Below, piece by piece: positions 1 through 64,000 of a stretch of 64,000 nt of DNA (its first letter is position 1; each line of letters starts with the position of its first letter). Origin of the DNA: an uncultured Clostridia bacterium. GTDB taxonomy: Bacteria > Bacillota > Clostridia > Lachnospirales > CAG-274. The notes below the pieces were generated by a model. It had not been told where the DNA came from. It did no database searches and worked only from the letters and a program-made list of their open reading frames with translations. Position numbers and translations under genes: made by a program. The stretch spans positions 62,001-126,000 of the forward strand of contig CALWSP010000001.1 of NCBI GenBank assembly GCA_944384235.1, in the 5' to 3' direction.

Positions 1-159
1 GATGTTAAATTGTTTAAGGCTATTGACGGCGTTAAGGAATTTAGAGGAAAACTAGTTGGCCTTGTTGACAACAAAATTGTAATTGAAGAAGAAAGTGGCA
101 ATGTTTTAGAATTTGATAGAAAAGATGTTGCTTCTACTAGATTAGCTGTAATTTTTTAA
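1..159 (+). CDS. rimP: Ribosome maturation factor RimP, C-terminal 52 residues (5' truncated)
   Basis: An open frame runs from base 1 to a TAA at 157-159. It reads as the C-terminal SH3-like domain of RimP, the 30S assembly factor, with the pattern FRGKLVG, an acidic IVIEEE strand and a final LAVIF. Position supports it, since rimP directly precedes nusA in almost all Firmicutes. The N-terminal domain lies outside the window. Identity rests on a short tail plus context. Confidence 0.8.
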   Translation, partial: DVKLFKAIDGVKEFRGKLVGLVDNKIVIEEESGNVLEFDRKDVASTRLAVIF

Positions 160-179
160 ACATAGGAGGATAATTTTAA

Positions 180-1331
180 ATGGACAGCGTAGAATTAATT
201 AGAGCCTTAGAGATAGTTAGCAAGGAAAAGGGCATTGATAGCGAGGTTATTTTTGAGGCTATTGAAAATTCATTAGTGACAGCTTGCAAGAAAATTTATG
301 GCAACTATTCTAATATGAGAGTTGAAATTGACAGAAAAACTGGCGATATGAAAGCTTATGCTCAAAGAATGGTTGTGGAGGAAGTTGTGGACGACTTTAC
401 TGACATTTCTCTTGAAGAAGCTAGAGCTATTAACCCAACATATGAGTTAGGGGATTTTATAGATAGCGACATAACTCCTAGAGATTTTGGCAGAAGTGCC
501 GCTCAAAGTGCAAAGCAAATTGTTGTTCAAAAACTTAGAGAGGCTGAAAGAGAAAAAATTTACAACGAGTTTGTTGCTAAAGAAAGAGATTGCGAAACAG
601 CTATTGTTGAAAGAGTTGAAGTTAGAGAAAACAATGTTGTTGGAAACGTTATTGTTAAAATTGGTAATATGAGTGCTGTTTTACAGCCAACTGAACAAAT
701 TCCTGGGGAAGTTTACAAGGTTAACGACAGAATTAAGGTATACATCTTAAAGGTTATTAAAACTAGCAAAGACCCTCAGGTTAGGGTTTCTAGAACTCAT
801 TATGAGCTTATTAAGAGATTATTTGAGCTTGAATCTCCTGAGGTTTTTGACGGAACAGTTGAAATTAAAGCTATTGCTAGAGAAGCTGGTTCTAGAGCTA
901 AAATGGCTGTATCTTCAAACATTGAGGGCGTAGACGCTGTTGGTGCTTGTGTTGGTCAAAATGGTGCTAGAGTTGACGCTATTGTTAGCGAGCTTAACGG
1001 CGAAAAAATTGATGTTATTCCTTGGAGTGAGGACCCTGCTAAGTATATTAGCGCTGCTTTAAGACCTGCTAAGGTTTTAGCTGTTGAAATTGAAAGCGAG
1101 GACGAAAAGACTGCAAAGGTTGTCGTTCCTGACAACCAACTATCTCTTGCTATTGGCAAGGAGGGGCAAAATGTTAGATTAGCTGCTAAATTAACTGGCT
1201 GGAAGATTGACATTAAAAGCGAGTCACAGGCTAGAGCAACTGACTTTGTAGATTTTGACAAAATTGACAATTTAAATTCTGAAGAAAGTCAAGATGTAGT
1301 TGAGTTAGATATTGAAGAAGCAAACGAATAA
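180..1331 (+). CDS. nusA: Transcription termination/antitermination protein NusA
   Basis: This is the RNA-polymerase-associated elongation factor that modulates pausing, termination and antitermination. The 383 residues match the short Firmicute form, which lacks the C-terminal acidic repeats of enterobacteria. In order there is an N-terminal RNAP-binding domain (about 1-125), an S1 domain (about 135-200) and two KH domains with GxxG loops GQNG and GKEG. A short acidic tail follows. A strong AGGAGGA ribosome site sits 10 bases before the ATG. It lies 20 bases after rimP and leads the nusA-rnpM-ylxQ-infB operon. Confidence 0.97.
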
Positions 1332-1381
1332 TATCTTTTGAGAAAGGTCTGTTAAATATTTTTTGACAGAAGGGTTTTAGT

Positions 1382-1648
1382 ATGAAAAAAATTCCTATGA
1401 GAAAATGCACAGGCTGTCAAGAAATGAAAAGCAAGAAAGAACTTATTAGAGTTGTGAGAAACGAGGAAGGTGAGTTCTTTTTAGATGCTACTGGTAAAAA
1501 GGCTGGCAGAGGTGCTTATATATGCAAAAATTCAGAGTGTCTTGAAAAGGCGTGTAAAAACAAGGGTCTTGAAAGGTCTTTTAAATCTTCAGTTCCTCAA
1601 GATTTATATGTTGAGCTTAGAAAGCAGTTGGAGGATTCTAATGAATAG
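1382..1648 (+). CDS. rnpM: YlxR-family RNA-binding protein (RNase P modulator RnpM)
   Basis: A small basic protein of 88 residues in the YlxR (DUF448) family. The conserved start MRKCTGCQEMKSKKELIRVVR and the GRGAYIC signature are both present. B. subtilis YlxR (RnpM) binds the RNase P RNA and modulates its activity. The gene sits in its standard position between nusA and ylxQ, and its last 8 bases overlap the ylxQ start, which suggests translational coupling. Confidence 0.93.
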   Translation: MKKIPMRKCTGCQEMKSKKELIRVVRNEEGEFFLDATGKKAGRGAYICKNSECLEKACKNKGLERSFKSSVPQDLYVELRKQLEDSNE

Positions 1649-1949
1649 AAAATTGCAATCTATGTTATCACTTTGTCAAAGAGCTGGTAAAATTGTTACT
1701 GGAGAGGACACAGTTGAAATTAATATTAAAAATGGTAATGTATTGTTTGTTATTATTGCAGGCGATGCATCGGAAAATACTAGAAATAAATTTGTTAATA
1801 AGTGCAAATACTATAATATTGAATATTGTATTTGTTATTCTAAAGAAGAACTAAGCAGTTGTATAGGAAAATACAACAGGTCTGTTTATGGAATTGTGGA
1901 CAAAAATTTTGCTGATAAAATTAGATTGGAGCTTAGTGATATTATGTAG
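1641..1949 (+). CDS. ylxQ: L7Ae/L30e-family ribosomal protein YlxQ
   Basis: A 102-residue L7Ae/L30e/S12e-type RNA-binding protein, expected to recognise kink-turns. The start MNRKLQSMLSLCQRAGKIVTGE is typical of the family. The same frame is open farther upstream, but the ATG at 1641 gives the family-length protein and overlaps the end of rnpM in the usual coupled way. It lies between rnpM and infB. Its physiological role is not settled. Confidence 0.92.
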   Translation: MNRKLQSMLSLCQRAGKIVTGEDTVEINIKNGNVLFVIIAGDASENTRNKFVNKCKYYNIEYCICYSKEELSSCIGKYNRSVYGIVDKNFADKIRLELSDIM

Positions 1950-1976
1950 TTATGAATTAGATAGGAGGTGTTTCTT

Positions 1977-4094
1977 TTGTCAAAGACTAGAGTTTATGAA
2001 ATAGCAAAGACATTAGAAATTAGTAATAAAGAGCTTCTTGCAAAGCTAAAGGAATTAGGTATTGAGGCTAAAAGCCACAGTAGTAGCCTTGAAGATGAAG
2101 ATGTGAACAAGGTGTTAGATTATTTTTCTGAAAGCGAAACTAGTGTGGATAGCGAAAGTGAAAATGTTAATAATAATGTAGGTGAGGTAGCTCCAAAAGT
2201 GGTTGAAGAAAAGATTGAAAATTTAGTATCTGATGAAGATAGTTCATCTAAGAAAAAGAAGAACAAGAAAAATAAGAAAAACAAGAATAAGAATTTTAAT
2301 CAAGCAGATGTTCAGCCAACAAGCAACGATGAAGCTGATGAAATTTTAGAAATTCAAATAGCTGATAGTATTATTGTTAAGGAGCTTGGGGAAAAGATTA
2401 ACAAGCCTGCTTCTGCTATTATTATGGAGCTTATGAAAATGGGCGTTATGGCTAGCGCAAACCAAGAAATTGACTTTGAAACAGCTGAAAAAGTTTGCGA
2501 AACATTTGATATTATTGTTGAAAAAGCTGAAGAAATTGATTTATTAGAAGAAGCATTTAGAGAGGAAGTTGACGCTGAGGAGGATTTAGAGGAAAGACCT
2601 CCAGTTGTTGTAGTTATGGGTCACGTTGACCACGGTAAAACTTCTTTATTAGACTCAATAAGACATTCTCGTGTTACTGCCAAAGAGGCTGGTGGTATTA
2701 CTCAGCATATTGGTGCGTATACAGTTTCTATTGATGGAAAGCCTATTACTTTCCTTGACACTCCTGGACACGAAGCGTTTACTGCTATGAGAATGAGAGG
2801 TGCTCAGGTTACAGACATTGCTATTTTAGTTGTTGCTGCTGATGACGGTGTTATGCCTCAGACTATTGAAGCTATTAACCACGCTAAAGCTGCTGGTGTT
2901 GAAATTATTGTGGCTATTAACAAAATTGATAAGCCTGGCGCAAACCCAGACAGAGTTAAGCAAGAGTTAGTTGAGCACGGCTTAATTAGCGAGGAGTGGG
3001 GTGGCGACACAATTTGTGTTCCTGTTTCTGCTTTAAGCAAGGAGGGTATTGACAACCTTCTTGAGATGATTATTATTGTTGCTGAAATGAAAGAGTTAAA
3101 GGCAAACCCTAACAAGAGAGCTAGAGGAAACATTATTGAAGCTCAGCTTGACAAGGGTAGGGGTGCTGTTGCAACAGTTCTTGTTCAAAGCGGTACTCTT
3201 AGCATTGGTGACCCTATTGTTGCTGGTTCATCTTATGGTAGAATTAGAGCTATGATGAACGACAAGGGGCAAAAGGTTAAAAAAGCTGGACCATCTATGC
3301 CAGTTGAGATTTTAGGACTTAACGAAGTTCCTATGGCTGGCGATATGTTCTATGTTGCTGAAAATGAAAAGCAGGCTAGACAGGTTGCTGAGTCTGTTAT
3401 TGCAAAAAGCAGAGAAGAACTTATTAAAGAAACTCCTCAAAAAGTTAGCTTAGACGACTTATTTAGCCAAATTCAAGCTGGTAATGTTAAAGAGCTTAAC
3501 ATTGTTATTAAGGCTGATGTTCAAGGTTCTGTTGAGGCTGTTAAGCAAAGTCTTGAAAAGCTTTCTAACGATGAAGTTAGAATTAGAACTATTCACGGCG
3601 GTGTTGGCGCTGTAACTGAGTCTGATGTTATGCTTGCTAGTGCATCTAATGCTATTATTATTGGTTTTAATGTTAGACCTGAAGCTTCTGCTAAAAATGT
3701 TGCAGACGACCAGAAAGTTGACATTAGATTATACAGAGTCATTTACAACGCAATTGAAGATATTACAGCTGCTATGAAGGGTATGTTAGACCCAGTTTAC
3801 GAGGAAAAAGTTTTAGGTCACGCTGAAATTAGACAGTTATTTAAGGCTAGTGGCGTTGGTACTATTGGTGGTTCTTATGTAACTGACGGTAAGTTTGTTA
3901 GAAACGCTAAAGTTAGAATTATTAGAGATGGCGTTGTGGTTTATGACGGCGAGTTAGCTACACTTAGAAGATTTAAAGACGATGTTAAGGAAGTAAGCGC
4001 TGGTTACGAGTGTGGTTTATTATTTAACAAGTTTAATGATATTAAGGAAGGCGATGTTGTTGAAGCCTTCATTATGGAGGAAATAAAGCGTTAA
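1977..4094 (+). CDS. infB: Translation initiation factor IF-2
   Basis: This GTPase delivers fMet-tRNA to the 30S subunit. From the TTG at 1977 ([11 protein letters not shown]) it has 705 residues: an IF2-N domain, a lysine-rich linker with [12 protein letters not shown], a second IF2-N-like segment, then the G domain. G1 GHVDHGKT starts at residue 215, with G3 DTPGHEA and G4 NKID after it. Domains II, III and the fMet-tRNA-binding C2 domain complete it. A GTG at 1968 lies inside the GGAGG ribosome site, so TTG 1977 is the better start. Its TAA shares a base with the rbfA ATG. Confidence 0.97.
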
Positions 4095-4450
4095 TGAAAA
4101 CAAGTAACAGAATGATTCGTATTAACGACGAAATCAAAAAGGAACTTTCTGAAATTATTAGAGCAGATTTAAAAGACCCTAGAGTGGGCGTTATAACTTC
4201 AGTGCTTAAGGTTGAAACAACAAACGACCTTAAGTACTGCAAAGTTTATGTTAGCATTCTTGGAGATGAAGAAAAGAAAAAAGAGGTTATGTCAGTTTTA
4301 AAGGGTGCTGCTGGTTTTATGAGAAGCCTTATTGCTAGAAGAATTAATTTAAGAATTACTCCTGAATTAAATTTTATTCAAGATGATTCTCTTGATTATA
4401 GCTTTAAAATTGATAAGATTTTAAGAGAGATTAATAATCCTGAAAAATAG
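4094..4450 (+). CDS. rbfA: 30S ribosome-binding factor RbfA
   Basis: A 118-residue KH-type protein that binds immature 30S subunits and assists 16S 5'-end maturation and cold adaptation. The family patterns RMIRINDEIKKELSEII, DPRVG and the C-terminal LNFIQDDSLDYSFKID are visible. The ATG overlaps the infB stop in a TAATG junction, so translation is probably coupled. Confidence 0.96.
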   Translation: MKTSNRMIRINDEIKKELSEIIRADLKDPRVGVITSVLKVETTNDLKYCKVYVSILGDEEKKKEVMSVLKGAAGFMRSLIARRINLRITPELNFIQDDSLDYSFKIDKILREINNPEK

Positions 4451-4461
4451 GAGGTGTTTTT

Positions 4462-5415
4462 ATGTATGAAAACTCTATTATAAAGGATATTAAAGATGCT
4501 GAAGTTATTTGTATAACTGGGCATATAAACCCTGATGGAGATTGTATTGGTTCTAACTTTGCTTTTGCTAAGGCTATGTCTAAGCTTGGCAAAAAGCCTT
4601 ATGTATTACTTGGCGATTTTAATGAAAAATTTGATAGTTTAAGCGGAAGCGAGTTTTTATACAAGGGGGACTACAATTTATTAAACCCTGATGTTATATT
4701 TTCTATTGATTGTGGCGACAAGGCTAGGCTTGGCGAAGCAGAGGCTGTTTTTGACAGAGCTAAGATAACTTACAATTTAGACCACCATATAAGCAATGAT
4801 AATTTTGCTATGAACAACATTGTAAATGTTAAGGCGTCTTCATCTTGTGAAGTTGTGTATGAAGTTATTAGCCAATTTATTGAAATAGACAAGGAGATAG
4901 CAACAGCTTTATATGTTGGCATATTAACAGACACTGGTGGATTTAGACACAACTGCACTTCAGAAAGAACTCATCAAATAGCTGGAAAGTTAGTTAGCAT
5001 TGGTGTGGATACACCTGAAATTCACAACAAGTTCCTTATGGAACATTCATTAATTGATGCAAAAATTTTTGCTAAGGCTATTAGCAAAATGAAAGTTGAG
5101 GACAAAATTGCAACAACTTTTGTTACTGAAGATGAAATGACTGAGTGTGGGGCAACTGCAAAAAATACAGACGCTATTGTGGGATATCTTTTAAACACTG
5201 AGGGTGTTGAAGTTGCTATTTTTGCTAGTGAAAGAGGAAATGGCTTAGTTAAATTAAGTTTTAGGTCAAAGAGTTTAAATGTGAACGAAGTTGCTTCTTT
5301 ATATGGCGGCGGAGGGCATATATTAGCTGCTGGCGCTGGTGTTGAAGGAAGTATTTGCAAAGTATTAGATAGTGCAATTTCTGAAGTTAGGAAAAGGCTT
5401 TATGAAAAACGATAA
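4462..5415 (+). CDS. nrnA: DHH-family bifunctional oligoribonuclease/PAP phosphatase NrnA
   Basis: A 317-residue DHH/DHHA1 phosphoesterase. Metal-binding motifs are visible in order: GHINPDGDCIGS (about residue 20), the SIDCGD motif, LDHHISND (the DHH triad) and a C-terminal GGGGHILAAGAG DHHA1 motif. Family members degrade nano-RNA and dephosphorylate 3'-phosphoadenosine 5'-phosphate. It follows rbfA in the usual Firmicute order rbfA-nrnA-truB and overlaps truB by 14 bases. The AGGAGGTG ribosome site is strong. Confidence 0.93.
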   Translation: MYENSIIKDIKDAEVICITGHINPDGDCIGSNFAFAKAMSKLGKKPYVLLGDFNEKFDSLSGSEFLYKGDYNLLNPDVIFSIDCGDKARLGEAEAVFDRAKITYNLDHHISNDNFAMNNIVNVKASSSCEVVYEVISQFIEIDKEIATALYVGILTDTGGFRHNCTSERTHQIAGKLVSIGVDTPEIHNKFLMEHSLIDAKIFAKAISKMKVEDKIATTFVTEDEMTECGATAKNTDAIVGYLLNTEGVEVAIFASERGNGLVKLSFRSKSLNVNEVASLYGGGGHILAAGAGVEGSICKVLDSAISEVRKRLYEKR

Positions 5416-6307
5416 TTCATTAATTGGTGTTATAAACATTTACAAGGAAAAGGGCTTTACATCTCACGATGTTGTAAACATTGTTAGAAAAAGTTTGAAC
5501 AGGGTTAAAACTGGGCATACTGGAACTTTAGACCCTGATGCCGAAGGGGTTTTGCCTATTTGTATAGGCAAGGCAACTAAATTAGCTGATTACATTGCTT
5601 CAGATATTAAAGAGTATAAAGCTGAGATTACTTTTGGTTTAAAAACAACTACTGAAGATATATCTGGGGATATTATTGAGAAAAAAGATGTTTGTGTGTC
5701 TGATGATGAAATTAGAAAGGCTATATTAAGCTTTTTAGGAGATAATTATCAGACACCTCCTATGTATTCCGCTATTAAAGTTAACGGAAAAAAGCTTTAT
5801 GAACTTGCTAGAGAGGGCAAGGAAATAGAGAGAAAAAGCAGAAAAATTTTTATTTATGAAATTAGAGATATTAAGCGTTTAGCATTTGACAAGTATGAGT
5901 TTAAGGTTTTATGTTCTAAAGGAACTTATATTAGAACTTTATGTAAAGACATTGGTGAAAAACTTGGTTGTGGCGCTTGTATGTCAGATTTGACTAGAAC
6001 TAGAAGTGGAAATTTTTATATTGAGGACAGTATAAAAATAGACGAGTTTAAAAAATTGGTGGCAAATGGGGAGCTTGATAAAATAATAATGCCTGTTGAA
6101 AGAGTTTTAGAAAAATACAAAAAGGTATACATAAGCTCTTTAGCTGAAAAGTTTGTTGAAAACGGAAACAAAATAAGTTTGAATTTTTTAAATGATGAAA
6201 AACTTATTGAAAACGAAGTTGTTTTAGCTATTGACTGGAACAACAAAATTATTGGGCTTTATAAAGTTTTAGGAGAATGTATTAAGCCTTTGACTAGGTT
6301 AATTTAG
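5402..6307 (+). CDS. truB: tRNA pseudouridine(55) synthase TruB
   Basis: Makes pseudouridine 55 in the T-loop of tRNAs. The 301-residue protein from ATG 5402 has the TruB motif GTLDPDAEGVLP with the catalytic Asp at residue 44, then PPMYSAIKVNGKKLYELAREG and the KGTYIRTLCKDIG motif. The frame is open upstream to 5372, but MKNDNSLIGVINIYKEKG is the family start and lies inside the end of nrnA. The C-terminal region (about 220-300) is divergent. Confidence 0.96.
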   Translation: MKNDNSLIGVINIYKEKGFTSHDVVNIVRKSLNRVKTGHTGTLDPDAEGVLPICIGKATKLADYIASDIKEYKAEITFGLKTTTEDISGDIIEKKDVCVSDDEIRKAILSFLGDNYQTPPMYSAIKVNGKKLYELAREGKEIERKSRKIFIYEIRDIKRLAFDKYEFKVLCSKGTYIRTLCKDIGEKLGCGACMSDLTRTRSGNFYIEDSIKIDEFKKLVANGELDKIIMPVERVLEKYKKVYISSLAEKFVENGNKISLNFLNDEKLIENEVVLAIDWNNKIIGLYKVLGECIKPLTRLI

Positions 6308-6315
6308 GTGATAAT

Positions 6316-7266
6316 ATGAAAATAATTGAGTCTGAACAATTTAATATTGATAGGCCATCAGCTGTTACTATTGGTAATTTTGATGGTGTTCATTTAGGGC
6401 ATCAGGAGCTTGTTAAAACTGTTTTGGAGTATTCAAAAAAAGAGAATTTGACAAGTGTTGTATTTTCTTTTAACCCACACCCTGTTGAGTTATTAAACAA
6501 AAAAGACGATTTTAAGCCTATGCTTTGTGTTGAGGAAAAAAAGTTAGTTATTGAAAAGCTTGGTGTTGATATTCTTATTCAATATCCTTTTAGTTTGGAA
6601 TTTGCTTCTCTTTCCCCAGAAGAATTTATGGACTTATTAATTAAAAAGACTAATTGCAAGGTTTTAGTTGTTGGCGAAAACTATTGTTTTGGGAAAAACA
6701 GAGTGGGAAACATTGAAACTTTAAAAAAGCTTGGTAAAAGCCGAAATGTTAAAGTAGTTGGTATTCCTAGAGTTAAAATTAACGACGTTAGAGTTAGTAG
6801 CACTAGAATTAGAAACCTTATTTTAGACGGGGATATGGAGCAGGTTACTAAGCTTTTAAAAAAGCCTTATTTTGTTATGGGTGAAGTTGTTGACGGGGAC
6901 AAAAGAGGCAGAATTATTAATTTTCCAACAATTAACATTGAGCCACCTATTAAAAAACTATTACCACCTGATGGGGTATATTTTTCAAGGGTGTGTATTG
7001 ATGGAAAGTTTTATAACGGTATGTCTAACATAGGCAAAAACCCTACTTTTGACGGCGAAAAAAGAAAAATTGAAACTCATATTTTTGAATTTAATGAAGA
7101 TGTGTATGGAAAGACAGCTATTGTTTTTATATACAAAAGAATTAGAAACGAAGTTAAGTTTGAAGGAATTGAAAAACTGGAATTACAACTTAAAAAGGAC
7201 AAGGAAATTTGTTTAAACATTGCCAAGGAAGGTTTATTTAAGGAGTTTGAGGGTGAAAGAAAATAA
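6316..7266 (+). CDS. ribF: Bifunctional riboflavin kinase/FAD synthetase
   Basis: Converts riboflavin to FMN and then FAD. The N-terminal nucleotidyltransferase domain has GNFDGVHLGHQELV and the SSTRIR loop. The C-terminal flavokinase domain (about 185-310) has the GDKRGRIINFPTIN motif. The 316-residue length is normal. It directly follows truB, as in most Firmicutes, and its last 14 bases overlap the next gene. Confidence 0.96.
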   Translation: MKIIESEQFNIDRPSAVTIGNFDGVHLGHQELVKTVLEYSKKENLTSVVFSFNPHPVELLNKKDDFKPMLCVEEKKLVIEKLGVDILIQYPFSLEFASLSPEEFMDLLIKKTNCKVLVVGENYCFGKNRVGNIETLKKLGKSRNVKVVGIPRVKINDVRVSSTRIRNLILDGDMEQVTKLLKKPYFVMGEVVDGDKRGRIINFPTINIEPPIKKLLPPDGVYFSRVCIDGKFYNGMSNIGKNPTFDGEKRKIETHIFEFNEDVYGKTAIVFIYKRIRNEVKFEGIEKLELQLKKDKEICLNIAKEGLFKEFEGERK

Positions 7267-8314
7267 TAAAATTTTTGGTTTAGATTTGATTAGAGTTTTA
7301 TCAATGTTTTTTGTTATTTTTTTACATTGTTCATCAAACAGGCTAAGAGTTGGAATGGAGAGTTTTGGCTGGGGTATAGCAAACTTTATAACATCTTTTT
7401 CAACTTGTGGAGTTCCTTTGTTTTTTATGATTTCAGGAGCTTTAATTTTAAATAGCAAAAAAACATATGATATTAGTTATGTTTTAAAAAACAGAGTTAT
7501 TAGGCTTATTATTCCGTTGGTTTTTTGGTCATTTATTGCTTTATTGGTTAAGTTTTATGTTGATAGCAAGTTAGTTTTTTCAATTGAAAATTATTACAAC
7601 GAATTTATTCAAATTTTAAACAAGCCTATTGCCGTTCATTTTTGGTTTATGTATTATTTAATACCTATTTATTTAATTTCTCCTGCTATTAAGGTTTTTG
7701 TTGACAATGCTGGGGAAAAAATGGTTTTATATATTATATTTTTATGGATTATTCAAATATTATCTTATTCTTTTTCGGGCATAATAAAAGAGCCAAGCCA
7801 AGCAGCTTTTTTATCAATAGCTTTTATTAAAAACATTGGGTTTTTAAGCGGGTATTTAGGCTATTTTATTTTAGGTTTTGTTTTATTTAACAAAGATATT
7901 TCTATTAACAAAGGTGTTTGTTTATTTATAGCGTTTTTTATGGCGATTTTTATATCTATTGGCACTAAGGCTATAAGTGAATACAACGGGTTTTATACTG
8001 AAAGTTTTAAGTCGTACAAAAGTATTTTTGTTTGTTTAATTTCTATTATGATTTTTATTGTTTTAAAAGATTTTAAAAATTCAAACAAGTATTTTAAAGC
8101 TTTAATTAACATTTTAAGTCCTATATCTTATGGAGTGTATCTTTGCCACAACATTTTTTTAGATGTTATAAACTATTTTGGTGTTAGAAACTATACTATT
8201 TTACAAGTTAGTTTAAGTTTTATTTTAGTTTCTTTTATATCTATATTTACTATTTTTGTTTTTAGCAGAACAAAAGGGCTTTCGTTTTTATTTAACGGAA
8301 GTAAAAAATTGTAA
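7253..8314 (+). CDS. Acyltransferase-3 family integral membrane protein
   Basis: A 353-residue polytopic membrane protein of the acyltransferase-3 (OafA/WecH-like) family. These proteins move acyl groups onto cell-envelope sugars or lipids. It shows the family start FGLDLIRVLSMFFVIFLHCSS, whose Arg and His residues are catalytic in relatives, and about ten hydrophobic segments. GTG at 7253 has an AAGGAG site seven bases upstream inside ribF, so it is read as the tail of the ribF operon. The substrate cannot be inferred. It interrupts the usual ribF-rpsO adjacency. Confidence 0.82.
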   Translation: MKENNKIFGLDLIRVLSMFFVIFLHCSSNRLRVGMESFGWGIANFITSFSTCGVPLFFMISGALILNSKKTYDISYVLKNRVIRLIIPLVFWSFIALLVKFYVDSKLVFSIENYYNEFIQILNKPIAVHFWFMYYLIPIYLISPAIKVFVDNAGEKMVLYIIFLWIIQILSYSFSGIIKEPSQAAFLSIAFIKNIGFLSGYLGYFILGFVLFNKDISINKGVCLFIAFFMAIFISIGTKAISEYNGFYTESFKSYKSIFVCLISIMIFIVLKDFKNSNKYFKALINILSPISYGVYLCHNIFLDVINYFGVRNYTILQVSLSFILVSFISIFTIFVFSRTKGLSFLFNGSKKL

Positions 8315-8330
8315 AAAAATAAAAAAAGAC

Positions 8331-8359
8331 TTGAAATTTTTAAACATATATGTTATTAT
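8331..8359 (+). promoter_or_regulatory. Promoter of rpsO
   Basis: TTGAAA (8331-8336) and TATTAT (8354-8359) are spaced by 17 bases, a good vegetative sigma-A promoter. Transcription should start near 8366, giving a leader of about 100 bases before rpsO. Confidence 0.7.
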
Positions 8360-8366
8360 ACATATT

Positions 8367-8430
8367 GTGCTTAAGCACTATGTAATACCTATGTTCAGAG
8401 TTCGGATTCTCCGACCTTCTCTTAGCATAA
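8367..8430 (+). promoter_or_regulatory. Structured rpsO leader, candidate S15 autoregulatory site
   Basis: The leader begins with the palindrome GTGCTTAAGCAC (8367-8378). A nested hairpin follows: TATG and AGAG (from 8388) pair with CTCT and CATA (to 8427) around an inner stem TCGGA-TTC-TCCGA. S15 represses its own translation through leader structures in many bacteria, so this is a plausible autoregulatory element. No known S15-leader class could be matched by eye. Confidence 0.45.
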
Positions 8431-8463
8431 GGAGATAATTTAAATTTATGGAGGTTTTTTAAA

Positions 8464-8718
8464 ATGGATAAGCAAGCTATTATTGCAAAGTATGGTAGAA
8501 ATGCAGCTGACACTGGTTCTCCAGAGGTTCAGGTTGCTTTATTAACTGAAAGAATTAATCACTTAACTGAGCATTTAAAGGTTCACAAGAAGGACCACCA
8601 TTCTAGAAGAGGTCTTTTAATGATGGTTGGTCAGAGAAAAGGTCTTTTAAACTACATTAAGTCTAAGGACATTGTTGCATATCGTGAGCTTATTGCTTCT
8701 TTAGGTTTAAGAAAGTAA
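8464..8718 (+). CDS. rpsO: 30S ribosomal protein S15
   Basis: A primary 16S rRNA-binding protein of the 30S platform. The 84 residues are slightly shorter than the usual 88-89, with the loss near the N-terminus. Family patterns [31 protein letters not shown] and the [12 protein letters not shown] end are intact. A GGAGG site precedes the ATG. It has its own promoter and a terminator before pnp. Confidence 0.97.
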
Positions 8719-8734
8719 TTAAATTTTAAATTTG

Positions 8735-8759
8735 AAGCGTGGTTTATTGCCACGCTTTT
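8735..8759 (+). terminator. Terminator after rpsO
   Basis: An 8-bp stem AAGCGTGG/CCACGCTT with a 7-base loop is followed by a short T-run. Read-through into pnp is possible, since no separate strong pnp promoter stands out. Confidence 0.7.
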
Positions 8760-8778
8760 AATTTATATATAAAAATAT

Positions 8779-8855
8779 TGGGCGTGGTGATATTTTTAGT
8801 TTAAAAATGTGTTTAGTTTTAAGCGTATTTTTAAGCTAAAAATTACCAATGCCCA
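8779..8855 (+). promoter_or_regulatory. Long hairpin in the pnp leader
   Basis: A 77-base imperfect inverted repeat precedes pnp. The outer arms are TGGGCGTGGTGATATTTTTAG (8779-8799) and the matching segment ending TACCAATGCCCA (to 8855). An inner stem TTAAAAAT/ATTTTTAA continues the helix toward a loop of about 10-15 bases. The near-continuous helix of some 25-30 bp would be a natural RNase III substrate. In E. coli the pnp leader is such a duplex, cut by RNase III so that PNPase can autoregulate its mRNA. Confidence 0.6.
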
Positions 8856-8882
8856 CTTTGGATTTTTTAGGAGGAAACAAAT

Positions 8883-11009
8883 ATGAGTAAGATTTACAAA
8901 ATGGATTTAGCAGGTAGAGAGCTATCTGTTGAAATCGGCAAAGTTGCAGAGCTTGCTAATGGTGAGTGTATTGTTAGATATGGCGACACTGTTGTTTTAG
9001 TGACTGCTACTGCTTCTGAAAAGCCAAGAGCTGGTATTGACTTTTTCCCTTTATCAATTGATTATGAGGAAAAAATGTATGCAGTTGGTAAAATTCCTGG
9101 TGGTTTTAACAAAAGAGAGGGCAGACCTTCTGAACACGCTATTTTAACTGCTAGAGTTATTGACAGACCTATTAGACCTTTATTCCCTAAAGATTATAGA
9201 AACGATGTTTCTATTAACGCTTTAGTTATGGCTGTTGACCAAGATTGTTCGCCTGAAATTTGCGCTATGATTGGTTCATCTATTGCATTATCTATTTCTG
9301 ATATTCCTTTCTATGGCCCAACTGGTTCTGTTTCTGTGGGTATGATTGACGGCGAGTTTATTATTAACCCAACTGCTGAGCAAAAGGCTATTAGCAAAAT
9401 GAGTTTAACTGTTGCTTCAACTAAAGAAAAGGTTATGATGATTGAAGCTGGTGCTGACGAAGTTACTGACGAGGAAATGTTTGATGCTATTATGTTTGGT
9501 CATCAAAAAAACATTGAAATTTGCCAATTTATTGACGGTATTGTTGCTGAGTGTGGCAAAGAAAAGCATAGCTATGAAGAGCATAGTGTAGATGCTGAGT
9601 TATATGCTAGTATAAAAGAATTAATTGGCGACAAGAGAATGGAAGAAGCCGTTTTTACAGATATGAAACAGGAAAGAGATGAAAGAATATCTGCTATTGA
9701 AGCTGAAGTTTTTGAAGCTCTTTTTGAAAAGTTTGGCAACGAGGACGAAGTTGAGTTTGAAGGCGTTATTGGCGAAGCTATTTACAAATATGAAAAAGAA
9801 ACTGTTAGAAGAATGATTTTAAGAGAGCATAAAAGACCTGATGGCAGAGCTTTAGACGAGATTAGAGCTTTATCTGCTGAAGTTGATGTTCTCCCTAGAG
9901 TTCACGGCTCTGGTTTATTTAAAAGAGGTCAAACTCAAGTTCTTACTGTTACAACTCTTGGTTCTATGTCTGATGTTCAAAAGTTAGACGGGCTTGACGA
10001 GGCTGAAACTTGCAAGAGATATATTCACCACTACAACTTCCCTGGTTTTTCTGTTGGCGAAGCTAAGCCTTCAAGAAGCCCTGGCAGAAGAGAAATTGGC
10101 CACGGTGCTTTAGCTGAAAGAGCTTTACTTCCTGTTATACCTAGCGAAGAAGAATTCCCTTACGCTATTAGGCTTGTGTCTGAAGTTTTAAGCTCGAATG
10201 GTTCTACTTCACAAGGTAGTGTTTGTGGCTCTACTTTATCTCTTATGGCTGCTGGTGTGCCTATTAAGCGTCCAGTTGCAGGAATTTCTTGTGGTCTTGT
10301 TACTGGCGAAAGTGACGATGATTTCATTTTATTAACTGACATTCAAGGCCTTGAGGACTTCTTTGGAGATATGGATTTTAAGGTGGCTGGTACTAGCAAG
10401 GGTATTACTGCGATTCAGATGGATATGAAAATTCAAGGTCTTACACCTGAAATTATTAAAGGCGCTATTGAAAACACTCACAAGGCTAGAACTTACATTC
10501 TTGACGAAGTTATGCTTAAGGCTATTAGTGAGCCTAGAAAAGAATTATCTGAATTTGCACCTAAAATTCAGTTTGTTCAGATTAACCCAGACAAGATGGC
10601 TGAGGTTATTGGTTCAAAGGGTAAAGTTATTAACAGAATTATTGAAGAATCTGGCGTTGACAAAATTGACACAGAAGACGAGGGCAAGATTTATGTTTCT
10701 TCGCCTAATGCAGAGGCAATTAAAAAGGCTGTGTCTATGATTGAAGCTATTGCTATGGACCCAGTTGTTGGAAAGGTGTATACTGGCAAAGTTACTAGAA
10801 TTATGAGCTTTGGTGCTTTTGTTGAAATTGCTCCTGAAAAAGAAGGTCTTGTTCATATTTCTAAGCTTGCTAAGGAAAGAGTTGAAAAGGTTGAAGATGT
10901 TGTGAACATTGGAGATGTATTTGATGTTAAGGTTGTTGAAATTGACAAGCAAGGCAGAATCAACTTATCTAGAAAAGATTGTCTTACAAAAGAAGATAGC
11001 GAAGAATAA
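8883..11009 (+). CDS. pnp: Polyribonucleotide nucleotidyltransferase (PNPase)
   Basis: A phosphorolytic 3'-to-5' exoribonuclease central to mRNA turnover. The 708 residues contain two RNase PH-like domains joined by a helical linker, a KH domain (VIGSKGKVINRI, about residue 575) and a C-terminal S1 domain (GKVTRIMSFGAFVEI). The catalytic region GRREIGHGALAERAL is present. A TAGGAGGA site lies upstream of the ATG. The rpsO-pnp order is the conserved bacterial arrangement. Confidence 0.98.
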   Translation: MSKIYKMDLAGRELSVEIGKVAELANGECIVRYGDTVVLVTATASEKPRAGIDFFPLSIDYEEKMYAVGKIPGGFNKREGRPSEHAILTARVIDRPIRPLFPKDYRNDVSINALVMAVDQDCSPEICAMIGSSIALSISDIPFYGPTGSVSVGMIDGEFIINPTAEQKAISKMSLTVASTKEKVMMIEAGADEVTDEEMFDAIMFGHQKNIEICQFIDGIVAECGKEKHSYEEHSVDAELYASIKELIGDKRMEEAVFTDMKQERDERISAIEAEVFEALFEKFGNEDEVEFEGVIGEAIYKYEKETVRRMILREHKRPDGRALDEIRALSAEVDVLPRVHGSGLFKRGQTQVLTVTTLGSMSDVQKLDGLDEAETCKRYIHHYNFPGFSVGEAKPSRSPGRREIGHGALAERALLPVIPSEEEFPYAIRLVSEVLSSNGSTSQGSVCGSTLSLMAAGVPIKRPVAGISCGLVTGESDDDFILLTDIQGLEDFFGDMDFKVAGTSKGITAIQMDMKIQGLTPEIIKGAIENTHKARTYILDEVMLKAISEPRKELSEFAPKIQFVQINPDKMAEVIGSKGKVINRIIEESGVDKIDTEDEGKIYVSSPNAEAIKKAVSMIEAIAMDPVVGKVYTGKVTRIMSFGAFVEIAPEKEGLVHISKLAKERVEKVEDVVNIGDVFDVKVVEIDKQGRINLSRKDCLTKEDSEE

Positions 11010-11034
11010 AAAGAGTTTATTTTAATTTAAGTAG

Positions 11035-11057
11035 GGAGTGGGTTTTCCACTCCTTGT
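11035..11057 (+). terminator. Terminator after pnp
   Basis: A GC-rich 7-bp stem GGAGTGG/CCACTCC with loop TTTT is followed by TTGTTT. Flanking TTTAA/TTAAA bases can extend the stem. Confidence 0.8.
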
Positions 11058-11104
11058 TTAAATTAGTTAAATAAAATTGTAATTATTTTGTTACAGAAAT
11101 AGTA

Positions 11105-11132
11105 TTGACTTTTTTTAAGAATATTATATAAT
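11105..11132 (+). promoter_or_regulatory. Promoter of ssrA
   Basis: TTGACT (11105-11110) and TATAAT (11127-11132) are separated by 16 bases. The tmRNA begins about 20 bases downstream. Confidence 0.75.
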
Positions 11133-11152
11133 TAAATAGCAAACAATAATTT

Positions 11153-11499
11153 GGGGATGCAATGGTTTCGACGGGGATTTTGAAATCTGAGATAGCCATT
11201 GGAGGCGGGAGACTCCTTAAAAGCCCAAAGTTTTAAAAAATAAACGACAAAAATTTAGAATTAGTGGCAGCTTAATTGCTGCTCATTGACCTTAGATTTT
11301 CTGCAGTCTAAGAATCAGTGCCGACCTTGCAGAGCACTTTTGTTGTGAAGCTTTGAGCAACAAAAAGATTTATGAAGCTACCAAGATTTATAGCCTGTCT
11401 TTCGGCGATATTTCAAGGGAATTAACAAAAGATAGACTGTAATGGGAGAAGTCTTTGACGACGGATTTTCGGACAGGGGTTCGATTCCCCTCATCTCCA
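11153..11499 (+). ncRNA. ssrA: Transfer-messenger RNA (tmRNA)
   Basis: Rescues stalled ribosomes with SmpB. The 5' end GGGGATG pairs with CATCTCC at the 3' end to make the tRNA-like acceptor stem, and the T-arm GGACAGGGGTTCGATTCCCC is present. The tag reading frame (11243-11275) gives NDKNLELVAA followed by TAA. The ATA just before it may be the resume codon. The Val-Ala-Ala end resembles the usual LAA-type degradation signal. The 3' CCA is not encoded, so it must be added by tRNA nucleotidyltransferase. Confidence 0.95.
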
Positions 11500-11524
11500 T
11501 TAAAATGGAAAACATTTATTAAAA

Positions 11525-11557
11525 AAAAGAGATACTAAAAAGTATCTCTTTTTTTTA
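11525..11557 (+). terminator. Terminator after ssrA
   Basis: A perfect stem with core AGAGATAC/GTATCTCT, a 6-base A-rich loop and a run of T residues directly after it. Confidence 0.9.
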
Positions 11558-11582
11558 TTTATAAATATAAAAATGCAGATTA

Positions 11583-11611
11583 TTGACAAGAATATTTTTT
11601 TAAGTTATTAT
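11583..11611 (+). promoter_or_regulatory. Promoter of the tandem glycosyltransferase gene
   Basis: TTGACA (11583-11588) and TATTAT (11606-11611) have a 17-base spacer. The predicted start near 11618 leaves a very short leader before the GTG at 11632. Confidence 0.65.
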
Positions 11612-11631
11612 TAGGGTAATTAAATTTTGGT

Positions 11632-13545
11632 GTGAAAGAGAGAGTTATGGGTTATTTAAAGGATTACGGAATTATTGGCACAAGTTTTTTAATTAAAAAC
11701 AAATTAAAAGGCAAGAAAAATAAATATAAAGATTATTTAAAAGATGAGGACAGAAACGAAGTTGATTTACCTAAATTAAAGAAAAGCCCTATTATTTCTG
11801 TTATTTTATACAGCAAAGGGGATTTTCAAGAAAGCCTTTTATCAATATTAAACCAAGTTGGGAACATTGAAATTGAGCTTATTATTGTTAGCGACAGAGA
11901 TATTGTTAGCGACAAAGGTTGCGTTATTATTGAGTATGGTTGCGAAAGAGATTATGCTTTTAAACTTGGTTTTGAAATGGCAAAAGGAGAATTCATTTAT
12001 TTTTTAGACGATGATGTTATTTTAAACAACACAGCTTTTTATTATATGCTTGAGAAGTTAAATTACTGTGATTTTGATATGGTATATAGTGATGAGGACA
12101 GGTTTGTTGAAGGTGTTAGAGTGAACCCATTTTTTAAGCCAAGCTGGTCTAGAAGTTTGATTAGAGAATTTAACTATGTTGGATATGCTCTTATTAGAAA
12201 AAGTTTAATTAATGAATTTAATGGATATTTTGAATTATTATTTGATTTAAGTTACAAAAACATTAAAGTATGCAATGTTGAAAGGGTTTTAGTTCATTAC
12301 AAAAAAAGGTTAATGGAAGAAAAAGAAGCTCAAAAATATTTAGGAAATGAACTTGTTAGCATTATTATTCCATCAAAGGACAATTTTGAGATTTTAGAAA
12401 GATGTATTAAAAGCATTAGAGAAAAAACTTCATACAAAAATTTTGAAATTATAGTTGTTGACAATGGAAGTTGTGAAAGTGTAAAAGAAAAAGTAGTTAA
12501 TTTAGCTGACAAGTATATATATGAAAAAAGAGAGTTTAATTTTTCTTATATGTGTAACTTAGGTGCAAAAAATGCTAAGGGTGATTATTTATTATTTTTA
12601 AATGATGACACAGAGGTTATAACAAGTAATTGGCTTGAGGGAATGTTAGGCTATGCAAGCTGTGAGCACATAGGTGCTGTTGGGGCTAAATTATTATATC
12701 CTAAGACTGATTTAATTCAGCATTGTGGCATTTTAAACAGCAAAAATGGTCCTATTCACAGTTTTGCAAATTTTAGTGACAGTATGGACTTATATTTTGG
12801 AAGAAATGTTTATGGGTATAGTTATATGGCTGTTACGGGAGCTTGTTTAATGGTTAAAAGAGAAAAATTTAATGGCTTTGATGAGAAATTTCCCATTGCA
12901 TACAATGATGTTGACCTTTGTTTTAGGTTGTATGAAAGAGGTTTTGAAAACGTAGTTGCTAACAATGTTAAGTTATATCATTATGAATCCATATCAAGAG
13001 GCAACGACAGGTTATCAAAAGAGAAAAAAACAAGGTTATACAAGGAGAGAAAAGCTCTATATAAAAAGCACAAAGATTTTTATTTTGTGGACAAAATGTA
13101 TAACAACAATTTAAGTGGATTTAGAGCTGACTTTACTATTGAAAGCAAATATTATAGGAAAATTAGCAAAATTAAAAAGGCTATATATCAGCCAAACAAG
13201 TATTTTGACGATTTTGATTTTAAAATTGAAAGTTTAGAAAGTGGTGATATTTTAAAAATAGGCGGATATGCCTACAAAAAAGGGCATTTATGTGACGTTT
13301 ATGTTTTAATTTTTACTAGAGATGATGTTGCAATTAGTTTTAAAACAAGCAAAGTTTTTAGAGAGGACATTGCTATAAAATATGGGAAGAGATATATTAC
13401 TTCTGGATTTAGTTGTAATGTTGACACAAAATTATTTGAAGATGGAAAATATAGAATTGGGCTTATGTTAGTTGACCTTATTAGCAGGAAGAAACATATT
13501 GAAATAAGTGAGGAGGTTTTTTCTGTTAGAGGGTTTATTGATTAA
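11632..13545 (+). CDS. Tandem family-2 glycosyltransferase
   Basis: A 637-residue cytoplasmic protein with two GT-A (GT2) modules. The first (about 50-200) is reduced: it keeps FLDDDV but is short. The second (about 240-470) is complete, with VSIIIPSKDN, IIVVDNGS, the DxD-type LFLNDDTEV and AYNDVDLCFRLYERGFE. A C-terminal all-beta-looking region (about 535-637) is not recognised. Relatives build rhamnan or wall polysaccharides and O-antigens. It stands alone rather than in a polysaccharide cluster. GTG 11632 is used here; ATG at 11647 is an alternative. Confidence 0.8.
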   Translation: MKERVMGYLKDYGIIGTSFLIKNKLKGKKNKYKDYLKDEDRNEVDLPKLKKSPIISVILYSKGDFQESLLSILNQVGNIEIELIIVSDRDIVSDKGCVIIEYGCERDYAFKLGFEMAKGEFIYFLDDDVILNNTAFYYMLEKLNYCDFDMVYSDEDRFVEGVRVNPFFKPSWSRSLIREFNYVGYALIRKSLINEFNGYFELLFDLSYKNIKVCNVERVLVHYKKRLMEEKEAQKYLGNELVSIIIPSKDNFEILERCIKSIREKTSYKNFEIIVVDNGSCESVKEKVVNLADKYIYEKREFNFSYMCNLGAKNAKGDYLLFLNDDTEVITSNWLEGMLGYASCEHIGAVGAKLLYPKTDLIQHCGILNSKNGPIHSFANFSDSMDLYFGRNVYGYSYMAVTGACLMVKREKFNGFDEKFPIAYNDVDLCFRLYERGFENVVANNVKLYHYESISRGNDRLSKEKKTRLYKERKALYKKHKDFYFVDKMYNNNLSGFRADFTIESKYYRKISKIKKAIYQPNKYFDDFDFKIESLESGDILKIGGYAYKKGHLCDVYVLIFTRDDVAISFKTSKVFREDIAIKYGKRYITSGFSCNVDTKLFEDGKYRIGLMLVDLISRKKHIEISEEVFSVRGFID

Positions 13546-13593
13546 AAGGAATAAGAGGTTTGAAAAGCTAATATAATCTATTGAGGTGAGATT

Positions 13594-13863
13594 ATGAACG
13601 AGGTTATTTCAAACCAATTATTTAGTTTAGTGTTTTATGTGGTAGTATTTTTTATTATTTGCATTTTTTTTATGAACAAAATTCCAAAATTAAGCAAAAT
13701 TGCTATGCAAGGAATTATTAGTTCTTGTTTTATTTTTATTATTAACTGTGTTGTATACAAAATGGAGCTTTGTCTTGGTATAAATTTTATAACTGTAATT
13801 GCTGCAACTTTTTTAGGTATGCCAGCAATTAGTTTTATGTATTTGATTTTATATATTTTATAG
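13594..13863 (+). CDS. bofA: BofA-family pro-sigma-K processing inhibitor
   Basis: An 89-residue protein with two or three hydrophobic segments and the family end pattern LGINFITVIAATFLGMPAI. BofA-type proteins sit in the outer forespore membrane and restrain the SpoIVFB protease. In many Clostridia bofA persists where SpoIVFB is absent and its role there is unclear. The gene stands outside its common recR-bofA context. Confidence 0.75.
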   Translation: MNEVISNQLFSLVFYVVVFFIICIFFMNKIPKLSKIAMQGIISSCFIFIINCVVYKMELCLGINFITVIAATFLGMPAISFMYLILYIL

Positions 13864-14020
13864 TGTGGGGTTAAGGAAAGGATATTTAAAATTTTACATA
13901 ATAGAACAGAATATAAATTTGAATTAAAAAAGAAAAAATTATATTTATTTTGATTTATATTCAAATGAATATAAAAAAAATGGACAAGTTTGGAAAAAAT
14001 TGGAAAAGGAAGAAAAAAAT

Positions 14021-14578
14021 ATGCTTGAGTTTAACAAAAAGATGGATAGAGAGGCTAGGGAAATTTTTGGAGAGAGAAATTTAGTTTTTGGGGACGGAAA
14101 GATAAATGCAGAAATTATGCTTATTGGAGAAGCTCCTGGGGCAGAGGAGGAGAAAACTGGAAAGCCTTTTGTTGGAAAGGCTGGAAAAAATTTAAGTGAG
14201 TTTTTAGAGATAGTTGGTTTAAAAAGGGAAGATTTATATATTTCTAATGTTGTTAAGATTAGACCTTTTAAACTTAGCGAAAAAACTCAAAGGTCAATTA
14301 ACAGGCCACCAAACAGAAGTGAGCTTGATTTTTTTGTTCCTAAGCTACAAGAGGAAATTAAAATTGTTAAGCCAAAGTTAATTGTTACTTTAGGAAATTT
14401 TGCTTTAAAAAATGTGTTATTAGACAAAAATATTAAAATTGGAGATTGCCACGGAAGTTTAATTGAAAAAGGTGATATGAAAATTTTCCCTTTATACCAC
14501 CCTGCATCAATTATATATGACATAAGTAAAAAAGACGTTTATTTGGAGGATTTAAGGAAATTAAAAGAAGTATTATAA
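14021..14578 (+). CDS. Family-4-like uracil-DNA glycosylase lacking Fe-S cysteines
   Basis: A 185-residue member of the uracil-DNA glycosylase superfamily, which removes uracil from DNA. Motif GEAPGAEEEKTGKPFVGKAG binds the uracil pocket, NVVKIRP follows, and the late motif YHPAS is present. Classical family-4 enzymes hold a 4Fe-4S cluster with four cysteines, two near the N-terminus, one in NVVKCRP and one about 15 residues later. All four are missing here: the third is Ile, and the only Cys is in GDCHG. ATG 14021 with an AAGGA site is preferred to the TTG at 14000. Confidence 0.82.
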   Translation: MLEFNKKMDREAREIFGERNLVFGDGKINAEIMLIGEAPGAEEEKTGKPFVGKAGKNLSEFLEIVGLKREDLYISNVVKIRPFKLSEKTQRSINRPPNRSELDFFVPKLQEEIKIVKPKLIVTLGNFALKNVLLDKNIKIGDCHGSLIEKGDMKIFPLYHPASIIYDISKKDVYLEDLRKLKEVL

Positions 14579-14904
14579 TTTTAGGAGTTTTTATTTTAAG
14601 CTATATTTTTTTAAAGTTTAAGTTTGAAGAAATTATTAGTTATTTACCTGAGTGTTATTATTACAGCAAGTTTAACATTTTATGCCCAGGTTGTGGCATA
14701 ACTAGGGCTATTAGAGAAGCATTAAGATTTAATTTTATTTGTTCTATAAAATATAATCCTTTAGTTATTAGCATTTTATTATTATTTTTAGGGTGTATTT
14801 TTGAAAAGATATTTGAAAGGAAAATTTTACCAAGAAATATATTATTTTGGGGTGGAACTATTTTTTTATTTACTTTATATTTTATTTTGAGAAATTTTTT
14901 ATAG
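14560..14904 (+). CDS. DUF2752 membrane protein with apparent ATT start
   Basis: A 114-residue protein with the DUF2752 signature CPGCGITRA, followed by KYNPLV and three hydrophobic segments. The function of this family is not established. The frame is open from 14530 but contains no ATG, GTG or TTG before the conserved core. The ATT at 14560 lies 10 bases after a GGAGG (14545-14549) inside the preceding gene and gives a family-like N-terminus of KRSIIILG. The true start is therefore probably ATT, or less likely ATA at 14575. It overlaps the glycosylase gene by 19 bases. Confidence 0.7.
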   Translation: MKRSIIILGVFILSYIFLKFKFEEIISYLPECYYYSKFNILCPGCGITRAIREALRFNFICSIKYNPLVISILLLFLGCIFEKIFERKILPRNILFWGGTIFLFTLYFILRNFL

Positions 14905-14906
14905 GT

Positions 14907-14955
14907 TACTTTCCTTTTAGAAAATATGTGGCTTTTATTTTTTAAAAGGAAAGTA
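14907..14955. terminator. 13-bp perfect inverted repeat between convergent genes
   Basis: TACTTTCCTTTTA (14907-14919) and TAAAAGGAAAGTA (14943-14955) are exact reverse complements around a 23-base loop. It lies between the convergent DUF2752 and DUF4190 genes, so a bidirectional terminator is likely, although the loop is long and the T-tracts are weak. Confidence 0.5.
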
Positions 14956-14970
14956 GTGTTTTAAAGGCGA

Positions 14971-15330
14971 TTATGCAAAGATTTGGTTAAACATAAGGGC
15001 TATTAAAAGAATAAGAGTTGAAAAGGCTAAGCCTATTAAAGATATGATTATAGAAAGTATAGGTATGTTTTTATTTTGTGGGTTTTTTGAAATTGAATAA
15101 ATGCTACAAATTATTCCTAAAATTGATGAAATTATTGCAGGAAAAACTAAGCACGACAAAACTATTGAAAATATACCTAAATTTATTGAAAGAATATTTA
15201 TTGTGTTTAGTTTATATTTTTTATTTGATTTTTTTTGTTTAAAATCTTTTTCAGAAATTAGATAGGTATTTTCTGGCAAAGTATCTAGTATATCATCTGA
15301 AGAAAGATTATTTTCTCTATTATTTTCCAT
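14971..15330 (-). CDS. Small DUF4190-like membrane protein
   Basis: A 119-residue protein with a hydrophilic, acidic N-terminal third (1-45) followed by two long hydrophobic hairpin segments (about 47-75 and 88-115). Glycines and small residues within the membrane part (FPAIISSILGIICSIYSI) resemble DUF4190 proteins. The role is unknown. It is divergent from the Nudix gene and has an AGGTGCTTTT-type ribosome site. Confidence 0.6.
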   Translation of the reverse strand: MENNRENNLSSDDILDTLPENTYLISEKDFKQKKSNKKYKLNTINILSINLGIFSIVLSCLVFPAIISSILGIICSIYSISKNPQNKNIPILSIIISLIGLAFSTLILLIALMFNQIFA

Positions 15331-15407
15331 AAAAGCACCTCCGAAATTATTTTAGCAAAATATAATTACTATGTCAAATTAATAAATTATGAAAGGTTGG
15401 GATAAAG

Positions 15408-15866
15408 ATGGCTATGACAACTCTTTGTTATATAGAAAAAGACAATAAATATTTAATGTTGCACAGAATTTCAAAAGAGAAAGACATTAACAAAGGAAAG
15501 TGGATAGGTGTTGGCGGACATTTTGAAGATGGCGAAAGCCCACAAGAGTGTTTACTTAGAGAGGTTTACGAAGAAACGGGGCTTACATTAATTAATTACA
15601 AATTTAGAGGGCTTGTTACATTTGTTGCCGACAAAAGTGTTACTGAGTATATGTGTTTATACACAGCAGACGAGTTTGAAGGGGAGTTAAAAGAATGTGA
15701 CGAGGGTGTTTTAGAATGGATTGAAAAGGAAAAAGTTTTAGACCTTAACATTTGGGAGGGAGATAGAATTTTCTTAAAGTTATTGCTTGAAGAAAGCAAA
15801 TTCTTTTCTTTAAAAGTGGAATACGAGGGCGACAAGCTTGTTAGATGGAATATTGAAAAAAATTAA
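15408..15866 (+). CDS. Nudix hydrolase, 8-oxo-dGTP diphosphatase type
   Basis: A 152-residue Nudix protein. The Nudix box is complete: GGHFEDGESPQECLLREVYEETGL, given here as G(5x)E(7x)REVYEETGL, spans about residues 36-58. The MutT/YtkD-like form with CYIEKDNKYLMLHR at the start suggests sanitisation of oxidised nucleotides, but substrate cannot be fixed from sequence. It converges with bioY. Confidence 0.8.
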   Translation: MAMTTLCYIEKDNKYLMLHRISKEKDINKGKWIGVGGHFEDGESPQECLLREVYEETGLTLINYKFRGLVTFVADKSVTEYMCLYTADEFEGELKECDEGVLEWIEKEKVLDLNIWEGDRIFLKLLLEESKFFSLKVEYEGDKLVRWNIEKN

Positions 15867-15890
15867 AGGACTTATTAAAAGTCCTTTTTT
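15865..15890. terminator. Bidirectional terminator between the Nudix gene and bioY
   Basis: A 9-bp stem AAAGGACTT/AAGTCCTTT with a short loop and a T-run on the plus strand. It overlaps the last codons of bioY. Confidence 0.75.
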
Positions 15891-16414
15891 GATTTCAATA
15901 TTAATTTTAGTTTTTTTCCAACAAAAACAGCTATTATAATTTTAATTGTGTCTAAAAGTATAAACGGAAAGACACAAATTTTAAGTATATCAAAAAGGGA
16001 CAAAGTATTTGTTAAAAACATAAAATACAATGTTCCAAAAAGATATTGAATTATGAGGCCTAAAAGCAGGGAAAGGAAAGAAATTAGTTTATTTTTATAA
16101 AATTTATCTATTAAAAAGCCTGAAACTATTGATGTTAGCAAAAAGCCAACTAAAAAGCCTCCAGTTTCGCCTAAAAGCACAGAAAGACCTCCTCTATAAT
16201 TGCTAAAAACTGGCAAGCCAACTGCCCCCAAAAGAAGATAGATTAAAAGGCTTATGGTTGAAAGTTTTTTGCCTAGGGCATAAATTGAGATGTAAAGAGC
16301 GAAGTTTATTAAAGTGACAGGAACTGGGCCTATTGGCAAAGTCATTGGGCCTAAAATTGCAAAAATTGCAGAAAAAAGAGAAACTAAAACTAATTCATAA
16401 ACAGTGATTTTCAT
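15875..16414 (-). CDS. bioY: Biotin transporter substrate-binding component BioY
   Basis: The 179-residue S component of an energy-coupling-factor transporter, with six hydrophobic segments. The signatures GPMTLPIGPVPVTLINFALY and GGLSVLLGETGGFLVGF are typical of BioY biotin binding. It has no local A or T components, so it likely docks on the shared EcfA-EcfT module encoded at 53.5-56.0 kb. Its promoter is overlapped by a BirA-type operator, which ties it to birA at 33 kb. An AAGGAGG site precedes the ATG. Confidence 0.92.
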   Translation of the reverse strand: MKITVYELVLVSLFSAIFAILGPMTLPIGPVPVTLINFALYISIYALGKKLSTISLLIYLLLGAVGLPVFSNYRGGLSVLLGETGGFLVGFLLTSIVSGFLIDKFYKNKLISFLSLLLGLIIQYLFGTLYFMFLTNTLSLFDILKICVFPFILLDTIKIIIAVFVGKKLKLILKSKKDF

Positions 16415-16438
16415 TTTTAAAACCTCCTTTATGAAAGT

Positions 16439-16467
16439 ATTATAGCAGTGAAAGAGAGGATTGTCAA
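16439..16467 (-). promoter_or_regulatory. Consensus promoter of bioY
   Basis: On the minus strand TTGACA (16467-16462), a 17-base spacer and TATAAT (16444-16439) match the sigma-A consensus at every position. The -35 box lies inside the BirA operator half-site. Confidence 0.85.
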
Positions 16468-16493
16468 CCGATAAAATTGGAATTGGTTTACAA
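16461..16493. promoter_or_regulatory. BirA operator controlling bioY
   Basis: TTGTCAACC (16461-16469), 15 bases, then GGTTTACAA (16485-16493) match the Gram-positive BirA box of TTGTTAACC-(N14-15)-GGTTAACAA with two mismatches, one per arm. The left arm contains the bioY -35 hexamer. Biotin-loaded BirA, whose encoded protein here has an HTH domain, should repress bioY. Confidence 0.85.
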
Positions 16494-16506
16494 TTGTGCT
16501 GTTTAG

Positions 16507-16535
16507 TTTACAAAAGAGGGGATATATGTTAGAAT
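16507..16535 (+). promoter_or_regulatory. Promoter of the sensor-like membrane protein gene
   Basis: TTTACA (16507-16512) and TAGAAT (16530-16535) are spaced by 17 bases and divergent from the bioY promoter. The -35 lies 14 bases from the BirA operator, so an effect of BirA on this promoter is possible but unproven. Confidence 0.55.
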
Positions 16536-16564
16536 TAGTTTATTAAAATAAAGAGGAGTTAAAA

Positions 16565-17185
16565 ATGATTAAAAAGAAATTTGTTTTAGTTTTTACTATA
16601 TTTTACATTACATTTAGTTTATTTATTTTATTTTTTGCAAACTACATTAAATTTGACAACATTATTGAATCTTGCAAAAGGCAGGAAAAAGATGTTTTAG
16701 AAAGAGTTATAAAGAGTTTATATAATGCTGACGATGAAAAATTTGAGGATATTAATTATTTAAACAATTTATTAAAAAGCGAAACATATTTTATTTTTTT
16801 ATATAAAGAGAACATAGTGTTATATGAAAAAAATTTACAAAATTCAAAAAAGTACAAAGGTGCCACAATTAGGGAGTTATACAACGATTATACTAAAAAT
16901 AGTGGTGTTGACATTGTTGATGATATGTTGGAAATGTTAGAAAGCGAGGAGGGAATTGAGTATATGACAAAGATGCCGTCTATTGGAGATGAAATTATTG
17001 CTTGGAAAAACATTGAGATAGATGGATATAGATATACAGTTGGAGTAGAATGCCCTATTAGGGATATACTTTTGGAAACAAAGTATTATCTTTTTAGGAA
17101 TATAAGTTTTTTTACAAATATCTGTTCTGATATTTTAATATTAATTTTTTGTTTTAGTTATTACAAAAGGGCTACAAAAGAGTAG
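16565..17185 (+). CDS. Two-pass membrane protein with extracytoplasmic domain, function unknown
   Basis: I do not recognise a family. The 206 residues have one N-terminal membrane segment (about 7-27) and a mixed helical/beta external region (about 30-170). A second hydrophobic segment (about 180-200) precedes a very short cytoplasmic end, YYKRATKE. The layout matches the Cache/PAS-like sensor part of a receptor, but no HAMP, kinase or cyclase follows before the TAG. It may be a stand-alone sensor or a truncated receptor. A perfect terminator directly follows the stop codon. Confidence 0.6.
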   Translation: MIKKKFVLVFTIFYITFSLFILFFANYIKFDNIIESCKRQEKDVLERVIKSLYNADDEKFEDINYLNNLLKSETYFIFLYKENIVLYEKNLQNSKKYKGATIRELYNDYTKNSGVDIVDDMLEMLESEEGIEYMTKMPSIGDEIIAWKNIEIDGYRYTVGVECPIRDILLETKYYLFRNISFFTNICSDILILIFCFSYYKRATKE

Positions 17186-17196
17186 CTCTTTTTTTA
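17166..17196 (+). terminator. Terminator of the sensor-like gene
   Basis: Stem AAAGGGCTAC/GTAGCTCTTT (one G-U pair), a 6-base loop and a run of seven or more T residues. It overlaps the last codons of the gene. Confidence 0.85.
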
Positions 17197-17203
17197 AATG
17201 AAA

Positions 17204-17352
17204 AGTGGCCGCCTAAAAGGCGACCACTAAGTAAGGGAAATTAAATTTTTAGCTTCAATATATTTGAAGTTAAAACACCGAAGTCACAAAAGAGGAGTAT
17301 AAAAAGACTTCGGCCTTTGGTTGAGGAAAGAATTAGGGGCAAAACCTCAACC
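17204..17352 (-). ncRNA. Candidate structured small RNA with four hairpins
   Basis: A gene-free segment carries four consecutive perfect or near-perfect stems. On the minus strand, 5' to 3', they are GGTTGAGG/CCTCAACC (17352-17319), CCGAAGTC/GACTTCGG (17313-17278), an AACTTCAA/TTGAAGCT stem (17271-17251) and AGTGG-CGCC/GGCG-CCACT (17228-17204, followed by TTTT). TATAAT at 17365-17360 places a start on the first G of the first stem, and the last stem has terminator form, so the minus strand is preferred. Loops and linkers are C-rich (GCCCCTAATTCTTTCC, ACTCCTCTTTT, TTTCCCTTAC), the style of sRNAs that pair with ribosome sites. No -35 is clear and no known family is recognised. Confidence 0.6.
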
Positions 17353-17483
17353 TATATTTATTATAAGATATAATTCTTAACAAATTATTTAGGAAAAATT
17401 AAAATTTAATTAGATTATTGAAATTTTTTAGTTTTTTGAAATATTTGAGGATAAATTTTAGTAAAGTAATAAAATAAATGTGC

Positions 17484-17512
17484 TTTTCAAAAATATGATA
17501 ATATGTTATAAT
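17484..17512 (+). promoter_or_regulatory. Promoter of the nusB operon
   Basis: TTTTCA (17484-17489) and an extended -10 TGTTATAAT (17504-17512) with a 17-base spacer lie about 80 bases before nusB. The leader then folds into an 8-bp stem TTTTGTGC/GCACAAAA (17530-17537 with 17555-17562). The stretch from 17366 to 17480 is AT-rich and holds nothing else I can support. Confidence 0.65.
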
Positions 17513-17592
17513 TAATAAAATAATATATATTTTGTGCGAATGTTAGAAGTTTAGGCACAAAAAATAAAAGGACAAAATTTGAAGGTGATATG

Positions 17593-18003
17593 ATGACTAG
17601 AAGAAATGCAAGAAAACACATTTTTAATTTAGTGTTTCAATCAGAATTTAACAAGGATTTAGGTATAAAAGATGTTTTAGATACTTATAATGATGAGTAT
17701 GAACAGCTTAACAAGTATGAAACTGACTTTGTTTCTAGAGAATACAGAGGTATTTCAGCTAATTTAGAGGCTATTGACTCTTATATTGAAAAATATTCTA
17801 GAGGCTGGAGTGTGGCTAGACTTGCTAAAACTGATTTAGCTATTTTAAGAATTGGTGTTTATGAAATTATGTTTGATGACGATGTTCCAGCTGGTGTTGC
17901 TGTTAATGAAGCTGTTGAGCTTGCTAAGGAATTTAGTGGGGACAAAGCACCATCTTTTATTAATGCTATTTTGACTAATATTGTAAGAGCTAAGGAAGAT
18001 TAA
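17593..18003 (+). CDS. nusB: Transcription antitermination factor NusB
   Basis: An RNA-binding, all-helical protein that works with NusE/S10 in rRNA antitermination. The 136 residues carry the patterns RRNARKHIFNLVFQSEF, LAKTDLAILRIGVYE and GVAVNEAVELAKEF. ATG at 17590 is also possible, but the AAGGTGAT site spaces better to 17593. It heads the nusB-xseA-xseB-ispA-dxs operon. Confidence 0.96.
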   Translation: MTRRNARKHIFNLVFQSEFNKDLGIKDVLDTYNDEYEQLNKYETDFVSREYRGISANLEAIDSYIEKYSRGWSVARLAKTDLAILRIGVYEIMFDDDVPAGVAVNEAVELAKEFSGDKAPSFINAILTNIVRAKED

Positions 18004-18007
18004 AAAA

Positions 18008-19201
18008 ATGAAAGTTTATACTGTATCGCAAGTTAATAGATATATTAAAAAAGTTATTGAAAACGATTTTTTCTTAAGTGAATTATATATTGAGGCAGAA
18101 ATATCTAATTTTAAAGTGCACAGCAGTGGACACATTTATTTCACTTTAAAAGATAGTGGTGCTAGTATAAACGCAGTTATGTTTAAAAGCAATGCAGAAA
18201 AGTTAAAGTTTGTTCCGGAAAATGGAATTAAGGTTATTGCTAATGGTTATATATCTTTATATGAAAAAACTGGGCAGTATCAAATTTATGTTAGTTCTTT
18301 AGAGGTTGCTGGCGTTGGCGGTTTATACTTAGCTTTTGAACAGCTAAAGGCTAGGCTGGAAAAAGCTGGAGTTTTTGACCAAAAGCACAAAAAAGCTATT
18401 CCAAATATGCCAAAGACAGTTGCTGTTATTACTTCTCCAACAGGGGCTGCAATTAGGGACATAATAAATGTTGCAGGAAGAAGAAACCCAAATGTTGAAC
18501 TTGTTGTTGTTCCAACTTTAGTGCAAGGAGAAAACGCAGGAAGCGACATTGTTAAAGCTATTGACAAGGTGAACCGCTGGGGAAAAGCTGACGTTATTAT
18601 ATTAGGTAGAGGTGGCGGCTCAATTGAAGATTTATGGGCTTTTAACGAAGAAATAGTTGCAAGAGCTATTTTTAAGTCTGAAATACCTATTATATCTGCT
18701 GTGGGGCACGAAACAGACTTTACAATAGCAGATTTTATTGCTGATTTAAGAGCCCCAACTCCATCTGCTGCCGCTGAAATAGCTGTGCCTGAGGGAAACA
18801 GTATAAACCAAAAAGTTATTAGCTATTATGACAAAATTAACAAAAGTATGGTTGGAAAAATAAATGAATATAATTCTAGGTTTAAAGTGGCTCAAAACAG
18901 TTATGGTTTTAGAGGTTTTTATGATTTAATTAGGGATAACCAAATTTATATTAATAAACTGTCAGACAGGTTATATTCAAGATTAAACCATAATGTAGTT
19001 GAAAACAAATTAAGATTAAAAAATTGTATTGACAACATTGAAAATAAATCTCCTCTTAATTTATTGAAAAAAGGTTATTTAATTGTTTGTGATGAAAATG
19101 AAAAAGTGATTAAGTCTAAAAATGATGTTAAGGTAGGGGACAAAGTTAGTGTTAAGGCTGATGACGGAAGTTTTAGAGCTGAAGTGATTGAGGTGGATTG
19201 A
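18008..19201 (+). CDS. xseA: Exodeoxyribonuclease VII large subunit
   Basis: The catalytic subunit of exonuclease VII, which degrades single-stranded DNA. The 397 residues include an N-terminal OB fold (VSQVNRYIKKVIENDFFL, FKVHSSGHIYFTLKD) and the catalytic core with ITSPTGAAIRDII, GRGGGSIEDLWAFNEE and SAVGHETDFTIADF. A coiled-coil and the LLKKGY end follow. It is 4 bases after nusB and its stop is one base before the xseB ATG. Confidence 0.97.
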   Translation: MKVYTVSQVNRYIKKVIENDFFLSELYIEAEISNFKVHSSGHIYFTLKDSGASINAVMFKSNAEKLKFVPENGIKVIANGYISLYEKTGQYQIYVSSLEVAGVGGLYLAFEQLKARLEKAGVFDQKHKKAIPNMPKTVAVITSPTGAAIRDIINVAGRRNPNVELVVVPTLVQGENAGSDIVKAIDKVNRWGKADVIILGRGGGSIEDLWAFNEEIVARAIFKSEIPIISAVGHETDFTIADFIADLRAPTPSAAAEIAVPEGNSINQKVISYYDKINKSMVGKINEYNSRFKVAQNSYGFRGFYDLIRDNQIYINKLSDRLYSRLNHNVVENKLRLKNCIDNIENKSPLNLLKKGYLIVCDENEKVIKSKNDVKVGDKVSVKADDGSFRAEVIEVD

Positions 19202-19202
19202 T

Positions 19203-19436
19203 ATGGCTAGAAAAAAATCTTTTGAAGATGCTTTAAACAGATTAGAAGAAATTGCTGAGCAACTGGAAAACAATGAAATTGGGCTTGAGGCATCTGTTAA
19301 GTTATATAAAGAGGGCGTTGAGTTATCTAAGTATTGTTCGGAAGTTTTAACTCAAGCTGAGCAACAAGTTATGGAGTTAAAAGAAAGCTCAGATGGTGTT
19401 TTTAGCAAGAAAAGTTTTGGTATAGGAGAAGAATAA
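19203..19436 (+). CDS. xseB: Exodeoxyribonuclease VII small subunit
   Basis: A 77-residue helical partner of XseA with the family start KKSFEDALNRLEEIAEQLE and the LEASVKLYKEGVEL pattern. ATG 19203 is chosen; the TTG at 19188 lies in the GAGGTGG ribosome site. It overlaps ispA in a TAATG junction. Confidence 0.95.
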   Translation: MARKKSFEDALNRLEEIAEQLENNEIGLEASVKLYKEGVELSKYCSEVLTQAEQQVMELKESSDGVFSKKSFGIGEE

Positions 19437-20314
19437 TGAATTTTGAAAAAAAGTTAAATGAATATATTGAAAAAGTAAATTTTAATATTGACTCTTATTT
19501 AGAGTTAAGATACCCAGAAAGAATATTTGAGGCTATGAGATATAGCATTTTAGCTGGGGGAAAAAGGTTAAGACCTTTACTTTTATTATCTGCTTGTGAA
19601 GCAGTTGGCGGAAATATTGAAGATTGTATGCCTTTTGCTTGTGCTATGGAAATGATTCATACATATTCTCTTATACACGATGATTTGCCTGCTATGGACA
19701 ACGACGACTTTAGAAGGGGCAAGCCAACTTGTCATAAGGTTTATGATGAGGGAATTGCAATTTTAGCTGGCGATGGGCTTTTAAATTATGCTTTTGAAGT
19801 TATATTTGACGCTATTTGCAAAAAAGGAGATATTAACTTAGCTAAAGCTGGAAAGATTATTGCTGATTACAGTGGAAGCAAGGGTATGCTTGTTGGGCAG
19901 GTTGTGGACATTGAGTCTGAGGGCAAGGAAATTGACAAAGACACTTTATTATATATTCACGACAACAAAACAGGTGGGCTTATTAAGGCTTCTCTTATGG
20001 CTGGAGCTTTGATTGGTGGAGCTAGTGAAAAAGAAGTTGAAAAGTTTAAAGAAATTGGATACAAAATTGGAATGGCTTTTCAAATTAAAGATGATATACT
20101 TGATGTTACTTCAACAACTGAAGTTCTTGGAAAGCCTGTTTTAAGTGATGTTAAAAACAACAAGATAACTTATGTTTCTTTATTTGGTATGGAAAAGGCT
20201 AAAGAGGATTTTGAAAAGTTATCTGAAGAGGCTGTTAAACTTATTGGGGAATTTGGCGAGAAAGCTGAATTTTTACAATGGTATGCAAAATCTTTAATTA
20301 ATAGAAACAAATAG
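19436..20314 (+). CDS. ispA: Polyprenyl (farnesyl/geranyl) diphosphate synthase
   Basis: Condenses isopentenyl diphosphate with allylic diphosphates to give farnesyl diphosphate. The 292-residue protein has a first aspartate-rich motif DDLPAMDNDDFRRGKPTCH and a second motif FQIKDDILD. GGKRLRPLL, the substrate-binding motif, is present. With dxs downstream it forms an isoprenoid pair in the MEP pathway. Chain length is not certain from sequence. Confidence 0.95.
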   Translation: MNFEKKLNEYIEKVNFNIDSYLELRYPERIFEAMRYSILAGGKRLRPLLLLSACEAVGGNIEDCMPFACAMEMIHTYSLIHDDLPAMDNDDFRRGKPTCHKVYDEGIAILAGDGLLNYAFEVIFDAICKKGDINLAKAGKIIADYSGSKGMLVGQVVDIESEGKEIDKDTLLYIHDNKTGGLIKASLMAGALIGGASEKEVEKFKEIGYKIGMAFQIKDDILDVTSTTEVLGKPVLSDVKNNKITYVSLFGMEKAKEDFEKLSEEAVKLIGEFGEKAEFLQWYAKSLINRNK

Positions 20315-20325
20315 GACTTGATATT

Positions 20326-20769
20326 ATGATATATTTAGAACAATTTTTTAGAAACAGAATTATTTTAATTTCTGTTTTATCTTGGGCAATAGCTCAATTG
20401 ATTAAAATAATGATTAAATTAATAAGCACAAAAAGAATTGACCTTGGTTTAATGTTTGCCTCTGGTGGAATGCCAAGTAGCCACAGCTCATTTGTTACTG
20501 CTATGGCAACTAGCATTGGTTTTAGCCAAGGGTTTGATTCTGTTAGCTTTGCAATTTCTTTTGTGTTTGCTTTTGTTGTTATGTACGACGCAGCAGGTGT
20601 TAGAAGGGCGGCTGGCTCTCACGCTGTTATATTAAACAAGGTTCTTGATAATTTAAACATTAAGATAGATGAAAAGTTAAAAGAGCTTTTAGGGCATACT
20701 CCTATTCAGGTTTGTGCTGGAGCTATTTTAGGTATTATTGTTGCTATTTTAGGCAATTCAATACTTTAA
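20326..20769 (+). CDS. Divergent PAP2-family (DUF212) membrane protein
   Basis: A 147-residue membrane protein of the YuiD-like divergent PAP2 family. Key motif GGMPSSHSSFVTAMATS resembles the PAP2 phosphatase SH motif, followed by YDAAGVRRAAGSHA and LGHTPIQVCAG. Its place between ispA and dxs suggests a role in polyprenyl phosphate handling, which is inference from context. Confidence 0.88.
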   Translation: MIYLEQFFRNRIILISVLSWAIAQLIKIMIKLISTKRIDLGLMFASGGMPSSHSSFVTAMATSIGFSQGFDSVSFAISFVFAFVVMYDAAGVRRAAGSHAVILNKVLDNLNIKIDEKLKELLGHTPIQVCAGAILGIIVAILGNSIL

Positions 20770-20787
20770 GTAAAAGAGGGATTAGTT

Positions 20788-22665
20788 GTGTATTTAGAAA
20801 AGATAAACTCTCCTGAGGATTTAAAAAAATTGACTATAGACAAATTAGACATAGTTGCAAAGGAAGTTAGAGAATTTTTAATTGACTCTGTTTCTAAAAC
20901 AGGTGGACACCTTTCATCTAATTTAGGTGTTGTGGACTTAACTATTGCAATGCATTATTGTTTTTCTTCCCCTAAAGACAAATTTGTTTGGGACGTTGGA
21001 CATCAGGCTTATACTCACAAAATTTTGACTGGAAGAAAAGGTGATTTTAGTACACTTAGAAAATTAGATGGTATGAGTGGCTTTCCTAAAGTTAGCGAAA
21101 GCAAGTATGACGCCTTTAATGCTGGCCACAGTTCAACATCTATTGCAGCTAGTATTGGTCTTGCAAAAGCAAGAGATTTAAACAAGGAAAATTACAACGT
21201 GGTTTCTGTTATTGGCGATGGTGCAATGACAGGAGGGCTTGCTTACGAGGCTTTAAACAACGTTGGCAGGGACAAAACAAAGTTAATTATTATTTTAAAC
21301 GACAACCAAATGTCTATTAGCGAAAATGTAGGTGCTATGAGCAAATATTTAGGCGGTTTGAGTTTAAACCAAAAATATAGAACTGCTAAAACAGGTGTTA
21401 AAAAAGGGCTTAGCCACATACCAGTGTTTGGAAATGTTTTTTATAAATTTCTTTACAAAGGAAAAGGGACTATTAAAAACGCTATTATGAAAGAAAACAG
21501 TATGTTTGAGCATTTAGGCATTAAGTATGTAGGACCTATTGACGGACACGACATTAAAAGACTTGTTAAGGTGTTTAACAATGCAAAAAAATTAGACGAG
21601 CCTGTTATTATACACATTAAAACAATTAAAGGAAAAGGATATGAATTAGCTGAAAAAAGCCCTAGCAAATATCACGGGGTGTCTAGCTTTAATTCAAAAG
21701 TTGGTATACAGCCCAAAGTTAATGCTAAAAAGACTTATTCTGATGTTTTTGGCGACAAAATTGTTGAACTTGCGAAAAAGAACAGCAAAATTTGTGCTAT
21801 TACGGCTGCTATGCCAACGGGAACTGGTCTTACAAAGTTTAAAAAAGAGTTTAAAGACAGATTTTTTGATGTTGGTATTGCTGAAGAATATGCAGTTACA
21901 TTTGCTGCTGGTTTAGCAAAGGGAGGGCTTAAACCTGTTTTTGCTGTATATTCTACTTTTTTACAAAGAAGTTATGACCAAATTGTTCACGATGTTTGTA
22001 TTCAAAAATTGCCAGTTATATTTGCAATAGATAGGGCAGGTATAGTTGGGGACGATGGAGAAACTCATCAAGGTATATACGATTTATCATTTTTAAGTCA
22101 TATTCCAAACTTAACTGTTTTAGCCCCTAAAAACAGATTTGAGCTTGAAAAAATGATTGAATTTGCTATTAATTTTGACGGGCCTATTGCTATTAGATAC
22201 CCTAGAGGAGAGGCTTCTGAAGTTATGGGGGCAGTAAATGGAGATATTGAGCTTGGGAAAAGCGAATATATTTACAAGGGAGAGGACATTGCTCTTGTAA
22301 GTTATGGTGCAATGATGGACGAGTGTTCTGGTGTGTATTATAAATTAATTGAAAAAGGATATAACCCTACAATTATAAACGCTAGGTTTGCATCACCTAT
22401 TGATATGGATATGGTTGATGATTTAATTAAAAATTACAAGTATATATTTACTTTAGAAGATAATATATATTCTGGTGGTTTTGGAGCTTTATTATCTCAA
22501 AGGTTATGTGAAAAGGGTGTTAGCGGAAAAGTAGTTCACAATTTTGCTTTTCCTGATACATACATTGAGCACGGTTTAAGAAAGTTATTATTTGACAGAT
22601 ATGGTATGTCTGCTGAAAAAATTAGCGAAAAAATTCTAGATATATTGGAGAAGAAAAATGTCTGA
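20788..22665 (+). CDS. dxs: 1-deoxy-D-xylulose-5-phosphate synthase
   Basis: The first enzyme of the MEP isoprenoid pathway, joining pyruvate and glyceraldehyde 3-phosphate with thiamine diphosphate. The 625-residue protein has GGHLSSNLGVVDLTIAMH, the TPP motif GDGAMTGGLAYEALNN and DRAGIVGDDGETHQGIYDLS. A C-terminal transketolase domain is complete. It starts with GTG at 20788 and overlaps tlyA by 8 bases. Confidence 0.98.
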   Translation: MYLEKINSPEDLKKLTIDKLDIVAKEVREFLIDSVSKTGGHLSSNLGVVDLTIAMHYCFSSPKDKFVWDVGHQAYTHKILTGRKGDFSTLRKLDGMSGFPKVSESKYDAFNAGHSSTSIAASIGLAKARDLNKENYNVVSVIGDGAMTGGLAYEALNNVGRDKTKLIIILNDNQMSISENVGAMSKYLGGLSLNQKYRTAKTGVKKGLSHIPVFGNVFYKFLYKGKGTIKNAIMKENSMFEHLGIKYVGPIDGHDIKRLVKVFNNAKKLDEPVIIHIKTIKGKGYELAEKSPSKYHGVSSFNSKVGIQPKVNAKKTYSDVFGDKIVELAKKNSKICAITAAMPTGTGLTKFKKEFKDRFFDVGIAEEYAVTFAAGLAKGGLKPVFAVYSTFLQRSYDQIVHDVCIQKLPVIFAIDRAGIVGDDGETHQGIYDLSFLSHIPNLTVLAPKNRFELEKMIEFAINFDGPIAIRYPRGEASEVMGAVNGDIELGKSEYIYKGEDIALVSYGAMMDECSGVYYKLIEKGYNPTIINARFASPIDMDMVDDLIKNYKYIFTLEDNIYSGGFGALLSQRLCEKGVSGKVVHNFAFPDTYIEHGLRKLLFDRYGMSAEKISEKILDILEKKNV

Positions 22666-23449
22666 ATTAAGGCTTGATATTTATTTGAAAGAAAAAATGA
22701 ATATTTCTAGGCAAAAAGCTCAAGAGCTTATTGAAAGCGAGAATGTAAGTGTTAACAAAAAGTGTGTTACAAAGCCTTCATACAAGGTAGGTGAATTTGA
22801 CTTAGTTGAAGTTAAAGACACTAGTGAAGTTTTAAAATATGTTGGCAGAGGCGGGTACAAACTTGAAAAGGCAATTGAAGAATTTCGTTTAAAAATAGAT
22901 GGCATTTGTTTAGACATTGGGGCTTCAACTGGTGGTTTTACTGACTGTATGTTACAAAATGGTGCAAAAAAGGTGTATGCTGTTGATGTTGGGTCTAACC
23001 AGCTTGTTGAGAAAATTAAGTTAGATAAGCGTGTTATTTCAATGGAAAACACTGACATTAGAAAAGCTGACATTGAAAGAGTTGACTTTATTGCTTGTGA
23101 TGTTTCTTTTATTTCTTTGAAAATGATTTTAGAAAGTGTTCAAAGATTATTAAAAGACAGTGGAGAGGCTGTTTTGCTTATTAAACCTCAATTTGAAGCT
23201 GGAAAAGAAAATATATCTAAAAAAGGCGTTGTAAAAAACCCTAAAGTGCATAAAAAAGTTATTAGAGAAATTATTGAATATGCTAAGATGTTAAAGCTAT
23301 TTTGCAAAGGACTTATTTTTTCGCCTATTAAAGGTGGAGATGGAAACATTGAGTATCTTTTGTATTTAAGCAAAGATTGTAGATATGATATTTCACAAAG
23401 GGATATTGAAAGTGTTGTTGAAAAAGCTTTTGAAGTTTTAAGTAGGTGA
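22658..23449 (+). CDS. tlyA: TlyA-family rRNA (ribose-2'-O) methyltransferase/hemolysin
   Basis: A 263-residue protein with an N-terminal S4 RNA-binding domain (RLDIYLKEKMNISRQKAQELIE) and an FtsJ-type SAM domain (CLDIGASTGGFTDCMLQNGA). In mycobacteria TlyA methylates 16S C1409 and 23S C1920. Despite the historical hemolysin name, the sequence supports an rRNA methyltransferase. It lies between dxs and nadK, as in many Firmicutes. Confidence 0.94.
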   Translation: MSELRLDIYLKEKMNISRQKAQELIESENVSVNKKCVTKPSYKVGEFDLVEVKDTSEVLKYVGRGGYKLEKAIEEFRLKIDGICLDIGASTGGFTDCMLQNGAKKVYAVDVGSNQLVEKIKLDKRVISMENTDIRKADIERVDFIACDVSFISLKMILESVQRLLKDSGEAVLLIKPQFEAGKENISKKGVVKNPKVHKKVIREIIEYAKMLKLFCKGLIFSPIKGGDGNIEYLLYLSKDCRYDISQRDIESVVEKAFEVLSR

Positions 23450-23453
23450 TGTG

Positions 23454-24311
23454 ATGAAAAACATTGGTATTATTACTAACATAGACAAAGACCCTAGTCT
23501 TTTACAGACTAAAGAATTGACTTTATGGGCTGAGGAAAAGGGTTGTAAAGTTTTATTAAGCAGTTCTTTAGTGGAGAAAATTGGGGTTGGTATTCCTATG
23601 GCATCAACTGACGATATTTATGAAAAGGCTGATTTTTTAGTTGTTTTAGGCGGAGATGGAACTATATTAAGAGTGGCTAGAAAGGCGTGTAAATGTAAAA
23701 AGCCTATTCTTGGCATAAATTTTGGAACTCTTGGATATTTAGCCGATGTTGAAAAAGACGACGCTAAAGTTGCTATTGAAAAAGTGTTAGCTGGGGATTT
23801 TAAAATAGAAAAAAGAATGATGTTAGAAGCTCATATTGAAAGAGGGTGTGTTAGCCACGACACTCAGCTTGCGTTAAACGAAGTTTGTGTTAGCAACACT
23901 AATTTTTCAAGAATGATTAGTTTAAGTGTTGAGGTTAATGGCGAGTATATTAACACTTTTAGAGCTGACGGGGTTATTGTTTCTACGCCAACTGGTTCAA
24001 CTGCTTACAATTTATCTGCTGGTGGGCCTATTTTAAACACCAACACAGAGCTTATGACAATTACTCATATATGTCCTCACGCTCTTTATGCTAGGCCTAT
24101 TGTTGTTTCTGGAAACGATGAAGTTAGAATTAAAGTTATTGGAGATTACAGCAACACTCAGGCAACTTTTGATGGACAAAACGGAGATATGATTAAAAGT
24201 GGAGATACTATTGTTATTAAAAAGTCTAAGTATTATACTGATATTATAAAGACGACAAATATGTCATTTTTCGATATTTTAAGAAGAAAAATGGTTGAAG
24301 TTAGAATATAA
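23454..24311 (+). CDS. nadK: NAD kinase
   Basis: Phosphorylates NAD to NADP. The 285-residue protein has the GGDGTILRVARK nucleotide motif (GGDG), NEVCVSN and the conserved DGVIVSTPTGSTAYNLSAGG. ATG 23454 is chosen after an AGGTGATG ribosome site; GTG 23451 is an alternative. It belongs to the tlyA-nadK-argR-recN block. Confidence 0.97.
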   Translation: MKNIGIITNIDKDPSLLQTKELTLWAEEKGCKVLLSSSLVEKIGVGIPMASTDDIYEKADFLVVLGGDGTILRVARKACKCKKPILGINFGTLGYLADVEKDDAKVAIEKVLAGDFKIEKRMMLEAHIERGCVSHDTQLALNEVCVSNTNFSRMISLSVEVNGEYINTFRADGVIVSTPTGSTAYNLSAGGPILNTNTELMTITHICPHALYARPIVVSGNDEVRIKVIGDYSNTQATFDGQNGDMIKSGDTIVIKKSKYYTDIIKTTNMSFFDILRRKMVEVRI

Positions 24312-24329
24312 TTATTGAGGTTATGTATT

Positions 24330-24779
24330 ATGAAAGTTAAAAGACAATCTAAAATACTTGAATTGATTAAAACTTATGAAATTGACACTCAAGAGGCTTT
24401 AGCTGAAAAGTTAAATGAAGAGGGTTTTAACGTTACTCAAGCTACCGTATCAAGAGATATTAGAGAGTTGAATTTAACAAAGGTTTCTGTTGGTTTAGGA
24501 AAGCAAAAGTATGCTTTTATTAGCAGTGCAAATGTTGAAATAAACGAAAAGTTAAAAAGAATTTTTAAAGACAGCGTTATTTCTATTGACTATTCTGGAA
24601 ATATGATTGTTATTAAAACTTTAAATGGTATGGCTATGGCTGTTGGAACAGCTCTTGACGCTATGGACAACGAAGAAGTTATGGGCTGTATAGCTGGAGA
24701 TGATACTGTTTTTTGTGTTATTAAACATGAAGATATGGTGATTAAAATTATTGAAAGGCTGAAAGATAGTATGCAATAA
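24330..24779 (+). CDS. argR: Arginine repressor ArgR
   Basis: A 149-residue regulator with an N-terminal winged helix (RQSKILELIKTYEIDTQEAL, ATVSRDIRELNLTKV) and a C-terminal hexamerisation and arginine-binding domain (GTALDAMDNEEVMGCIAGDDT). It is expected to repress arginine synthesis genes, none of which are in this window. ATG 24330 gives the family N-terminus. Position before recN is conserved. Confidence 0.96.
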   Translation: MKVKRQSKILELIKTYEIDTQEALAEKLNEEGFNVTQATVSRDIRELNLTKVSVGLGKQKYAFISSANVEINEKLKRIFKDSVISIDYSGNMIVIKTLNGMAMAVGTALDAMDNEEVMGCIAGDDTVFCVIKHEDMVIKIIERLKDSMQ

Positions 24780-24800
24780 TTTTAAATTTTGGAGGTTATT

Positions 24801-26489
24801 ATGCTAGAAAGGCTTTATGTCAACAATTTTGCTTTAATTGATGAGCTTGAAGTGGAGTTTAAAGAGGGTTTAAATGTTTTAAGTGGTGAAACTGGTGCAG
24901 GTAAGTCTATTATTATTGGGTCTTTAAATTTTGTTCTTGGTGGAAAAGCTGACAAAGACATTATAAAAACTGGTTGTGATTTTACAGAAGTTTCTGCTTT
25001 AATGTATATTGAAAACGAGTTATTAAAAAAGCAAATTGAAAATTTAGATATTCAAATTGACAACGACAACTATGTTCTTATTAAAAGAAATTTTAACAAA
25101 AACGGAAAGTCTAACTGCAAAATTAACGGCAAAGTTGCAACTGTTTCTATGGTTAGAGAAGTTGCTAGTTTACTAGTTGATATACACGGGCAACACGACC
25201 ATCAATCTTTATTAAACCCTAAAAGTCACATTGTTATGTTAGACAGGTTATGTGGCAACGATTTAGTTGAAAAATTAAACGAGCTTAGATTGTATTATGA
25301 AAAATATAAGGATATTACAAGCAAGTTAAAAGAGATAGATATTAACGACAGAGAAATTAAAGACAGAGTTGAAATATATAAATTTCAAATTGATGAAATA
25401 GAATCAGCTAATTTAAGTGTTGGGGAAGATGAAAGATTAAACGAAAGAAGAAGCATATTATCAAACAGTGTTAGGTTGAAAGGGTATGTAAATGAAAGTT
25501 TAGACAACCTTTACAGAGGGGATAATTCTGCTATTGACTTAATTGGCAGCGTTATAGATTCTGTTGAAAAAATTACCGACATTGACGAAAAGCAAGTTTC
25601 AATTTTAAACACTTTAAACGAGGCGTATTCTCTTATTGAGGACAGTGTGAAAGAAATAAGAGAATATGGAAACAGCATTGATAGCGACCCAGACGAGCTT
25701 GAAAAAATTGAGGACAGGCTACAAACTATATATGAGCTTAAAAACAAGTATGGCGACAGCATTGAAAAAATATTATCTTTTTTAGATAGAATAAAAGACA
25801 AACTTGACTTAATTGAAAACAGCGAAGCTCTTGCTATTGAATTGAACAAAGAAAAGAAAATTCTTGAAAAGAAAATTAGAGCAATTTGTGCTGAAATTAC
25901 TATTATTAGAAAATCTGTTGCTGAAGATATTCAAGGAAAAATTGTTGAAATTTTAAAAGATTTAAGTATGGAAAATGCCAAGTTTAAAATTTCTATTAAA
26001 GAAAAAGAGGGATTTGACGAAACTGGTATTGACAATGTTGAGTTTTTAATTTCAGCAAATTTAGGAGAGGCTTTAAAGCCTTTAAGCAAAATTGCTTCTG
26101 GCGGTGAAATGAGTAGAGTTATGCTTGCTTTAAAAAATATTTTAGCCGATGTTGACAACATTAGCACTTTTGTGTTTGACGAAATTGACACTGGTATTAG
26201 CGGAAGAACTGCTCAAAAAGTTGCTGAAAAAATGATTAGAGTGGGAAAAAACCATCAAATTCTTTGTATAACTCATTTACCTCAAATTGCATCTATGGCT
26301 GACAGCAACTATTTAATTGAAAAAACTAGTTTAAATGGAAAAACTAATACAAATATAGTTGAATTGTTAGACGAAAAGGTGTATAATGAAATAGCTAGGC
26401 TTATTGGTGGAGCTGAAATAACAAACGCTACTTATGAGGCTGCAAAAGAAATGAAGCTTATGGCTAACAAATTAAAGGAGAAAAATTAG
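24801..26489 (+). CDS. recN: DNA repair protein RecN
   Basis: An SMC-like ATPase for double-strand-break repair, of 562 residues. Walker A GETGAGKS near the N-terminus, a coiled-coil middle, then the signature ASGGEMSRVMLALK and Walker B VFDEIDTGISGRTAQKV. The ATG at 24801 follows a GGAGG site. In most spore-formers recN is followed by spoIVB and spo0A; here a lipoprotein follows instead. Confidence 0.97.
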   Translation: MLERLYVNNFALIDELEVEFKEGLNVLSGETGAGKSIIIGSLNFVLGGKADKDIIKTGCDFTEVSALMYIENELLKKQIENLDIQIDNDNYVLIKRNFNKNGKSNCKINGKVATVSMVREVASLLVDIHGQHDHQSLLNPKSHIVMLDRLCGNDLVEKLNELRLYYEKYKDITSKLKEIDINDREIKDRVEIYKFQIDEIESANLSVGEDERLNERRSILSNSVRLKGYVNESLDNLYRGDNSAIDLIGSVIDSVEKITDIDEKQVSILNTLNEAYSLIEDSVKEIREYGNSIDSDPDELEKIEDRLQTIYELKNKYGDSIEKILSFLDRIKDKLDLIENSEALAIELNKEKKILEKKIRAICAEITIIRKSVAEDIQGKIVEILKDLSMENAKFKISIKEKEGFDETGIDNVEFLISANLGEALKPLSKIASGGEMSRVMLALKNILADVDNISTFVFDEIDTGISGRTAQKVAEKMIRVGKNHQILCITHLPQIASMADSNYLIEKTSLNGKTNTNIVELLDEKVYNEIARLIGGAEITNATYEAAKEMKLMANKLKEKN

Positions 26490-26490
26490 T

Positions 26491-27444
26491 ATGAAAAGGA
26501 AAATTGCTTTAATTTTAGTATCTATTATGTGTTTATCAACAGTTAGTGGTTGTAGCCTTTTTAGAAAAAGTGCAATAGATATAAATTCTTTAAAAAGTGA
26601 AGATATATTTACAAACATTTCTGAAGAAAGCAATGTTGAAGCTAGCGAAGTTAGCAACAGTTTTAGTGGGGCTATGGAAAAAATTCAAAGCGAAGAAAAC
26701 ATTGCTATAAAAATTGAGAACAACATCACTATGGGCACAGAGGGGCAAGAAGATTACCAAGCAAGCATTAGTAAATCTGACATTAAGCTTGCTAAAAACG
26801 GTGATGTAAGCCTTGGAGAAGTTGAAATTGAAAATGAATTTAAGGCTTCAAATGGTGAACTAGCTGAAAAAAGCAAGATAAATGGTTTTTTTGACGGAAG
26901 CAGTTTATATTTTGTTACAAACGAAGGTGACAAAGTTAAAGAAGAAATGTCTTATGAAGATTTTATGGGTGTTATAAACACTTATTCATTAACTATGTAT
27001 GAAAACTGTATTAGCAAAGCTGCTCTTGTTGAAAACAAGGGAGAAAAAACATATTATGTTACTTACGACCCTAAGCAGTTTGAAACAACTATGAGCACTA
27101 ATATGGAGGCTTCTGGACAAGTTTTAGCTGATGGAGAGGCAATGCATATTAATTATGCTAACATTGTTGCAAAGTTAGATAGTGAAAACAATTTATTAGC
27201 TTATGGTTTTGTTATTAACGCTAATTATGAAATTGATGGAAACGCAACTCCTTATACTTATGATATTAATGTAAGTTTTGAAGACAGGGGAAATGTTAAA
27301 ATTGAAAACAGCATTAACCCTGACGAGTATATGACTGCTGATGAGTATAACAAGCTTATTATGGAAAGATATCAAGAAAATAGTGGAAGTGCTAACGAAA
27401 CAGAAACAATTGAAGAAAGTAGCGTTGAAAGCTCAACTAATTAA
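26491..27444 (+). CDS. Putative lipoprotein of unknown function
   Basis: A 317-residue protein with a lipoprotein signal peptide. The lipobox VSGC gives lipidation at Cys21 (LSTVSGCSLFRK). The mature part is acidic, rich in Ser, Asn and Glu, and has a mixed alpha/beta pattern. A Ser/Glu-rich tail (NETETIEESSVESSTN) ends it. The overall plan, with repeated strands and a KVKEEMSYEDFMG segment, recalls LolA-like or DUF6612-type lipoproteins, but I cannot assign it. It lies 1 base after recN in the position where spoIVB would be expected. Confidence 0.7.
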   Translation: MKRKIALILVSIMCLSTVSGCSLFRKSAIDINSLKSEDIFTNISEESNVEASEVSNSFSGAMEKIQSEENIAIKIENNITMGTEGQEDYQASISKSDIKLAKNGDVSLGEVEIENEFKASNGELAEKSKINGFFDGSSLYFVTNEGDKVKEEMSYEDFMGVINTYSLTMYENCISKAALVENKGEKTYYVTYDPKQFETTMSTNMEASGQVLADGEAMHINYANIVAKLDSENNLLAYGFVINANYEIDGNATPYTYDINVSFEDRGNVKIENSINPDEYMTADEYNKLIMERYQENSGSANETETIEESSVESSTN

Positions 27445-27472
27445 CAAAAATAAAAAAAATAGAAAAAAATAG

Positions 27473-27501
27473 TTGACAAAGAAAAAAAAGTGTGATAATA
27501 T
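27473..27501 (+). promoter_or_regulatory. Promoter of tRNA-Lys
   Basis: TTGACA (27473-27478) and TAATAT (27496-27501) with a 17-base spacer. Transcription should start near 27508. Confidence 0.7.
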
Positions 27502-27502
27502 A

Positions 27503-27542
27503 ATTCTTGTGTTCGACATAAAATTAGTTCAAACACAAGAAT
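27503..27542 (+). repeat. 11-bp perfect inverted repeat before tRNA-Lys
   Basis: ATTCTTGTGTT (27503-27513) and AACACAAGAAT (27532-27542) are exact reverse complements around an 18-base centre. The repeat spans the predicted start and ends two bases before the tRNA. It may be a leader hairpin in the tRNA precursor or an operator. Confidence 0.6.
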
Positions 27543-27544
27543 AT

Positions 27545-27617
27545 GCGCGATTAGCTCAGTTGGTAGAGCAGCTGACTCTTAATCAGAAGGTCCGGGGTTC
27601 GAGCCCCCGATCGCGCA
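27545..27617 (+). tRNA. trnK: tRNA-Lys (anticodon CTT)
   Basis: A 73-base cloverleaf. Acceptor stem GCGCGAT/ATCGCGC, D-arm TAGCTCAGTTGGTAGAGC, anticodon loop CTCTTAA and T-arm CGGGGTTCGAGCCCCCG are all present. Anticodon CTT reads AAG (Lys). The CCA end is not encoded. Confidence 0.95.
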
Positions 27618-27697
27618 TTTTAAAAGGTATTCTTTTGAATATCTTTTTTTATTTTATAAATTAAATTTTATTTATTATGAAAATATATAAAAAATGC

Positions 27698-27726
27698 TTG
27701 AAATGTATTTATTTATGTGTTATAAT
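27698..27726 (+). promoter_or_regulatory. Promoter of rpsB-tsf
   Basis: TTGAAA (27698-27703), 17 bases, TATAAT (27721-27726). The start near 27733 gives a leader of about 100 bases. CACA-GCC (from 27741) can pair with GGC-TTGTG (to 27802), and AAGAA/TTCTT lie inside, so the leader may be an S2 autoregulatory element. Confidence 0.7.
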
Positions 27727-27835
27727 ATTTTCGTTGAAAAACACACACAGCCGATTTGGTAAGAAGGGTGCACTTATTTGTGTTTCTTGTCATAGGCTTG
27801 TGGAGGAAAAAACCAATTTTAAGGAGGACGAAATA

Positions 27836-28555
27836 ATGGGCGTTATTTCAATGAAGCAATTATTAGAAGCTGGTGTACATTTTGGTCACCAAACTAGAAG
27901 ATGGAACCCTAAGATGGCTGAGTACATCTTTGCAGAGAGAAATGGTATTTATATCATTGACCTTCAAAAGACAGTTAAGAAGGTTGAAGATGCTTACCAG
28001 GCAGTAGCTGAAATCGTTAAAGATGGTGGCGAAGTTCTTTTTGTAGGTACTAAGAAGCAGGCTCAGGATTCTATTAAAGAAGAAGCACAGAGATGTGGTA
28101 TGTATTATGTAAACGAGAGATGGTTAGGTGGTATGCTTACTAACTTCTCTACTGTTAAGACTAGAATTGCTAGATTAAAAGAGCTTGAGGCTATGGTTGA
28201 AGATGGTACTATGGATTTACTTCCAAAGAAGGAAGTTGCTAAGCTTATGCACGAAAAGGAAAAGCTTGACAAGAACATTGGTGGTATCAAGGAAATGACT
28301 AGAATTCCTGATTGTATCTTTATTGTTGACCCTAGAAAGGAAAAGATTGCTGTTCAGGAAGCTCACAACTTAAACATTCCTATTGTTGCAATTGTTGACA
28401 CTAACTGTGACCCAGAGGAAGTTGACTATGTTATCCCTGGTAACGACGATGCTATCAGAGCTGTTAAGTTAATTGCTGGCAGAATTGCTGATGCTGTTAT
28501 TGAATCTAAGCAGGGCGAGCAGGAAGCTGTTGAAGCAGCTACTGATGCTGAGTAA
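27836..28555 (+). CDS. rpsB: 30S ribosomal protein S2
   Basis: A 239-residue protein of the 30S back. It begins [25 protein letters not shown] and keeps the [11 protein letters not shown] motif and the [12 protein letters not shown] region. The acidic tail [12 protein letters not shown] is normal. The frame is open farther upstream, but the ATG at 27836 after AAGGAGG is the family start. It is codon-richer in AAG, CTT and ATC than neighbours, as highly expressed genes often are. Pairs with tsf. Confidence 0.98.
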
Positions 28556-28583
28556 TTTTAAATTTATATATTAAGTATTTTAC

Positions 28584-28615
28584 AGGCTTTAGCCACAAGG
28601 CTGAAGCCTTTTTTT
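28584..28615 (+). terminator. Terminator or attenuator between rpsB and tsf
   Basis: Stem AGGCTT-AGCC/GGCT-AAGCCT (one internal T-G) with loop ACAA and a run of T. Positioned between rpsB and tsf, it probably sets their ratio by partial termination. Confidence 0.75.
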
Positions 28616-28651
28616 AACTAAACTTTATTTTAACAACAGGAGGAAATTAAA

Positions 28652-29584
28652 ATGGCTGTTACTGCTGCTATGATTAAGGAATTAAGAGAATTAACAGGTG
28701 TTGGTATGAGTGCTTGTAAGAGTGCACTTGTAGAAACAAATGGTAATATTGAAGAAGCTATTGAATATTTAAGAAAGCAAGGTCTTGCTAACGCTGCAAA
28801 GAAGGCTGGTAGAATTGCTGCTGAAGGTTTAAGCTACGCTTATATCTCTGAGGATAACAAGGTTGGTGTTGTTGTTGAAGTTAACTCTGAAACTGACTTT
28901 GTTGCTAAAAACGATGTTTTCAAGACTTTTGTTGACAATGTTGCTAAGCAGGTTGCTAGTTCTGAGGCTAAAGATGTTGACGCTTTATTAGAAGAAAAGT
29001 GGCTTGAGGACGAAAGCAAGACTGTTAAGGAAGTTTTAACTGAAAAGATTTCTGTTATTGGTGAGAACCTTAACATTAGAAGATTTGAGAAAGTTACTAA
29101 CAACGGTGGTTCTTATTTCGTATCTTACATTCACGCTGGTGGTAAGATTGCTGTTTTAGTTGAGCTTGCTACTGAGTCTAAGGACGAAGCTCTTGTTGTA
29201 GCTGGAAAGAATGTAGCTATGCAGATTGCATCTATGAACCCTAAGTTTGTTTGTGTTGACGAAGTTCCAGCTGAGTACATTGAACACGAGAAATCTGTTC
29301 TTTTAGAGCAGGCTAAGAACGACCCTAAGAACGCTAACAAGCCAGAAAACATTATTGAAAAGATGCTTGAGGGTAGACTTAAGAAGGAAATGAAGGAAGT
29401 TTGCTTATTAGAGCAGGAATATGTTTTAGGCGACAAGATTTCTGTTGCTCAGTATATGGGTGAAGTTTCTAAGGAAATTGGTGCTGACGTTACTGTTAAG
29501 AGCTTTATCAGATTTGAAACTGGTGAAGGTATCGAGAAAAAGAGCGAGAACTTTGCTGAAGAAGTTGCTAAGGCAATGCAGTAA
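28652..29584 (+). CDS. tsf: Elongation factor Ts
   Basis: Nucleotide exchange factor for EF-Tu. The 310 residues start with the UBA-like domain VTAAMIKELRELTGVGMSAC and KKAGRIAAEGL, then the dimerisation core with VEVNSETDFVAKND, the TDFV motif that contacts EF-Tu. Family-typical length and a strong CAGGAGG site. Follows rpsB as usual. Confidence 0.98.
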   Translation: MAVTAAMIKELRELTGVGMSACKSALVETNGNIEEAIEYLRKQGLANAAKKAGRIAAEGLSYAYISEDNKVGVVVEVNSETDFVAKNDVFKTFVDNVAKQVASSEAKDVDALLEEKWLEDESKTVKEVLTEKISVIGENLNIRRFEKVTNNGGSYFVSYIHAGGKIAVLVELATESKDEALVVAGKNVAMQIASMNPKFVCVDEVPAEYIEHEKSVLLEQAKNDPKNANKPENIIEKMLEGRLKKEMKEVCLLEQEYVLGDKISVAQYMGEVSKEIGADVTVKSFIRFETGEGIEKKSENFAEEVAKAMQ

Positions 29585-29599
29585 TAAAAAGTTTTATTG

Positions 29600-29633
29600 A
29601 AGGTGGTATAGATTATTCTATGCCACTTTTTTT
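29600..29633 (+). terminator. Terminator after tsf
   Basis: Stem AGGTGGTATAGA/TCTATGCCACTT (one G-U pair) with loop TTAT and a following T-run. Confidence 0.85.
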
Positions 29634-29752
29634 ATTGGAAAAAAGGACATATAAAGTTTAGTTATTGAATATATAATATTAAAAGGAAGTATAATTATAA
29701 GAAAAAATTATTTAATTATAAAAAATTATAATTTAAATTTATAAATTTATTA

Positions 29753-29781
29753 TTGACTTTGAAAAATAATGGGTATAAAAT
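29753..29781 (+). promoter_or_regulatory. Promoter of the antiporter gene
   Basis: TTGACT (29753-29758) and TAAAAT (29776-29781) with a 17-base spacer. The preceding 110 bases are very AT-rich and show no other feature. Confidence 0.5.
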
Positions 29782-29823
29782 TATTTATTAGATAAATTAA
29801 TTTTATTGTTTGGAGGGATTTAA

Positions 29824-31032
29824 ATGTCTTACATTACTGAATTATTAAAAGGGGAGTATGGCTATCTTGCTACATTAGCAATAGTGTTATTATCTACCAA
29901 ATTTTTAGGACTAGCTTCAAGGAAAGTACATATGCCAGCTGTTGTAGGTGCTTTATTTGCAGGCATAATTTTAGGACCGTCTTGTTTAGGCGTTGTTGAA
30001 GAAACTGATTTTATGAGAAAAACAGCTGAAATTGGAGTTATTATACTTATGTTTTTATCTGGTTTAGAAACAGATATTGAGGAGTTAAAGGCAAATGGTC
30101 TTGCCTCTTTTATTATAGCTTTAATTGGTGTTATTTTGCCACTTATATCTGGAGCGTTAGTGTATTATTTTATAAATCCAGAGGGACAAGCTAGCGTGGA
30201 TATATTAAAGGCTATATTTATTGGTGTTACATTAACCGCTACTTCAGTTAGCATTACAGTAGAAACATTAAGAGAGCTAGGAAAGTTATCTGGAAAAATG
30301 GGGACAACCATTTTAGGGGCTGCTGTTATTGACGACATTATAGGCATAGTAGTTTTGACAGCAATTACTAGTTTAAGAGGTGGAGGAGATGTTTCTTTAC
30401 CTATTGTTTTAATGAAAATAGTGTTATTTTTTATTTTTATAATTATTGTTACTATGATTGTATTTAGTGCAAAAAAAATTATACATCACATAAAGTTAAG
30501 GAGAAGAATTTCTATTTATGTTTTAGCTTTCTGTTTTATATTAAGTTTTTGTGCAGAAGAATTTTTTGGCGTTGCTGACATTACTGGAGCTTATTTTGCT
30601 GGCGTTATTTTATGTAATTTTGGATCAAAAGAGTATATTGACCACAAATTTGATGTTCTAGCTTATTTATTTTTCTCACCAATATTTTTTGCAAGCATTG
30701 GAGTTAAAACAAATTTAATGGACCTTGTTAAAAGCCCTGATATAATTTTATTTGCAATTGTATTGTTAGTTGTTGCTATATTATCAAAGGTTATTGGTTG
30801 CGGATTAGGTGCTAAGTTATGTAAGTTTAAAAACAAAGACGCACTTTCTATTGGTATTGGAATGGTGTCAAGAGGTGAGGTTGCTTTAATTGTTGCACAA
30901 AAGGGTGAAAATTATGGGTTATTAAAGGGAAATATGTTTCCTGCAATAGTTTTTATGGTTATTGTTACAACTCTTATTACACCTATATTTTTAAAATTAA
31001 TTTTAAGTGAAGATAAAAAAGCATTAAGTTAA
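29824..31032 (+). CDS. CPA2-family cation:proton antiporter
   Basis: A 402-residue membrane protein with about 12-13 hydrophobic segments in the KefB/NapA-like CPA2 family. It exchanges Na+ or K+ for protons. The paired aspartates of the ion site are visible in GAAVIDDIIGIVVL. The N-terminal PAVVGALFAGIILGPS and FLSGLETDIEELK motifs are conserved. No C-terminal TrkA-N regulatory domain is attached. Ion preference cannot be told from sequence. Confidence 0.9.
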   Translation: MSYITELLKGEYGYLATLAIVLLSTKFLGLASRKVHMPAVVGALFAGIILGPSCLGVVEETDFMRKTAEIGVIILMFLSGLETDIEELKANGLASFIIALIGVILPLISGALVYYFINPEGQASVDILKAIFIGVTLTATSVSITVETLRELGKLSGKMGTTILGAAVIDDIIGIVVLTAITSLRGGGDVSLPIVLMKIVLFFIFIIIVTMIVFSAKKIIHHIKLRRRISIYVLAFCFILSFCAEEFFGVADITGAYFAGVILCNFGSKEYIDHKFDVLAYLFFSPIFFASIGVKTNLMDLVKSPDIILFAIVLLVVAILSKVIGCGLGAKLCKFKNKDALSIGIGMVSRGEVALIVAQKGENYGLLKGNMFPAIVFMVIVTTLITPIFLKLILSEDKKALS

Positions 31033-31047
31033 ACTTAATGCTTTTTT
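31016..31047. terminator. Bidirectional terminator between the antiporter and nnr
   Basis: A 15-bp stem around AAAAGCATTAAGTT/AACTTAATGCTTTT with T-runs on both strands. Confidence 0.9.
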
Positions 31048-32485
31048 ATAGACTATTAATTGCAAGGGGAATATTATTTGCTATATCTTGAGCAAGAACA
31101 CCGTAAAAGCCTAAATTATTACTTGCTATTTCACAAGCTTTTCCGTTTATATAAGCTCCTAAAACTGCAGCTTCAAAAGGTTTTTTGCCTTGAGCTATTA
31201 AAGAGGAAATTGTTCCTGTTAAAAGGTCGCCACTTCCGCCTTTACTCATTGCATTATTTCCTGTTAAGTTTATATATGTTTCGCCAGATGGAGATGAAAT
31301 TACAGTGTGTGAATCTTTTAAGACAACGACAGTGTTGTATTTTTTAGCATAGTTTTTAGCTACTTCTAAAAGATTTGATTTTATGTAGGAAGTAGAATAG
31401 TTTGTTAGCCTTGACATTTCTTTTAAATGTGGTGTTATTACAGCTGTTTTATATTTTAGGTTTTCATTTTTAGAGATTATATTTAGTGCATCAGCATCGG
31501 CTATAACAAATTTATTATTGTTATTATTTAAAACAAAATCTACTAAGTTAATTGTTTCATTAGTTATTCCAAGACCTGAGCCTATGGCTATTACTTGGCA
31601 ATTATCTAGATTTAAATTTTCTCTTGGGGTTAAAACCGCCTCTGGTAGAAGTTTTTGGATTGTAGGGATTGAAGATGAGTTTATGCAAATATTAACCAAG
31701 CCACAGCCACTTCTATAAGCTGAGAGGCCATTTAAAAAAGCTGCACCTGTCATATTTTCTGAACCAGAGATAAAAAGAACTTTGCCATATGTTCCTTTAT
31801 GGGAGTTATTATATCTTTTTGGTAGAAACTTTTTAGGATTAGTTAAAATGTTGTTAGAAAAAGTGTTTATATATGGAATGCCTATATTTTTTACTATTAG
31901 TTTACCAATGTTTTCATAAGCAGGGTAGAAAAGCAAGCCGATTTTAGGCAAATGGAAAGTTATTGTCATATGGGCATTAACGCAAAGGTCATAATTTTCA
32001 CCAGTATCTGAATTAACACCACTAGGGCAATCTATTGAGATTATATAATTGCCATTATTTATTAAATCTATAACAGGTTTAAATTCTGGTTTTATTTGAT
32101 TTTTTAGGCCAGTTCCAATTAGCCCATCTAAAACTATATCGTAGTTTTCTATTTTTAATTTAGAGTAGTCATAAAATATGTTTATATTATAATTTTTTAA
32201 AATGTTTAAATTTTTAAGGCAATCATTTGTTGCTTTATTTTCATCACCTACAAACAAAACTGTTGTTTTAACGTGATTTGCTATTAATTGTCTTGCAATT
32301 GCTAGAGCATCGCCACCATTATTTCCTTTACCAGCTACAACTAAAACATTTTTTGGTTTTAATTTTAAAACTTCTTCAGTTACACCTCTTGCTGCATTTT
32401 CCATTAGCAAAATGGAGGGAACGCCCATATTATTTATTGCGTTATTTTCAACATATTTCATTTCCTCTGTTGTTATTACATACAT
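31046..32485 (-). CDS. nnr: Bifunctional NAD(P)HX epimerase/dehydratase
   Basis: Repairs hydrated NAD(P)H. The 479-residue protein fuses an N-terminal YjeF_N epimerase (about 1-205, ILLMENAARG and VVAGKGNNGGDALAIARQL) to a C-terminal ribokinase-like dehydratase (about 210-479, FISGSENMTGAAFLNG and NAMSKGGSGDLLTG). Co-transcription with acpS just upstream on the minus strand is the usual clostridial arrangement. Confidence 0.95.
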   Translation of the reverse strand: MYVITTEEMKYVENNAINNMGVPSILLMENAARGVTEEVLKLKPKNVLVVAGKGNNGGDALAIARQLIANHVKTTVLFVGDENKATNDCLKNLNILKNYNINIFYDYSKLKIENYDIVLDGLIGTGLKNQIKPEFKPVIDLINNGNYIISIDCPSGVNSDTGENYDLCVNAHMTITFHLPKIGLLFYPAYENIGKLIVKNIGIPYINTFSNNILTNPKKFLPKRYNNSHKGTYGKVLFISGSENMTGAAFLNGLSAYRSGCGLVNICINSSSIPTIQKLLPEAVLTPRENLNLDNCQVIAIGSGLGITNETINLVDFVLNNNNNKFVIADADALNIISKNENLKYKTAVITPHLKEMSRLTNYSTSYIKSNLLEVAKNYAKKYNTVVVLKDSHTVISSPSGETYINLTGNNAMSKGGSGDLLTGTISSLIAQGKKPFEAAVLGAYINGKACEIASNNLGFYGVLAQDIANNIPLAINSL

Positions 32486-32497
32486 AAAAATTACCTC

Positions 32498-32854
32498 CTA
32501 ATATATTATTGCAAAGGCAACAGCATTTTCTTTACTATGGGATATTGTTACTTCAATTTTTCCGTTAAGTTCATTTAAAATTTTCTTTGCATTTCCATAC
32601 AAATTTACATAAGGTTTTCCATTAACATTTCTTAAAATTTCAATTTCAACAGGTGAACATTTTGAAAAGCCTGTTCCAAGAGCTTTTGCAACAGCCTCTT
32701 TTGCAGCAAAATTTCCTGCTAGTGTTTGTGGGTTTATTTTATGGTATAGTTTTTGTTCTTCTTTTGTGTAAATTCTATCTAAAAAGCCTTTTTTTTCTAT
32801 TGCTTTTTTTATTCTTTCAATTTCTATAATGTCTGTTCCAACGCCTTTTATCAT
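32498..32854 (-). CDS. acpS: Holo-[acyl-carrier-protein] synthase
   Basis: Transfers 4'-phosphopantetheine from CoA to acyl carrier protein. The 118 residues show GVGTDIIEIERI, LAGNFAAKEAVAKALGTGF and ISHSKENAVAFAI, covering the magnesium and CoA sites. An AAGGAG site precedes the ATG. Heads the acpS-nnr operon. Confidence 0.97.
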   Translation of the reverse strand: MIKGVGTDIIEIERIKKAIEKKGFLDRIYTKEEQKLYHKINPQTLAGNFAAKEAVAKALGTGFSKCSPVEIEILRNVNGKPYVNLYGNAKKILNELNGKIEVTISHSKENAVAFAIIY

Positions 32855-32987
32855 TTTTTACTCCTTTAAAATTAAATTATAATATAAGTATATATTAAGA
32901 CAGCTATAAACTCAACAAAATTATGTTTAAAATTAAATTTGCAATATTATAAAATTTTTGATAATATATTTTTAAGAGGGTGTGTGT

Positions 32988-33941
32988 ATGATTGAAAAAA
33001 TTTTGAAAATTTTAGCTAAAAACGAGGATTATATTTCTGGAGAAGAAATAGGAAAAATTTTGAATATTTCTAGAGCATCTGTCTGGAAATATATGAAAAA
33101 ATTAAAAGAAATTGGATATGAAATAGAGTCAATTAGCAACAGAGGCTACAAATTAAAAAACAACATTGACTTTATAGACAAAGAAAGTTTAAAGATTGAA
33201 AATTTATTTTTTGAAGAAGAAATGGCTTCTACTAACGATTATGCTAAAAAAATTGCTTTGGAAAACTGCCCTAATTGGTCAGTTGTTTTATGTAACAACC
33301 AAACAAATGGCAGGGGCAGGCTTGGAAGAAGTTGGGAAGCTGAAAAAAACTCTGGCATATACATTAGTTTTGTTTTAAGGCCAGAAATTTTGCCACAATA
33401 TGTGTATCAAATAACTTTAGTTGTGGGGGTTGCTATTAGGCGAGTTTTAGAAAGTTTAACCGGGCTTGAACCGTTGATTAAATGGCCAAATGACATATTA
33501 ATTAACGGGAAAAAGGTTGCTGGAATTTTGACTGAAATGAACTCTGAGATGGAAAAAATTAATTTTGTTATTGTTGGAGTTGGTATAAATGTTAACAACA
33601 GCAAGTTTTCTGAAGATATAGCTCAAAAAGCAACTTCAATTATGTTAGAAACAAATAAAATTTATAGCAGAAATGAAATTATAAGAAAACTTGTTATTGA
33701 ACTTGAAAAATGTTATAATCAATTTTGCTTATACGGGTTTAAACCTTTTAAAGAAGAATACAACAAATATTGTGCTAATGTTGGAAAAAATGTTACAACT
33801 CAAAATGGGAGCGAAAAAACAACAGGCATTTCTAAAGGTGTGAACGAAAAGGGCGAACTTATTATTGAAAGCGAAAATGGACAAGTTAATGTTTTAGCTG
33901 GAGAAGTTTCTATTAGATTAAGTGACGGTAGATACATTTAG
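32988..33941 (+). CDS. birA: Bifunctional biotin ligase/biotin operon repressor BirA
   Basis: Attaches biotin to carboxylases and represses biotin genes. The 317 residues hold an N-terminal winged helix (SGEEIGKILNISRASVWKYM) and the ligase domain with GRGRLGRSW and KWPNDILINGKKVAGILTE. The repressor domain matches the BirA operator before bioY at 16.46 kb. ATG 32988 after AGAGGG is chosen; GTG 32982 is in frame. First gene of a birA-DUF-dusB unit. Confidence 0.96.
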   Translation: MIEKILKILAKNEDYISGEEIGKILNISRASVWKYMKKLKEIGYEIESISNRGYKLKNNIDFIDKESLKIENLFFEEEMASTNDYAKKIALENCPNWSVVLCNNQTNGRGRLGRSWEAEKNSGIYISFVLRPEILPQYVYQITLVVGVAIRRVLESLTGLEPLIKWPNDILINGKKVAGILTEMNSEMEKINFVIVGVGINVNNSKFSEDIAQKATSIMLETNKIYSRNEIIRKLVIELEKCYNQFCLYGFKPFKEEYNKYCANVGKNVTTQNGSEKTTGISKGVNEKGELIIESENGQVNVLAGEVSIRLSDGRYI

Positions 33942-33960
33942 ATAGATTTAGGAGGAAGTT

Positions 33961-34293
33961 ATGGAAGATATTAAGGAGATTTTATGTTCTGCTTCTTTTT
34001 ACAAGCAGGGATATTTTTTAAATGATAAATTTATTAAACTACCAGAAAATGTTAAAAAAGAGCTTAGGGTGATTTGTGTTTGCCTTGCAGAAAAAATTAA
34101 AGGCATTGTTATTATTGGCTTTTACAAAGACGATGCAAGTGTTTATATTGAAGTTATGAACCAACCAGAAGATTATTTATATGACGAAATTGCTGCAAAG
34201 TATGAAGTTGGATTTGTAGAAAGAGAAAACGAAGAGTTGTTCTCCTCTTTATCATTATGGTATAAAACATTTTTTAAAGGTGAATTAAGATGA
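33961..34293 (+). CDS. Conserved hypothetical protein (DUF6145-like)
   Basis: A 110-residue soluble protein with no clear catalytic motif. It has an alpha/beta pattern: a basic helix (KKELRVICVCLAEKI), a strand pair GIVIIGFYKDDASVYIEVM and an acidic C-terminal helix. I recall a Lachnospiraceae family of this size and position (birA-X-dusB), called DUF6145; this is memory, not a search. It overlaps dusB in an ATGA junction. Confidence 0.7.
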   Translation: MEDIKEILCSASFYKQGYFLNDKFIKLPENVKKELRVICVCLAEKIKGIVIIGFYKDDASVYIEVMNQPEDYLYDEIAAKYEVGFVERENEELFSSLSLWYKTFFKGELR

Positions 34294-35258
34294 AAATAGG
34301 AAATTTTGAAGTTGAAAACAATGTTTTTCTTGCACCTATGGCTGGTGTGACAGACAAGGTTTTTAGAAGAATTTGTAGGGAAATGGGCTGTGGTTTAGCA
34401 TATACTGAGATGGTTAGTGCAAAGGGTATGAGATACAACAACAAAAACACAACACAGCTTTTAGAGGTTGACCCTGTTGAAAAGGTTTCAGCTGTGCAAA
34501 TTTTTGGTTCTGAACCTGAAATTATGGCTGAGATGGTTAAAAACTTAAATGAGTATGAAAATATTGGGCTTATTGACATTAATATGGGGTGCCCTGCACC
34601 TAAAATTGTTAAAAACGGCGAGGGTTCTGCTTTATCTTTAAAACTTGATTTAGTGGCTAGAATTGTTGAAGCTACTTCTAAAGTTTCTAAAAAACCTATT
34701 ACTATTAAGTTTAGAAAAGGGTTTGATGAGAACAATATTAATGCTTTAGAAATGGCAAAAATTGCTGAAGAAAACGGCGCTAGTGCTGTTGCTGTGCACG
34801 GAAGAACTAGAGAGCAATATTATTCAGGAGAGGCTGACTGGGACATTATTAAGCAGGTTAAAGAAAGTGTTAAAATACCAGTTATTGGAAACGGGGACAT
34901 TTTTACACCTGAAGATGCAAAAAATATGATTGAATACACTGGTTGCGACGCTATTATGATTGGCAGAGGTAGCCAAGGAAACCCATTTATTTTTAAAAGA
35001 ATTGTTGAATATATTGAAAATGGAGTTTTACTTCCTGAACCTAGTTGGGAGGAAAAGCTTGAAATGGCAAAAAGACACCTTGATATGTTAGTTGAGTTTA
35101 AAGGAGAGGTTATAGGTGTTAGGGAGATGAGAAAAAATATTGGCTGGTACATTAAAGGAATTCCCCATTGTGCTGAAATGAGAGTTAAAATAAATGCTAC
35201 AAGTGGGCATCAAAATATGGTTGATGTTATATATGAAATGATGGATATAATTAAATAA
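34290..35258 (+). CDS. dusB: tRNA-dihydrouridine synthase
   Basis: An FMN enzyme that reduces uridines in the tRNA D-loop. The 322-residue TIM barrel has FLAPMAGVTDKVFRRICRE, the catalytic Cys in DINMGCPAPKI, GRTREQYYSG and IMIGRGSQGNPF. The C-terminal helical domain is intact. It overlaps the gene before it by four bases. Confidence 0.96.
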   Translation: MKIGNFEVENNVFLAPMAGVTDKVFRRICREMGCGLAYTEMVSAKGMRYNNKNTTQLLEVDPVEKVSAVQIFGSEPEIMAEMVKNLNEYENIGLIDINMGCPAPKIVKNGEGSALSLKLDLVARIVEATSKVSKKPITIKFRKGFDENNINALEMAKIAEENGASAVAVHGRTREQYYSGEADWDIIKQVKESVKIPVIGNGDIFTPEDAKNMIEYTGCDAIMIGRGSQGNPFIFKRIVEYIENGVLLPEPSWEEKLEMAKRHLDMLVEFKGEVIGVREMRKNIGWYIKGIPHCAEMRVKINATSGHQNMVDVIYEMMDIIK

Positions 35259-35272
35259 AAAAGCAAAAAAAT

Positions 35273-35307
35273 AAAAGGTTCAGAGTTAAAAATCTGAACC
35301 TTTTTTA
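35273..35307. terminator. Bidirectional terminator between dusB and oadG
   Basis: A 12-bp perfect stem AAAAGGTTCAGA/TCTGAACCTTTT with T-runs on both sides. It closes dusB on the plus strand and oadG on the minus strand. Confidence 0.88.
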
Positions 35308-35308
35308 T

Positions 35309-35434
35309 TTATTTTGTTATTTTTGAAAAGATGTAAACTATTATTGCAATAATTGCCATTACAGCAAAAATTCCACAAACGCCTTGGAATAAAATTTGTA
35401 TAGCTAACATCATATCAGTTACGTTATATTGCAT
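35309..35434 (-). CDS. oadG: Small OadG-like gamma subunit of sodium-pump decarboxylase
   Basis: A 41-residue protein, MQYNVTDMMLAIQ at the start, one membrane helix (about 9-36) and a basic end. The size, single helix and position directly after the beta-subunit gene identify an OadG/MmdD-like gamma subunit, which stabilises the membrane complex. The stop is TAA (complement of 35309-35311). An AGGAGG site precedes the ATG. Too short for default gene callers, so easily missed. Confidence 0.65.
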   Translation of the reverse strand: MQYNVTDMMLAIQILFQGVCGIFAVMAIIAIIVYIFSKITK

Positions 35435-35445
35435 AGTTTACCTCC

Positions 35446-36573
35446 TTACATAAAAAAGCCTAGAACTATACCACCAGCTAAAACTGACGCAATTTGACCA
35501 GAAACGTTTGCACCAACTGCGTGCATAAGAAGGTGGTTTTGTTTATCTTCTTCGATACCTAATTTTTCGATTACTCTTGATGCCATTGGGAAAGCTGAAA
35601 TTCCAGCAGCACCAACCATTGGGTTTACTTTTTCTTTTGAGAACAAGTTTAAAAGTTTTGCAAAGAACACACCACATACTGTATCAAGAGCAAAAGCTAC
35701 AAGACCTAAGCCCATTATGAGAATTGTTTGCAAGTTTACAAACTCTTCTGCTCTCATAGAAAAAGCAATTGTTATTCCTAAAAGGAGTGTAATTAAATTT
35801 ACTAGCTCATTTTGAGCAGTTTTAACTAGAGAGTTTAAAACACCACATTCTCTTAAAAGGTTACCAAACATTAAAAAGCCAACAAGGGAAACTGAAGCTG
35901 GAGCTACTATGCCAGCGATGAAGCTAACTATTATAGGGAAAGCTATTCTAGTGAGCTTTGAAACATTTTCTGCTCTATATTCCATTCTTATTAAACGTTC
36001 TTTTTTTGTTGTTATAGCTTTAATTACCATTGGTTGAATTATTGGGACTAAAGCCATATAGGAATAGGCTGCAACGGCAATTGCTCCTATGTAATCTGAT
36101 TTTAATGTTTGTGAAACTAAGATTGATGTTGGGCCATCTGCCGCACCAATTATTCCTATTGAAGCAGCGTTTTTAATGTCAAAGCCTAGGAAAACAGCTA
36201 TTATTATTGTTAGGAAAATACCTAACTGCGCAGCCGCACCAAACAAGAACATTTTTGGCTTAGAAAGGAGAGGGCCAAAGTCTATCATAGCACCAATTCC
36301 TATGAAAAGTAGAAGTGGAAACGCTTCTGAGCTTTCTATTCCTAAGTGGAAAAGCCATTCAATAATTCCGTTTACTGTTCCAGTTGCTTCGCTAGTTTGG
36401 TTTAAAACACCTGAAAGAGGCAAGTTTACCAAAATTGCTCCAAAACCCATTGGAAGCAAAAGAGATGGCTCGTATTCTTTTTTAATTGCTAGGTATATTA
36501 GCAAAATACCTACGCCATACATAACTACTTGTTTCCAAGTTATAAGTAGTAGTCCTTGAATTAAAAAGTCCAT
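35446..36573 (-). CDS. oadB: Sodium ion-translocating decarboxylase beta subunit
   Basis: The membrane pump subunit of a biotin-dependent decarboxylase, exporting sodium as a carboxybiotin is decarboxylated. The 375 residues have nine to eleven hydrophobic segments and the family signatures GIGAMIDFGPLLSKP and IIGAADGPTSILVSQ. The Asp of the second is part of the sodium site in relatives. No alpha (carboxyltransferase) or biotin carrier gene is adjacent, so the substrate (oxaloacetate, methylmalonyl-CoA or glutaconyl-CoA) is open. A riboswitch-like leader precedes it. Confidence 0.93.
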   Translation of the reverse strand: MDFLIQGLLLITWKQVVMYGVGILLIYLAIKKEYEPSLLLPMGFGAILVNLPLSGVLNQTSEATGTVNGIIEWLFHLGIESSEAFPLLLFIGIGAMIDFGPLLSKPKMFLFGAAAQLGIFLTIIIAVFLGFDIKNAASIGIIGAADGPTSILVSQTLKSDYIGAIAVAAYSYMALVPIIQPMVIKAITTKKERLIRMEYRAENVSKLTRIAFPIIVSFIAGIVAPASVSLVGFLMFGNLLRECGVLNSLVKTAQNELVNLITLLLGITIAFSMRAEEFVNLQTILIMGLGLVAFALDTVCGVFFAKLLNLFSKEKVNPMVGAAGISAFPMASRVIEKLGIEEDKQNHLLMHAVGANVSGQIASVLAGGIVLGFFM

Positions 36574-36618
36574 TTTTAATCCTCCTTATAAAATTTGTGA
36601 ATTTCTAGGGAATAAAAA

Positions 36619-36649
36619 AGACCTATATCCTGAAACAGGATATAGGTCT
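36619..36649 (-). terminator. Leader terminator before oadB
   Basis: On the minus strand a 14-bp perfect stem AGACCTATATCCTG/CAGGATATAGGTCT with a 3-base loop is followed by TTTTTT, 45 bases upstream of oadB. Its 5' half contains CCTATATC, which also pairs with the start of the leader, so the two folds exclude each other. Confidence 0.88.
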
Positions 36650-36740
36650 GGTCATTTAAAGTAAAACCAGAATGCGAAAGCATTCACGATGTTGATTATA
36701 CTCCACAAAAAATTGTGCCGATTACTCCCCGTATATCTTA
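36639..36740 (-). promoter_or_regulatory. Riboswitch-like leader of oadB-oadG
   Basis: Reading the minus strand, GATATA-c-GG (36737-36729) can close on CCTATATC (36646-36639) as a P1 stem. Inside it lie GGAGTAAT, then stems CACAA/TTGTG (36717-36704), GAATGC-TTTC-GCATTC (36685-36670) and CTGGT/ACCAG (36670-36648). The GGGGAGTA start and AGACC end recall the manganese yybP-ykoY aptamer; a sodium (DUF1646-type) class fits the gene better. P1 and the terminator share CCTATATC, so ligand binding should favour expression. Class assignment is unconfirmed. Confidence 0.6.
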
Positions 36741-36747
36741 TGTTTTA

Positions 36748-36776
36748 AAAATAACACAAAAGTTAATTTTTGTCAA
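36748..36776 (-). promoter_or_regulatory. Promoter of oadB-oadG
   Basis: Minus strand TTGACA (36776-36771), 17 bases, TATTTT (36753-36748). Transcription starts near 36741, just before the P1 5' strand. Confidence 0.75.
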
Positions 36777-36792
36777 CAAGAAAATAAAAAAT

Positions 36793-37578
36793 TTATGAAG
36801 CTTTTATTTCAAGCCTTAACCTATCAGAAATTAAGGCTATAAACTCGCTATTTGTAGGCTTACCTTTATTATTTGAAACCGTGTAGCCAAAGAGGGAGTC
36901 TATTGCATCAACTTTTCCTCTGCTCCAAGCAACTTCTATTGCGTGGCGAATTGCTCTTTCAACACGGCTTGGAGTTGTGTTACATTTTTTAGCAATTGCT
37001 GGATAAAGTTCTTTTGTTATATAATTTAAAACTTCTATATCGTTAATTGCCATAATTATTGCTTCTCTCATATAGTGATAGCCTCTGATATGAGCTGGAA
37101 CTCCAACTTCGTGCAAAATGTTTGTAACTCTTGTTTCAAGGTCTATATCGCTTCTATTACTATAACAAACACCTGTGTTTAAAGAGCCATTTTTTGTTAC
37201 AGGCTCTTTAAGTTGCCTAATTCTTGAGATTAAAAGCTCCATATCAAAAGGTTTAGCTATGTAGTATTTTGCTCCTAGGGTGAAAGCTTTTTGAGTTATT
37301 TCTTCGCCAGTGATGGCTGTTAGCATTATGCACATTGTATCTTTTGCTTTATTTTCTTTATGAAGCTTCTCTAAAACACCAAGACCATCTAGCTTTGGCA
37401 TTATGCCATCAATAAGAGCTATGTCTGGGGCATCTTTTATTATTTTTTCGTATGCTTCCTGCCCATCGTGTGCTATGCTTATAATTTCCATATCGTTTTG
37501 TTTTTCAATGTAATTGCTCAAGCAATCGCAAAAGTCTTTGTTATCATCTGCAATAAGAATTGTAAGTTTTTGTTCCAT
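36793..37578 (-). CDS. spo0A: Sporulation master response regulator Spo0A
   Basis: The 261 residues hold a receiver domain (Asp11, Asp12, phospho-acceptor Asp57 in [12 protein letters not shown], Lys in AKPFD) and a C-terminal Spo0A DNA-binding domain ([29 protein letters not shown]). When phosphorylated it starts sporulation. It sits between oadB and a CYTH gene, not behind spoIVB as in most spore-formers. Confidence 0.97.
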
Positions 37579-37646
37579 AAAAAAATCCTCCTAAAAAAAT
37601 AAATTGATAAATTTGGTAGAAATGGTATTTTTTACCAGATAACTAT

Positions 37647-37675
37647 ATTATAATACCAATTTAAAGAAAATGCAA
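37647..37675 (-). promoter_or_regulatory. Promoter of spo0A
   Basis: Minus strand TTGCAT (37675-37670), 17 bases, TATAAT (37652-37647). The leader contains a small stem TGGTA/TACCA. No clear sigma-H promoter or Spo0A box is visible here. Confidence 0.6.
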
Positions 37676-37682
37676 GAGGAAA

Positions 37683-38186
37683 TTATAAATTTTTGGTAGG
37701 AATTCCAAATTTTGCCATTGAAGCGTTGCTATATCTATAATTATGTGTCACTTCTTCTCCAAACCAGTCAGGAGAAGTAAAGGAAAGAGCGTCGTATGTA
37801 GTTGGAAATTCTACTTCTACATTTGCAAAACCAGACAGATTTCCTTTGTATATATCTAATTCCGCTTTTAGGTCATTATTAAGAGGAATTATGTACCTTG
37901 TTTTTTCTATTGGATTATTTTCAACTTTAGACCAAAGGTTTTCAAACTGTTCTTTTGTTAAAGTTATTTCATATTCTTCTTTTTTCATAACACCATTACT
38001 TTTTATTGTTAAGATGTAGGCATTATCTTGTTGCCTAACTCTTATTGTTGGGTTTGTTGAAATATAGCCTTGTTTAATTTCGTAGTGGGTATATTTATTT
38101 AAATTATTAGGAAGTGTTTTTATTAAAAATTTTCTTTCTATTTCGTAGTTGACATCTTTATTTAAGTTTTTATTTAAGTTTTTCAT
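37683..38186 (-). CDS. CYTH-domain protein
   Basis: A 167-residue protein with the CYTH signature EIERKFLIK near the N-terminus, then alternating charged strands (TIRVRQQ, YILTIKS, EEYEI, ELDIYKG, VEVEFP) that build the triphosphate tunnel. Family members cleave inorganic triphosphate or thiamine triphosphate; the exact substrate is not deducible. The N-terminus carries a NLNK-NLNK duplication. Confidence 0.88.
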   Translation of the reverse strand: MKNLNKNLNKDVNYEIERKFLIKTLPNNLNKYTHYEIKQGYISTNPTIRVRQQDNAYILTIKSNGVMKKEEYEITLTKEQFENLWSKVENNPIEKTRYIIPLNNDLKAELDIYKGNLSGFANVEVEFPTTYDALSFTSPDWFGEEVTHNYRYSNASMAKFGIPTKNL

Positions 38187-38195
38187 TTTAGCTCC

Positions 38196-38224
38196 TTGAA
38201 TTAATATTCTTATTTTAGTATAAT
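38196..38224 (+). promoter_or_regulatory. Promoter of the DJ-1 gene cluster
   Basis: TTGAAT (38196-38201), 17-base spacer, TATAAT (38219-38224). Confidence 0.7.
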
Positions 38225-38274
38225 TAATATAAATAGATTATATCATATTTTTTTTAGAAAAGGGAGAAATTTTA

Positions 38275-38817
38275 ATGGTTATTGTTTTTTTAGCAAATGG
38301 CTGCGAAGAAATTGAGGCATTAACTCAAATTGATGTTTTAAGAAGGGGTGGAGTTGAGGTTAAAGGTGTTTCTATTACAAGCGAAAAGGTTATTAAAGGA
38401 AGTAGAAACATAGATTTTTTAGCCGACACAACAATATTTGATATAGATTTTGAAGAAGTTGAAATGGTTATTTTACCAGGTGGTTTAATAGGCAGGGACA
38501 ATTTATTAAAGAGCAAAGAAGTTGTTGCTGTTTGCAAAAAATTTAATGAAATTGGAAAGTATGTTGCTGCAATTTGCGCTTCGCCTAGTGTTCTTGGAGA
38601 AAGTGGGATTTTGCAAGGGAAAAAAGCAACTTGTTACCCTGGTTTTGAAAGCCAGCTTAAAGGAGCTGACATTATTGAAGGGGAAAACGTTGTTATTGAT
38701 GGAAACATTATTACATCAAGAGGGCCAGCAACTGCAATGGAATTTGCTTTAGAAATTGTTAAAATATTAAAAGGCGAAGATGTTTACAAAGAAGTTAAAG
38801 CAGGGCTTTTATTTTAA
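38275..38817 (+). CDS. DJ-1/PfpI family protein
   Basis: A 180-residue DJ-1/YajL-like protein. Motifs are FLANGCEEIEALTQIDVLRRGG at the start and the nucleophile elbow AAICASPSVLG with Cys101. Glu15 in EEIEA is in the usual conserved acid position. Relatives act in thiol stress and glyoxalase-type repair; the activity here is not established. First gene of a three-gene run with an unknown and a DUF503 gene. Confidence 0.88.
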   Translation: MVIVFLANGCEEIEALTQIDVLRRGGVEVKGVSITSEKVIKGSRNIDFLADTTIFDIDFEEVEMVILPGGLIGRDNLLKSKEVVAVCKKFNEIGKYVAAICASPSVLGESGILQGKKATCYPGFESQLKGADIIEGENVVIDGNIITSRGPATAMEFALEIVKILKGEDVYKEVKAGLLF

Positions 38818-38830
38818 ATAAGGTTTATTT

Positions 38831-39352
38831 ATGACAAAATTTGAAATGTATTTTAGTTACAGAAGAAATATTATAGCGTTATATGGAAACAAGAAGATAA
38901 AGAAAAAACTATATTTATTTAAAATTCTTGATGCGATTTTTATGATTAGTATTGAGCCAATTAAAAAGGTTGACACTTTTGAAAAAGCACTTTTTAACTA
39001 TCAATATTACAAGGCTATGGCTGAAGATGCTGAAAATGATAAATTAAATCACAAAGATGAAGAACATATTTTGGTTTGCAAAAAGCAAGAAGATTATTAT
39101 ATTAGCCAAAGGGAAATAGCCCTTGAGTATGTTTTAGATTTTATTAATTATTCTGGTGTTAAAGCTTATTTTGTAAAAATAAGGAGAAAGGAATTAAAAA
39201 ACAAACTTTTTGAAATTGTTTTAGAAAATAACGACAATAGCATTATGCATTCTGTTTCTGAGGAAACTTTAAATAAACTTAAAGAGAAAGGCTGTTTTAT
39301 TGACGAAGTTAGGGAATCTTTAGTTCAAGATTATATCAATAAAATTTATTAG
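38831..39352 (+). CDS. Conserved hypothetical protein (DUF6648-like)
   Basis: A 173-residue helical, charged protein with no signal peptide or membrane segment. A FEKALFNYQYYKAMAEDAEN stretch and a C-terminal KLKEKGCFIDEVRESLVQDY are its recognisable features. From memory this resembles a Lachnospiraceae family named DUF6648; function unknown. It lies 13 bases after the DJ-1 gene. Confidence 0.7.
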   Translation: MTKFEMYFSYRRNIIALYGNKKIKKKLYLFKILDAIFMISIEPIKKVDTFEKALFNYQYYKAMAEDAENDKLNHKDEEHILVCKKQEDYYISQREIALEYVLDFINYSGVKAYFVKIRRKELKNKLFEIVLENNDNSIMHSVSEETLNKLKEKGCFIDEVRESLVQDYINKIY

Positions 39353-39363
39353 TTTTATTTAAT

Positions 39364-39645
39364 ATGATTATTGGAAAATGTATTATTTATTTAAATTGTA
39401 ACTGGTGTCATTCTTTAAAAGAAAAGAGAATGGTTTTAAAAAGTATTATAGACAAAGTTAAGCACAAATTTAACGTTTCAATAGCTGAGGTTGACAAACA
39501 AGATGTGCATAAAACAATTGTAATTGGTTTTGTGTGTGCAACTAATGAAAAAAGACAAGCCGACAAAGTTATTGATAAAGTTATTAATTTTATTGAAGAA
39601 AACACAGAGGCAATTATTTATTCCATTGAAAGGGAAATTTTTTGA
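39364..39645 (+). CDS. ylxP: YlxP-like DUF503 protein
   Basis: A 93-residue ferredoxin-like protein with the DUF503 pattern: GKCIIYLNCNWCHSLKEKR, then VLKSIIDKVKHKFNVSIAEVD and a VIGFVCATN strand. It is usually found in the nusA-infB-rbfA operon; here it is separated from that operon by 33 kb. Role in ribosome assembly or termination is suggested by linkage elsewhere. Confidence 0.88.
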   Translation: MIIGKCIIYLNCNWCHSLKEKRMVLKSIIDKVKHKFNVSIAEVDKQDVHKTIVIGFVCATNEKRQADKVIDKVINFIEENTEAIIYSIEREIF

Positions 39646-39720
39646 AAAAGGACTAGATTTTTGATAATTACTGTGTTATAATGATAAGAAGTGTGATTAT
39701 GTTTTAAGGAGGATATTCTA

Positions 39721-40995
39721 ATGAGCACAGTTGAAACTATGGAAAAGAATAAAGTTAAAATTACTTTTTCAGTAGATGCAGAAACTTTTGAAAAAGGTAT
39801 GGATTATTCCTATAATAAAAATAAGGGTAGCATAAGTATTCAGGGTTTTAGAAAGGGTAAAGCTCCTAGAAAGCTTATTGAAGCTCAGTATGGCAAGGCT
39901 ATTTTCTTTGACGATGCTGTAAATTTTGTTTTACCAGAGGCTTATGAAAAGGCTCTTAGCGAAAACAACATTGAGGTTGTTTCTAAGCCTGAAATTGATG
40001 TTGTTAGCATTGATGAAAATGGTGCTGAATTTACTGCTGAAGTTTGGGTTAAGCCAGAAGTTACACTTGGCCAGTACAAGGGTTTAACTTTCACTAAGAA
40101 AGACCCTAACCCAACTGACGAGGATATTGACGCAGAGCTTAGAAAAGAACAAGAAAAGGCTGCTAGAATTGTTGATGTAACTGACAGAGCTGTTGCTAAC
40201 GGCGACATTGCTAACATTGATTTTAAGGGTTACATTGACGATGTAGCTTTTGAAGGTGGCGAGGGCACTGATTTTGACCTTGAAATTGGTTCTCACACAT
40301 TTATTGACAACTTTGAAGAGCAGTTAATTGGCGCTGAAATTGGCCAAGAGGTTGTTGTTAACGTTACTTTCCCAGAAAATTATGGTAAAGAAGATTTAGC
40401 TAACAAGCCAGCTAAGTTTGAAGTTAAGATTAATGCTATTAAGAGCAAAGAGCTTCCTGAGCTTAACGACGAGTTTATTCAGGACACAACTGAAGCTGAA
40501 AGTTTAAAAGATTATAGAAACGACATTTGTGGAAAGCTTTTAGCTCAGAACATAGAAAGATTTAAGGCTGAAAAAGAGGAAGAACTTATTAACAAGCTTG
40601 TTGAAGTTTGTGAAATGGACATTCCTCAGGCTATGATTGACGCTGATGTTGAAATGAAGATTAACGAGTATGCTTTCCAGCTTCAGCAGCAGGGTATTGG
40701 CCTTGATATGTACTTACAGTATATGGGACAGACTATGGATTCTATGAAAGAAGCATACAAGCCTATGAGTGAAAAGCACGTTCAGGCTAGACTTGCTTTA
40801 GAAGCTGTTGCTAAGGCTGAGGGCATTGAAGTTACTGACGAAGATATTAAGGCTGAGGCTGAAAAGGTTGCTAAGGCTTACAATATGCCAGTTGATCAGA
40901 TTATGCAAAGCGTTGACTTTGTGAACACTGTTAAGGCAGATATACTTAGACAAAAGGCTTTAAAGGTTGTTGAAGAATCAGCTGTTGAGGCTTAA
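39721..40995 (+). CDS. tig: Trigger factor
   Basis: A ribosome-bound chaperone and peptidyl-prolyl isomerase. The 424 residues include the ribosome-binding domain with the GFRKGKAPRKLIEAQYG signature, an FKBP domain (about 150-240) with ANIDFKGYIDDVAFEGGEG, and a C-terminal helical chaperone arm. An extended -10 TGTTATAAT lies at 39674-39682. Order tig-clpP-clpX is the common conserved one. Confidence 0.97.
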   Translation: MSTVETMEKNKVKITFSVDAETFEKGMDYSYNKNKGSISIQGFRKGKAPRKLIEAQYGKAIFFDDAVNFVLPEAYEKALSENNIEVVSKPEIDVVSIDENGAEFTAEVWVKPEVTLGQYKGLTFTKKDPNPTDEDIDAELRKEQEKAARIVDVTDRAVANGDIANIDFKGYIDDVAFEGGEGTDFDLEIGSHTFIDNFEEQLIGAEIGQEVVVNVTFPENYGKEDLANKPAKFEVKINAIKSKELPELNDEFIQDTTEAESLKDYRNDICGKLLAQNIERFKAEKEEELINKLVEVCEMDIPQAMIDADVEMKINEYAFQLQQQGIGLDMYLQYMGQTMDSMKEAYKPMSEKHVQARLALEAVAKAEGIEVTDEDIKAEAEKVAKAYNMPVDQIMQSVDFVNTVKADILRQKALKVVEESAVEA

Positions 40996-41011
40996 TTATT
41001 AGAAAAATTCA

Positions 41012-41033
41012 AGGGACAGTGAAAACTGTCCCT
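41012..41033 (+). terminator. Hairpin after tig
   Basis: A 9-bp stem AGGGACAGT/ACTGTCCCT with loop GAAA; the T-tract is weak. A second AAAAAAGG/CCTTTTTT stem follows near 41070-41090 and may assist termination. A -10 TATAAT for clpP lies at 41113-41118. Confidence 0.6.
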
Positions 41034-41149
41034 AGAATATTAAAGGCGAAAATTTGGTCGAATTATGTAAAAAAGGTTTTCCTTTTTTATGTATTTTTTA
41101 CTATTTATTGGGTATAATATAAATATGTTTTTTAAGGAGGTATAAAGGT

Positions 41150-41734
41150 ATGAGTTTGGTGCCGATTGTTGTTGACAGAACAGAAGGCGGAGAAAGGTCT
41201 TACGACATTTATTCAAGACTTTTGCAAGATAGAATAATTTTTTTAGGTGAAGAAATTAACGACACAACTGCTAGTTTAGTTGTGGCTCAGTTACTTTATT
41301 TAGCAGCTGAGGACCCTGAAAAAGACATTAACCTTTATATAAACAGCCCTGGTGGTGTAGTTACTGCTGGTATGGCTATTTATGACACTATGCAGTATAT
41401 AAAGCCTGATGTTTCAACTATTTGTATTGGTATGGCAGCTAGTATGGCCTCTTTTTTACTTGCAGGTGGAGCTAAAGGAAAGAGATTTGCTTTACCTAAT
41501 TCTGAAATTATGATTCATCAGCCGTTAGGTGGGGCTAAAGGGCAAGCATCTGATATTAAAATTCACGCTGAATATATTCTTAAATTAAGGGACAAGTTAA
41601 ACAAAATGCTTTCTGAAAACACTGGCAAACCTCTTGATGTTATTGAAGCTGACACAGAAAGAGATAATTATATGTCAGCTGACGAAGCTGTGGCTTATGG
41701 ACTTGTAGATGCTGTTATAAACAAGCCTCAGTAA
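41150..41734 (+). CDS. clpP: ATP-dependent Clp protease proteolytic subunit
   Basis: The 14-mer serine protease of the Clp system. The 194 residues contain Ser98 in [13 protein letters not shown] and His123 in MIHQPLGG; the Asp is expected near residue 172 in this family. [18 protein letters not shown] is intact. It is followed by clpX 26 bases later. Confidence 0.98.
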
Positions 41735-41760
41735 GTATGGAGAGGAGTATATAAAAAAAT

Positions 41761-42975
41761 ATGGAAACTTTAAAATGTTCATTTTGTGGCAAAACACAAG
41801 ACAAGGTTTTGCTTGTTGCAGGGCCTAATGGTATTTATATTTGCAACGAATGTGTTGACTTATGTTTATATATGATTGACGCTGAAAAGGCCGCTGAAAA
41901 GAGTCACGGATTTAACGGGAATTTACCTAAGCCAAAGGAAATTAAGAAAATATTAGACGATTATGTTGTTGGGCAGGACGAGGCAAAAAAGGTTTTATCT
42001 GTTGCAGTTTACAACCACTACAAGAGATTATTTAGCCTTGACAACAATTCTAAAGTTGAAGTGCAAAAAAGCAACATACTTTTAGTAGGACCTACTGGTG
42101 TGGGAAAAACTTTGCTTGCTCAAACTATGGCCAAGTTGTTAGATGTGCCTTTTACTATTGCTGACGCAACTGCTTTAACTGAGGCTGGATATGTTGGAGA
42201 AGATGTTGAAAACATTCTACTTAAAATTGTTCAAGCAGCTGATTTTGACATTGAAAAAGCTCAAAGAGGCATTATATATATAGACGAAATTGACAAGATT
42301 GCTAGAAAGGCTGACAACCCATCTATTACTAGAGATGTTAGTGGAGAAGGTGTTCAGCAGGCTTTACTTAAAATTTTAGAGGGTACTGTTGCTAATGTTC
42401 CTCCTCAAGGCGGAAGAAAGCACCCACACCAAGAGTTTATTCAGCTTGATACTACTAATATTTTATTTATATTAGGTGGTGCATTTGCTGGAATTGAAAA
42501 GATTATTGACAAGCGTTTAACTAAGAAAGTTATTGGTTTTGGTGCTGATGTTAAATCTCAAGAGGAGATGAAAAACAGCGATATTTTAAAAAATATATTA
42601 CCTCAAGATTTAGTTAAGTTTGGTCTTATTCCTGAAATTATTGGTAGAATGCCAATTATTGCTACTTTAGACAACCTTGATGAAAAGGCTTTAATTCAAA
42701 TTCTTACTGAGCCTAAAAATGCTTTAATTAAGCAATATCAATATATGTTAAAGTTAGATGGAGTTGAGCTTGAGTTTACTGAAGAAGCACTTATAGCTAT
42801 TGCTAAAAAAGCTATTGAATACGAAACAGGTGCTAGAGGGCTTAGGTCAATTTTAGAGTCATTTATGAACGATATTATGTATGATGTTCCATCTGATGAA
42901 AGAGTTAGAAAGTGTATTATTACAGAAGATACTGTAAATGGTGGAAAACCTGAGTTTGAATACGTTGAAGAGTAA
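41761..42975 (+). CDS. clpX: ATP-dependent Clp protease ATP-binding subunit ClpX
   Basis: The AAA+ unfoldase that feeds ClpP. The 404 residues start with the zinc-binding domain (Cys6, Cys9, Cys28, Cys31), then Walker A GPTGVGKT, Walker [11 protein letters not shown], pore loop GYVGEDVE, and the IGF-loop region (VIGFGADV). It ends in a bidirectional terminator against maf. Confidence 0.98.
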
Positions 42976-42979
42976 AAAA

Positions 42980-43016
42980 AACCTAAATAAGCTAATAGCT
43001 TATTTAGGTTTTTTTA
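42980..43016. terminator. Bidirectional terminator between clpX and maf
   Basis: A 14-bp perfect stem AACCTAAATAAGCT/AGCTTATTTAGGTT with loop AAT and T-runs on both strands. Confidence 0.92.
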
Positions 43017-43595
43017 TTTATTTTGATTTGATTTTATTGAATGATAAACTTTTGAGATTGGAAGCCCAACTATTGTATAAAAATCTCCATCTATTTTATC
43101 TACTAAAATAGCTCCAAGACCTTGTATGCCATAAGCACCAGCTTTATCCATAGGTTCCCAGCTATCTACATAATCGTTAATTGTTTGCAAAGAAAGGTTT
43201 CTAAAGTGGACATTAGCACAATCTGCAAATGTTTCAATGAAAACTCTGCCATTTACATAGTAGTAAAGAGTTACGCCAGTGTATACTTGGTGGACTTTAT
43301 TAGAAAGAGTTGACAACATATTTATTGCATCTAACCTATCTTTTGGTTTGCCTAAAATTTTATTATCTATTGACACTATTGTGTCAGCTGCAACTACTAC
43401 TGTATCATTTTCTGGCATTTCTTTATCAAAAACTGCATCTGCTTTTCTTAAAGAAAGTTCCATAACTATTTCAGCAGGTGTTAAATTTTCATCGTAGCTT
43501 TCATCTGTATTGCAAGTTGACACTCTAAAATTTAAACCTACTTGTTTCATTAAATCAGCTCGTCTTGGAGAAGCTGAGGCTAAAATTATTTCCAT
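43014..43595 (-). CDS. maf: Maf-like nucleoside triphosphate pyrophosphatase
   Basis: A 193-residue Maf protein that hydrolyses dTTP, UTP and modified pyrimidine triphosphates. Signature ILASASPRRADLMKQVG at the start, then VVVAADTIVSIDNKILGKP and AGAYGIQGLGAILV. The GX(3)A(W/Y)G motif type points to the dTTP/UTP subfamily. Forms an operon with the DUF4321 gene, whose stop is 11 bases upstream. Confidence 0.95.
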   Translation of the reverse strand: MEIILASASPRRADLMKQVGLNFRVSTCNTDESYDENLTPAEIVMELSLRKADAVFDKEMPENDTVVVAADTIVSIDNKILGKPKDRLDAINMLSTLSNKVHQVYTGVTLYYYVNGRVFIETFADCANVHFRNLSLQTINDYVDSWEPMDKAGAYGIQGLGAILVDKIDGDFYTIVGLPISKVYHSIKSNQNK

Positions 43596-43606
43596 TATAT
43601 ATCCTC

Positions 43607-43864
43607 CTAAAAATACTTTTTATATAAAATTCCAGAAATTAGCATACCTATTATTCCAGCTATTGTAAAATTTAAAGAAAAGCCAAAATTTAAGTACAAA
43701 AAGCCTAAATCAAGAACGAAAGGGTCAGTAAAGCCAATTGACTTGCCATAATTTAGCCAGTTTACCCAACTTGGCAAGGCTTGAGTTAAAGAGCCTAGAA
43801 AACTGCCAAAAATTAGACCAGATATTAAAGTTAGTATAAAAACAATTTTGGACTTATTTTTCAT
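43607..43864 (-). CDS. DUF4321 membrane protein
   Basis: An 85-residue protein with an N-terminal membrane helix (about 7-28) and a second near the C-terminus (about 62-82). The pattern LISGLIFGSFLG, SFGxxNPxxLDLGFL-type centre (here GFTDPFVLDLGFLYLNFG) and GIIGMLISGILYKK fits DUF4321, usually next to maf. Function unknown. Confidence 0.82.
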   Translation of the reverse strand: MKNKSKIVFILTLISGLIFGSFLGSLTQALPSWVNWLNYGKSIGFTDPFVLDLGFLYLNFGFSLNFTIAGIIGMLISGILYKKYF

Positions 43865-43947
43865 ATATGTTCTCCTTTAAATTTTAATAGTATTAAATCT
43901 ATTGTATATTAAAAAATGCAACATTTCAAGAGTTTTATAAAAATTGT

Positions 43948-44014
43948 TGTCGCAATTTTTGATGTTGATATAAAAGCCAATTATACAAAATTATACAGCG
44001 TGGATAGGTATAAT
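43948..44014 (+). promoter_or_regulatory. Putative spoIIGA promoter region with possible 0A box
   Basis: TATAAT (44009-44014) lies 30 bases before spoIIGA with only a weak -35. A TGTCGCA at 43948-43954 is a six-of-seven match to the TGTCGAA Spo0A box. In B. subtilis the spoIIG operon is activated by phosphorylated Spo0A from a sigma-A promoter with unusual spacing, so the arrangement is plausible but weakly supported. Confidence 0.35.
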
Positions 44015-44043
44015 TAAGATATAAGTTAAAGGGTGGTGTTTAT

Positions 44044-44886
44044 ATGACGGTGGATATTTATTTTGAGGATATGATAGCCATAAATTTTTTGACTAATATT
44101 ATGATAATAGAGCTATCAAGAAAAGTGTTAAATATTAAATTAAAATGGATTAAAAAGATTGTATGTGCTTTTTTAATATCCCTGTTATATAGTTTTTTAG
44201 TTATTTCAAAATTTAGGGTTTATATTAATGTGTACACATTATTTATTATAACATTAATTGAAGTGTTTATATTATATAAGCCCAAGGGTTTTGAAGAATT
44301 TTTAAAGTGTATTTTAGTTTTTAAAATTGTAGCTTTTATTATTAAAGGGGTTTTATTAACATTAAATAGTTATATAAAAACTAATTTAAGTTATTTATTG
44401 CTTATTTTTAGTTTTATATTAGCTTATGGTTCTTATATTGTTTTAAATTGTTTTAACAAAGTTCAAAATTATTATAGTTTGGATATTTTTTGGGAAGATA
44501 AAAAGGTTAATATAAACGCTTTAGTTGACTCAGGAAATTATTTAATTGAGCCTATTAGCAAAAAACCTGTTATTGTGGCTGAATACAAGGCTTTAAAAGA
44601 GCTTTTGCCAGAAAGTTTAATTAAAATATACGAAAGCAAAAAAGAAAGTAATTTGCTTGAAATTGTTTCTGCTATTTCAGAAGATAAGTTTAGATACAGT
44701 TTAAGGGTTATTCCGTTTAAAAGCATTGGAAAGGAAAGGGGAATGATGATTGGTTTTGTTGTTGACAGTGTTAAAATTAGGGACAATGTGATTAAAAAGC
44801 CTGTTATTGCTATTTGCAGGTTTAGTCTTAGCAAAGGTGGTTTATATAGTGCATTAATTAGTCCAAAACATTTAGGAGGGTTTTAG
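44044..44886 (+). CDS. spoIIGA: Sigma-E processing peptidase SpoIIGA
   Basis: The membrane aspartic protease that activates pro-sigma-E in the mother cell. The 280 residues start MTVDIYFEDMIAINFLTNI, have five hydrophobic segments (about 1-145) and a soluble protease domain with the catalytic Asp162 in ALVDSGNYLIEP. Immediately upstream of sigE, as in all spore-formers. Confidence 0.93.
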   Translation: MTVDIYFEDMIAINFLTNIMIIELSRKVLNIKLKWIKKIVCAFLISLLYSFLVISKFRVYINVYTLFIITLIEVFILYKPKGFEEFLKCILVFKIVAFIIKGVLLTLNSYIKTNLSYLLLIFSFILAYGSYIVLNCFNKVQNYYSLDIFWEDKKVNINALVDSGNYLIEPISKKPVIVAEYKALKELLPESLIKIYESKKESNLLEIVSAISEDKFRYSLRVIPFKSIGKERGMMIGFVVDSVKIRDNVIKKPVIAICRFSLSKGGLYSALISPKHLGGF

Positions 44887-45594
44887 ATGAATATTAGTTG
44901 TTTGGAAAAGTTTTTTAAGAAATTTTATGAAAAAGGGAAGATATTTTATATTGGTGGAAGCGACATTTTACCTGAGCCTTTAACAAGCGATGAAGAAGCT
45001 TTTTATTTAAAAAAACTGGTGGACAAAAGCGATGAAGATGCTAGGGATATTTTAATTGAAAGAAATTTAAGGCTTGTTGTGTATATTGCAAGGAAGTTTG
45101 AAAACACTGGAATTAATGTTGAAGATTTAATATCTATTGGAACGATAGGTTTAATTAAGGCTATTAACACTTTTAAGCCTGAGAAAAACATAAAACTAGC
45201 AACTTATGGCTCAAGGTGTATAGAAAACGAAATTTTAATGTATTTAAGAAGAACTACAAGAACCAAAACAGAGGTTTCCATTGACGAACCTTTAAATGTT
45301 GATTGGGAGGGGAACGAGCTTTTATTATCTGACATTTTAGGAACAGATGTGGACATTATATACAGAGGGATAGAGGAGGAGGTTGACAAACAACTATTAA
45401 GGTCTGCTATAAAAAAATTAAGTGGTAGAGAAAAAGAGATAATTGAGTTAAGGTTTGGAATAGGCAAAGATGGGGCTGAGGAAAAAACTCAAAAGGAAGT
45501 AGCAGACATATTAGGCATAAGTCAATCTTACATATCTAGGCTTGAAAAAAAGATTATAGGAAGGCTTAGAAAAGAAATTATGAAGTTAGTTTAA
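44887..45594 (+). CDS. sigE: Sporulation sigma factor SigE
   Basis: The mother-cell sigma factor, 235 residues. A pro-sequence (about 1-20) precedes the conserved [12 protein letters not shown]. Region 2 ([26 protein letters not shown] split at 2.1-2.3) and region 4 ([19 protein letters not shown]) are complete. It directly follows spoIIGA. The usual next gene, sigG, is absent and a terminator follows. Confidence 0.96.
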
Positions 45595-45595
45595 A

Positions 45596-45625
45596 AACCT
45601 GCCAACTGAACGTTGGCAGGTTTTT
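45596..45625. terminator. Terminator between sigE and the interrupted membrane gene
   Basis: An 11-bp perfect stem AACCTGCCAAC/GTTGGCAGGTT with a 5-base loop and a T-run on the plus strand. Confidence 0.9.
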
Positions 45626-45626
45626 G

Positions 45627-46508
45627 TTATGTAGCAGATGAATTATCTGTGTTTTCGTTATTAAATTTTTTAGTAGGTTTTAATTTTTTGATTAAATTAA
45701 AGGGGTTATTAAGATTTAGGTTTGAATTAAATATTAAATTAATAAATTTTACAAGGCAAAATAGCACAAATAAAGGAATAATGAAAGAGGTTACAATCAT
45801 TATTGCTAAAGCATCAATAAAATTATTAAATGTATTTTCTGCTTTTTCTTTTATTGAATTAGATATATTTGAAATGTTTTCTTTTATTGAGCTAGATAAA
45901 TTAGAAAAATTTGATTTAATATTAGATAATAACCCAGTTTCTTCGTTTTATATTAAAGTATCATCATAAGTACTTAATTCATTTTTTGTTTCATTTGCAG
46001 AAGATATAGCTTCTTCAATTGTATTGGTATAGGTATTTTCAATTAATTTTGTAACTACTATGCTAGTTGGCACAATAAGAAACAAAATAACAGAAAAAAG
46101 GGCAACCTTTTTTAACGAAACCATAATTGCTGGAATTTTTAGATAAAAATTTAATATATAGAAAAATATTAAAGTAGGAACAATAATTTGAAAAACAACT
46201 TTTGTTGATATTATTAACAAAAATTTTTCAATATAAATTGCACAAAGGGGTATTAAAAAATAAAAGCTAATGTCCATTAATTTTTCTGCAATAGGCATAG
46301 CAAAATCACCAGGAACAGCTGTTATTGCTGCAGATATTGCAGTTGATTAGGCAGTTAAGGCTAAAATGTTATTCCTTTTTTCATCTAAAGTGTCAATAAA
46401 AAATGTTTCAAAAAAACTTGTGGACGTTAAGTTTGAAAGAAAGAAAATTGAAACAAAAGAAAAAAGTATTAAAAGCAAAATTTTTAAAATTAAATTTTTC
46501 TTTGTCAT
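45627..46508 (-). pseudogene. Membrane-protein gene interrupted by two in-frame TAA codons
   Basis: One uninterrupted frame of 294 codons runs from ATG 46508 (AAAGGAGG ribosome site) to TAA 45627. TAA codons occur at codon 54 (46349-46347) and codon 187 (45950-45948), with no frameshift. The three pieces read as one protein: MTKKNLILKILLLILFSF, then TAVPGDFAMPIAEKLMDISF with several membrane helices, then a helical region and a final membrane segment (IMIVTSFIIPLFVLFCLVKF). It resembles an uncharacterised family with TAITLxPGDxxxPIAEKL. The simplest reading is early decay; a read-through gene is less likely but not excluded. Confidence 0.75.
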
Positions 46509-46533
46509 AAAAAGGCCTCCTTTACAAAAAAAG

Positions 46534-46566
46534 AAAAGGGCTATACTTTAAAGGTAAAGCCCTTTT
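46534..46566. terminator. Terminator after the HIT gene
   Basis: A 9-bp stem AAAAGGGCT/AGCCCTTTT with a 15-base loop that can partly pair. Acts mainly for the minus-strand HIT gene and lies before the interrupted gene. Confidence 0.7.
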
Positions 46567-46570
46567 TATG

Positions 46571-46987
46571 TTAAAGATTTGATTTGATTTTTTCTATGAT
46601 TTCTGTATATTCTTCATCTGTTAAATATTTTGGCGGGTTTACATTCATTTCGAAAGTGCCACCAAAACCATAGCCATCTTTTTGTTTTGGAACTATATGA
46701 ACGTGAAGGTGAGGGAGAGTGTCGCTATACATACCATAGTTTACTTTAGCTGGGTTTACAGACTTTGCAATGGCTTTGCCAACTGTTTGCATATCTTGTA
46801 TAAATGCAAGAGAATCTTCAGGGCTTAGTTCTGTAAGGTCTACGTTATGGTCTTTATATGCAATTACGCACCTACCATAGTATGTTTGCTCTTTAAAAAG
46901 ATAGAGCTTACAAACTTTTAAATCTGAAATATAAATCATTAAAGAGTCTAACTTTTCTTTGTTTTTACAATATAAGCAATTTTCCAT
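46571..46987 (-). CDS. HIT-family protein
   Basis: A 138-residue histidine-triad nucleotide-binding protein with HLHVHIVPK, the catalytic triad, and an N-terminal CLYCKNKEKL pair of cysteines that may bind zinc. Relatives hydrolyse nucleoside phosphoramidates or dinucleoside polyphosphates. ATG 46987 with an AGGAGG site is chosen over upstream TTG codons. Confidence 0.9.
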   Translation of the reverse strand: MENCLYCKNKEKLDSLMIYISDLKVCKLYLFKEQTYYGRCVIAYKDHNVDLTELSPEDSLAFIQDMQTVGKAIAKSVNPAKVNYGMYSDTLPHLHVHIVPKQKDGYGFGGTFEMNVNPPKYLTDEEYTEIIEKIKSNL

Positions 46988-47018
46988 CAAAATGCCTCCT
47001 TTTATTCTATTTAAGTTA

Positions 47019-47047
47019 ATTATAAATACATAAATAAGTATTGTCAA
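47019..47047 (-). promoter_or_regulatory. Promoter of the HIT gene
   Basis: Minus strand TTGACA (47047-47042), 17 bases, TATAAT (47024-47019), a full consensus promoter. Confidence 0.85.
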
Positions 47048-47073
47048 CAAGAAAAGAAAAAATTACAAGAAAA

Positions 47074-47102
47074 AAACGACCTTAATATAATTAAGGTCGT
47101 TT
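47074..47102. terminator. Terminator after the DUF4364 gene
   Basis: A 12-bp stem AAACGACCTTAA/TTAAGGTCGTTT with a 5-base loop; a T-run follows on the minus strand. Confidence 0.85.
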
Positions 47103-47105
47103 AAT

Positions 47106-47687
47106 TTAGTTTGCTTTATTTAATATTTCAATTTCTGCTTCGATTTTTGACTTTTTAGTATCATCTGTTATGAGGGATTGCAAAATTGTGTTATAAATTG
47201 AGCTTGTGTTTTGTTTCCAATTTTTCCTAACTTGTTTTGCTATTTCTTTGCTAACAACTGTTATTTTTAACTCCATAAGAGTTACACCATCTTCTATGAA
47301 ACTACATTTAACGACATATTCATCTTCATCATTCATAAAGTAGTTTGCAGAAACGGAATATTCCTTTTTTATTACGCCTTTATTTTTTCTTACATAAGCG
47401 ATTATGTTTTCTCTTTTTGATTCTGGGATTATTTTAGAAAAAGCGTTTACTGTTTTTTCTCCTTCTTCTGTTAGGCTATAATAAACAAGGTTGTCCTCTG
47501 TGTTAGCTTCGATTATTCCATTTTTTTCCATATCTGCAATGTATGTGTTAAATTCGAAATAATCCATATAGTCATTTACAGCAAAGTTATATAAATGGTC
47601 AAGAGAAAGAGGCATATCCATTTGATATATTAAATATAAAATTATTAATCTATTTTCTGCAACCAGTCGATTTGATTTATTATACAT
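47106..47687 (-). CDS. DUF4364 transcription-regulator-like protein
   Basis: A 193-residue protein of a clostridial DUF4364-type family. The N-terminal half is a winged-helix-like domain (ENRLIILYLIYQMDMPLSLDHL, YNFAVNDYMDYFEFNTYI) with a YSLTEEGEKTV wing. The C-terminal half is a mixed domain of unknown role. Probably a DNA-binding regulator, but no target is known. Confidence 0.8.
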   Translation of the reverse strand: MYNKSNRLVAENRLIILYLIYQMDMPLSLDHLYNFAVNDYMDYFEFNTYIADMEKNGIIEANTEDNLVYYSLTEEGEKTVNAFSKIIPESKRENIIAYVRKNKGVIKKEYSVSANYFMNDEDEYVVKCSFIEDGVTLMELKITVVSKEIAKQVRKNWKQNTSSIYNTILQSLITDDTKKSKIEAEIEILNKAN

Positions 47688-47720
47688 AGTATGATACCTT
47701 CTTAATGTGAAATATTAATT

Positions 47721-47749
47721 ATTATACTGTATTTTAGGCTATATGTAAA
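47721..47749 (-). promoter_or_regulatory. Promoter of the DUF4364 gene
   Basis: Minus strand TTTACA (47749-47744), 17 bases, TATAAT (47726-47721). Confidence 0.75.
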
Positions 47750-47830
47750 CAAAAATAATATATAAATATTTTGTTTAATAGGTTAAAATTTTTTGTTAAT
47801 TTGTTTATTTTTTAAATAAACAGGTGTTTT

Positions 47831-50194
47831 TTAGGCTAAATTAAGTAAATGCCCCAAGATGTTTACAGCAAAAGCTACTAACCAAGCTATTAAACATTGT
47901 GCAATTACTACAATTAAAGCCCCGTTTCTTCCTATTTCCCTTTTTACTGCACCTATTGCTGCTACACAAGGTGTGTATAAAAGGGTGAAAACTAAAAACA
48001 CAAAGGAGCTAAAAGGCGTGAAGATAGTGTTTAGTGTGTTTAAGTTTCCGTTTATTAAAACTGTTAGTGTGCTTACAACACTTTCTTTAGCTGTAAAGCC
48101 TGTTATAAGGGCTGTTGATATTCTCCAATCATCAAAGCCTAAAGGCCTAAAAATTGGCGAAATTAAGCCACCTAGGTGTGCTAAAATGCTTTGAGAGGAG
48201 TCTGACACTATATTTAGACGCATATCAAAGGTTTGCAAGAACCAAATTATTATTGTGGCTAGAAATATTATTGTGAAAGCTTTTGTTAAAAAGTCTTTAG
48301 CTTTATCCCATATAAGATTTAAAACGTTTTTATAGCTAGGTAGCCTATAATTTGGTAGCTCCATAACAAAAGGAACTGGGTTTCCTTTATAGGCACTTTT
48401 ATTTAATGTTAGTGCAAATAAAATGCCGACTAAAATTCCTATTACATACATTAAAACCATAACCAAAGCTTGGTGCTTTTTGAAAAAGAAAGCTGTGAAA
48501 AAGGCATATATTGGAAGTTTTGCAGAACAGCTCATAAAAGGTGTTAGCAAAATTGTCATTTTTCTATCTCTTTCTGATGGCAATGTTCTTGTGGACAAAA
48601 TGGCTGGAACTGAGCAACCAAAGCCTATAAGCATTGGAACAAAGCTTCTACCTGAAAGGCCTATTTTTCTTAAAAGCCTATCCATTACAAAGGCAATTCT
48701 TGCCATATAGCCACTATCTTCTAAAATGGAGAGGAAGAAAAACAAGACAACTATTATTGGAAGAAAGCTTAAAACACTTCCTACACCTGAAAACACACCA
48801 TCAATTATTAGGGAGTGGATAAAAGGGTTTATATTATATGATGTTAAAAGTGTGTCAACAAGGTTTGTAAAGCTTGAAATTCCTAGCTCCAAAAGGTCTG
48901 ATAGAAATTTACCTATTACGCCAAAAGTTAGGTAAAAAATTATGCCTAAGATAGACAAAAAGGCTGGAATGGCTGTGTATTTTCCTGTTAATATCTTATC
49001 AGCTTTTACGCTTCTTATGTGTTCAAGGCTTTCTTTTGGTTTTACAACTGTTTTATTACAAAGTTCTTCGATGAATTTAAAACGCATATCTGCAAGAGCT
49101 GAAACCCTATCTTTATTGCTTTCATTTTCCATTTGTTTAATCATAGAGTTAAGGGTTGATATTTCGTTGAAATCTAATTTTAGTTTTTCTAAAATTAGTT
49201 TATCGCCCTCGACAATTTTTGTGGAACAAAAGCGAATAGGCAAGTTGTTTTTTTGGCAGTGGTCTTCAATTAAATGGGCTACTGCGTGGATACATCTATG
49301 CAATGCGCCATTGTCTAAGCCAGTGTTTGGGCAAAAATCTACTCTGCCTGGCTTTAATTTATATTTTGCTACATAGAGGATATGTTCAACTAATTCTGAA
49401 ACGCCTTCGTTTTTAGAGGCTGATATTGGCACAACAGGAACGCCTAAAGTTTTTTCTATTGTGTTAATATCTATTGAGCCAGAGTTTAGTTTAACTTCGT
49501 CCATCATATTTAAGGCTAAAACCATAGGAATATTTAGTTCTAAAAGCTGCATTGTTAGATACAAGTTTCTTTCGATATTAGTTGCATCTAAGATGTTAAT
49601 TATTGCATCTGGTTTTTCGTTTAAAATAAATTCTCTTGTTACAACCTCTTCACTTGTGTAGGGGGAGAGAGAATAGATTCCAGGAAGGTCTGTTACAACT
49701 GCTTCTTTATGGTTTTTTATGAAACCATCTTTTCTATCAACTGTTACACCAGGAAAGTTTCCAACTCTTTGGTTTGAGCCTGTTAGCTGGTTAAAAAGAG
49801 TGGTTTTGCCACAATTTTGATTTCCTACAAGTGCAAGTTTTATGGTTTGTCCATCTGGAATTACAGAGCCACTTTTATGGGGCCTATATGTTTTTGTTTC
49901 ACCTATGCCTGGGTGTGTAATGTTTTTAAGTGTGGGGTTTTGTGTTTGATGGTTATGCGCTGTATGTATATCTTTTAATGTAATTAGTGAAGCATCAGAT
50001 TTTCTCAGAGTTAGCTCATAGCCCCTAACTCGTATTTCAATAGGATCGCCCATAGGTGCAACTTTTATTAAAGTAACTTCTGTGCCAGGGGTTAAGCCCA
50101 TATCTAAAATGTGTTGTCTTAAAGCTGGCTCTAGGGTTGTTACTTTATCTATTATTGCATCTTTTCCTATTTGAAGCTTATCAAGGGTCATCAT
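47831..50194 (-). CDS. feoB: FeoA-FeoB fusion ferrous iron transporter
   Basis: A 787-residue ferrous iron importer. Residues 1 to about 75 form a FeoA SH3-like domain (HILDMGLTPGTEVTLIKVAP), normally a separate protein. After a linker comes the FeoB G domain with GNQNCGKTTLFNQLTG and GVTVDRKDG, then a helical GDI domain and about ten membrane segments with Gate motifs (CSVPAILSTRT, PFMSCSAKLPIYAFF). No separate feoA gene is adjacent. Overlaps the ArsC-like gene by four bases. Confidence 0.95.
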   Translation of the reverse strand: MMTLDKLQIGKDAIIDKVTTLEPALRQHILDMGLTPGTEVTLIKVAPMGDPIEIRVRGYELTLRKSDASLITLKDIHTAHNHQTQNPTLKNITHPGIGETKTYRPHKSGSVIPDGQTIKLALVGNQNCGKTTLFNQLTGSNQRVGNFPGVTVDRKDGFIKNHKEAVVTDLPGIYSLSPYTSEEVVTREFILNEKPDAIINILDATNIERNLYLTMQLLELNIPMVLALNMMDEVKLNSGSIDINTIEKTLGVPVVPISASKNEGVSELVEHILYVAKYKLKPGRVDFCPNTGLDNGALHRCIHAVAHLIEDHCQKNNLPIRFCSTKIVEGDKLILEKLKLDFNEISTLNSMIKQMENESNKDRVSALADMRFKFIEELCNKTVVKPKESLEHIRSVKADKILTGKYTAIPAFLSILGIIFYLTFGVIGKFLSDLLELGISSFTNLVDTLLTSYNINPFIHSLIIDGVFSGVGSVLSFLPIIVVLFFFLSILEDSGYMARIAFVMDRLLRKIGLSGRSFVPMLIGFGCSVPAILSTRTLPSERDRKMTILLTPFMSCSAKLPIYAFFTAFFFKKHQALVMVLMYVIGILVGILFALTLNKSAYKGNPVPFVMELPNYRLPSYKNVLNLIWDKAKDFLTKAFTIIFLATIIIWFLQTFDMRLNIVSDSSQSILAHLGGLISPIFRPLGFDDWRISTALITGFTAKESVVSTLTVLINGNLNTLNTIFTPFSSFVFLVFTLLYTPCVAAIGAVKREIGRNGALIVVIAQCLIAWLVAFAVNILGHLLNLA

Positions 50195-50544
50195 TTTTTA
50201 AGCACTTCCTCCCATTGCTTTTCTCTAAAGCCTGTTAAAACAAAATCTTCGCCTATTAAAAGAGGTCTTTTAACTAACATTCCATCAGTTGACAAAAGGT
50301 TTAAAGCCTCATCTTCTGTCATTGTTGGGAGCTTATCTTTTAAATTTAACTCTCTATATTTCATTCCACTTGTGTTAAAAAACTTTTTAAGGTCAAAGCC
50401 ACTTTTATCTAGCCAAGTTTTTAGCTCTTCTTTTGTTGGATTATTTTCAACTATATGTCTATCCTCGAAGTTAAAACCATTTTCTATTAAATATTTTTTT
50501 GCCTTTTGGCAAGTGCTACATTTTGGATATTCTAAAAATAACAT
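50191..50544 (-). CDS. ArsC/Spx-family protein
   Basis: A 117-residue thioredoxin-fold protein of the ArsC/Spx/YffB group. The CxxC pair Cys9-Cys12 (PKCSTCQKAKKYL) and the late KRPLLIGEDFVLTGF motif, with the key Arg, are present. It may be a glutaredoxin- or thioredoxin-linked arsenate reductase or an Spx-like regulator; no RNAP-binding signature is evident. It is upstream of and overlaps feoAB. Confidence 0.82.
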   Translation of the reverse strand: MLFLEYPKCSTCQKAKKYLIENGFNFEDRHIVENNPTKEELKTWLDKSGFDLKKFFNTSGMKYRELNLKDKLPTMTEDEALNLLSTDGMLVKRPLLIGEDFVLTGFREKQWEEVLKK

Positions 50545-50753
50545 TGTAATCCTCCTAATATTATATATATTTTATAAAGCTAATTATATCACAACTATTT
50601 AAGAAAATGAATATTATTTTTGAAAAAATTGTCATTAGTTGTATTATGTGTTGAAAAAAGGTTTAGATTGTGTTAAAATTAAAAATTGACATAAAAGAAA
50701 TTTAAAGGTGTGTTTTATTTACTATTATTGCGATAGGAAATAGATAAAATATA

Positions 50754-50782
50754 TTGACAAATATTTTTTTGTGTGGTATATT
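50754..50782 (+). promoter_or_regulatory. Promoter of metNIQ
   Basis: TTGACA (50754-50759), 17 bases, TATATT (50777-50782). The preceding 200 bases are AT-rich with weak promoter-like TTGACA and TTGAAA elements. No SAM riboswitch or T-box is visible before metN. Confidence 0.75.
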
Positions 50783-50833
50783 TTCATTAACAATTTAGTT
50801 TGATATAAATGTGCCTTAGGAAAGGAAGATTAA

Positions 50834-51835
50834 ATGTCTATTATTAAAATTGAAAACTTATATAAGACTTTTAATACAAAAAATGGCGATGTAAACGCTC
50901 TTAAAGACATAAATTTAGATATTGAGCAAGGAGATATTTTTGGCATTATTGGTCTTAGTGGTGCTGGTAAGTCTACTTTGGTTAGATGTATGAATTTTTT
51001 AGAAGTGCCTACCTCTGGCAATGTTATTTTTGAAAATATGAACTTAGGCAAGTTATCTAAAAAAGAGCTTTTAAAGGCTAGACAATCAATGAGTATGATT
51101 TTTCAAGGGTTTAACCTTATGGAGCAAAGAAACGCTCTTAAAAACGTTTGTTACCCTTTAGAAATTGCTGGAGTTAAAAAGGCAGAGGCAGAAAAAAGAG
51201 CAAGAGAGCTTTTGAAAATTGTTGGATTAGAGGACAGGGAAAAGTCTTACCCAGCCCAGCTATCTGGCGGACAAAAGCAAAGAGTTGCAATAGCTAGAGC
51301 TTTAGCTACAAACCCTAAGGTTATTTTATGTGACGAGGCTACATCTGCTTTAGACCCAACTACTACTCAATCTATTTTAGAGCTTTTAAAGGAAATTAAC
51401 CAAAAGCTACAAGTTACTATTATTATAATTACGCACGAAATGTCTGTTATTGAAAAAATATGTAACAAGGTTGCTGTTATTGACAAGAGTCAAATTGTTG
51501 AGTGTGGTTTTGTTAAAGACATTTTTATTAACCCTAAATCTGAAATGGCTAGGAAGTTAATTTTACCAAAAGATAGCATTATGCGTACTTTAAAGACAGG
51601 CAGTTATTTTAGAATTATTTTTGATTCTAATTTTACACACAAGCCTATTTTATCTGAATTGATTCTTGAATGTAATTATCCTATAAACCTTATATATGCT
51701 GACTCTATTGAAATGTTAAAGGACAATGCTGTTGGCGAGATGGTTATTGAAAAGACGGGTAAAAAAGATATTGATGAAAAAATTAGGCAGTATCTTAACT
51801 CAAATAATATTAGTTTTGAGGAGGCAGATAAGTAA
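50834..51835 (+). CDS. metN: Methionine ABC transporter ATP-binding protein
   Basis: The ATPase of the methionine importer. The 333 residues have Walker A GLSGAGKST, signature LSGGQKQRVAIARAL, Walker B VILCDEATSALDP, and a C-terminal NIL/ACT-like domain (about 260-333) that senses methionine in the family. It overlaps metI by one base. Confidence 0.94.
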   Translation: MSIIKIENLYKTFNTKNGDVNALKDINLDIEQGDIFGIIGLSGAGKSTLVRCMNFLEVPTSGNVIFENMNLGKLSKKELLKARQSMSMIFQGFNLMEQRNALKNVCYPLEIAGVKKAEAEKRARELLKIVGLEDREKSYPAQLSGGQKQRVAIARALATNPKVILCDEATSALDPTTTQSILELLKEINQKLQVTIIIITHEMSVIEKICNKVAVIDKSQIVECGFVKDIFINPKSEMARKLILPKDSIMRTLKTGSYFRIIFDSNFTHKPILSELILECNYPINLIYADSIEMLKDNAVGEMVIEKTGKKDIDEKIRQYLNSNNISFEEADK

Positions 51836-52518
51836 TGAATGTTAGTATTTTAGCTGCAGATTTTTTTAAGTATGCTCCAGAAATTTGGGTTGGTATTCTT
51901 GAAACTTTATATATGGTTGTTGTATCAACTTTATTTTCATATATTATTGGGCTACCTATTGGTGTGCTTTTATGTGTTACAGACAAAGACGGAATATGTC
52001 CTTGCAGAGTTTTTAACGTTGTTTGTGGGTTTATTGTAAACATTTTAAGGTCTATTCCATTTATTATTTTACTTGTGGCTATTATGCCTTTTACAAGGCT
52101 TGTTGTTGGAACGACTATTGGTTCAACTGCAACTATTGTGCCTCTTGTTATATCAGCTTTTCCATTTGTGGCTAGAATGGTTGAATCTTCTATTAAAGAG
52201 GTTGATTCAGGCATTATTGAGGCAGCTGAGGCTATGGGCACGCCTACATTTAAGATTATTACTAAAGTTTTAATTCCTGAGGCTAAGCCATCTCTTATTG
52301 TTGGAGCAGCAATTGCAATTACTACTATTTTAGGTTATTCAACTATGGCTGGTTTTACTGGTGGCGGTGGCCTTGGTGCTATTGCAATTAACTATGGATA
52401 TTATAGAGACAACACTTTAGTTATGGTTGCAACTGTTGTGTTACTTGTTATAATTGTTCAGCTTTTCCAAGAAATTGGTATAAGAGCAACTAGGAAAACT
52501 GACAAAAGAATTAAATAG
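51835..52518 (+). CDS. metI: Methionine ABC transporter permease
   Basis: A 227-residue permease with about five membrane segments. The EAA-type motif EAAEAMGTPTFKIITKVLIPEA contacts MetN. GFTGGGGLGAIAINYGYYR and RSIPFIILLVA are family signatures. Read with metN and metQ as a complete importer. Confidence 0.95.
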   Translation: MNVSILAADFFKYAPEIWVGILETLYMVVVSTLFSYIIGLPIGVLLCVTDKDGICPCRVFNVVCGFIVNILRSIPFIILLVAIMPFTRLVVGTTIGSTATIVPLVISAFPFVARMVESSIKEVDSGIIEAAEAMGTPTFKIITKVLIPEAKPSLIVGAAIAITTILGYSTMAGFTGGGGLGAIAINYGYYRDNTLVMVATVVLLVIIVQLFQEIGIRATRKTDKRIK

Positions 52519-52578
52519 GTATGTATTTAAAGCAGTGAGCTTTAATATAAATTTATCAAAAGAAGGGGATATTAAAAA

Positions 52579-53385
52579 ATGAAAAAACTTTTATTAATTT
52601 TATCAACTACTTTATTAGCATTTAGTGTTGGTTGTGGACAGGCTAATAGTTCTGATGAAAATAAGGTTGTGGTGGCTGCTACTCCAGCTCCTCACGCTGA
52701 AATTTTAAATGTTGCAAAAGATGTTTTAGCAAAAGATGGCATTGAGCTTGTTATTAAAGAATTTAACGACTATGTTTTACCTGATACAGCAACATTTAAC
52801 GGGGAAGTAGATGCAAATTATTATCAGCACAAGCCATACTTAGACGATTACAATGCTCAAAACGGAACTGACCTTGTTAGCGTTGCAAACATTCATTACG
52901 AGCCATTTGGCATTTATGCTGGAAAGACTGCATCTTTAGAAGAAATTAAAGATGGAGCTAAGGTGTCTGTTCCTAACGATACATCTAACGAGGCTAGAGC
53001 TTTACTTCTTTTAGAGGCTGAAGGGCTTATCACTCTTAGAGAGGGTGCTGGACTTAATGCAACTAAGCTTGATATTGTAGAAAACCCTAAAAATCTTGAT
53101 ATTCAGGAAATTGAGGCAGCTCAGCTTGCTAGAACTTTAAGCGATGTTGACATTGCTGTTATTAACGGAAACTATGCTATTGAAGCTGGTTTAAAAGTTA
53201 ACGATGCTTTAGCTATTGAATCTCAAGATTCTGAGGCAGCTCAAACTTATGCTAACATTGTTGTTGTTAAAGCTGGAAACGAAGAAAACAAAAATGTGAA
53301 AGCCTTAATTAGTGCTTTAAAAAGCGACGAAGTTAAGAATTTTATGGAAGAAAGATATAATGGCGCAGTTGTTCCATTATTCTAA
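52579..53385 (+). CDS. metQ: Methionine-binding lipoprotein MetQ
   Basis: A 268-residue NlpA-family substrate-binding lipoprotein. Lipobox FSVGC gives Cys19. VAATPAPHAEIL, ANYYQHKPYLDDYN and SVPNDTSNEARALLLLE are typical of MetQ. Completes the metNIQ importer. A terminator follows. Confidence 0.95.
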   Translation: MKKLLLILSTTLLAFSVGCGQANSSDENKVVVAATPAPHAEILNVAKDVLAKDGIELVIKEFNDYVLPDTATFNGEVDANYYQHKPYLDDYNAQNGTDLVSVANIHYEPFGIYAGKTASLEEIKDGAKVSVPNDTSNEARALLLLEAEGLITLREGAGLNATKLDIVENPKNLDIQEIEAAQLARTLSDVDIAVINGNYAIEAGLKVNDALAIESQDSEAAQTYANIVVVKAGNEENKNVKALISALKSDEVKNFMEERYNGAVVPLF

Positions 53386-53403
53386 TATTTTAAAATAATA
53401 ATT

Positions 53404-53434
53404 AAAGGGCTGTTCTTTTGAACAGCCTTTTATT
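53404..53434 (+). terminator. Terminator after metQ
   Basis: Stem AAAGGGCTGTTC/GAACAGCCTTTT (one mismatch) with loop TTTT and a T-rich tail. Confidence 0.88.
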
Positions 53435-53445
53435 TTAAACTTTTC

Positions 53446-53474
53446 TTGATTATTATGGCATTTTATAGTATAAT
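53446..53474 (+). promoter_or_regulatory. Promoter of the ecf operon
   Basis: TTGATT (53446-53451), 17 bases, TATAAT (53469-53474), followed by a short leader to ATG 53509. Confidence 0.7.
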
Positions 53475-53508
53475 TAAAATGAATTATTATGTAATGTGAG
53501 GGCTTATT

Positions 53509-55251
53509 ATGGATTTTATTAAAAGCAAAAATCTTAAATATGAATATGTCAAAGTTGAAGATGACAACAAAAAAGAAATCATAGAGGCTCTTAAAGGCGT
53601 TGATATAAATATCAAAAAAGGAGAGTTTGTTGCTGTTTTAGGGCAAAATGGGTCAGGAAAGTCAACTTTTGCAAAACTTATAAATGGGCTTAACACTTTA
53701 AGTGGTGGAACTCTTTTTGTTAAAGGTTTAGATACATCTGAAATTGACAACATTTGGGAGATTAGAAAAAATGTTGGTATGGTTTTTCAAAACCCTGACA
53801 ACCAAATTATTGCAACTATTGTAGAAGAAGATGTTGCTTTTGGACCTGAAAACATTGGTATGCCTCCTGAAGAAATTGTTGAAAATGTTGACAAGGCTTT
53901 AAAAGCTGTTAGTATGGAGGAGTTTAGAGAAGATGCTCCTATGTATTTATCAGGCGGACAAAAGCAAAGAGTTGCTATTGCAGGCGTTTTAGCTATGAAG
54001 CCTGAATGTATAGTTTTAGACGAGCCAACGGCAATGCTTGACCCTAAGGGTAGGCAGGAGGTTCTTTCAACTATAACTAGGCTTAACAAAGAAGAAAAAA
54101 TTACTATTGTATTAATTACTCACTATATGGAAGAAGCTGCTTTAGCAGACAGAATTATTGTTATTAACAACGGAGAAGTTGCTATTGAGGGCACACCAAA
54201 AGAAGTTTTTAAAAATGTTGAGTTAATGAAAAAATTACATTTAGATGTTCCGCAAGTTACTGAACTTAGTTATTATATAAACAAGGCAAACAAAAAAATG
54301 CCTAACGATGTTTTAGAGATTGAAAGCTTTGTTGAAAGTATTAATAAAATAGGGCTAAAAAAAGGGTTTGAATACAAAAAAGTTGAAAGAGAAACAGAAG
54401 AAGAAAAAGAGCCTATTCTTGAAATTAAAAACCTTAGCTGTATTTATAGCGAGGGAACTGCATTTGAAAAAGTTGCACTTAAAGATGTGAATTTGACTAT
54501 AAATAAAGGTGAGTTTATTGGGCTTATTGGGCACACAGGCTCTGGAAAGTCAACTTTAATTCAACATTTAAATGCTTTAATTAAAGCTGAAAAGGGAAAC
54601 ATTTATTTTAAGGGTGTTGACATTAATTCTGACAGAAAAAGGTTAAAAGAAGTTCGAGAAAAAATAGGCCTTGTTTTTCAATATCCTGAACATCAAATTT
54701 TTGAGGCTACTATTTATGATGAAGTTGCATTTGGGCCTAAAAATTGTGGTGTAGATGGAGAAGAACTTGATAGGCGAGTTAAAGAGGCTTTAAGCTTTGT
54801 TGGAATTAAAGAAGATTATTACAAAAAATCTCCTTTTGAGCTATCTGGCGGGCAAAAAAGGCGTGTTGCAATAGCTAGTATTTTAGCTATGAAACCAGAA
54901 ATACTTATTTTAGATGAGCCTATGGCTGGACTAGATCCATTTGGACGAGATGAAATTCTTGGAAACATTAAAAGGCTTCACAAAGAGCTTGGAATGACTA
55001 TTATTTTAGTTTCTCATTCTATGGAAGATATTTCTAGCATTGCTGACAAAATTCTTGTTATGAACAAAGGTTGTGTTGAAATGTTTGACAGAGTTGAAAA
55101 AGTTTTTGAAAAGGAAAAAAGGCTTGAAGAAATTGGGCTTAGCGTTCCTCAACTAACTAAAGTGTTTTCTAGGCTAGATATTAATGTGTCAAAAAACATA
55201 TTTAATGTAAAGGAGGGGGCAGAAATTTTAATTTCTGCTTTGGAAAAATGA
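53509..55251 (+). CDS. ecfA: Fused EcfA1-EcfA2 energy-coupling ATPase
   Basis: A 580-residue protein with two complete ABC ATPase domains in one chain. The first (about 1-275) has Walker A GQNGSGKST at residue 45 and signature LSGGQKQR; the second (about 305-580) has GHTGSGKST at about 341 and LSGGQKRR. Together they match EcfA1 and EcfA2, normally two genes, joined by a charged Glu/Lys linker near 290-305. It powers vitamin uptake by S components such as BioY. Overlaps ecfT by four bases. Confidence 0.92.
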   Translation: MDFIKSKNLKYEYVKVEDDNKKEIIEALKGVDINIKKGEFVAVLGQNGSGKSTFAKLINGLNTLSGGTLFVKGLDTSEIDNIWEIRKNVGMVFQNPDNQIIATIVEEDVAFGPENIGMPPEEIVENVDKALKAVSMEEFREDAPMYLSGGQKQRVAIAGVLAMKPECIVLDEPTAMLDPKGRQEVLSTITRLNKEEKITIVLITHYMEEAALADRIIVINNGEVAIEGTPKEVFKNVELMKKLHLDVPQVTELSYYINKANKKMPNDVLEIESFVESINKIGLKKGFEYKKVERETEEEKEPILEIKNLSCIYSEGTAFEKVALKDVNLTINKGEFIGLIGHTGSGKSTLIQHLNALIKAEKGNIYFKGVDINSDRKRLKEVREKIGLVFQYPEHQIFEATIYDEVAFGPKNCGVDGEELDRRVKEALSFVGIKEDYYKKSPFELSGGQKRRVAIASILAMKPEILILDEPMAGLDPFGRDEILGNIKRLHKELGMTIILVSHSMEDISSIADKILVMNKGCVEMFDRVEKVFEKEKRLEEIGLSVPQLTKVFSRLDINVSKNIFNVKEGAEILISALEK

Positions 55252-56036
55252 ATATAACAATAGGTCAATATTACCCTACTAATTCAAATATACATAAACT
55301 TGATGCTAGGACTAAAATTCTTTCAACTTTTATATATATTTTAGCTATTTTTTTTGCTAAAAGTTTTATATCTTATAATTTATGTGCTTTATTTTTAATT
55401 TTTTGTATTAACATTTCTAAAGTTCCTTTTAAAATGTTATTAGGTGGGCTTAAAAGCATATTGATTATAATTATTTTTACGGTTTTAATGAATATGTTTC
55501 TTATTAGAAGCGGAGATGTTTTAATTAAATTTTGGATTATAAATATAACTAGTGATGGAGTTATTATGACTTTTAGGTTAGTTGCTAGGCTTATATTATT
55601 AGTTGTTGGAACATCGATTTTAACATTATCAACTACGCCTATTGCTTTAACAGAGGGTATGGAAGTTTTATTAAAGCCATATAAAAAAATTGGTGTTCCT
55701 GCCCACGAAATAGCTATGATGATGTCTATTTCTTTAAGGTTTATACCAACTTTAATTGACGAGCTTGACAAAATTAAAAAGGCTCAAATGGCTAGAGGTG
55801 CTGACTTTGACACTGGAAATATAGTTGCGAAGGCAAAGTCTATGGTTCCTTTACTAGTTCCTCTTTTTGTTTCAGCTTTTAGAAGGGCTGAAGAACTTGC
55901 TATGGCAATGGAGGCAAGGTGTTACAGAGGAGATATTAATCGTACGAAAATGAAAAAGCTAGAATACAAAAAAAATGATTTTATTGCTTATTCAGTTATA
56001 GGCATTGTTTTTGTTTTAGTTTTGATTTTGAGATGA
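55248..56036 (+). CDS. ecfT: Energy-coupling factor transmembrane protein EcfT
   Basis: The shared membrane scaffold of group II ECF transporters, 262 residues with about five membrane segments. The two Ala-Arg-Gly coupling motifs are present as ARGA (AQMARGADFDTG) and ARCY (MAMEARCYRG). It overlaps the fused ATPase gene and precedes truA, a common Firmicute order. Confidence 0.94.
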   Translation: MNITIGQYYPTNSNIHKLDARTKILSTFIYILAIFFAKSFISYNLCALFLIFCINISKVPFKMLLGGLKSILIIIIFTVLMNMFLIRSGDVLIKFWIINITSDGVIMTFRLVARLILLVVGTSILTLSTTPIALTEGMEVLLKPYKKIGVPAHEIAMMMSISLRFIPTLIDELDKIKKAQMARGADFDTGNIVAKAKSMVPLLVPLFVSAFRRAEELAMAMEARCYRGDINRTKMKKLEYKKNDFIAYSVIGIVFVLVLILR

Positions 56037-56046
56037 GGTTTATTTT

Positions 56047-56784
56047 ATGAAAATTTTACTTACAGTGGCTTATGATGGTAGTAATTATTTTGGTTGGCAA
56101 GTTCAAAACAATTTTGTGACTGTTCAGCAAAAAATTGAACAAGCATTATCTAACCTTTTGAAAAAAGATATTTCAGTTAGAGGGGCGTCAAGAACTGACA
56201 CTGGCGTTCACGCTATGGCTCAAGGAGTTGTTTTTGAAACGGACACAACTATTCCTATTAGCAAGTTGCCGTATGCTATAAATTCTTTTTTGCCTGATGA
56301 TATAGTAGTTACAAAGGCAAGAGAAGTTGGAAAGGATTTTCACCCACAATATAGTGTTTTAAACAAAACGTATGAGTACAAAATATTAAATGCTGAATTT
56401 AAAAACCCTAAGTTAATTAAATATACAGATTTTTACAGAGGAAAGCTTGACATTGAAAAAATGCAAAATGCCTGCAAATATTTTATAGGTGAATATGATT
56501 TTAAGGCTTTTTGTGCTAGTGGTTCTCAAGCAAAAACGACTGTAAGAAAAATTTATTTTTTAGATGTTCAAAAAAATGATGATATAATTACAATTAAAAT
56601 TAATGGAAATGGGTTTTTATATAATATGGTTAGAATAATTGCTGGAACTCTTTTATATGTGGGAAGTGGAAAAATTAAGCCAGAGGAAATTTCTGAAATT
56701 ATTAAATCTAAAGACAGAGCTAAAGCTGGAAAGACATTAGCTCCTAACGGTTTAACTTTAATGGAGGTAAATTATGACCAATAA
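56047..56784 (+). CDS. truA: tRNA pseudouridine(38-40) synthase TruA
   Basis: Makes pseudouridine at positions 38-40 of the anticodon arm. The 245 residues have VAYDGSNYFGWQVQ, the catalytic Asp in RGASRTDTGVHA and GNGFLYNMVRIIAGTL. It overlaps mltG by 11 bases. Confidence 0.96.
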   Translation: MKILLTVAYDGSNYFGWQVQNNFVTVQQKIEQALSNLLKKDISVRGASRTDTGVHAMAQGVVFETDTTIPISKLPYAINSFLPDDIVVTKAREVGKDFHPQYSVLNKTYEYKILNAEFKNPKLIKYTDFYRGKLDIEKMQNACKYFIGEYDFKAFCASGSQAKTTVRKIYFLDVQKNDDIITIKINGNGFLYNMVRIIAGTLLYVGSGKIKPEEISEIIKSKDRAKAGKTLAPNGLTLMEVNYDQ

Positions 56785-57847
56785 TAGAAACAGTAGGAAA
56801 AGAAGAAAGAAAAAGGCTAATATATTTTTATTAGTTGTTATTCTAATATTTTTTGTGGTAGCAATTATTATTGGAAGCATTTTAGCAAAGCTTTCATCAA
56901 CAGACTTAAGTGCTAATGGTGAAGAAAGAATGATTGTTGTTGACATTCCAGAGGGGTCAACTGTTGGAGATATAGCAGAAGTTTTAGACAAAAACAATGT
57001 TATTGACACGGAAAGACATTTTATGTTTTTATGCAAATTAAACAAGCAAGGAAGCCAGTTTAAATATGGTAAGTATGAATTTAGCAACAAATCTGACTTT
57101 TTTGAGATTGTTGAGAAATTAAACAATGGAGAATCTATTGACACTTCCACACACTTAACTGTTAAAGAGGGTATGTGGTTAAGTGAAATTGGTGACGAAG
57201 TTGAAAGACTTGGACTTTGCAGCAAAGAGGAATTTATGGAGGCTGCAAACAGCAGAGATTATGATTACGAATTTATTTCTAAAATTCCAGAAAGAGAGAA
57301 CCTTTTAGAGGGGTATTTATACCCTGAAACCTATTATTTTCACGAGGGTGTTACAGCTAGAGAAATTGTAGAAACTATGTTACACCAATTTAACAAAGTT
57401 TGTGTTAAAAACGGAATTTTTAACAAGGCTGAAAAGGCTGGAAAAAGCCTTGATGAATATATTATTATTGCATCTTTAATTGAATCTGAGGTTAGAGTTG
57501 AAAGCGAAAGAAAGCTTGTTTCCTCTGTTATTCAAAACCGAATTGAAGAAGATATGAAGCTTCAAATAGATGCGTCTGTTATTTATGCTAAAGGTAAGAG
57601 AGTGAACAGAGTTTATTATTCTGACCTTGAAAATCAAAGCGATTACAACACTTATTATGTTAAGGGGTTGCCTGTTGGGCCTATTTGCTCGCCAAGAGGT
57701 AGCTCAATTTTAGCAGCTATTGAGCCAGAAAAAACAGATTACATTTATTATGTTGTTGATGACCAAAGTGCAGGAACTCATTATTTTACAAATGATTATG
57801 ATGATTTCTTAGCTGCTAGTGCAAGATATAAAGCAACTTTAAATTAA
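56774..57847 (+). CDS. mltG: Endolytic transglycosylase MltG
   Basis: A membrane-bound murein transglycosylase that cuts nascent glycan strands. The 357 residues have a basic cytoplasmic start (RNSRKRRKKKAN), one membrane helix (about 17-38), a LysM-like part, and the YceG catalytic domain with Glu237 in ASLIESEVR and the GLPVGPICSPRGSSILAA motif. Transcribed between truA and trmR. Confidence 0.95.
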   Translation: MTNNRNSRKRRKKKANIFLLVVILIFFVVAIIIGSILAKLSSTDLSANGEERMIVVDIPEGSTVGDIAEVLDKNNVIDTERHFMFLCKLNKQGSQFKYGKYEFSNKSDFFEIVEKLNNGESIDTSTHLTVKEGMWLSEIGDEVERLGLCSKEEFMEAANSRDYDYEFISKIPERENLLEGYLYPETYYFHEGVTAREIVETMLHQFNKVCVKNGIFNKAEKAGKSLDEYIIIASLIESEVRVESERKLVSSVIQNRIEEDMKLQIDASVIYAKGKRVNRVYYSDLENQSDYNTYYVKGLPVGPICSPRGSSILAAIEPEKTDYIYYVVDDQSAGTHYFTNDYDDFLAASARYKATLN

Positions 57848-57862
57848 AAATAGGAGATTTTT

Positions 57863-58513
57863 ATGAGTTTGGTTGAAGATTATTTAGAAAGTTATATTGA
57901 CAAATTACAGCTTGATTGCGAGGGAGAGCTTGGAGATTTACAAAGGCAATCTTATGAGGCTGGTTTACCTATTATTCCTAAAGATGTTGTGAAATTATTA
58001 GGTTTTGTGCTTGGAGTTAAAAAGCCAAAGGCTATTCTTGAAATTGGTATGGCAGTTGGTTTTTCCTCAAGCTATATGTCTACTTTTTTGCCTGAAGATG
58101 GATATATTAAAACTATTGACAGATACCCTCTTATGATTGAAAAGGCAAAGGCAAATTTTAAAAAATTAAATGTTGAGGACAAAATTACTATATTAGAGGG
58201 AGATGCTAATGAAATTTTGCCTACTCTTGATGAAAAGTTTGACTTTGTTTTTATGGACGCTGCAAAAGGGCAATATATTAACATTTTACCTGATGTATTA
58301 AGAGTTACAAAAGTTGGTGGAATTATTATGGCTGACGATATTTTACAAGAGGGTAGAGTTGCTATGGATTATTTTGATGTTCCAAAAAGGCAAAGAACTA
58401 TACACAAAAGGTTAAATGAATTTTTAGAAGAAATTACACACAACAAAAAGCTAAGAACATCTATTTTAACTATTGGTGATGGTGTAGCTTTAATAGAAAA
58501 ATTAGAGGATTGA
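57863..58513 (+). CDS. trmR: tRNA 5-hydroxyuridine O-methyltransferase TrmR-like
   Basis: A 216-residue SAM-dependent O-methyltransferase. ILEIGMAVGFSSSYM is motif I; FVFMDAAKGQYI and GGIIMADDIL follow. In B. subtilis TrmR (YrrM) makes 5-methoxyuridine 34 from the hydroxyl product of TrhP, whose homologue is next door. The linkage supports the assignment over a generic COMT. Confidence 0.86.
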   Translation: MSLVEDYLESYIDKLQLDCEGELGDLQRQSYEAGLPIIPKDVVKLLGFVLGVKKPKAILEIGMAVGFSSSYMSTFLPEDGYIKTIDRYPLMIEKAKANFKKLNVEDKITILEGDANEILPTLDEKFDFVFMDAAKGQYINILPDVLRVTKVGGIIMADDILQEGRVAMDYFDVPKRQRTIHKRLNEFLEEITHNKKLRTSILTIGDGVALIEKLED

Positions 58514-58517
58514 GAAT

Positions 58518-59768
58518 ATGAATAGAAAAATTGAGTTACTTGCTCCAGCAGGAGATTTGGAAAAATTGAAAATTGCTGTGCTTTATGGTGCAGATGCAGT
58601 TTATTTAGGTGGAAGCAGTTTTGGCCTTAGAGCTAAGGCGAAAAATTTTGATTTTGAACAGATGAAAGAGGGCGTTGAGTTTGCTCACGCTCACAATGTG
58701 AAAGTTTATGTTACTTGCAACATTTTTGCTCACAACGAAGACTTTTCAGAGCTTCCTGGTTATTTAAGAGAAATTGAAAAAATTGGTGTTGACGCAGTTT
58801 TGGTTGCTGACCCTGGTGTTTTTGCTGTTGTTAGAGAAACTGTGCCTAATATGGACGTGCATATTAGCACTCAAGCAAACAACACAAATTACCACACAGC
58901 TCTTTTTTGGAAAAGTTTAGGTGCATCTCGTATTGTTATGGCAAGAGAACTTTCTATGGGTGAAATTAAAGAAATATCTGAAAATATACCAAGTGAGCTT
59001 GAAATTGAAGCTTTTGTTCACGGGGCTATGTGCATTAGTTACAGCGGAAGATGCCTTTTAAGCAACTATTTAAGTGGCAGAGATGCTAACAAAGGGGCTT
59101 GTTCTCACCCTTGTAGATGGCAATATTATGTGACTGAAAAGACTAGGCCAAATGAATATATGCCTATTGTAGAGGACGAGAGAGGAACTTACATTTTTAA
59201 CTCTAAGGACTTATGTATGATTGACCACATTCCTGAGCTTTTAGATGCAGGAATTATGAGCCTTAAAATAGAGGGTAGAATTAAAACTGCTTTTTATGTT
59301 GGTACAGTTATTAGAGCTTATAGAGAGGCTATTGACGATTATCTTAAAGACCCTAAACTATATGAAAGCAAAAAAGAATATTACATTAAAGAAGTTTCTA
59401 AGGCTAGTTACAGAGGCTACACTACTGGTTTTTATTATGGAAAGCCAAATGAAGAAGAGCAAATTTATACTACTAGTTCATATATTAGAACTTATGATTT
59501 TATTGGTATGGTGCTTGGATATGACGAAGAAACAGGCCTTGCAACAATTGAGCAAAGAAACAAATTTGTTATTGGGGACAAGGTTGAGTTTTTAAGGCAC
59601 AGTGGTGAAATTTTTGAAATGACTATTGAAAAAATGTATAATGAAGATGGAGAGGAGATTACAGAAGCTCCACACCCTCAGCAAATAGTTAAGGTAAAAG
59701 TGCCTTGCAGAGTTGATGAATTTGATATGATGAGAAAAGAAGCTGAAAACCCTGTTACATTAGAATAG
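58518..59768 (+). CDS. trhP: U32-family tRNA hydroxylation protein TrhP
   Basis: A 416-residue U32-type protein related to YrrO/YegQ. Signatures: LLAPAGDLEKLKIAVLYGADAVY and HVHGAMCISYSGRCLLS-type (here EAFVHGAMCISYSGRCLLSN), followed by GACSHPCRW and a cluster of cysteines that may bind Fe-S. Members act in prephenate-dependent 5-hydroxyuridine formation at tRNA position 34. Pairs with trmR, as in the yrrMNO locus. Confidence 0.87.
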   Translation: MNRKIELLAPAGDLEKLKIAVLYGADAVYLGGSSFGLRAKAKNFDFEQMKEGVEFAHAHNVKVYVTCNIFAHNEDFSELPGYLREIEKIGVDAVLVADPGVFAVVRETVPNMDVHISTQANNTNYHTALFWKSLGASRIVMARELSMGEIKEISENIPSELEIEAFVHGAMCISYSGRCLLSNYLSGRDANKGACSHPCRWQYYVTEKTRPNEYMPIVEDERGTYIFNSKDLCMIDHIPELLDAGIMSLKIEGRIKTAFYVGTVIRAYREAIDDYLKDPKLYESKKEYYIKEVSKASYRGYTTGFYYGKPNEEEQIYTTSSYIRTYDFIGMVLGYDEETGLATIEQRNKFVIGDKVEFLRHSGEIFEMTIEKMYNEDGEEITEAPHPQQIVKVKVPCRVDEFDMMRKEAENPVTLE

Positions 59769-59771
59769 TTG

Positions 59772-59800
59772 TTGAAAAATGAAAATTAATTTGGTATAAT
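59772..59800 (+). promoter_or_regulatory. Promoter of the cohesin-SLH gene
   Basis: TTGAAA (59772-59777), 17 bases, and an extended -10 TTGGTATAATTAG (TATAAT 59795-59800). The -10 neighbourhood matches that of the next gene (61383-61388) at 12 of 13 positions. Confidence 0.8.
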
Positions 59801-59832
59801 TAGAGTATATTTTTAAATATGAGGAGGTATTT

Positions 59833-61218
59833 ATGTTAAAGAAAGTTTTTTCTGGCTTTTTAGCAATGACTTTAGCTTGTTCTATGCCTATGTATAGTTT
59901 TGCTAAAGATAGCATTGAAATTAGCTGTGAAGTGTCAAAGGACAATTTAAAGGTTGGAGATGTTTTTTATGCTGATTTTAAGGTGAATGAAAACCCAACT
60001 GGATATTTAAGTATGCAGTGTTTTATTGACTATAATTCAGATGTTATTCAAGCTATTGATTGCGATGTGGAGGATATACCTAGTGATTTAATTATTTACA
60101 CTGACAAAAACGATGTAAATCACTCTATGTTCCCATATTTTAATGTAAATGATAGAGTTAACTATGTTCCTAAAAAAGCTGACAGCGACTATTTAGGAAA
60201 GGCTGACGGTGTTAAAACTGCTGGCGAGATTGGTAGAATTAAATTAGCTAACCTTTTAAATGTTAGAGATGAAGAAGGCTCAAGAATTAATTACGAGGGC
60301 AATGGAACATTAATTAGAATGAAGTTTAAGGCTATTGACGAGGGCGAAAGCAACATTGAGATGAATGATGTTATTGGAAGTTTTAACAACAGCGAGGACA
60401 AAGACCAAGACATTTTGGTTAATGTTTCAAGTGGAAGTGTTAAAGTTTCTAAGGACAGTTTAGAAAACACAACTGAAAGCACTACTGAAAGCACAACTAC
60501 AAGTCAAAACGGCTCATCATCAGGTGGCAGCAGTGGTGGTGGAGGTGGTTCTTCATCAAGTGTTACAACAACTGAAGCAAATACAAGCGAGGCTACTACT
60601 GAAAGCACAACAGATGTTATTATTGGTGGAAGTGATGAAAGCACAGGAATTGTTGTTGAAAAAACTTTTACTGATGTTAGCAAAGACTACTGGGGATATG
60701 AATATATTTCTAAATTAGCTAACAAGGGCATTGTTAACGGATATCCAGATGGCTCATTTATGCCAAACAGTAATGTAAAAAGAGCAGACTTTATTATTAT
60801 GGTTTTAAAGGGAATTGGTGTGGACACTAGCCAAGCTACTTTATTTACAAACTTTAACGATGTTCAAAGCAACGCTTATTATGCAAATGCTTTAGCTATT
60901 GCTAAAAACATTGGTATAGCTAAGGGCAACCTTAATGGCGGTTTTGAGCCTAATTCGTTTATAACTAGAGAAGATATGATGCTTATAGCTAAAAGAGCTT
61001 TAGAATACAAGTTAGGCGAAAATATAAATGGCGATGTGAAAGTTCTTGACCAATTTAGCGACAAAAACGACGTTGCAAGCTATGCAGTTGAAGGACTTTC
61101 TGCTATGGTTTCTGAGGGACTTGTTAATGGTATGAATGGAAAAATTAACCCTAAATTAAACACTACAAGAGCTCAAGCAAGCGTTGTTATAGCTAAAATG
61201 TTAGATAAATTAAATTAA
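59833..61218 (+). CDS. SLH-anchored surface protein with a cohesin-like domain
   Basis: A 461-residue secreted protein. A signal peptide (cut near residue 24, SFA-K) precedes a cohesin-like domain (about 29-205) with DNLKVGDVFYADFKV, LSMQCFIDYNSDVIQ, GTLIRMKFKAI and VSSGSVKVS. A Thr/Ser/Gly-rich linker (about 212-275) leads to three SLH repeats (about 278, 341 and 409 onward: FTDVSKDYWGYEYI, FNDVQSNAYYANAL, FSDKNDVASYAVEG) that anchor to pyruvylated wall polymers. Cohesins bind dockerins, and the next gene carries a dockerin-like motif. Confidence 0.82.
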   Translation: MLKKVFSGFLAMTLACSMPMYSFAKDSIEISCEVSKDNLKVGDVFYADFKVNENPTGYLSMQCFIDYNSDVIQAIDCDVEDIPSDLIIYTDKNDVNHSMFPYFNVNDRVNYVPKKADSDYLGKADGVKTAGEIGRIKLANLLNVRDEEGSRINYEGNGTLIRMKFKAIDEGESNIEMNDVIGSFNNSEDKDQDILVNVSSGSVKVSKDSLENTTESTTESTTTSQNGSSSGGSSGGGGGSSSSVTTTEANTSEATTESTTDVIIGGSDESTGIVVEKTFTDVSKDYWGYEYISKLANKGIVNGYPDGSFMPNSNVKRADFIIMVLKGIGVDTSQATLFTNFNDVQSNAYYANALAIAKNIGIAKGNLNGGFEPNSFITREDMMLIAKRALEYKLGENINGDVKVLDQFSDKNDVASYAVEGLSAMVSEGLVNGMNGKINPKLNTTRAQASVVIAKMLDKLN

Positions 61219-61223
61219 ATTTT

Positions 61224-61262
61224 AAGGTGTAATTAATTTGAACATTAATTACACCTTTTTTT
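61224..61262 (+). terminator. Terminator after the cohesin-SLH gene
   Basis: A 14-bp perfect stem AAGGTGTAATTAAT/ATTAATTACACCTT with a 6-base loop and a T-run. Confidence 0.92.
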
Positions 61263-61359
61263 CATATTTTATATTAGGTTAACAAAGAAAAGGGTTGGAA
61301 TATGTTAAAAATGTTAAAAAAACTTAATAAAGATATTTTAAATTAATTAATAATGAATA

Positions 61360-61388
61360 TTGTATTTTTATAGAAAAAATGGTATAAT
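61360..61388 (+). promoter_or_regulatory. Promoter of the dockerin-containing surface gene
   Basis: TTGTAT (61360-61365), 17 bases, extended -10 ATGGTATAATTAG (TATAAT 61383-61388). The leader can form TATAGAT/ATCTATA inside AAATAAA/TTTATTT. An AAAGGAG site precedes the ATG. Confidence 0.75.
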
Positions 61389-61449
61389 TAGTATAAATAA
61401 AGGTGTATAGATTTTATCTATATTTATTTTAAAGAAAAGGAGAAAATAT

Positions 61450-64000
61450 ATGAAATATCGTAAATTACTAAGTGGTATTTTAAGCTTATCAGTAGTTTGC
61501 ACATCAATAACTCCGAATATTGCTTTTGCAAATGAGGGTGTTGTTGTAGAAGCAACAGATGAAAGTTCATCTGAAAGTAATGCTGAAAGAAAAGGTAGCA
61601 TAACTTTATCTGTAAGTTTTAGTTTACCACAAACAAAGGAAAAAGTAGCATCTAGAAATTTAAAGTTAAAAGTTGTGAACAAAGACAGTGGTAGCTCAAA
61701 AGAAATTATTTTATCTAACAACACTGACTCAGATGTTGTAGTTACTGAATTAAATGTGTTAGGTGAGCAAATTACAACTGAATCTAGAATTGGTGCTTAC
61801 AAAATTGAAGTTAACAACTTACCTGTTGGCGAGTATAAGTTAGAGTTAACTGGCGATGGATATGTTACAGCTTCTAAAGATGTGACTTTAGACAAGTATT
61901 CTCAATTTGTTCAATTAGACAACGCTAATGGTAGCTATTCTATTGGTGATGTTAACGGCGATAATATTATTGACAACAAGGACTTAGATTTAATTTCTAG
62001 CGCTTTAAAGACTAACGACACTAGTTTAATTGACAAGTATGACTTAAATGGCGACGACAAAGTTGATATTGTTGACTTAACATATGCCAATATGACTAAG
62101 GGTGTGTCTGCTGACATTATCTCTATTGACACTGTTTACATTGATGTTCCAGAAGTTGACACTACTAACTTAAATGTTGAGGGTGATATTTCTGACATTT
62201 TTGAAGAAAACAATGTAAACCCTGTTATTTTAAGCTCTGCTTCAGAAAACACTCCTATTGAGTTAGATATGAACATTCCTGATGAGGGTGTTGAGTTAAG
62301 CGAGATTAACATTGTTGCTCCTCAAAATGATGGTGGTATTGAAGGCGGTAAAATTATTATTGAAACTGAAAGTGGAGAGTTAATTGAGCAACCTTTTGGC
62401 AACCACAACGAAAATGCTTATGTAGAGCAACAAGAAGAAGTTAAAGAAGAAACTATAGTTGAGGACAATGAAGAAGTTCCAGCTGAAGAAGTTGAAAGCG
62501 AAGTTTCTGATAGTGTTGAAACTCCAGTTGAGGAAGTTGAAAGCGAAACTATTGAGAGCGTTGAAGAAGCTCCAGCTGAAGAAGTTGAAAGCAGCGAACC
62601 TATTTTAGTTGAGGATAGTGAAGTTACAAATGCAGAAGTTAGCCAAGAGGAAGCTGAAGAAGTTCACTATTTATTAAGAAACGCTGATGAAAATGTTATT
62701 AACATTAACTTAGAAAAGAGAGTTGTTGTTAAGAGAGTTACAATTCAAGTTACAAAGGTTGTTGGAGAGGACGGAACTCCAGATTATGCTTCTGTATCAA
62801 GAATTGAATTTATTAAGAACATTGTTCCTGAAGGAGCTCTTGAGGACACTACTAAGGTAAACAACGTTTCTGCTAAAGAAAAGGACGGCGAAATTGAGTT
62901 AATTTGGAGTGCTGTAAACAATGTTGAAGGGTATACAGTTAGATATGGTACTAGCAAGGATAATTTAACTAGTGTTGCAACAACAAACACAAACAGCATT
63001 GTTATTGACGGTTTAGACAACAATGTTACATACTATTTCTCTGTTACTGCAACTAGCAACGGTTGGGCTGGCACAGCTTCTGACATTATTAGTGCTACAC
63101 CGCTTCCATCTAGCGTGCCTGGCTTAGTTTCTAACATTAATGTTGAAGCTGCTGACGGCCGTTTAACATTAAAGTGGAATGAAATTAAAAATGCTGTATA
63201 CTACCAAGTATTTTACAGAGAAAAGGGTGCAAGCGAGTTTATTAATTTTGGCGACAACTTAGTTAACACAACTGCAACTATTACAAACCTTACAAATGGC
63301 GTTACTTATGAAATTGCTATTAAGGCTGGTAACACTGTTGGTTTAGGTGAATATTCTGAAATTATTGAGGCAACTCCTAAGGTTGAGGAAATTGAATTAC
63401 CTAAATTCCCAGAAAACGGAAGATTAAACGCTTCTGAAATTATTGAGTCTATTAAGATGACTAACAGCAACAACGTTGACAAAACTCTTTGTCCTAACTT
63501 TGATGTAAGTCACCTTATTGACGACAACGCAAACACATATTGGGTTGCTGCAAAGTGGTGGGAGAGCAGTGATATTACTTACACATTTAAGACACCTCAA
63601 AAGATGAACTATCTTTTATTTGCACCTTACCTTAACGGAAACCACAAAACTTGTATAAGCCATTACAACATTACTGCTCGTGATGAAAATGGAAATGTTC
63701 TTTTTACATTAAAAAACAAGGCTGTTTCTTCATTAAATGCTGACAATTATATTATTGTTAAATTCCCTGAAACTGACAACATTAAGAGCATTACTCTTGG
63801 TCTTGCTGAAAAAGCTGGTGGCGGAGCTCGTGTAAGTATTTCTGAGATTGCTTTCTATGAAAGTTCTTCACTTGCTAACGACATTGCTGCTTTATTTAAA
63901 GACGGCGCATTTACTCAATTAGCTGATGGCGTTGACGAAGCTAAGATTGTGGCTTTAGAAGAACAGTTAAATGAAATGAAGAACTACTATATTGATGTAG
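61450..64000 (+). CDS. Large secreted surface protein with dockerin-like, FN3 and discoidin-like domains (3' truncated)
   Basis: 850 codons are visible with no stop; the gene continues past the window. A signal peptide (cut near residue 27) is followed by a beta-sandwich region (about 45-160) and a dockerin-like pair (about 164-220) with DVNGDNIIDNKDL (Asp167) and DLNGDDKVDIVDL (Asp198). An acidic Glu-Val-Glu-Ser repeat segment (about 310-410) and two fibronectin-III domains (about 467-551, 556-643) come next. A discoidin-like region (about 670-800, IDDNANTYWVAAKWWESSDI) follows. No catalytic domain is seen in the visible part. Confidence 0.78.
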   Translation, partial: MKYRKLLSGILSLSVVCTSITPNIAFANEGVVVEATDESSSESNAERKGSITLSVSFSLPQTKEKVASRNLKLKVVNKDSGSSKEIILSNNTDSDVVVTELNVLGEQITTESRIGAYKIEVNNLPVGEYKLELTGDGYVTASKDVTLDKYSQFVQLDNANGSYSIGDVNGDNIIDNKDLDLISSALKTNDTSLIDKYDLNGDDKVDIVDLTYANMTKGVSADIISIDTVYIDVPEVDTTNLNVEGDISDIFEENNVNPVILSSASENTPIELDMNIPDEGVELSEINIVAPQNDGGIEGGKIIIETESGELIEQPFGNHNENAYVEQQEEVKEETIVEDNEEVPAEEVESEVSDSVETPVEEVESETIESVEEAPAEEVESSEPILVEDSEVTNAEVSQEEAEEVHYLLRNADENVININLEKRVVVKRVTIQVTKVVGEDGTPDYASVSRIEFIKNIVPEGALEDTTKVNNVSAKEKDGEIELIWSAVNNVEGYTVRYGTSKDNLTSVATTNTNSIVIDGLDNNVTYYFSVTATSNGWAGTASDIISATPLPSSVPGLVSNINVEAADGRLTLKWNEIKNAVYYQVFYREKGASEFINFGDNLVNTTATITNLTNGVTYEIAIKAGNTVGLGEYSEIIEATPKVEEIELPKFPENGRLNASEIIESIKMTNSNNVDKTLCPNFDVSHLIDDNANTYWVAAKWWESSDITYTFKTPQKMNYLLFAPYLNGNHKTCISHYNITARDENGNVLFTLKNKAVSSLNADNYIIVKFPETDNIKSITLGLAEKAGGGARVSISEIAFYESSSLANDIAALFKDGAFTQLADGVDEAKIVALEEQLNEMKNYYIDV

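Follow-up and report, generated by a model that had tools for sequence, protein, structure and literature searches.

A structured small RNA with fixed C-rich hairpin loops, predicted in two genera of uncultured gut Clostridia

Results

Locus and fold of the predicted sRNA

The window, a 64,000-nucleotide stretch of DNA from an uncultured Clostridia bacterium, holds a predicted small RNA (sRNA) gene of about 150 nt on the minus strand (17204-17353), recognized from its fold, a terminator scan and its homologues. On its 3' side lies a convergent ORF of 206 aa (16565-17185, plus strand), which has an N-terminal hydrophobic (membrane) segment and gave no Pfam match. The divergent nusB gene (17590-18003, plus strand; PF01029, E 5e-35) lies on the 5' side. 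The window's genome has a single copy of the sRNA. A tmRNA gene is also present in the window (11153-11502, plus strand; Rfam RF00023, 168.7 bits).

The start of the RNA was inferred to lie 6-7 bases past a TATAAT -10 box (17360-17365, minus strand), which was identified from the sequence and from upstream alignments, and the terminator sets the 3' end. The initial annotation had put this box seven bases ahead of the first stem, and it was found there, reading 17365-17360. No good -35 element was found to accompany it. The upstream alignment also marked a TTGTTAA half-site at 17377-17383 (minus strand).

Two hairpins form the core of the minus-strand RNA (17277-17352), which was delimited by covariance models and covariation. 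In hairpin 1 (17319-17352), the strands GGTTGAGG (17352-17345) and CCTCAACC (17326-17319) pair over 8 bp without mismatch and enclose an 18-base loop, UUUUGCCCCUAAUUCUUU (17344-17327). Hairpin 2 (17277-17314) pairs GCCGAAGTC (17314-17306) with GACTTCGGT (17285-17277) over 9 bp, one of them G-U, around a 20-base loop, UUUUUAUACUCCUCUUUUGU (17305-17286). Hairpin 3 (17253-17269, minus strand; CTTCAA/TTGAAG), seen in the fold, is small, with 6 bp that can be extended only with a mismatch. The last element, found by the terminator scan, is an intrinsic terminator (stem 4; 17204-17228, minus strand) whose 11 pairs close a 3-base loop, followed by TTTT. The C-rich segments GCCCC, CTCCTC and TTTCCC were located in loop 1, in loop 2 and in the linker preceding the terminator, respectively, all unpaired as first described. 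The fold energy was -51.1 kcal/mol, and none of 200 dinucleotide shuffles (-27.3 +/- 3.3) reached it (z -7.3). The four stems of 8-9 bp described at the outset were borne out for stems 1 and 2 and fell short at stem 3, and the claimed terminator was recovered, at 17228-17204, with a U-tract that is short. Four tandem hairpins as the conserved anatomy had to be given up, since the homologues keep stems 1 and 2 only.

Homologues and distribution

Homologues were found in five other species of the window's genus and in four species of a sister genus, giving ten carriers with the window's copy included. Of the six genus mates, five have a copy, as do four of the five genomes from the sister genus. 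One of the genus mates is Candidatus Gallispira edinburgensis, and the isolate names of several further carriers suggest Clostridia MAGs from the rabbit gut. Two genomes, G006 and G061, lack both the sRNA and engB; because this neighbouring gene is missing there too, the absence of the sRNA probably reflects an unassembled locus. No further credible copy was detected when 392 genomes from the order and 391 from the class were searched, a permissive search of 33 non-carriers in the bacterial family gave weak scores only, and phage or viral contigs showed no match. Two candidates, G296/L048 (29.6 bits) and a pattern hit on a planctomycete contig (L052), looked like chance when read. As shown by these sequence searches, the family has a narrow distribution, with copies in a pair of related genera among the gut Clostridia.

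All carriers share hairpins 1 and 2, and hairpin 3 is not conserved in the relatives. The positions of promoter and terminator are kept: the -10 box reads TATAAT, TATTAT, TATCAT or TATACT at an unchanged distance from stem 1, and the relatives' copies also end in terminators, but of unrelated sequence. The engB/ysxC gene adjoins the sRNA in nearly all carriers, mostly in divergent orientation (L049, L050, L051, L054-L058). In the window's genome, engB lies on another contig (G000:C21), away from the sRNA. An ORF similar to 16565-17185 adjoins the sRNA in two genus members (L050 and L058).

Covariation and fixed loops

Homologous loci without compensatory changes had been named beforehand as evidence against the RNA. 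When the comparison was run, both-side compensatory changes appeared in 11 of the 17 stem pairs and 98.8% of the stem cells in the ten sequences were paired, in an alignment that was fitted by a structure model from six of the ten and is biased towards structure. None of 500 shuffles reached the observed level, and slid partners paired in less than 50%. The raw hairpins of the remaining four sequences can be read by eye, with GGCTATGG...CCATAGCC as against GGTTGAGG...CCTCAACC. Compensatory changes fell on seven of the eight pairs of hairpin 1 and on four of the nine of hairpin 2. The stem cells included 14 G-U and no A-C combinations; therefore the RNA is the minus strand, as the initial annotation had predicted, and the opposite strand is ruled out.

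Both stems have been rewritten among the ten carriers, while the loop cores UUUGCCCCUA and ACUCCUCUUUUGUG stayed fixed, the former, that of loop 1, being invariant. Between the genera, loop 2 had an identity of 0.94 and loop 1 one of 0.76, as compared with 0.48 in stem 1, 0.57 in stem 2 and 0.29 in the linker. Each loop is fixed from end to end, and this extends to U-rich flanks, for instance the CUUUUGU on either side of loop 2. Structure, strand and fixed loops of the sRNA are all directly evident from this comparison. Stems that drift with compensation around loops that do not are characteristic of loops in contact with some partner. The locus also has the general attributes of an sRNA gene: its own promoter and terminator, a conserved structure and no coding function, the reading frame being stopped in six of the ten sequences. 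The comparative analysis confirmed the structure on the minus strand of 17204-17365, a predicted and previously uncatalogued small RNA that we take to be real.

Comparison with known RNA families

No Rfam family matched the sRNA at its gathering score, in agreement with the original view of a candidate new RNA that did not match RNase P, SRP, 6S or tmRNA, and permissive thresholds gave no relative. The likeness to RsaE/RoxS suggested at the outset held for the style of working and failed for the family. The RF01820 model found nothing in the window, with E allowed up to 10, nor in any of 61 relatives, and the control match in B. subtilis was obtained. RoxS of the Bacillaceae and Staphylococcaceae is likewise a stand-alone Firmicute sRNA with its own terminator and several unpaired C-rich regions. 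In RoxS these regions number four and are able to base-pair with G-rich sites in mRNAs, and RoxS is repressed by Rex, whose site lies just downstream of its start (PMC5419742). In the present RNA, GCCCC, CUCCUC and UUUCCC could pair with such sites, and two of them lie in loops that are fixed in ten genomes. A Rex site is predicted from sequence for the sister-genus copies alone, and there it lies upstream of the -35 instead; the loop motifs also differ, being GCCCCUA and ACUCCUCUUUUGU. We read the sRNA as a base-pairing RNA that would work like RoxS without being RoxS.

The enterococcal EF3314_EF3315 RNA (RF02634) shares the order of two hairpins followed by a terminator. The loops of its model measure about four bases and none is C-rich, and in the alignment the fixed loops of our sRNA become insertions. 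The only notable score, 39.1 bits in L009 (E 9e-8; gathering score 100), was obtained with the stems alone aligned and the conserved loops skipped, and the window scored 12.5 and 10.8 bits; we rejected this family as a relative. The actinobacterial 6C RNA (RF01066) has two hairpins with C-rich loops, but none of the thresholds applied yielded a match to it. SQ1002 of Clostridioides difficile (RF03533), RsaH and RsaOG are also terminated sRNAs of low-GC Firmicutes. They gave weak alignments of 20-25 bits (best E 0.015), far below gathering scores of 50-128, and the homologues had no match to them at E up to 1. An earlier description of the sRNA was not found in the open-access literature. We regard the sRNA as a new family within a type already known; the case is solid for a structured RNA and moderate for a base-pairing regulator, and the redox link is of interest though indirect.

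A Rex-type box ahead of the sister-genus copies

In all four sister-genus copies, a Rex-type box, TTGTTAAN4TTRTCAA, lies five bases ahead of the -35 of a promoter with the form TTGATT (or TTGCTA)-17-TATAAT/TATACT. The box is an 18-base block conserved amid otherwise diverged upstream sequence, within the intergenic region that the sRNA has in common with the divergent engB. G026 and G032, each about 2 Mb in size, have a single match to the pattern TTGWTAAN4TTAWCAA apiece, which in either genome lies ahead of the sRNA, and the reversed control of this pattern occurs in neither. Variant boxes with TTGTCAA occupy the same place in G011 and G019. No full box precedes the window's copy or those of its genus mates, the best site in the window having three mismatches.

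The window's genome has only two exact boxes, 25-30 bases before ldh and a gldA-like Fe-alcohol dehydrogenase gene, and a third with one mismatch precedes a second Fe-alcohol dehydrogenase gene. The three sites (L060:2075-2092, L153:8701-8718 and L063:1358-1375, respectively) lie 25-33 bases before these genes. Lactate dehydrogenase and Fe-alcohol dehydrogenases are textbook Rex targets, and for the window's organism the three genes are predicted to form a small Rex regulon. Each of the 17 genomes searched had a rex gene (PF06971), and a clostridial Rex consensus, TTGTTAANNNNTTAACAA, has been published (PMC5367854). Because of the dehydrogenase-linked boxes, the rex gene in every genome and this consensus, the sister-genus block is most likely a Rex operator. 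On this sequence evidence, the sister-genus sRNA appears to be wired to the redox sensor Rex.

Elsewhere in the genus, G001-G006 each have one exact TTGTTAAN4TTATCAA box, located away from the sRNA (e.g. G001:C44:320 and G004:C63:2942). A lactate dehydrogenase query found no ldh orthologue in the genus mates.

Target prediction

Pairing of the loops was predicted at 1618 starts in the window's own genome, with shuffled loops as controls. For loop 1, the pairing energies at start codons were no better than those of shuffled loops. Loop 2 gave 57 strong pairings as against 28.7 +/- 13.1 for the shuffles, more than most of them, a marginal excess of the kind that CUCCUC, as a generic anti-Shine-Dalgarno sequence, gives anyway. 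Pairing at the ribosome sites of central-metabolism mRNAs, as would be expected of a RsaE/RoxS-type RNA, was likewise not predicted beyond the shuffled-loop controls. There was also no clear excess of pairing among 572 orthologue pairs, a comparison that covered about half of the second genome (G032). The folE and queC genes, which are adjacent in both genomes (L093:179, 756; L179:6320, 5742), ranked second for loop 2 and loop 1, respectively; such high ranks among 572 pairs may be due to chance.

Discussion

On balance, we favour a stand-alone, trans-acting base-pairing sRNA, whose sister-genus copy would in addition be switched by Rex. Transcribed from its own minus-strand promoter, the RNA would consist of two hairpins presenting GCCCCUA and ACUCCUCUUUUGU, followed by a terminator. 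The stems would serve as scaffolds that hold the C-rich loops single-stranded, and the loops would be kept for pairing with G-rich mRNA stretches at or near Shine-Dalgarno sites. Such pairing could block translation or alter mRNA stability. We propose mRNA pairing because the long C-rich loops, rigid stems, own promoter and terminator, and lack of coding capacity correspond to the Firmicute sRNA design. In the sister genus, the Rex-type operator would probably switch the sRNA with the NAD+/NADH ratio, as for RoxS in Bacillus and Staphylococcus. More tentatively, an sRNA unrelated to RoxS may have come under Rex independently in this lineage of gut anaerobes, its C-rich loops retuning fermentation mRNAs as NADH builds up, which would be a case of convergence on a redox-sensing RNA branch of the Rex regulon.

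The main rival is that the loops bind a protein, either an RNA chaperone or a regulator that is titrated, and that mRNA pairing is secondary or absent. Conservation of the loops over their whole length, U-rich flanks included, would fit a protein-binding site, as would the lack of any target list that beats its controls. However, the locus shows no link to a partner protein, and C-rich loops able to pair with Shine-Dalgarno sites are common among the base-pairing sRNAs of Firmicutes. We regard a protein-binding role in place of mRNA pairing as unlikely.

The Rex link of the preferred reading could also be apparent only, if the sister-genus box served the divergent engB and not the sRNA. The box lies in their common intergenic region, about 60 bases ahead of the engB start, and one of the genomes has a -35-like element on both sides of it, each at the same distance of 5 bases. 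Against this, engB encodes a ribosome-assembly GTPase and is not a usual Rex target, and in four genomes that possess engB but not the sRNA, the Rex-type boxes are located at other places. An operator for engB without any redox link to the sRNA is thus doubtful in our judgement.

That the locus is a small protein gene and not an RNA is very improbable. An ATG/GTG frame is open through both hairpins and loops in the sister genus (L014, L015, L017 and L018), but in all six genus members, the window included, loop 1 carries a UAA stop (UGC CCC UAA). The changes track base pairing and not codons, G-U pairs have been retained, and the loops hardly vary. Chance clustering of hairpins, or an array of terminators, as might be imagined between a convergent and a divergent gene where the last hairpin is a terminator, has a negligible probability and is already refuted by covariation, since ten genomes from two genera share the loops and show compensation in the stems.

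To our knowledge, hardly any sRNA has been described in these gut Clostridia, and we found no such description for these uncultured organisms in the open-access literature. The base-pairing sRNA favoured here adds a well-supported RNA family to uncultured gut Clostridia, one in which freely changing stems contrast unusually sharply with frozen loops. Should the Rex link be right, redox-controlled C-rich sRNAs would have arisen more than once, and the sister genus would offer a ready operator-sRNA pair for learning how anaerobes couple NADH to translation.

Follow-up and report, generated by a model that had tools for sequence, protein, structure and literature searches.

Among the nearest described counterparts of the genes considered here are the type II X-dockerin/SdbA-type cohesin pairs of Clostridium thermocellum/Acetivibrio (PDB 2b59, 5g5d, 5k39, 4u3s), in which the client carries an X-module and a dockerin with two calcium loops and the receptor is a single wall cohesin held by SLH domains (SdbA). 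Single-cohesin SLH anchors are not unusual, with SdbA and OlpA as examples. Cohesin (X82)-dockerin enzyme complexes of Clostridium perfringens (2jh2, 2vo8, 2ozn) provide a non-cellulosomal precedent in a host-glycan context, in which the proteins that bear the cohesins are glycoside hydrolases (PMC12997984). Cohesin-dockerin display has also been proposed for mucin degradation by gut Clostridia in the Limousia mucinolysome, a multi-enzyme system with scaffoldins, dockerin-bearing peptidases and, in ET540, 21 dockerin CAZymes (PMC12997984, 2026); M60 and SLH are absent from the text of that paper. A 2012 survey of M60-like/PF13402 proteins listed two dockerin-bearing proteins and also SLH-bearing ones, and its text describes neither a cohesin nor a two-gene anchoring system (PMC3267712).

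The window analyzed here, 64,000 nucleotides from an uncultured Clostridia bacterium, ends with gene A and the first half of gene B, and gene C lies beyond its end (Table 1). We propose that B and C are a portable two-gene system which displays an M60 peptidase through a cohesin-dockerin contact, a reading that we consider probable and in which we infer that the two proteins bind. Like the C. thermocellum/Acetivibrio pairs, B would join an X-module and dockerin to an SLH-anchored single cohesin, and both A and C share the architecture of SdbA and OlpA. Unlike in those pairs, the X-dockerin is N-terminal on a metallopeptidase instead of on a cellulose scaffoldin, the putative cohesin of C lacks a Pfam signature and folds more like the non-cellulosomal cohesins, and most genomes with B and C hold the dockerin of B only. 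The modeled fold of C is closest to the C. perfringens cohesins, whose non-cellulosomal, host-glycan setting the pair shares, whereas in B-C the putative cohesin belongs to an SLH wall protein that serves only as an anchor and whose gene adjoins that of its client. Compared with the mucinolysome, B-C amounts to one enzyme and one anchor. B resembles the PF13402 metallopeptidases of the 2012 survey in combining a peptidase domain with accessory domains.

Modules encoded at the locus

Table 1. Features of genes A, B and C (positions refer to the window unless a locus is given)
Feature	Position	Strand	Basis or remark
Promoter-like element of gene A, TTGAAA-17-TATAAT, TG before -10	59772..59803	+	11/12 matches
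Gene A: signal peptide, type-II-like cohesin (predicted), Ser/Thr/Gly linker, three SLH domains	59833..61218	+	461 aa
Gene A predicted cohesin domain, aa 26-206	59908..60450	+	genome profile search, BLASTP, PDB profile
Gene A three SLH domains, aa 278-461	60664..61215	+	PF00395
Hairpin of 14 pairs followed by a T-run, between A and B, resembling an intrinsic terminator	61224..61257	+	
Extended -10 element of gene B, ATGGTATAATTAG	61379..61391	+	
Gene B (1726 aa), first 850 aa inside window	61450..64000	+	rest beyond window end
Gene B X-module, PEGA-like beta-sandwich, aa 46-163	61585..61938	+	AF2 model, Foldseek
Gene B dockerin, aa 164-222, two intact calcium loops	61939..62115	+	Dockerin_1, model
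Gene B two fibronectin type III domains, aa ~471-641	62860..63372	+	Pfam
Gene B F5/8C (discoidin)-like domain, aa 685-787, weak	63502..63810	+	Pfam
Gene B M60 domain, aa ~1120-1294	past position 64000		PF13402
Gene C: cohesin-like N-domain, aa ~36-152, linker, three SLH domains	L009:7151-8584		beyond window end; 19 nt after B stop

The earlier note described gene A as a cohesin-like domain, a Ser/Thr/Gly linker and three SLH domains, and this description holds. The SLH domains match PF00395 at E 2.1e-33 (hmmscan). The N-terminal domain falls short of the Pfam threshold for cohesins, with 11.5 bits when the genome was searched and no hmmscan match at E<=1; despite this, its relatives and profile mark it as a likely cohesin. 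BLASTP aligns it at E 2e-9 with a cohesin region in another scaffold of this genome, some of its orthologues pass the PF00963 cut-off, and a profile of seven sequences finds the PDB type II cohesins of ScaB (3l8q, E 1.4e-7) and SdbA (5g5d, E 5e-4).

In gene B, the two dockerin calcium loops that had been placed about 31 residues apart, DVNGDNIIDNKD and DLNGDDKVDIVD, are spaced by exactly 31, and the dockerin, correctly seen as internal, forms part of an X-dockerin near the N-terminus (aa 46-222). The Dockerin_1 score is 19.7 bits for the protein alone against a cut-off of 22.9, and equals that cut-off (22.9) in the genome search; the match recurs in 72 of 73 homologues, and a strict pattern finds both calcium loops in 57 of 77. 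The AF2 model of the segment has a pLDDT of 94.8, and each of the ten PDB chains that Foldseek matches to it at E<=0.001 is a type II X-dockerin or includes one (best 5k39_B, E 1.2e-7; the top ten span 182-190 alignment columns). Together with the sequence profile, which agrees, the model identifies aa 46-222 as a type II X-dockerin with the X-module packed directly N-terminal to the dockerin. Of the accessory domains claimed earlier, the FN3 assignment stands, with two copies; the discoidin-like one is weak in the window protein (F5/8C, 17.7 vs 28.2 bits), and in homologues F5/8C rises above the cut-off at a different position. The M60 domain scores 70.6 bits against a PF13402 cut-off of 25.8, and its HExxH motif and downstream Glu (H358, E359, H362 and E371) are invariant in 12 sequences. 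The X-module, the M60 peptidase and a third gene with SLH domains (C) had not been noted before; the last two lie beyond position 64000.

The N-terminal domain of C is modeled with a pLDDT of 95.5 as a nine-stranded cohesin fold. Cohesins fill the first 12 places in a structure search of the PDB, with C. perfringens 2jh2 (E 8.8e-5) and A. fulgidus 2xdh at the top and moderate TM scores of 0.44-0.65 to the query; other beta-sandwiches (YcnI, CBM2) come lower in the list. No sequence profile connects the domain with known cohesins in the PDB, Pfam or the gene A profiles. A PDB sequence search returned two unrelated adhesins only (E ~0.5), and 0 of 69 members of the domain match Pfam Cohesin at E<=0.1, so we leave the domain outside PF00963. 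The putative cohesin of gene C is a distinct family, shorter than that of the SdbA/OlpA-type anchors.

The hairpin downstream of A would, if it acts, part A from B transcriptionally, and B and C, spaced by 19 nt, have a ribosome-binding site. The identity of the -10 regions of A and B at 12 of 13 bases, pointed out previously, is confirmed and was equalled in 4 of 100 shuffles. It is weak evidence because 8 of the 12 shared bases belong to the extended -10 consensus TGnTATAAT, and the shared boxes were rejected as a sign of co-regulation.

Linkage, fusion and co-occurrence of B and C

We fetched 80 loci encoding X-dockerin-M60 proteins, chosen by M60 similarity and mainly from gut Clostridia. 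A downstream SLH gene is present in 73 of the 80; when L111, L163, L171 and L172 are added and three contig ends are set aside, an equivalent of gene C comes next in 77 of 77, counts that are not phylogenetically independent. The product of this equivalent is secreted, is in most cases anchored by SLH domains and contains a domain of about 120 aa that is invisible to Pfam; the partner in L171 has an apparent transmembrane tail in place of SLH. The carriers belong to Flavonifractor, Pseudoflavonifractor, Butyricicoccus, Anaerotignum and other genera. The conserved pair is B-C, a two-gene kit common to many gut Clostridia without a cellulosome. The earlier note suggested a small cohesin-dockerin system for surface display, which fits these data, with the difference that the most likely partner is C, given its linkage in all evaluable loci and its cohesin-fold N-domain, and not A.

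In sister lineages within the family, the X-dockerin, M60 and C-type domains occur in one protein, which in four cases also has SLH domains. The X-dockerin and the putative cohesin lie at opposite ends of this single 2,000-residue protein. Comparisons with C-domain profiles of 4-8 sequences gave no match; a profile of 69 sequences, which scores our own gene C at E 1e-18, matched the domains of five fused proteins at 13.6-19.6 bits (background maximum 7.4) and still left gene A unmatched. By hhalign the fused domain and the C domain are related with P 91.9% (E 7e-7).

Across 61 genomes, 12 have both a C-type domain and an X-dockerin-M60 protein, 1 the domain only, 6 the M60 protein only and 42 neither (Fisher p 1.2e-7, the genomes not being phylogenetically independent); G007 has a C-type gene with no B gene upstream. 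A dockerin was found in 19 of 20 named carrier genomes and exactly one in 15; judging by frame length and position, the sole dockerin is probably that of B in 14 of the 20. No Pfam cohesin was found in 15 of the 20. With one dockerin in most carriers, a single-cohesin anchor and no multi-cohesin scaffoldin, B-C falls outside the definition of a cellulosome or mucinolysome. Distances among X-dockerins and among C domains show a partial correlation of 0.37, an excess over the controls (0.23 and 0.18) that is slight and not decisive.

Other partners and other functions

The earlier claim was that B docks on A. Such docking of the X-dockerin on the gene A cohesin at the cell surface can appeal to the type II class of both modules (by profile or structure) and to the presence of both genes in one genome. 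Type II X-dockerins of C. thermocellum do bind SLH-anchored type II cohesins. Against it, no B homologue adjoins gene A in any of 25 relatives' loci, and no positive association was found among 32 family genomes (7 with both gene A and an X-dockerin-M60 protein, 17 with A only, 7 with the latter only, 1 with neither). Gene A instead keeps a neighborhood of EcfT-TruA-MltG-OMT-U32 in several genera, and in four congeners the gene immediately downstream of it is the one that comes after C here, so that B and C sit between A and its usual neighbor, behind A's putative terminator. B-type proteins also occur without a detected cohesin: in genus g7 the X-dockerin-M60 protein is the only dockerin and there is no Pfam cohesin, and four same-family genomes have B-type genes and no Pfam cohesin. 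On synteny, co-occurrence and transcription-unit evidence, gene A was rejected as B's partner; docking between them is unlikely, and A, a conserved anchoring protein, probably does not have that role.

It is likewise improbable that the X-dockerin-like module binds no cohesin in trans and has a structural or regulatory role within the M60 protein, such as that of an intramolecular calcium-stabilized cap. The module is kept in genomes without a Pfam cohesin and also in some fused homologues with SLH domains of their own, whose anchoring does not depend on it; on the other hand, it matches complete X-dockerins, beyond the EF-hands, and a cohesin-fold domain accompanies it nearly always, in trans or fused. 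That same accompaniment bears on a third reading, namely that the C domain and the X-dockerin are functionally unrelated, C being a co-transcribed wall protein whose beta-sandwich binds carbohydrate or the C-terminus of B. The CBM2 and YcnI folds among the Foldseek matches and the missing cohesin signature lean this way, but the leading structural matches are all cohesins and it would have to be coincidence that each of these operons combines a dockerin with a cohesin fold, which makes this reading very hard to credit.

A proposed surface display system for an M60 peptidase

The proposed B-C system builds on what is directly supported, namely the modules of each protein, both modeled folds, the conserved linkage, the fusion proteins, the orphan status of the dockerin and a locus of A that is independent. 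B would be an M60-type (HExxH) metallopeptidase that is secreted and carries a type-II-like X-dockerin at its N-terminus as well as FN3 and F5/8C-like accessory domains, and C a small wall protein with one N-terminal cohesin-fold domain and three C-terminal SLH domains. The X-dockerin would bind the cohesin of C in a calcium-dependent manner and thereby keep at the cell surface a peptidase that probably acts on host mucin-type glycoproteins. Gene A would be a separate, vertically inherited single-cohesin SLH anchor that probably serves other dockerins.

Orphan dockerins in cellulosome-free bacteria had no obvious partner, and the next gene now offers a testable candidate. If the proposal is true, it explains by what means commensals of the gut keep a peptidase with predicted activity on mucin attached to their surface, reveals a cohesin family missing from Pfam and supplies a compact, naturally transferred enzyme-display pair. 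A stronger version, which we regard as possible and rather doubtful, is that the C domain founds a cohesin family unseen by sequence searches and acts as dedicated receptor for the orphan X-dockerin that is widespread on M60 peptidases in gut Clostridia, jointly with head-to-tail docking in the fused relatives; such docking would either close the protein into a clasp or let it assemble into chains on the surface.

Gene A would lie beside B because B-C was inserted next to it, and we infer the direction of this transfer. A derivation of B from the family genus g7 was rejected, and the M60 tree groups B with Butyricicoccus-type sequences (support 0.96).

Gene A and its neighbours

According to the earlier note, the first of the two neighbouring genes carries a cohesin-like domain, a Ser/Thr/Gly linker and three SLH domains, and this description was borne out. 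Although the gene A N-domain scored below the PF00963 cut-off in a profile search of the genome, it can be called a cohesin because it aligns with a cohesin region of a scaffold on contig C14 of this genome (E 2e-9), because several gene A orthologues pass the Pfam Cohesin cut-off, and because a 7-sequence profile of the domain matched the type II cohesins ScaB and SdbA among PDB sequences. The predicted product is a cohesin-SLH anchor. Single-cohesin SLH anchors are already a known type, and gene A resembles SdbA and OlpA in this respect. Most genera of the family have proteins of 400-550 aa that resemble the gene A product, and in several genera their genes share a neighbourhood, preceded by EcfT-TruA-MltG-OMT-U32 genes. 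In genome G022, the gene after the gene A orthologue codes for a 274-aa protein that combines a cohesin like that of gene A with a dockerin and looks like an adaptor scaffoldin.

The further claim, that the gene B protein docks on the gene A protein at the cell surface, fared less well. No B homologue adjoins gene A at any of the 25 loci examined in relatives, and gene A showed no positive association with XDoc-M60 (X-dockerin plus M60 metallopeptidase) proteins in 32 family genomes (7 both, 17 A only, 7 XDoc only, 1 neither). Gene A and gene B are not conserved together. A terminator-like hairpin closes gene A, and in four congeners gene A is directly followed by a 157-aa gene, the same one that follows gene C here, so that B and C look inserted between gene A and its usual neighbour. 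In genus g7 of this family, four genomes have B with a C-type gene right behind it (cut by a contig end in one); no Pfam cohesin was found in these four, and the X-dockerin of their M60 protein is the sole dockerin there.

Coordinates and modules of the genes discussed
Feature	Position	Length	Modules
Gene A	59833-61218	461 aa	signal peptide, N-terminal ~180-aa domain, Ser/Thr/Gly linker, three SLH domains
Terminator-like hairpin	61224-61257		
Gene B	starts 61450, runs beyond window	1726 aa in full	
Gene B X-module/dockerin	aa 46-222		
Gene C	L009:7151-8584 (same contig, beyond the window)	477 aa	C-terminal three SLH domains
G022 gene A orthologue and next gene	L072:4526-6711		
Second SLH scaffold (C14)	L010:644-3337		one Pfam cohesin, second cohesin-like region
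Pectinesterase/GDSL protein (C14)	L010:3553-8424		dockerin
Pectate lyase	L011:3965-7246		dockerin, CBM77
Pectate lyase	L012:4680-6785		dockerin
Fourth dockerin protein	L013:7188-10508		pectate-lyase-like look

Linkage of gene B and gene C

The broader proposal of a cohesin-dockerin display by neighbouring genes still appears probable, with gene C as the partner in place of gene A. Gene B has two FN3 domains and a weak F5/8C-like domain, while its Peptidase_M60 domain (motif HEIGHNMD) lies outside the window. Gene C starts 19 nt after the B stop and matches the N-domain profile of C-type genes with E 1e-18. Named genomes were scanned for the M60 core, which yielded 563 relatives; the 80 of these that were fetched came mostly from Flavonifractor, Pseudoflavonifractor, Butyricicoccus, Anaerotignum and other gut Clostridia. 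The X-dockerin is near the N-terminus in almost all 80, and in 73 a same-strand SLH-bearing gene lies downstream, usually at most 25 nt away or overlapping. The N-domain profile also matches the downstream genes of loci L111, L163, L171 and L172, that of L171 having an apparent transmembrane tail in place of the SLH anchor. With three loci that end at a contig border set aside, a C-type gene is downstream in 77/77 XDoc-M60 loci. Genes B and C are conserved together.

Elsewhere in the family, other genera have an XDoc-M60 protein of 2,000-2,200 aa that ends in a domain akin to the N-domain of C (hhalign P 91.9%, E 7e-7), with SLH after it in four genomes. Taken with the B-C loci, these fusions indicate that the X-dockerin and the cohesin-fold domain are found together, either within one chain or in adjacent genes. 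Among 61 genomes, 12 have the C domain together with the M60 core, 1 the domain only, 6 M60 only and 42 neither (Fisher p 1.2e-7, optimistic given genome relatedness). The one domain-only genome, G007, has its C-type gene behind an unrelated gene, and several of the six M60-only genomes have the fused domain at weaker scores. In G016, a single in-frame stop interrupts the XDoc-M60 homologue (L086), which may reflect an error in the assembly or a pseudogene.

The M60 tree places gene B with the Butyricicoccus-type sequences L100, L103, L110 and L124 (support 0.96), apart from its own family. This placement and the insertion beside gene A suggest horizontal transfer of B-C, presumably into the present genome.

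Predicted folds and a proposed B-C complex

The dockerin-like segment of gene B noted earlier is predicted to be part of an X-dockerin, whose model (pLDDT 94.8, 73 sequences) had ten PDB matches at E<=0.001, all type II X-dockerin chains, to which its sequence profile also points. For the C-type N-domain, the L100 homologue of gene C was modelled (pLDDT 95.5, 69 sequences); the model has nine strands, and its first 12 PDB structure matches are cohesins, headed by 2jh2 of C. perfringens and 2xdh of A. fulgidus. No Pfam Cohesin match occurred among the 69 sequences, a sequence search of the PDB returned no cohesin, TM-scores to cohesins are moderate (0.44-0.65) and other beta-sandwiches follow further down the list; we therefore describe a predicted cohesin fold rather than a PF00963 member.

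Most likely, the gene B X-dockerin clips into the gene C cohesin, presumably in a calcium-dependent manner, and the SLH domains of C would keep the complex on the cell wall. The peptidase would then work at the cell surface, probably on mucin-type glycoproteins, as the M60 family suggests (PMC3267712). Among known systems, those most similar are the type II XDoc-SdbA pairs, the cohesin-dockerin enzymes of C. perfringens and the mucinolysome of Limousia (PMC12997984). No description of the B-C pair was found in the open-access papers searched.

Other dockerins and cohesins

A Dockerin_1 match is present in 19/20 carrier genomes, and 15 of the 20 have exactly one. Judged by frame length and position, the XDoc-M60 dockerin accounts for 14 of these 15; in G070 the frame is shortened but the place is the XDoc-M60 locus, and in G066 the single match lies elsewhere. 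Profile search found no cohesin match in 15 of the 20. The family is rich in cohesin-dockerin genes, as sister genera (G013, G021, G028) have 55-60 dockerins each.

A scan for other dockerins, proposed earlier, was run on the present genome (1.75 Mb, 99% complete) and gave five above the Pfam cut-off; two proteins have cohesin matches, gene A weakly. The second SLH scaffold, on C14, adjoins the dockerin-bearing pectinesterase/GDSL protein, and with the remaining dockerin proteins of L011-L013 these look like a small pectin-degrading cohesin-dockerin system. The L010-L013 dockerins share QKVxDS in the last helix, a motif that gene B lacks, which would fit a difference in cohesin specificity.
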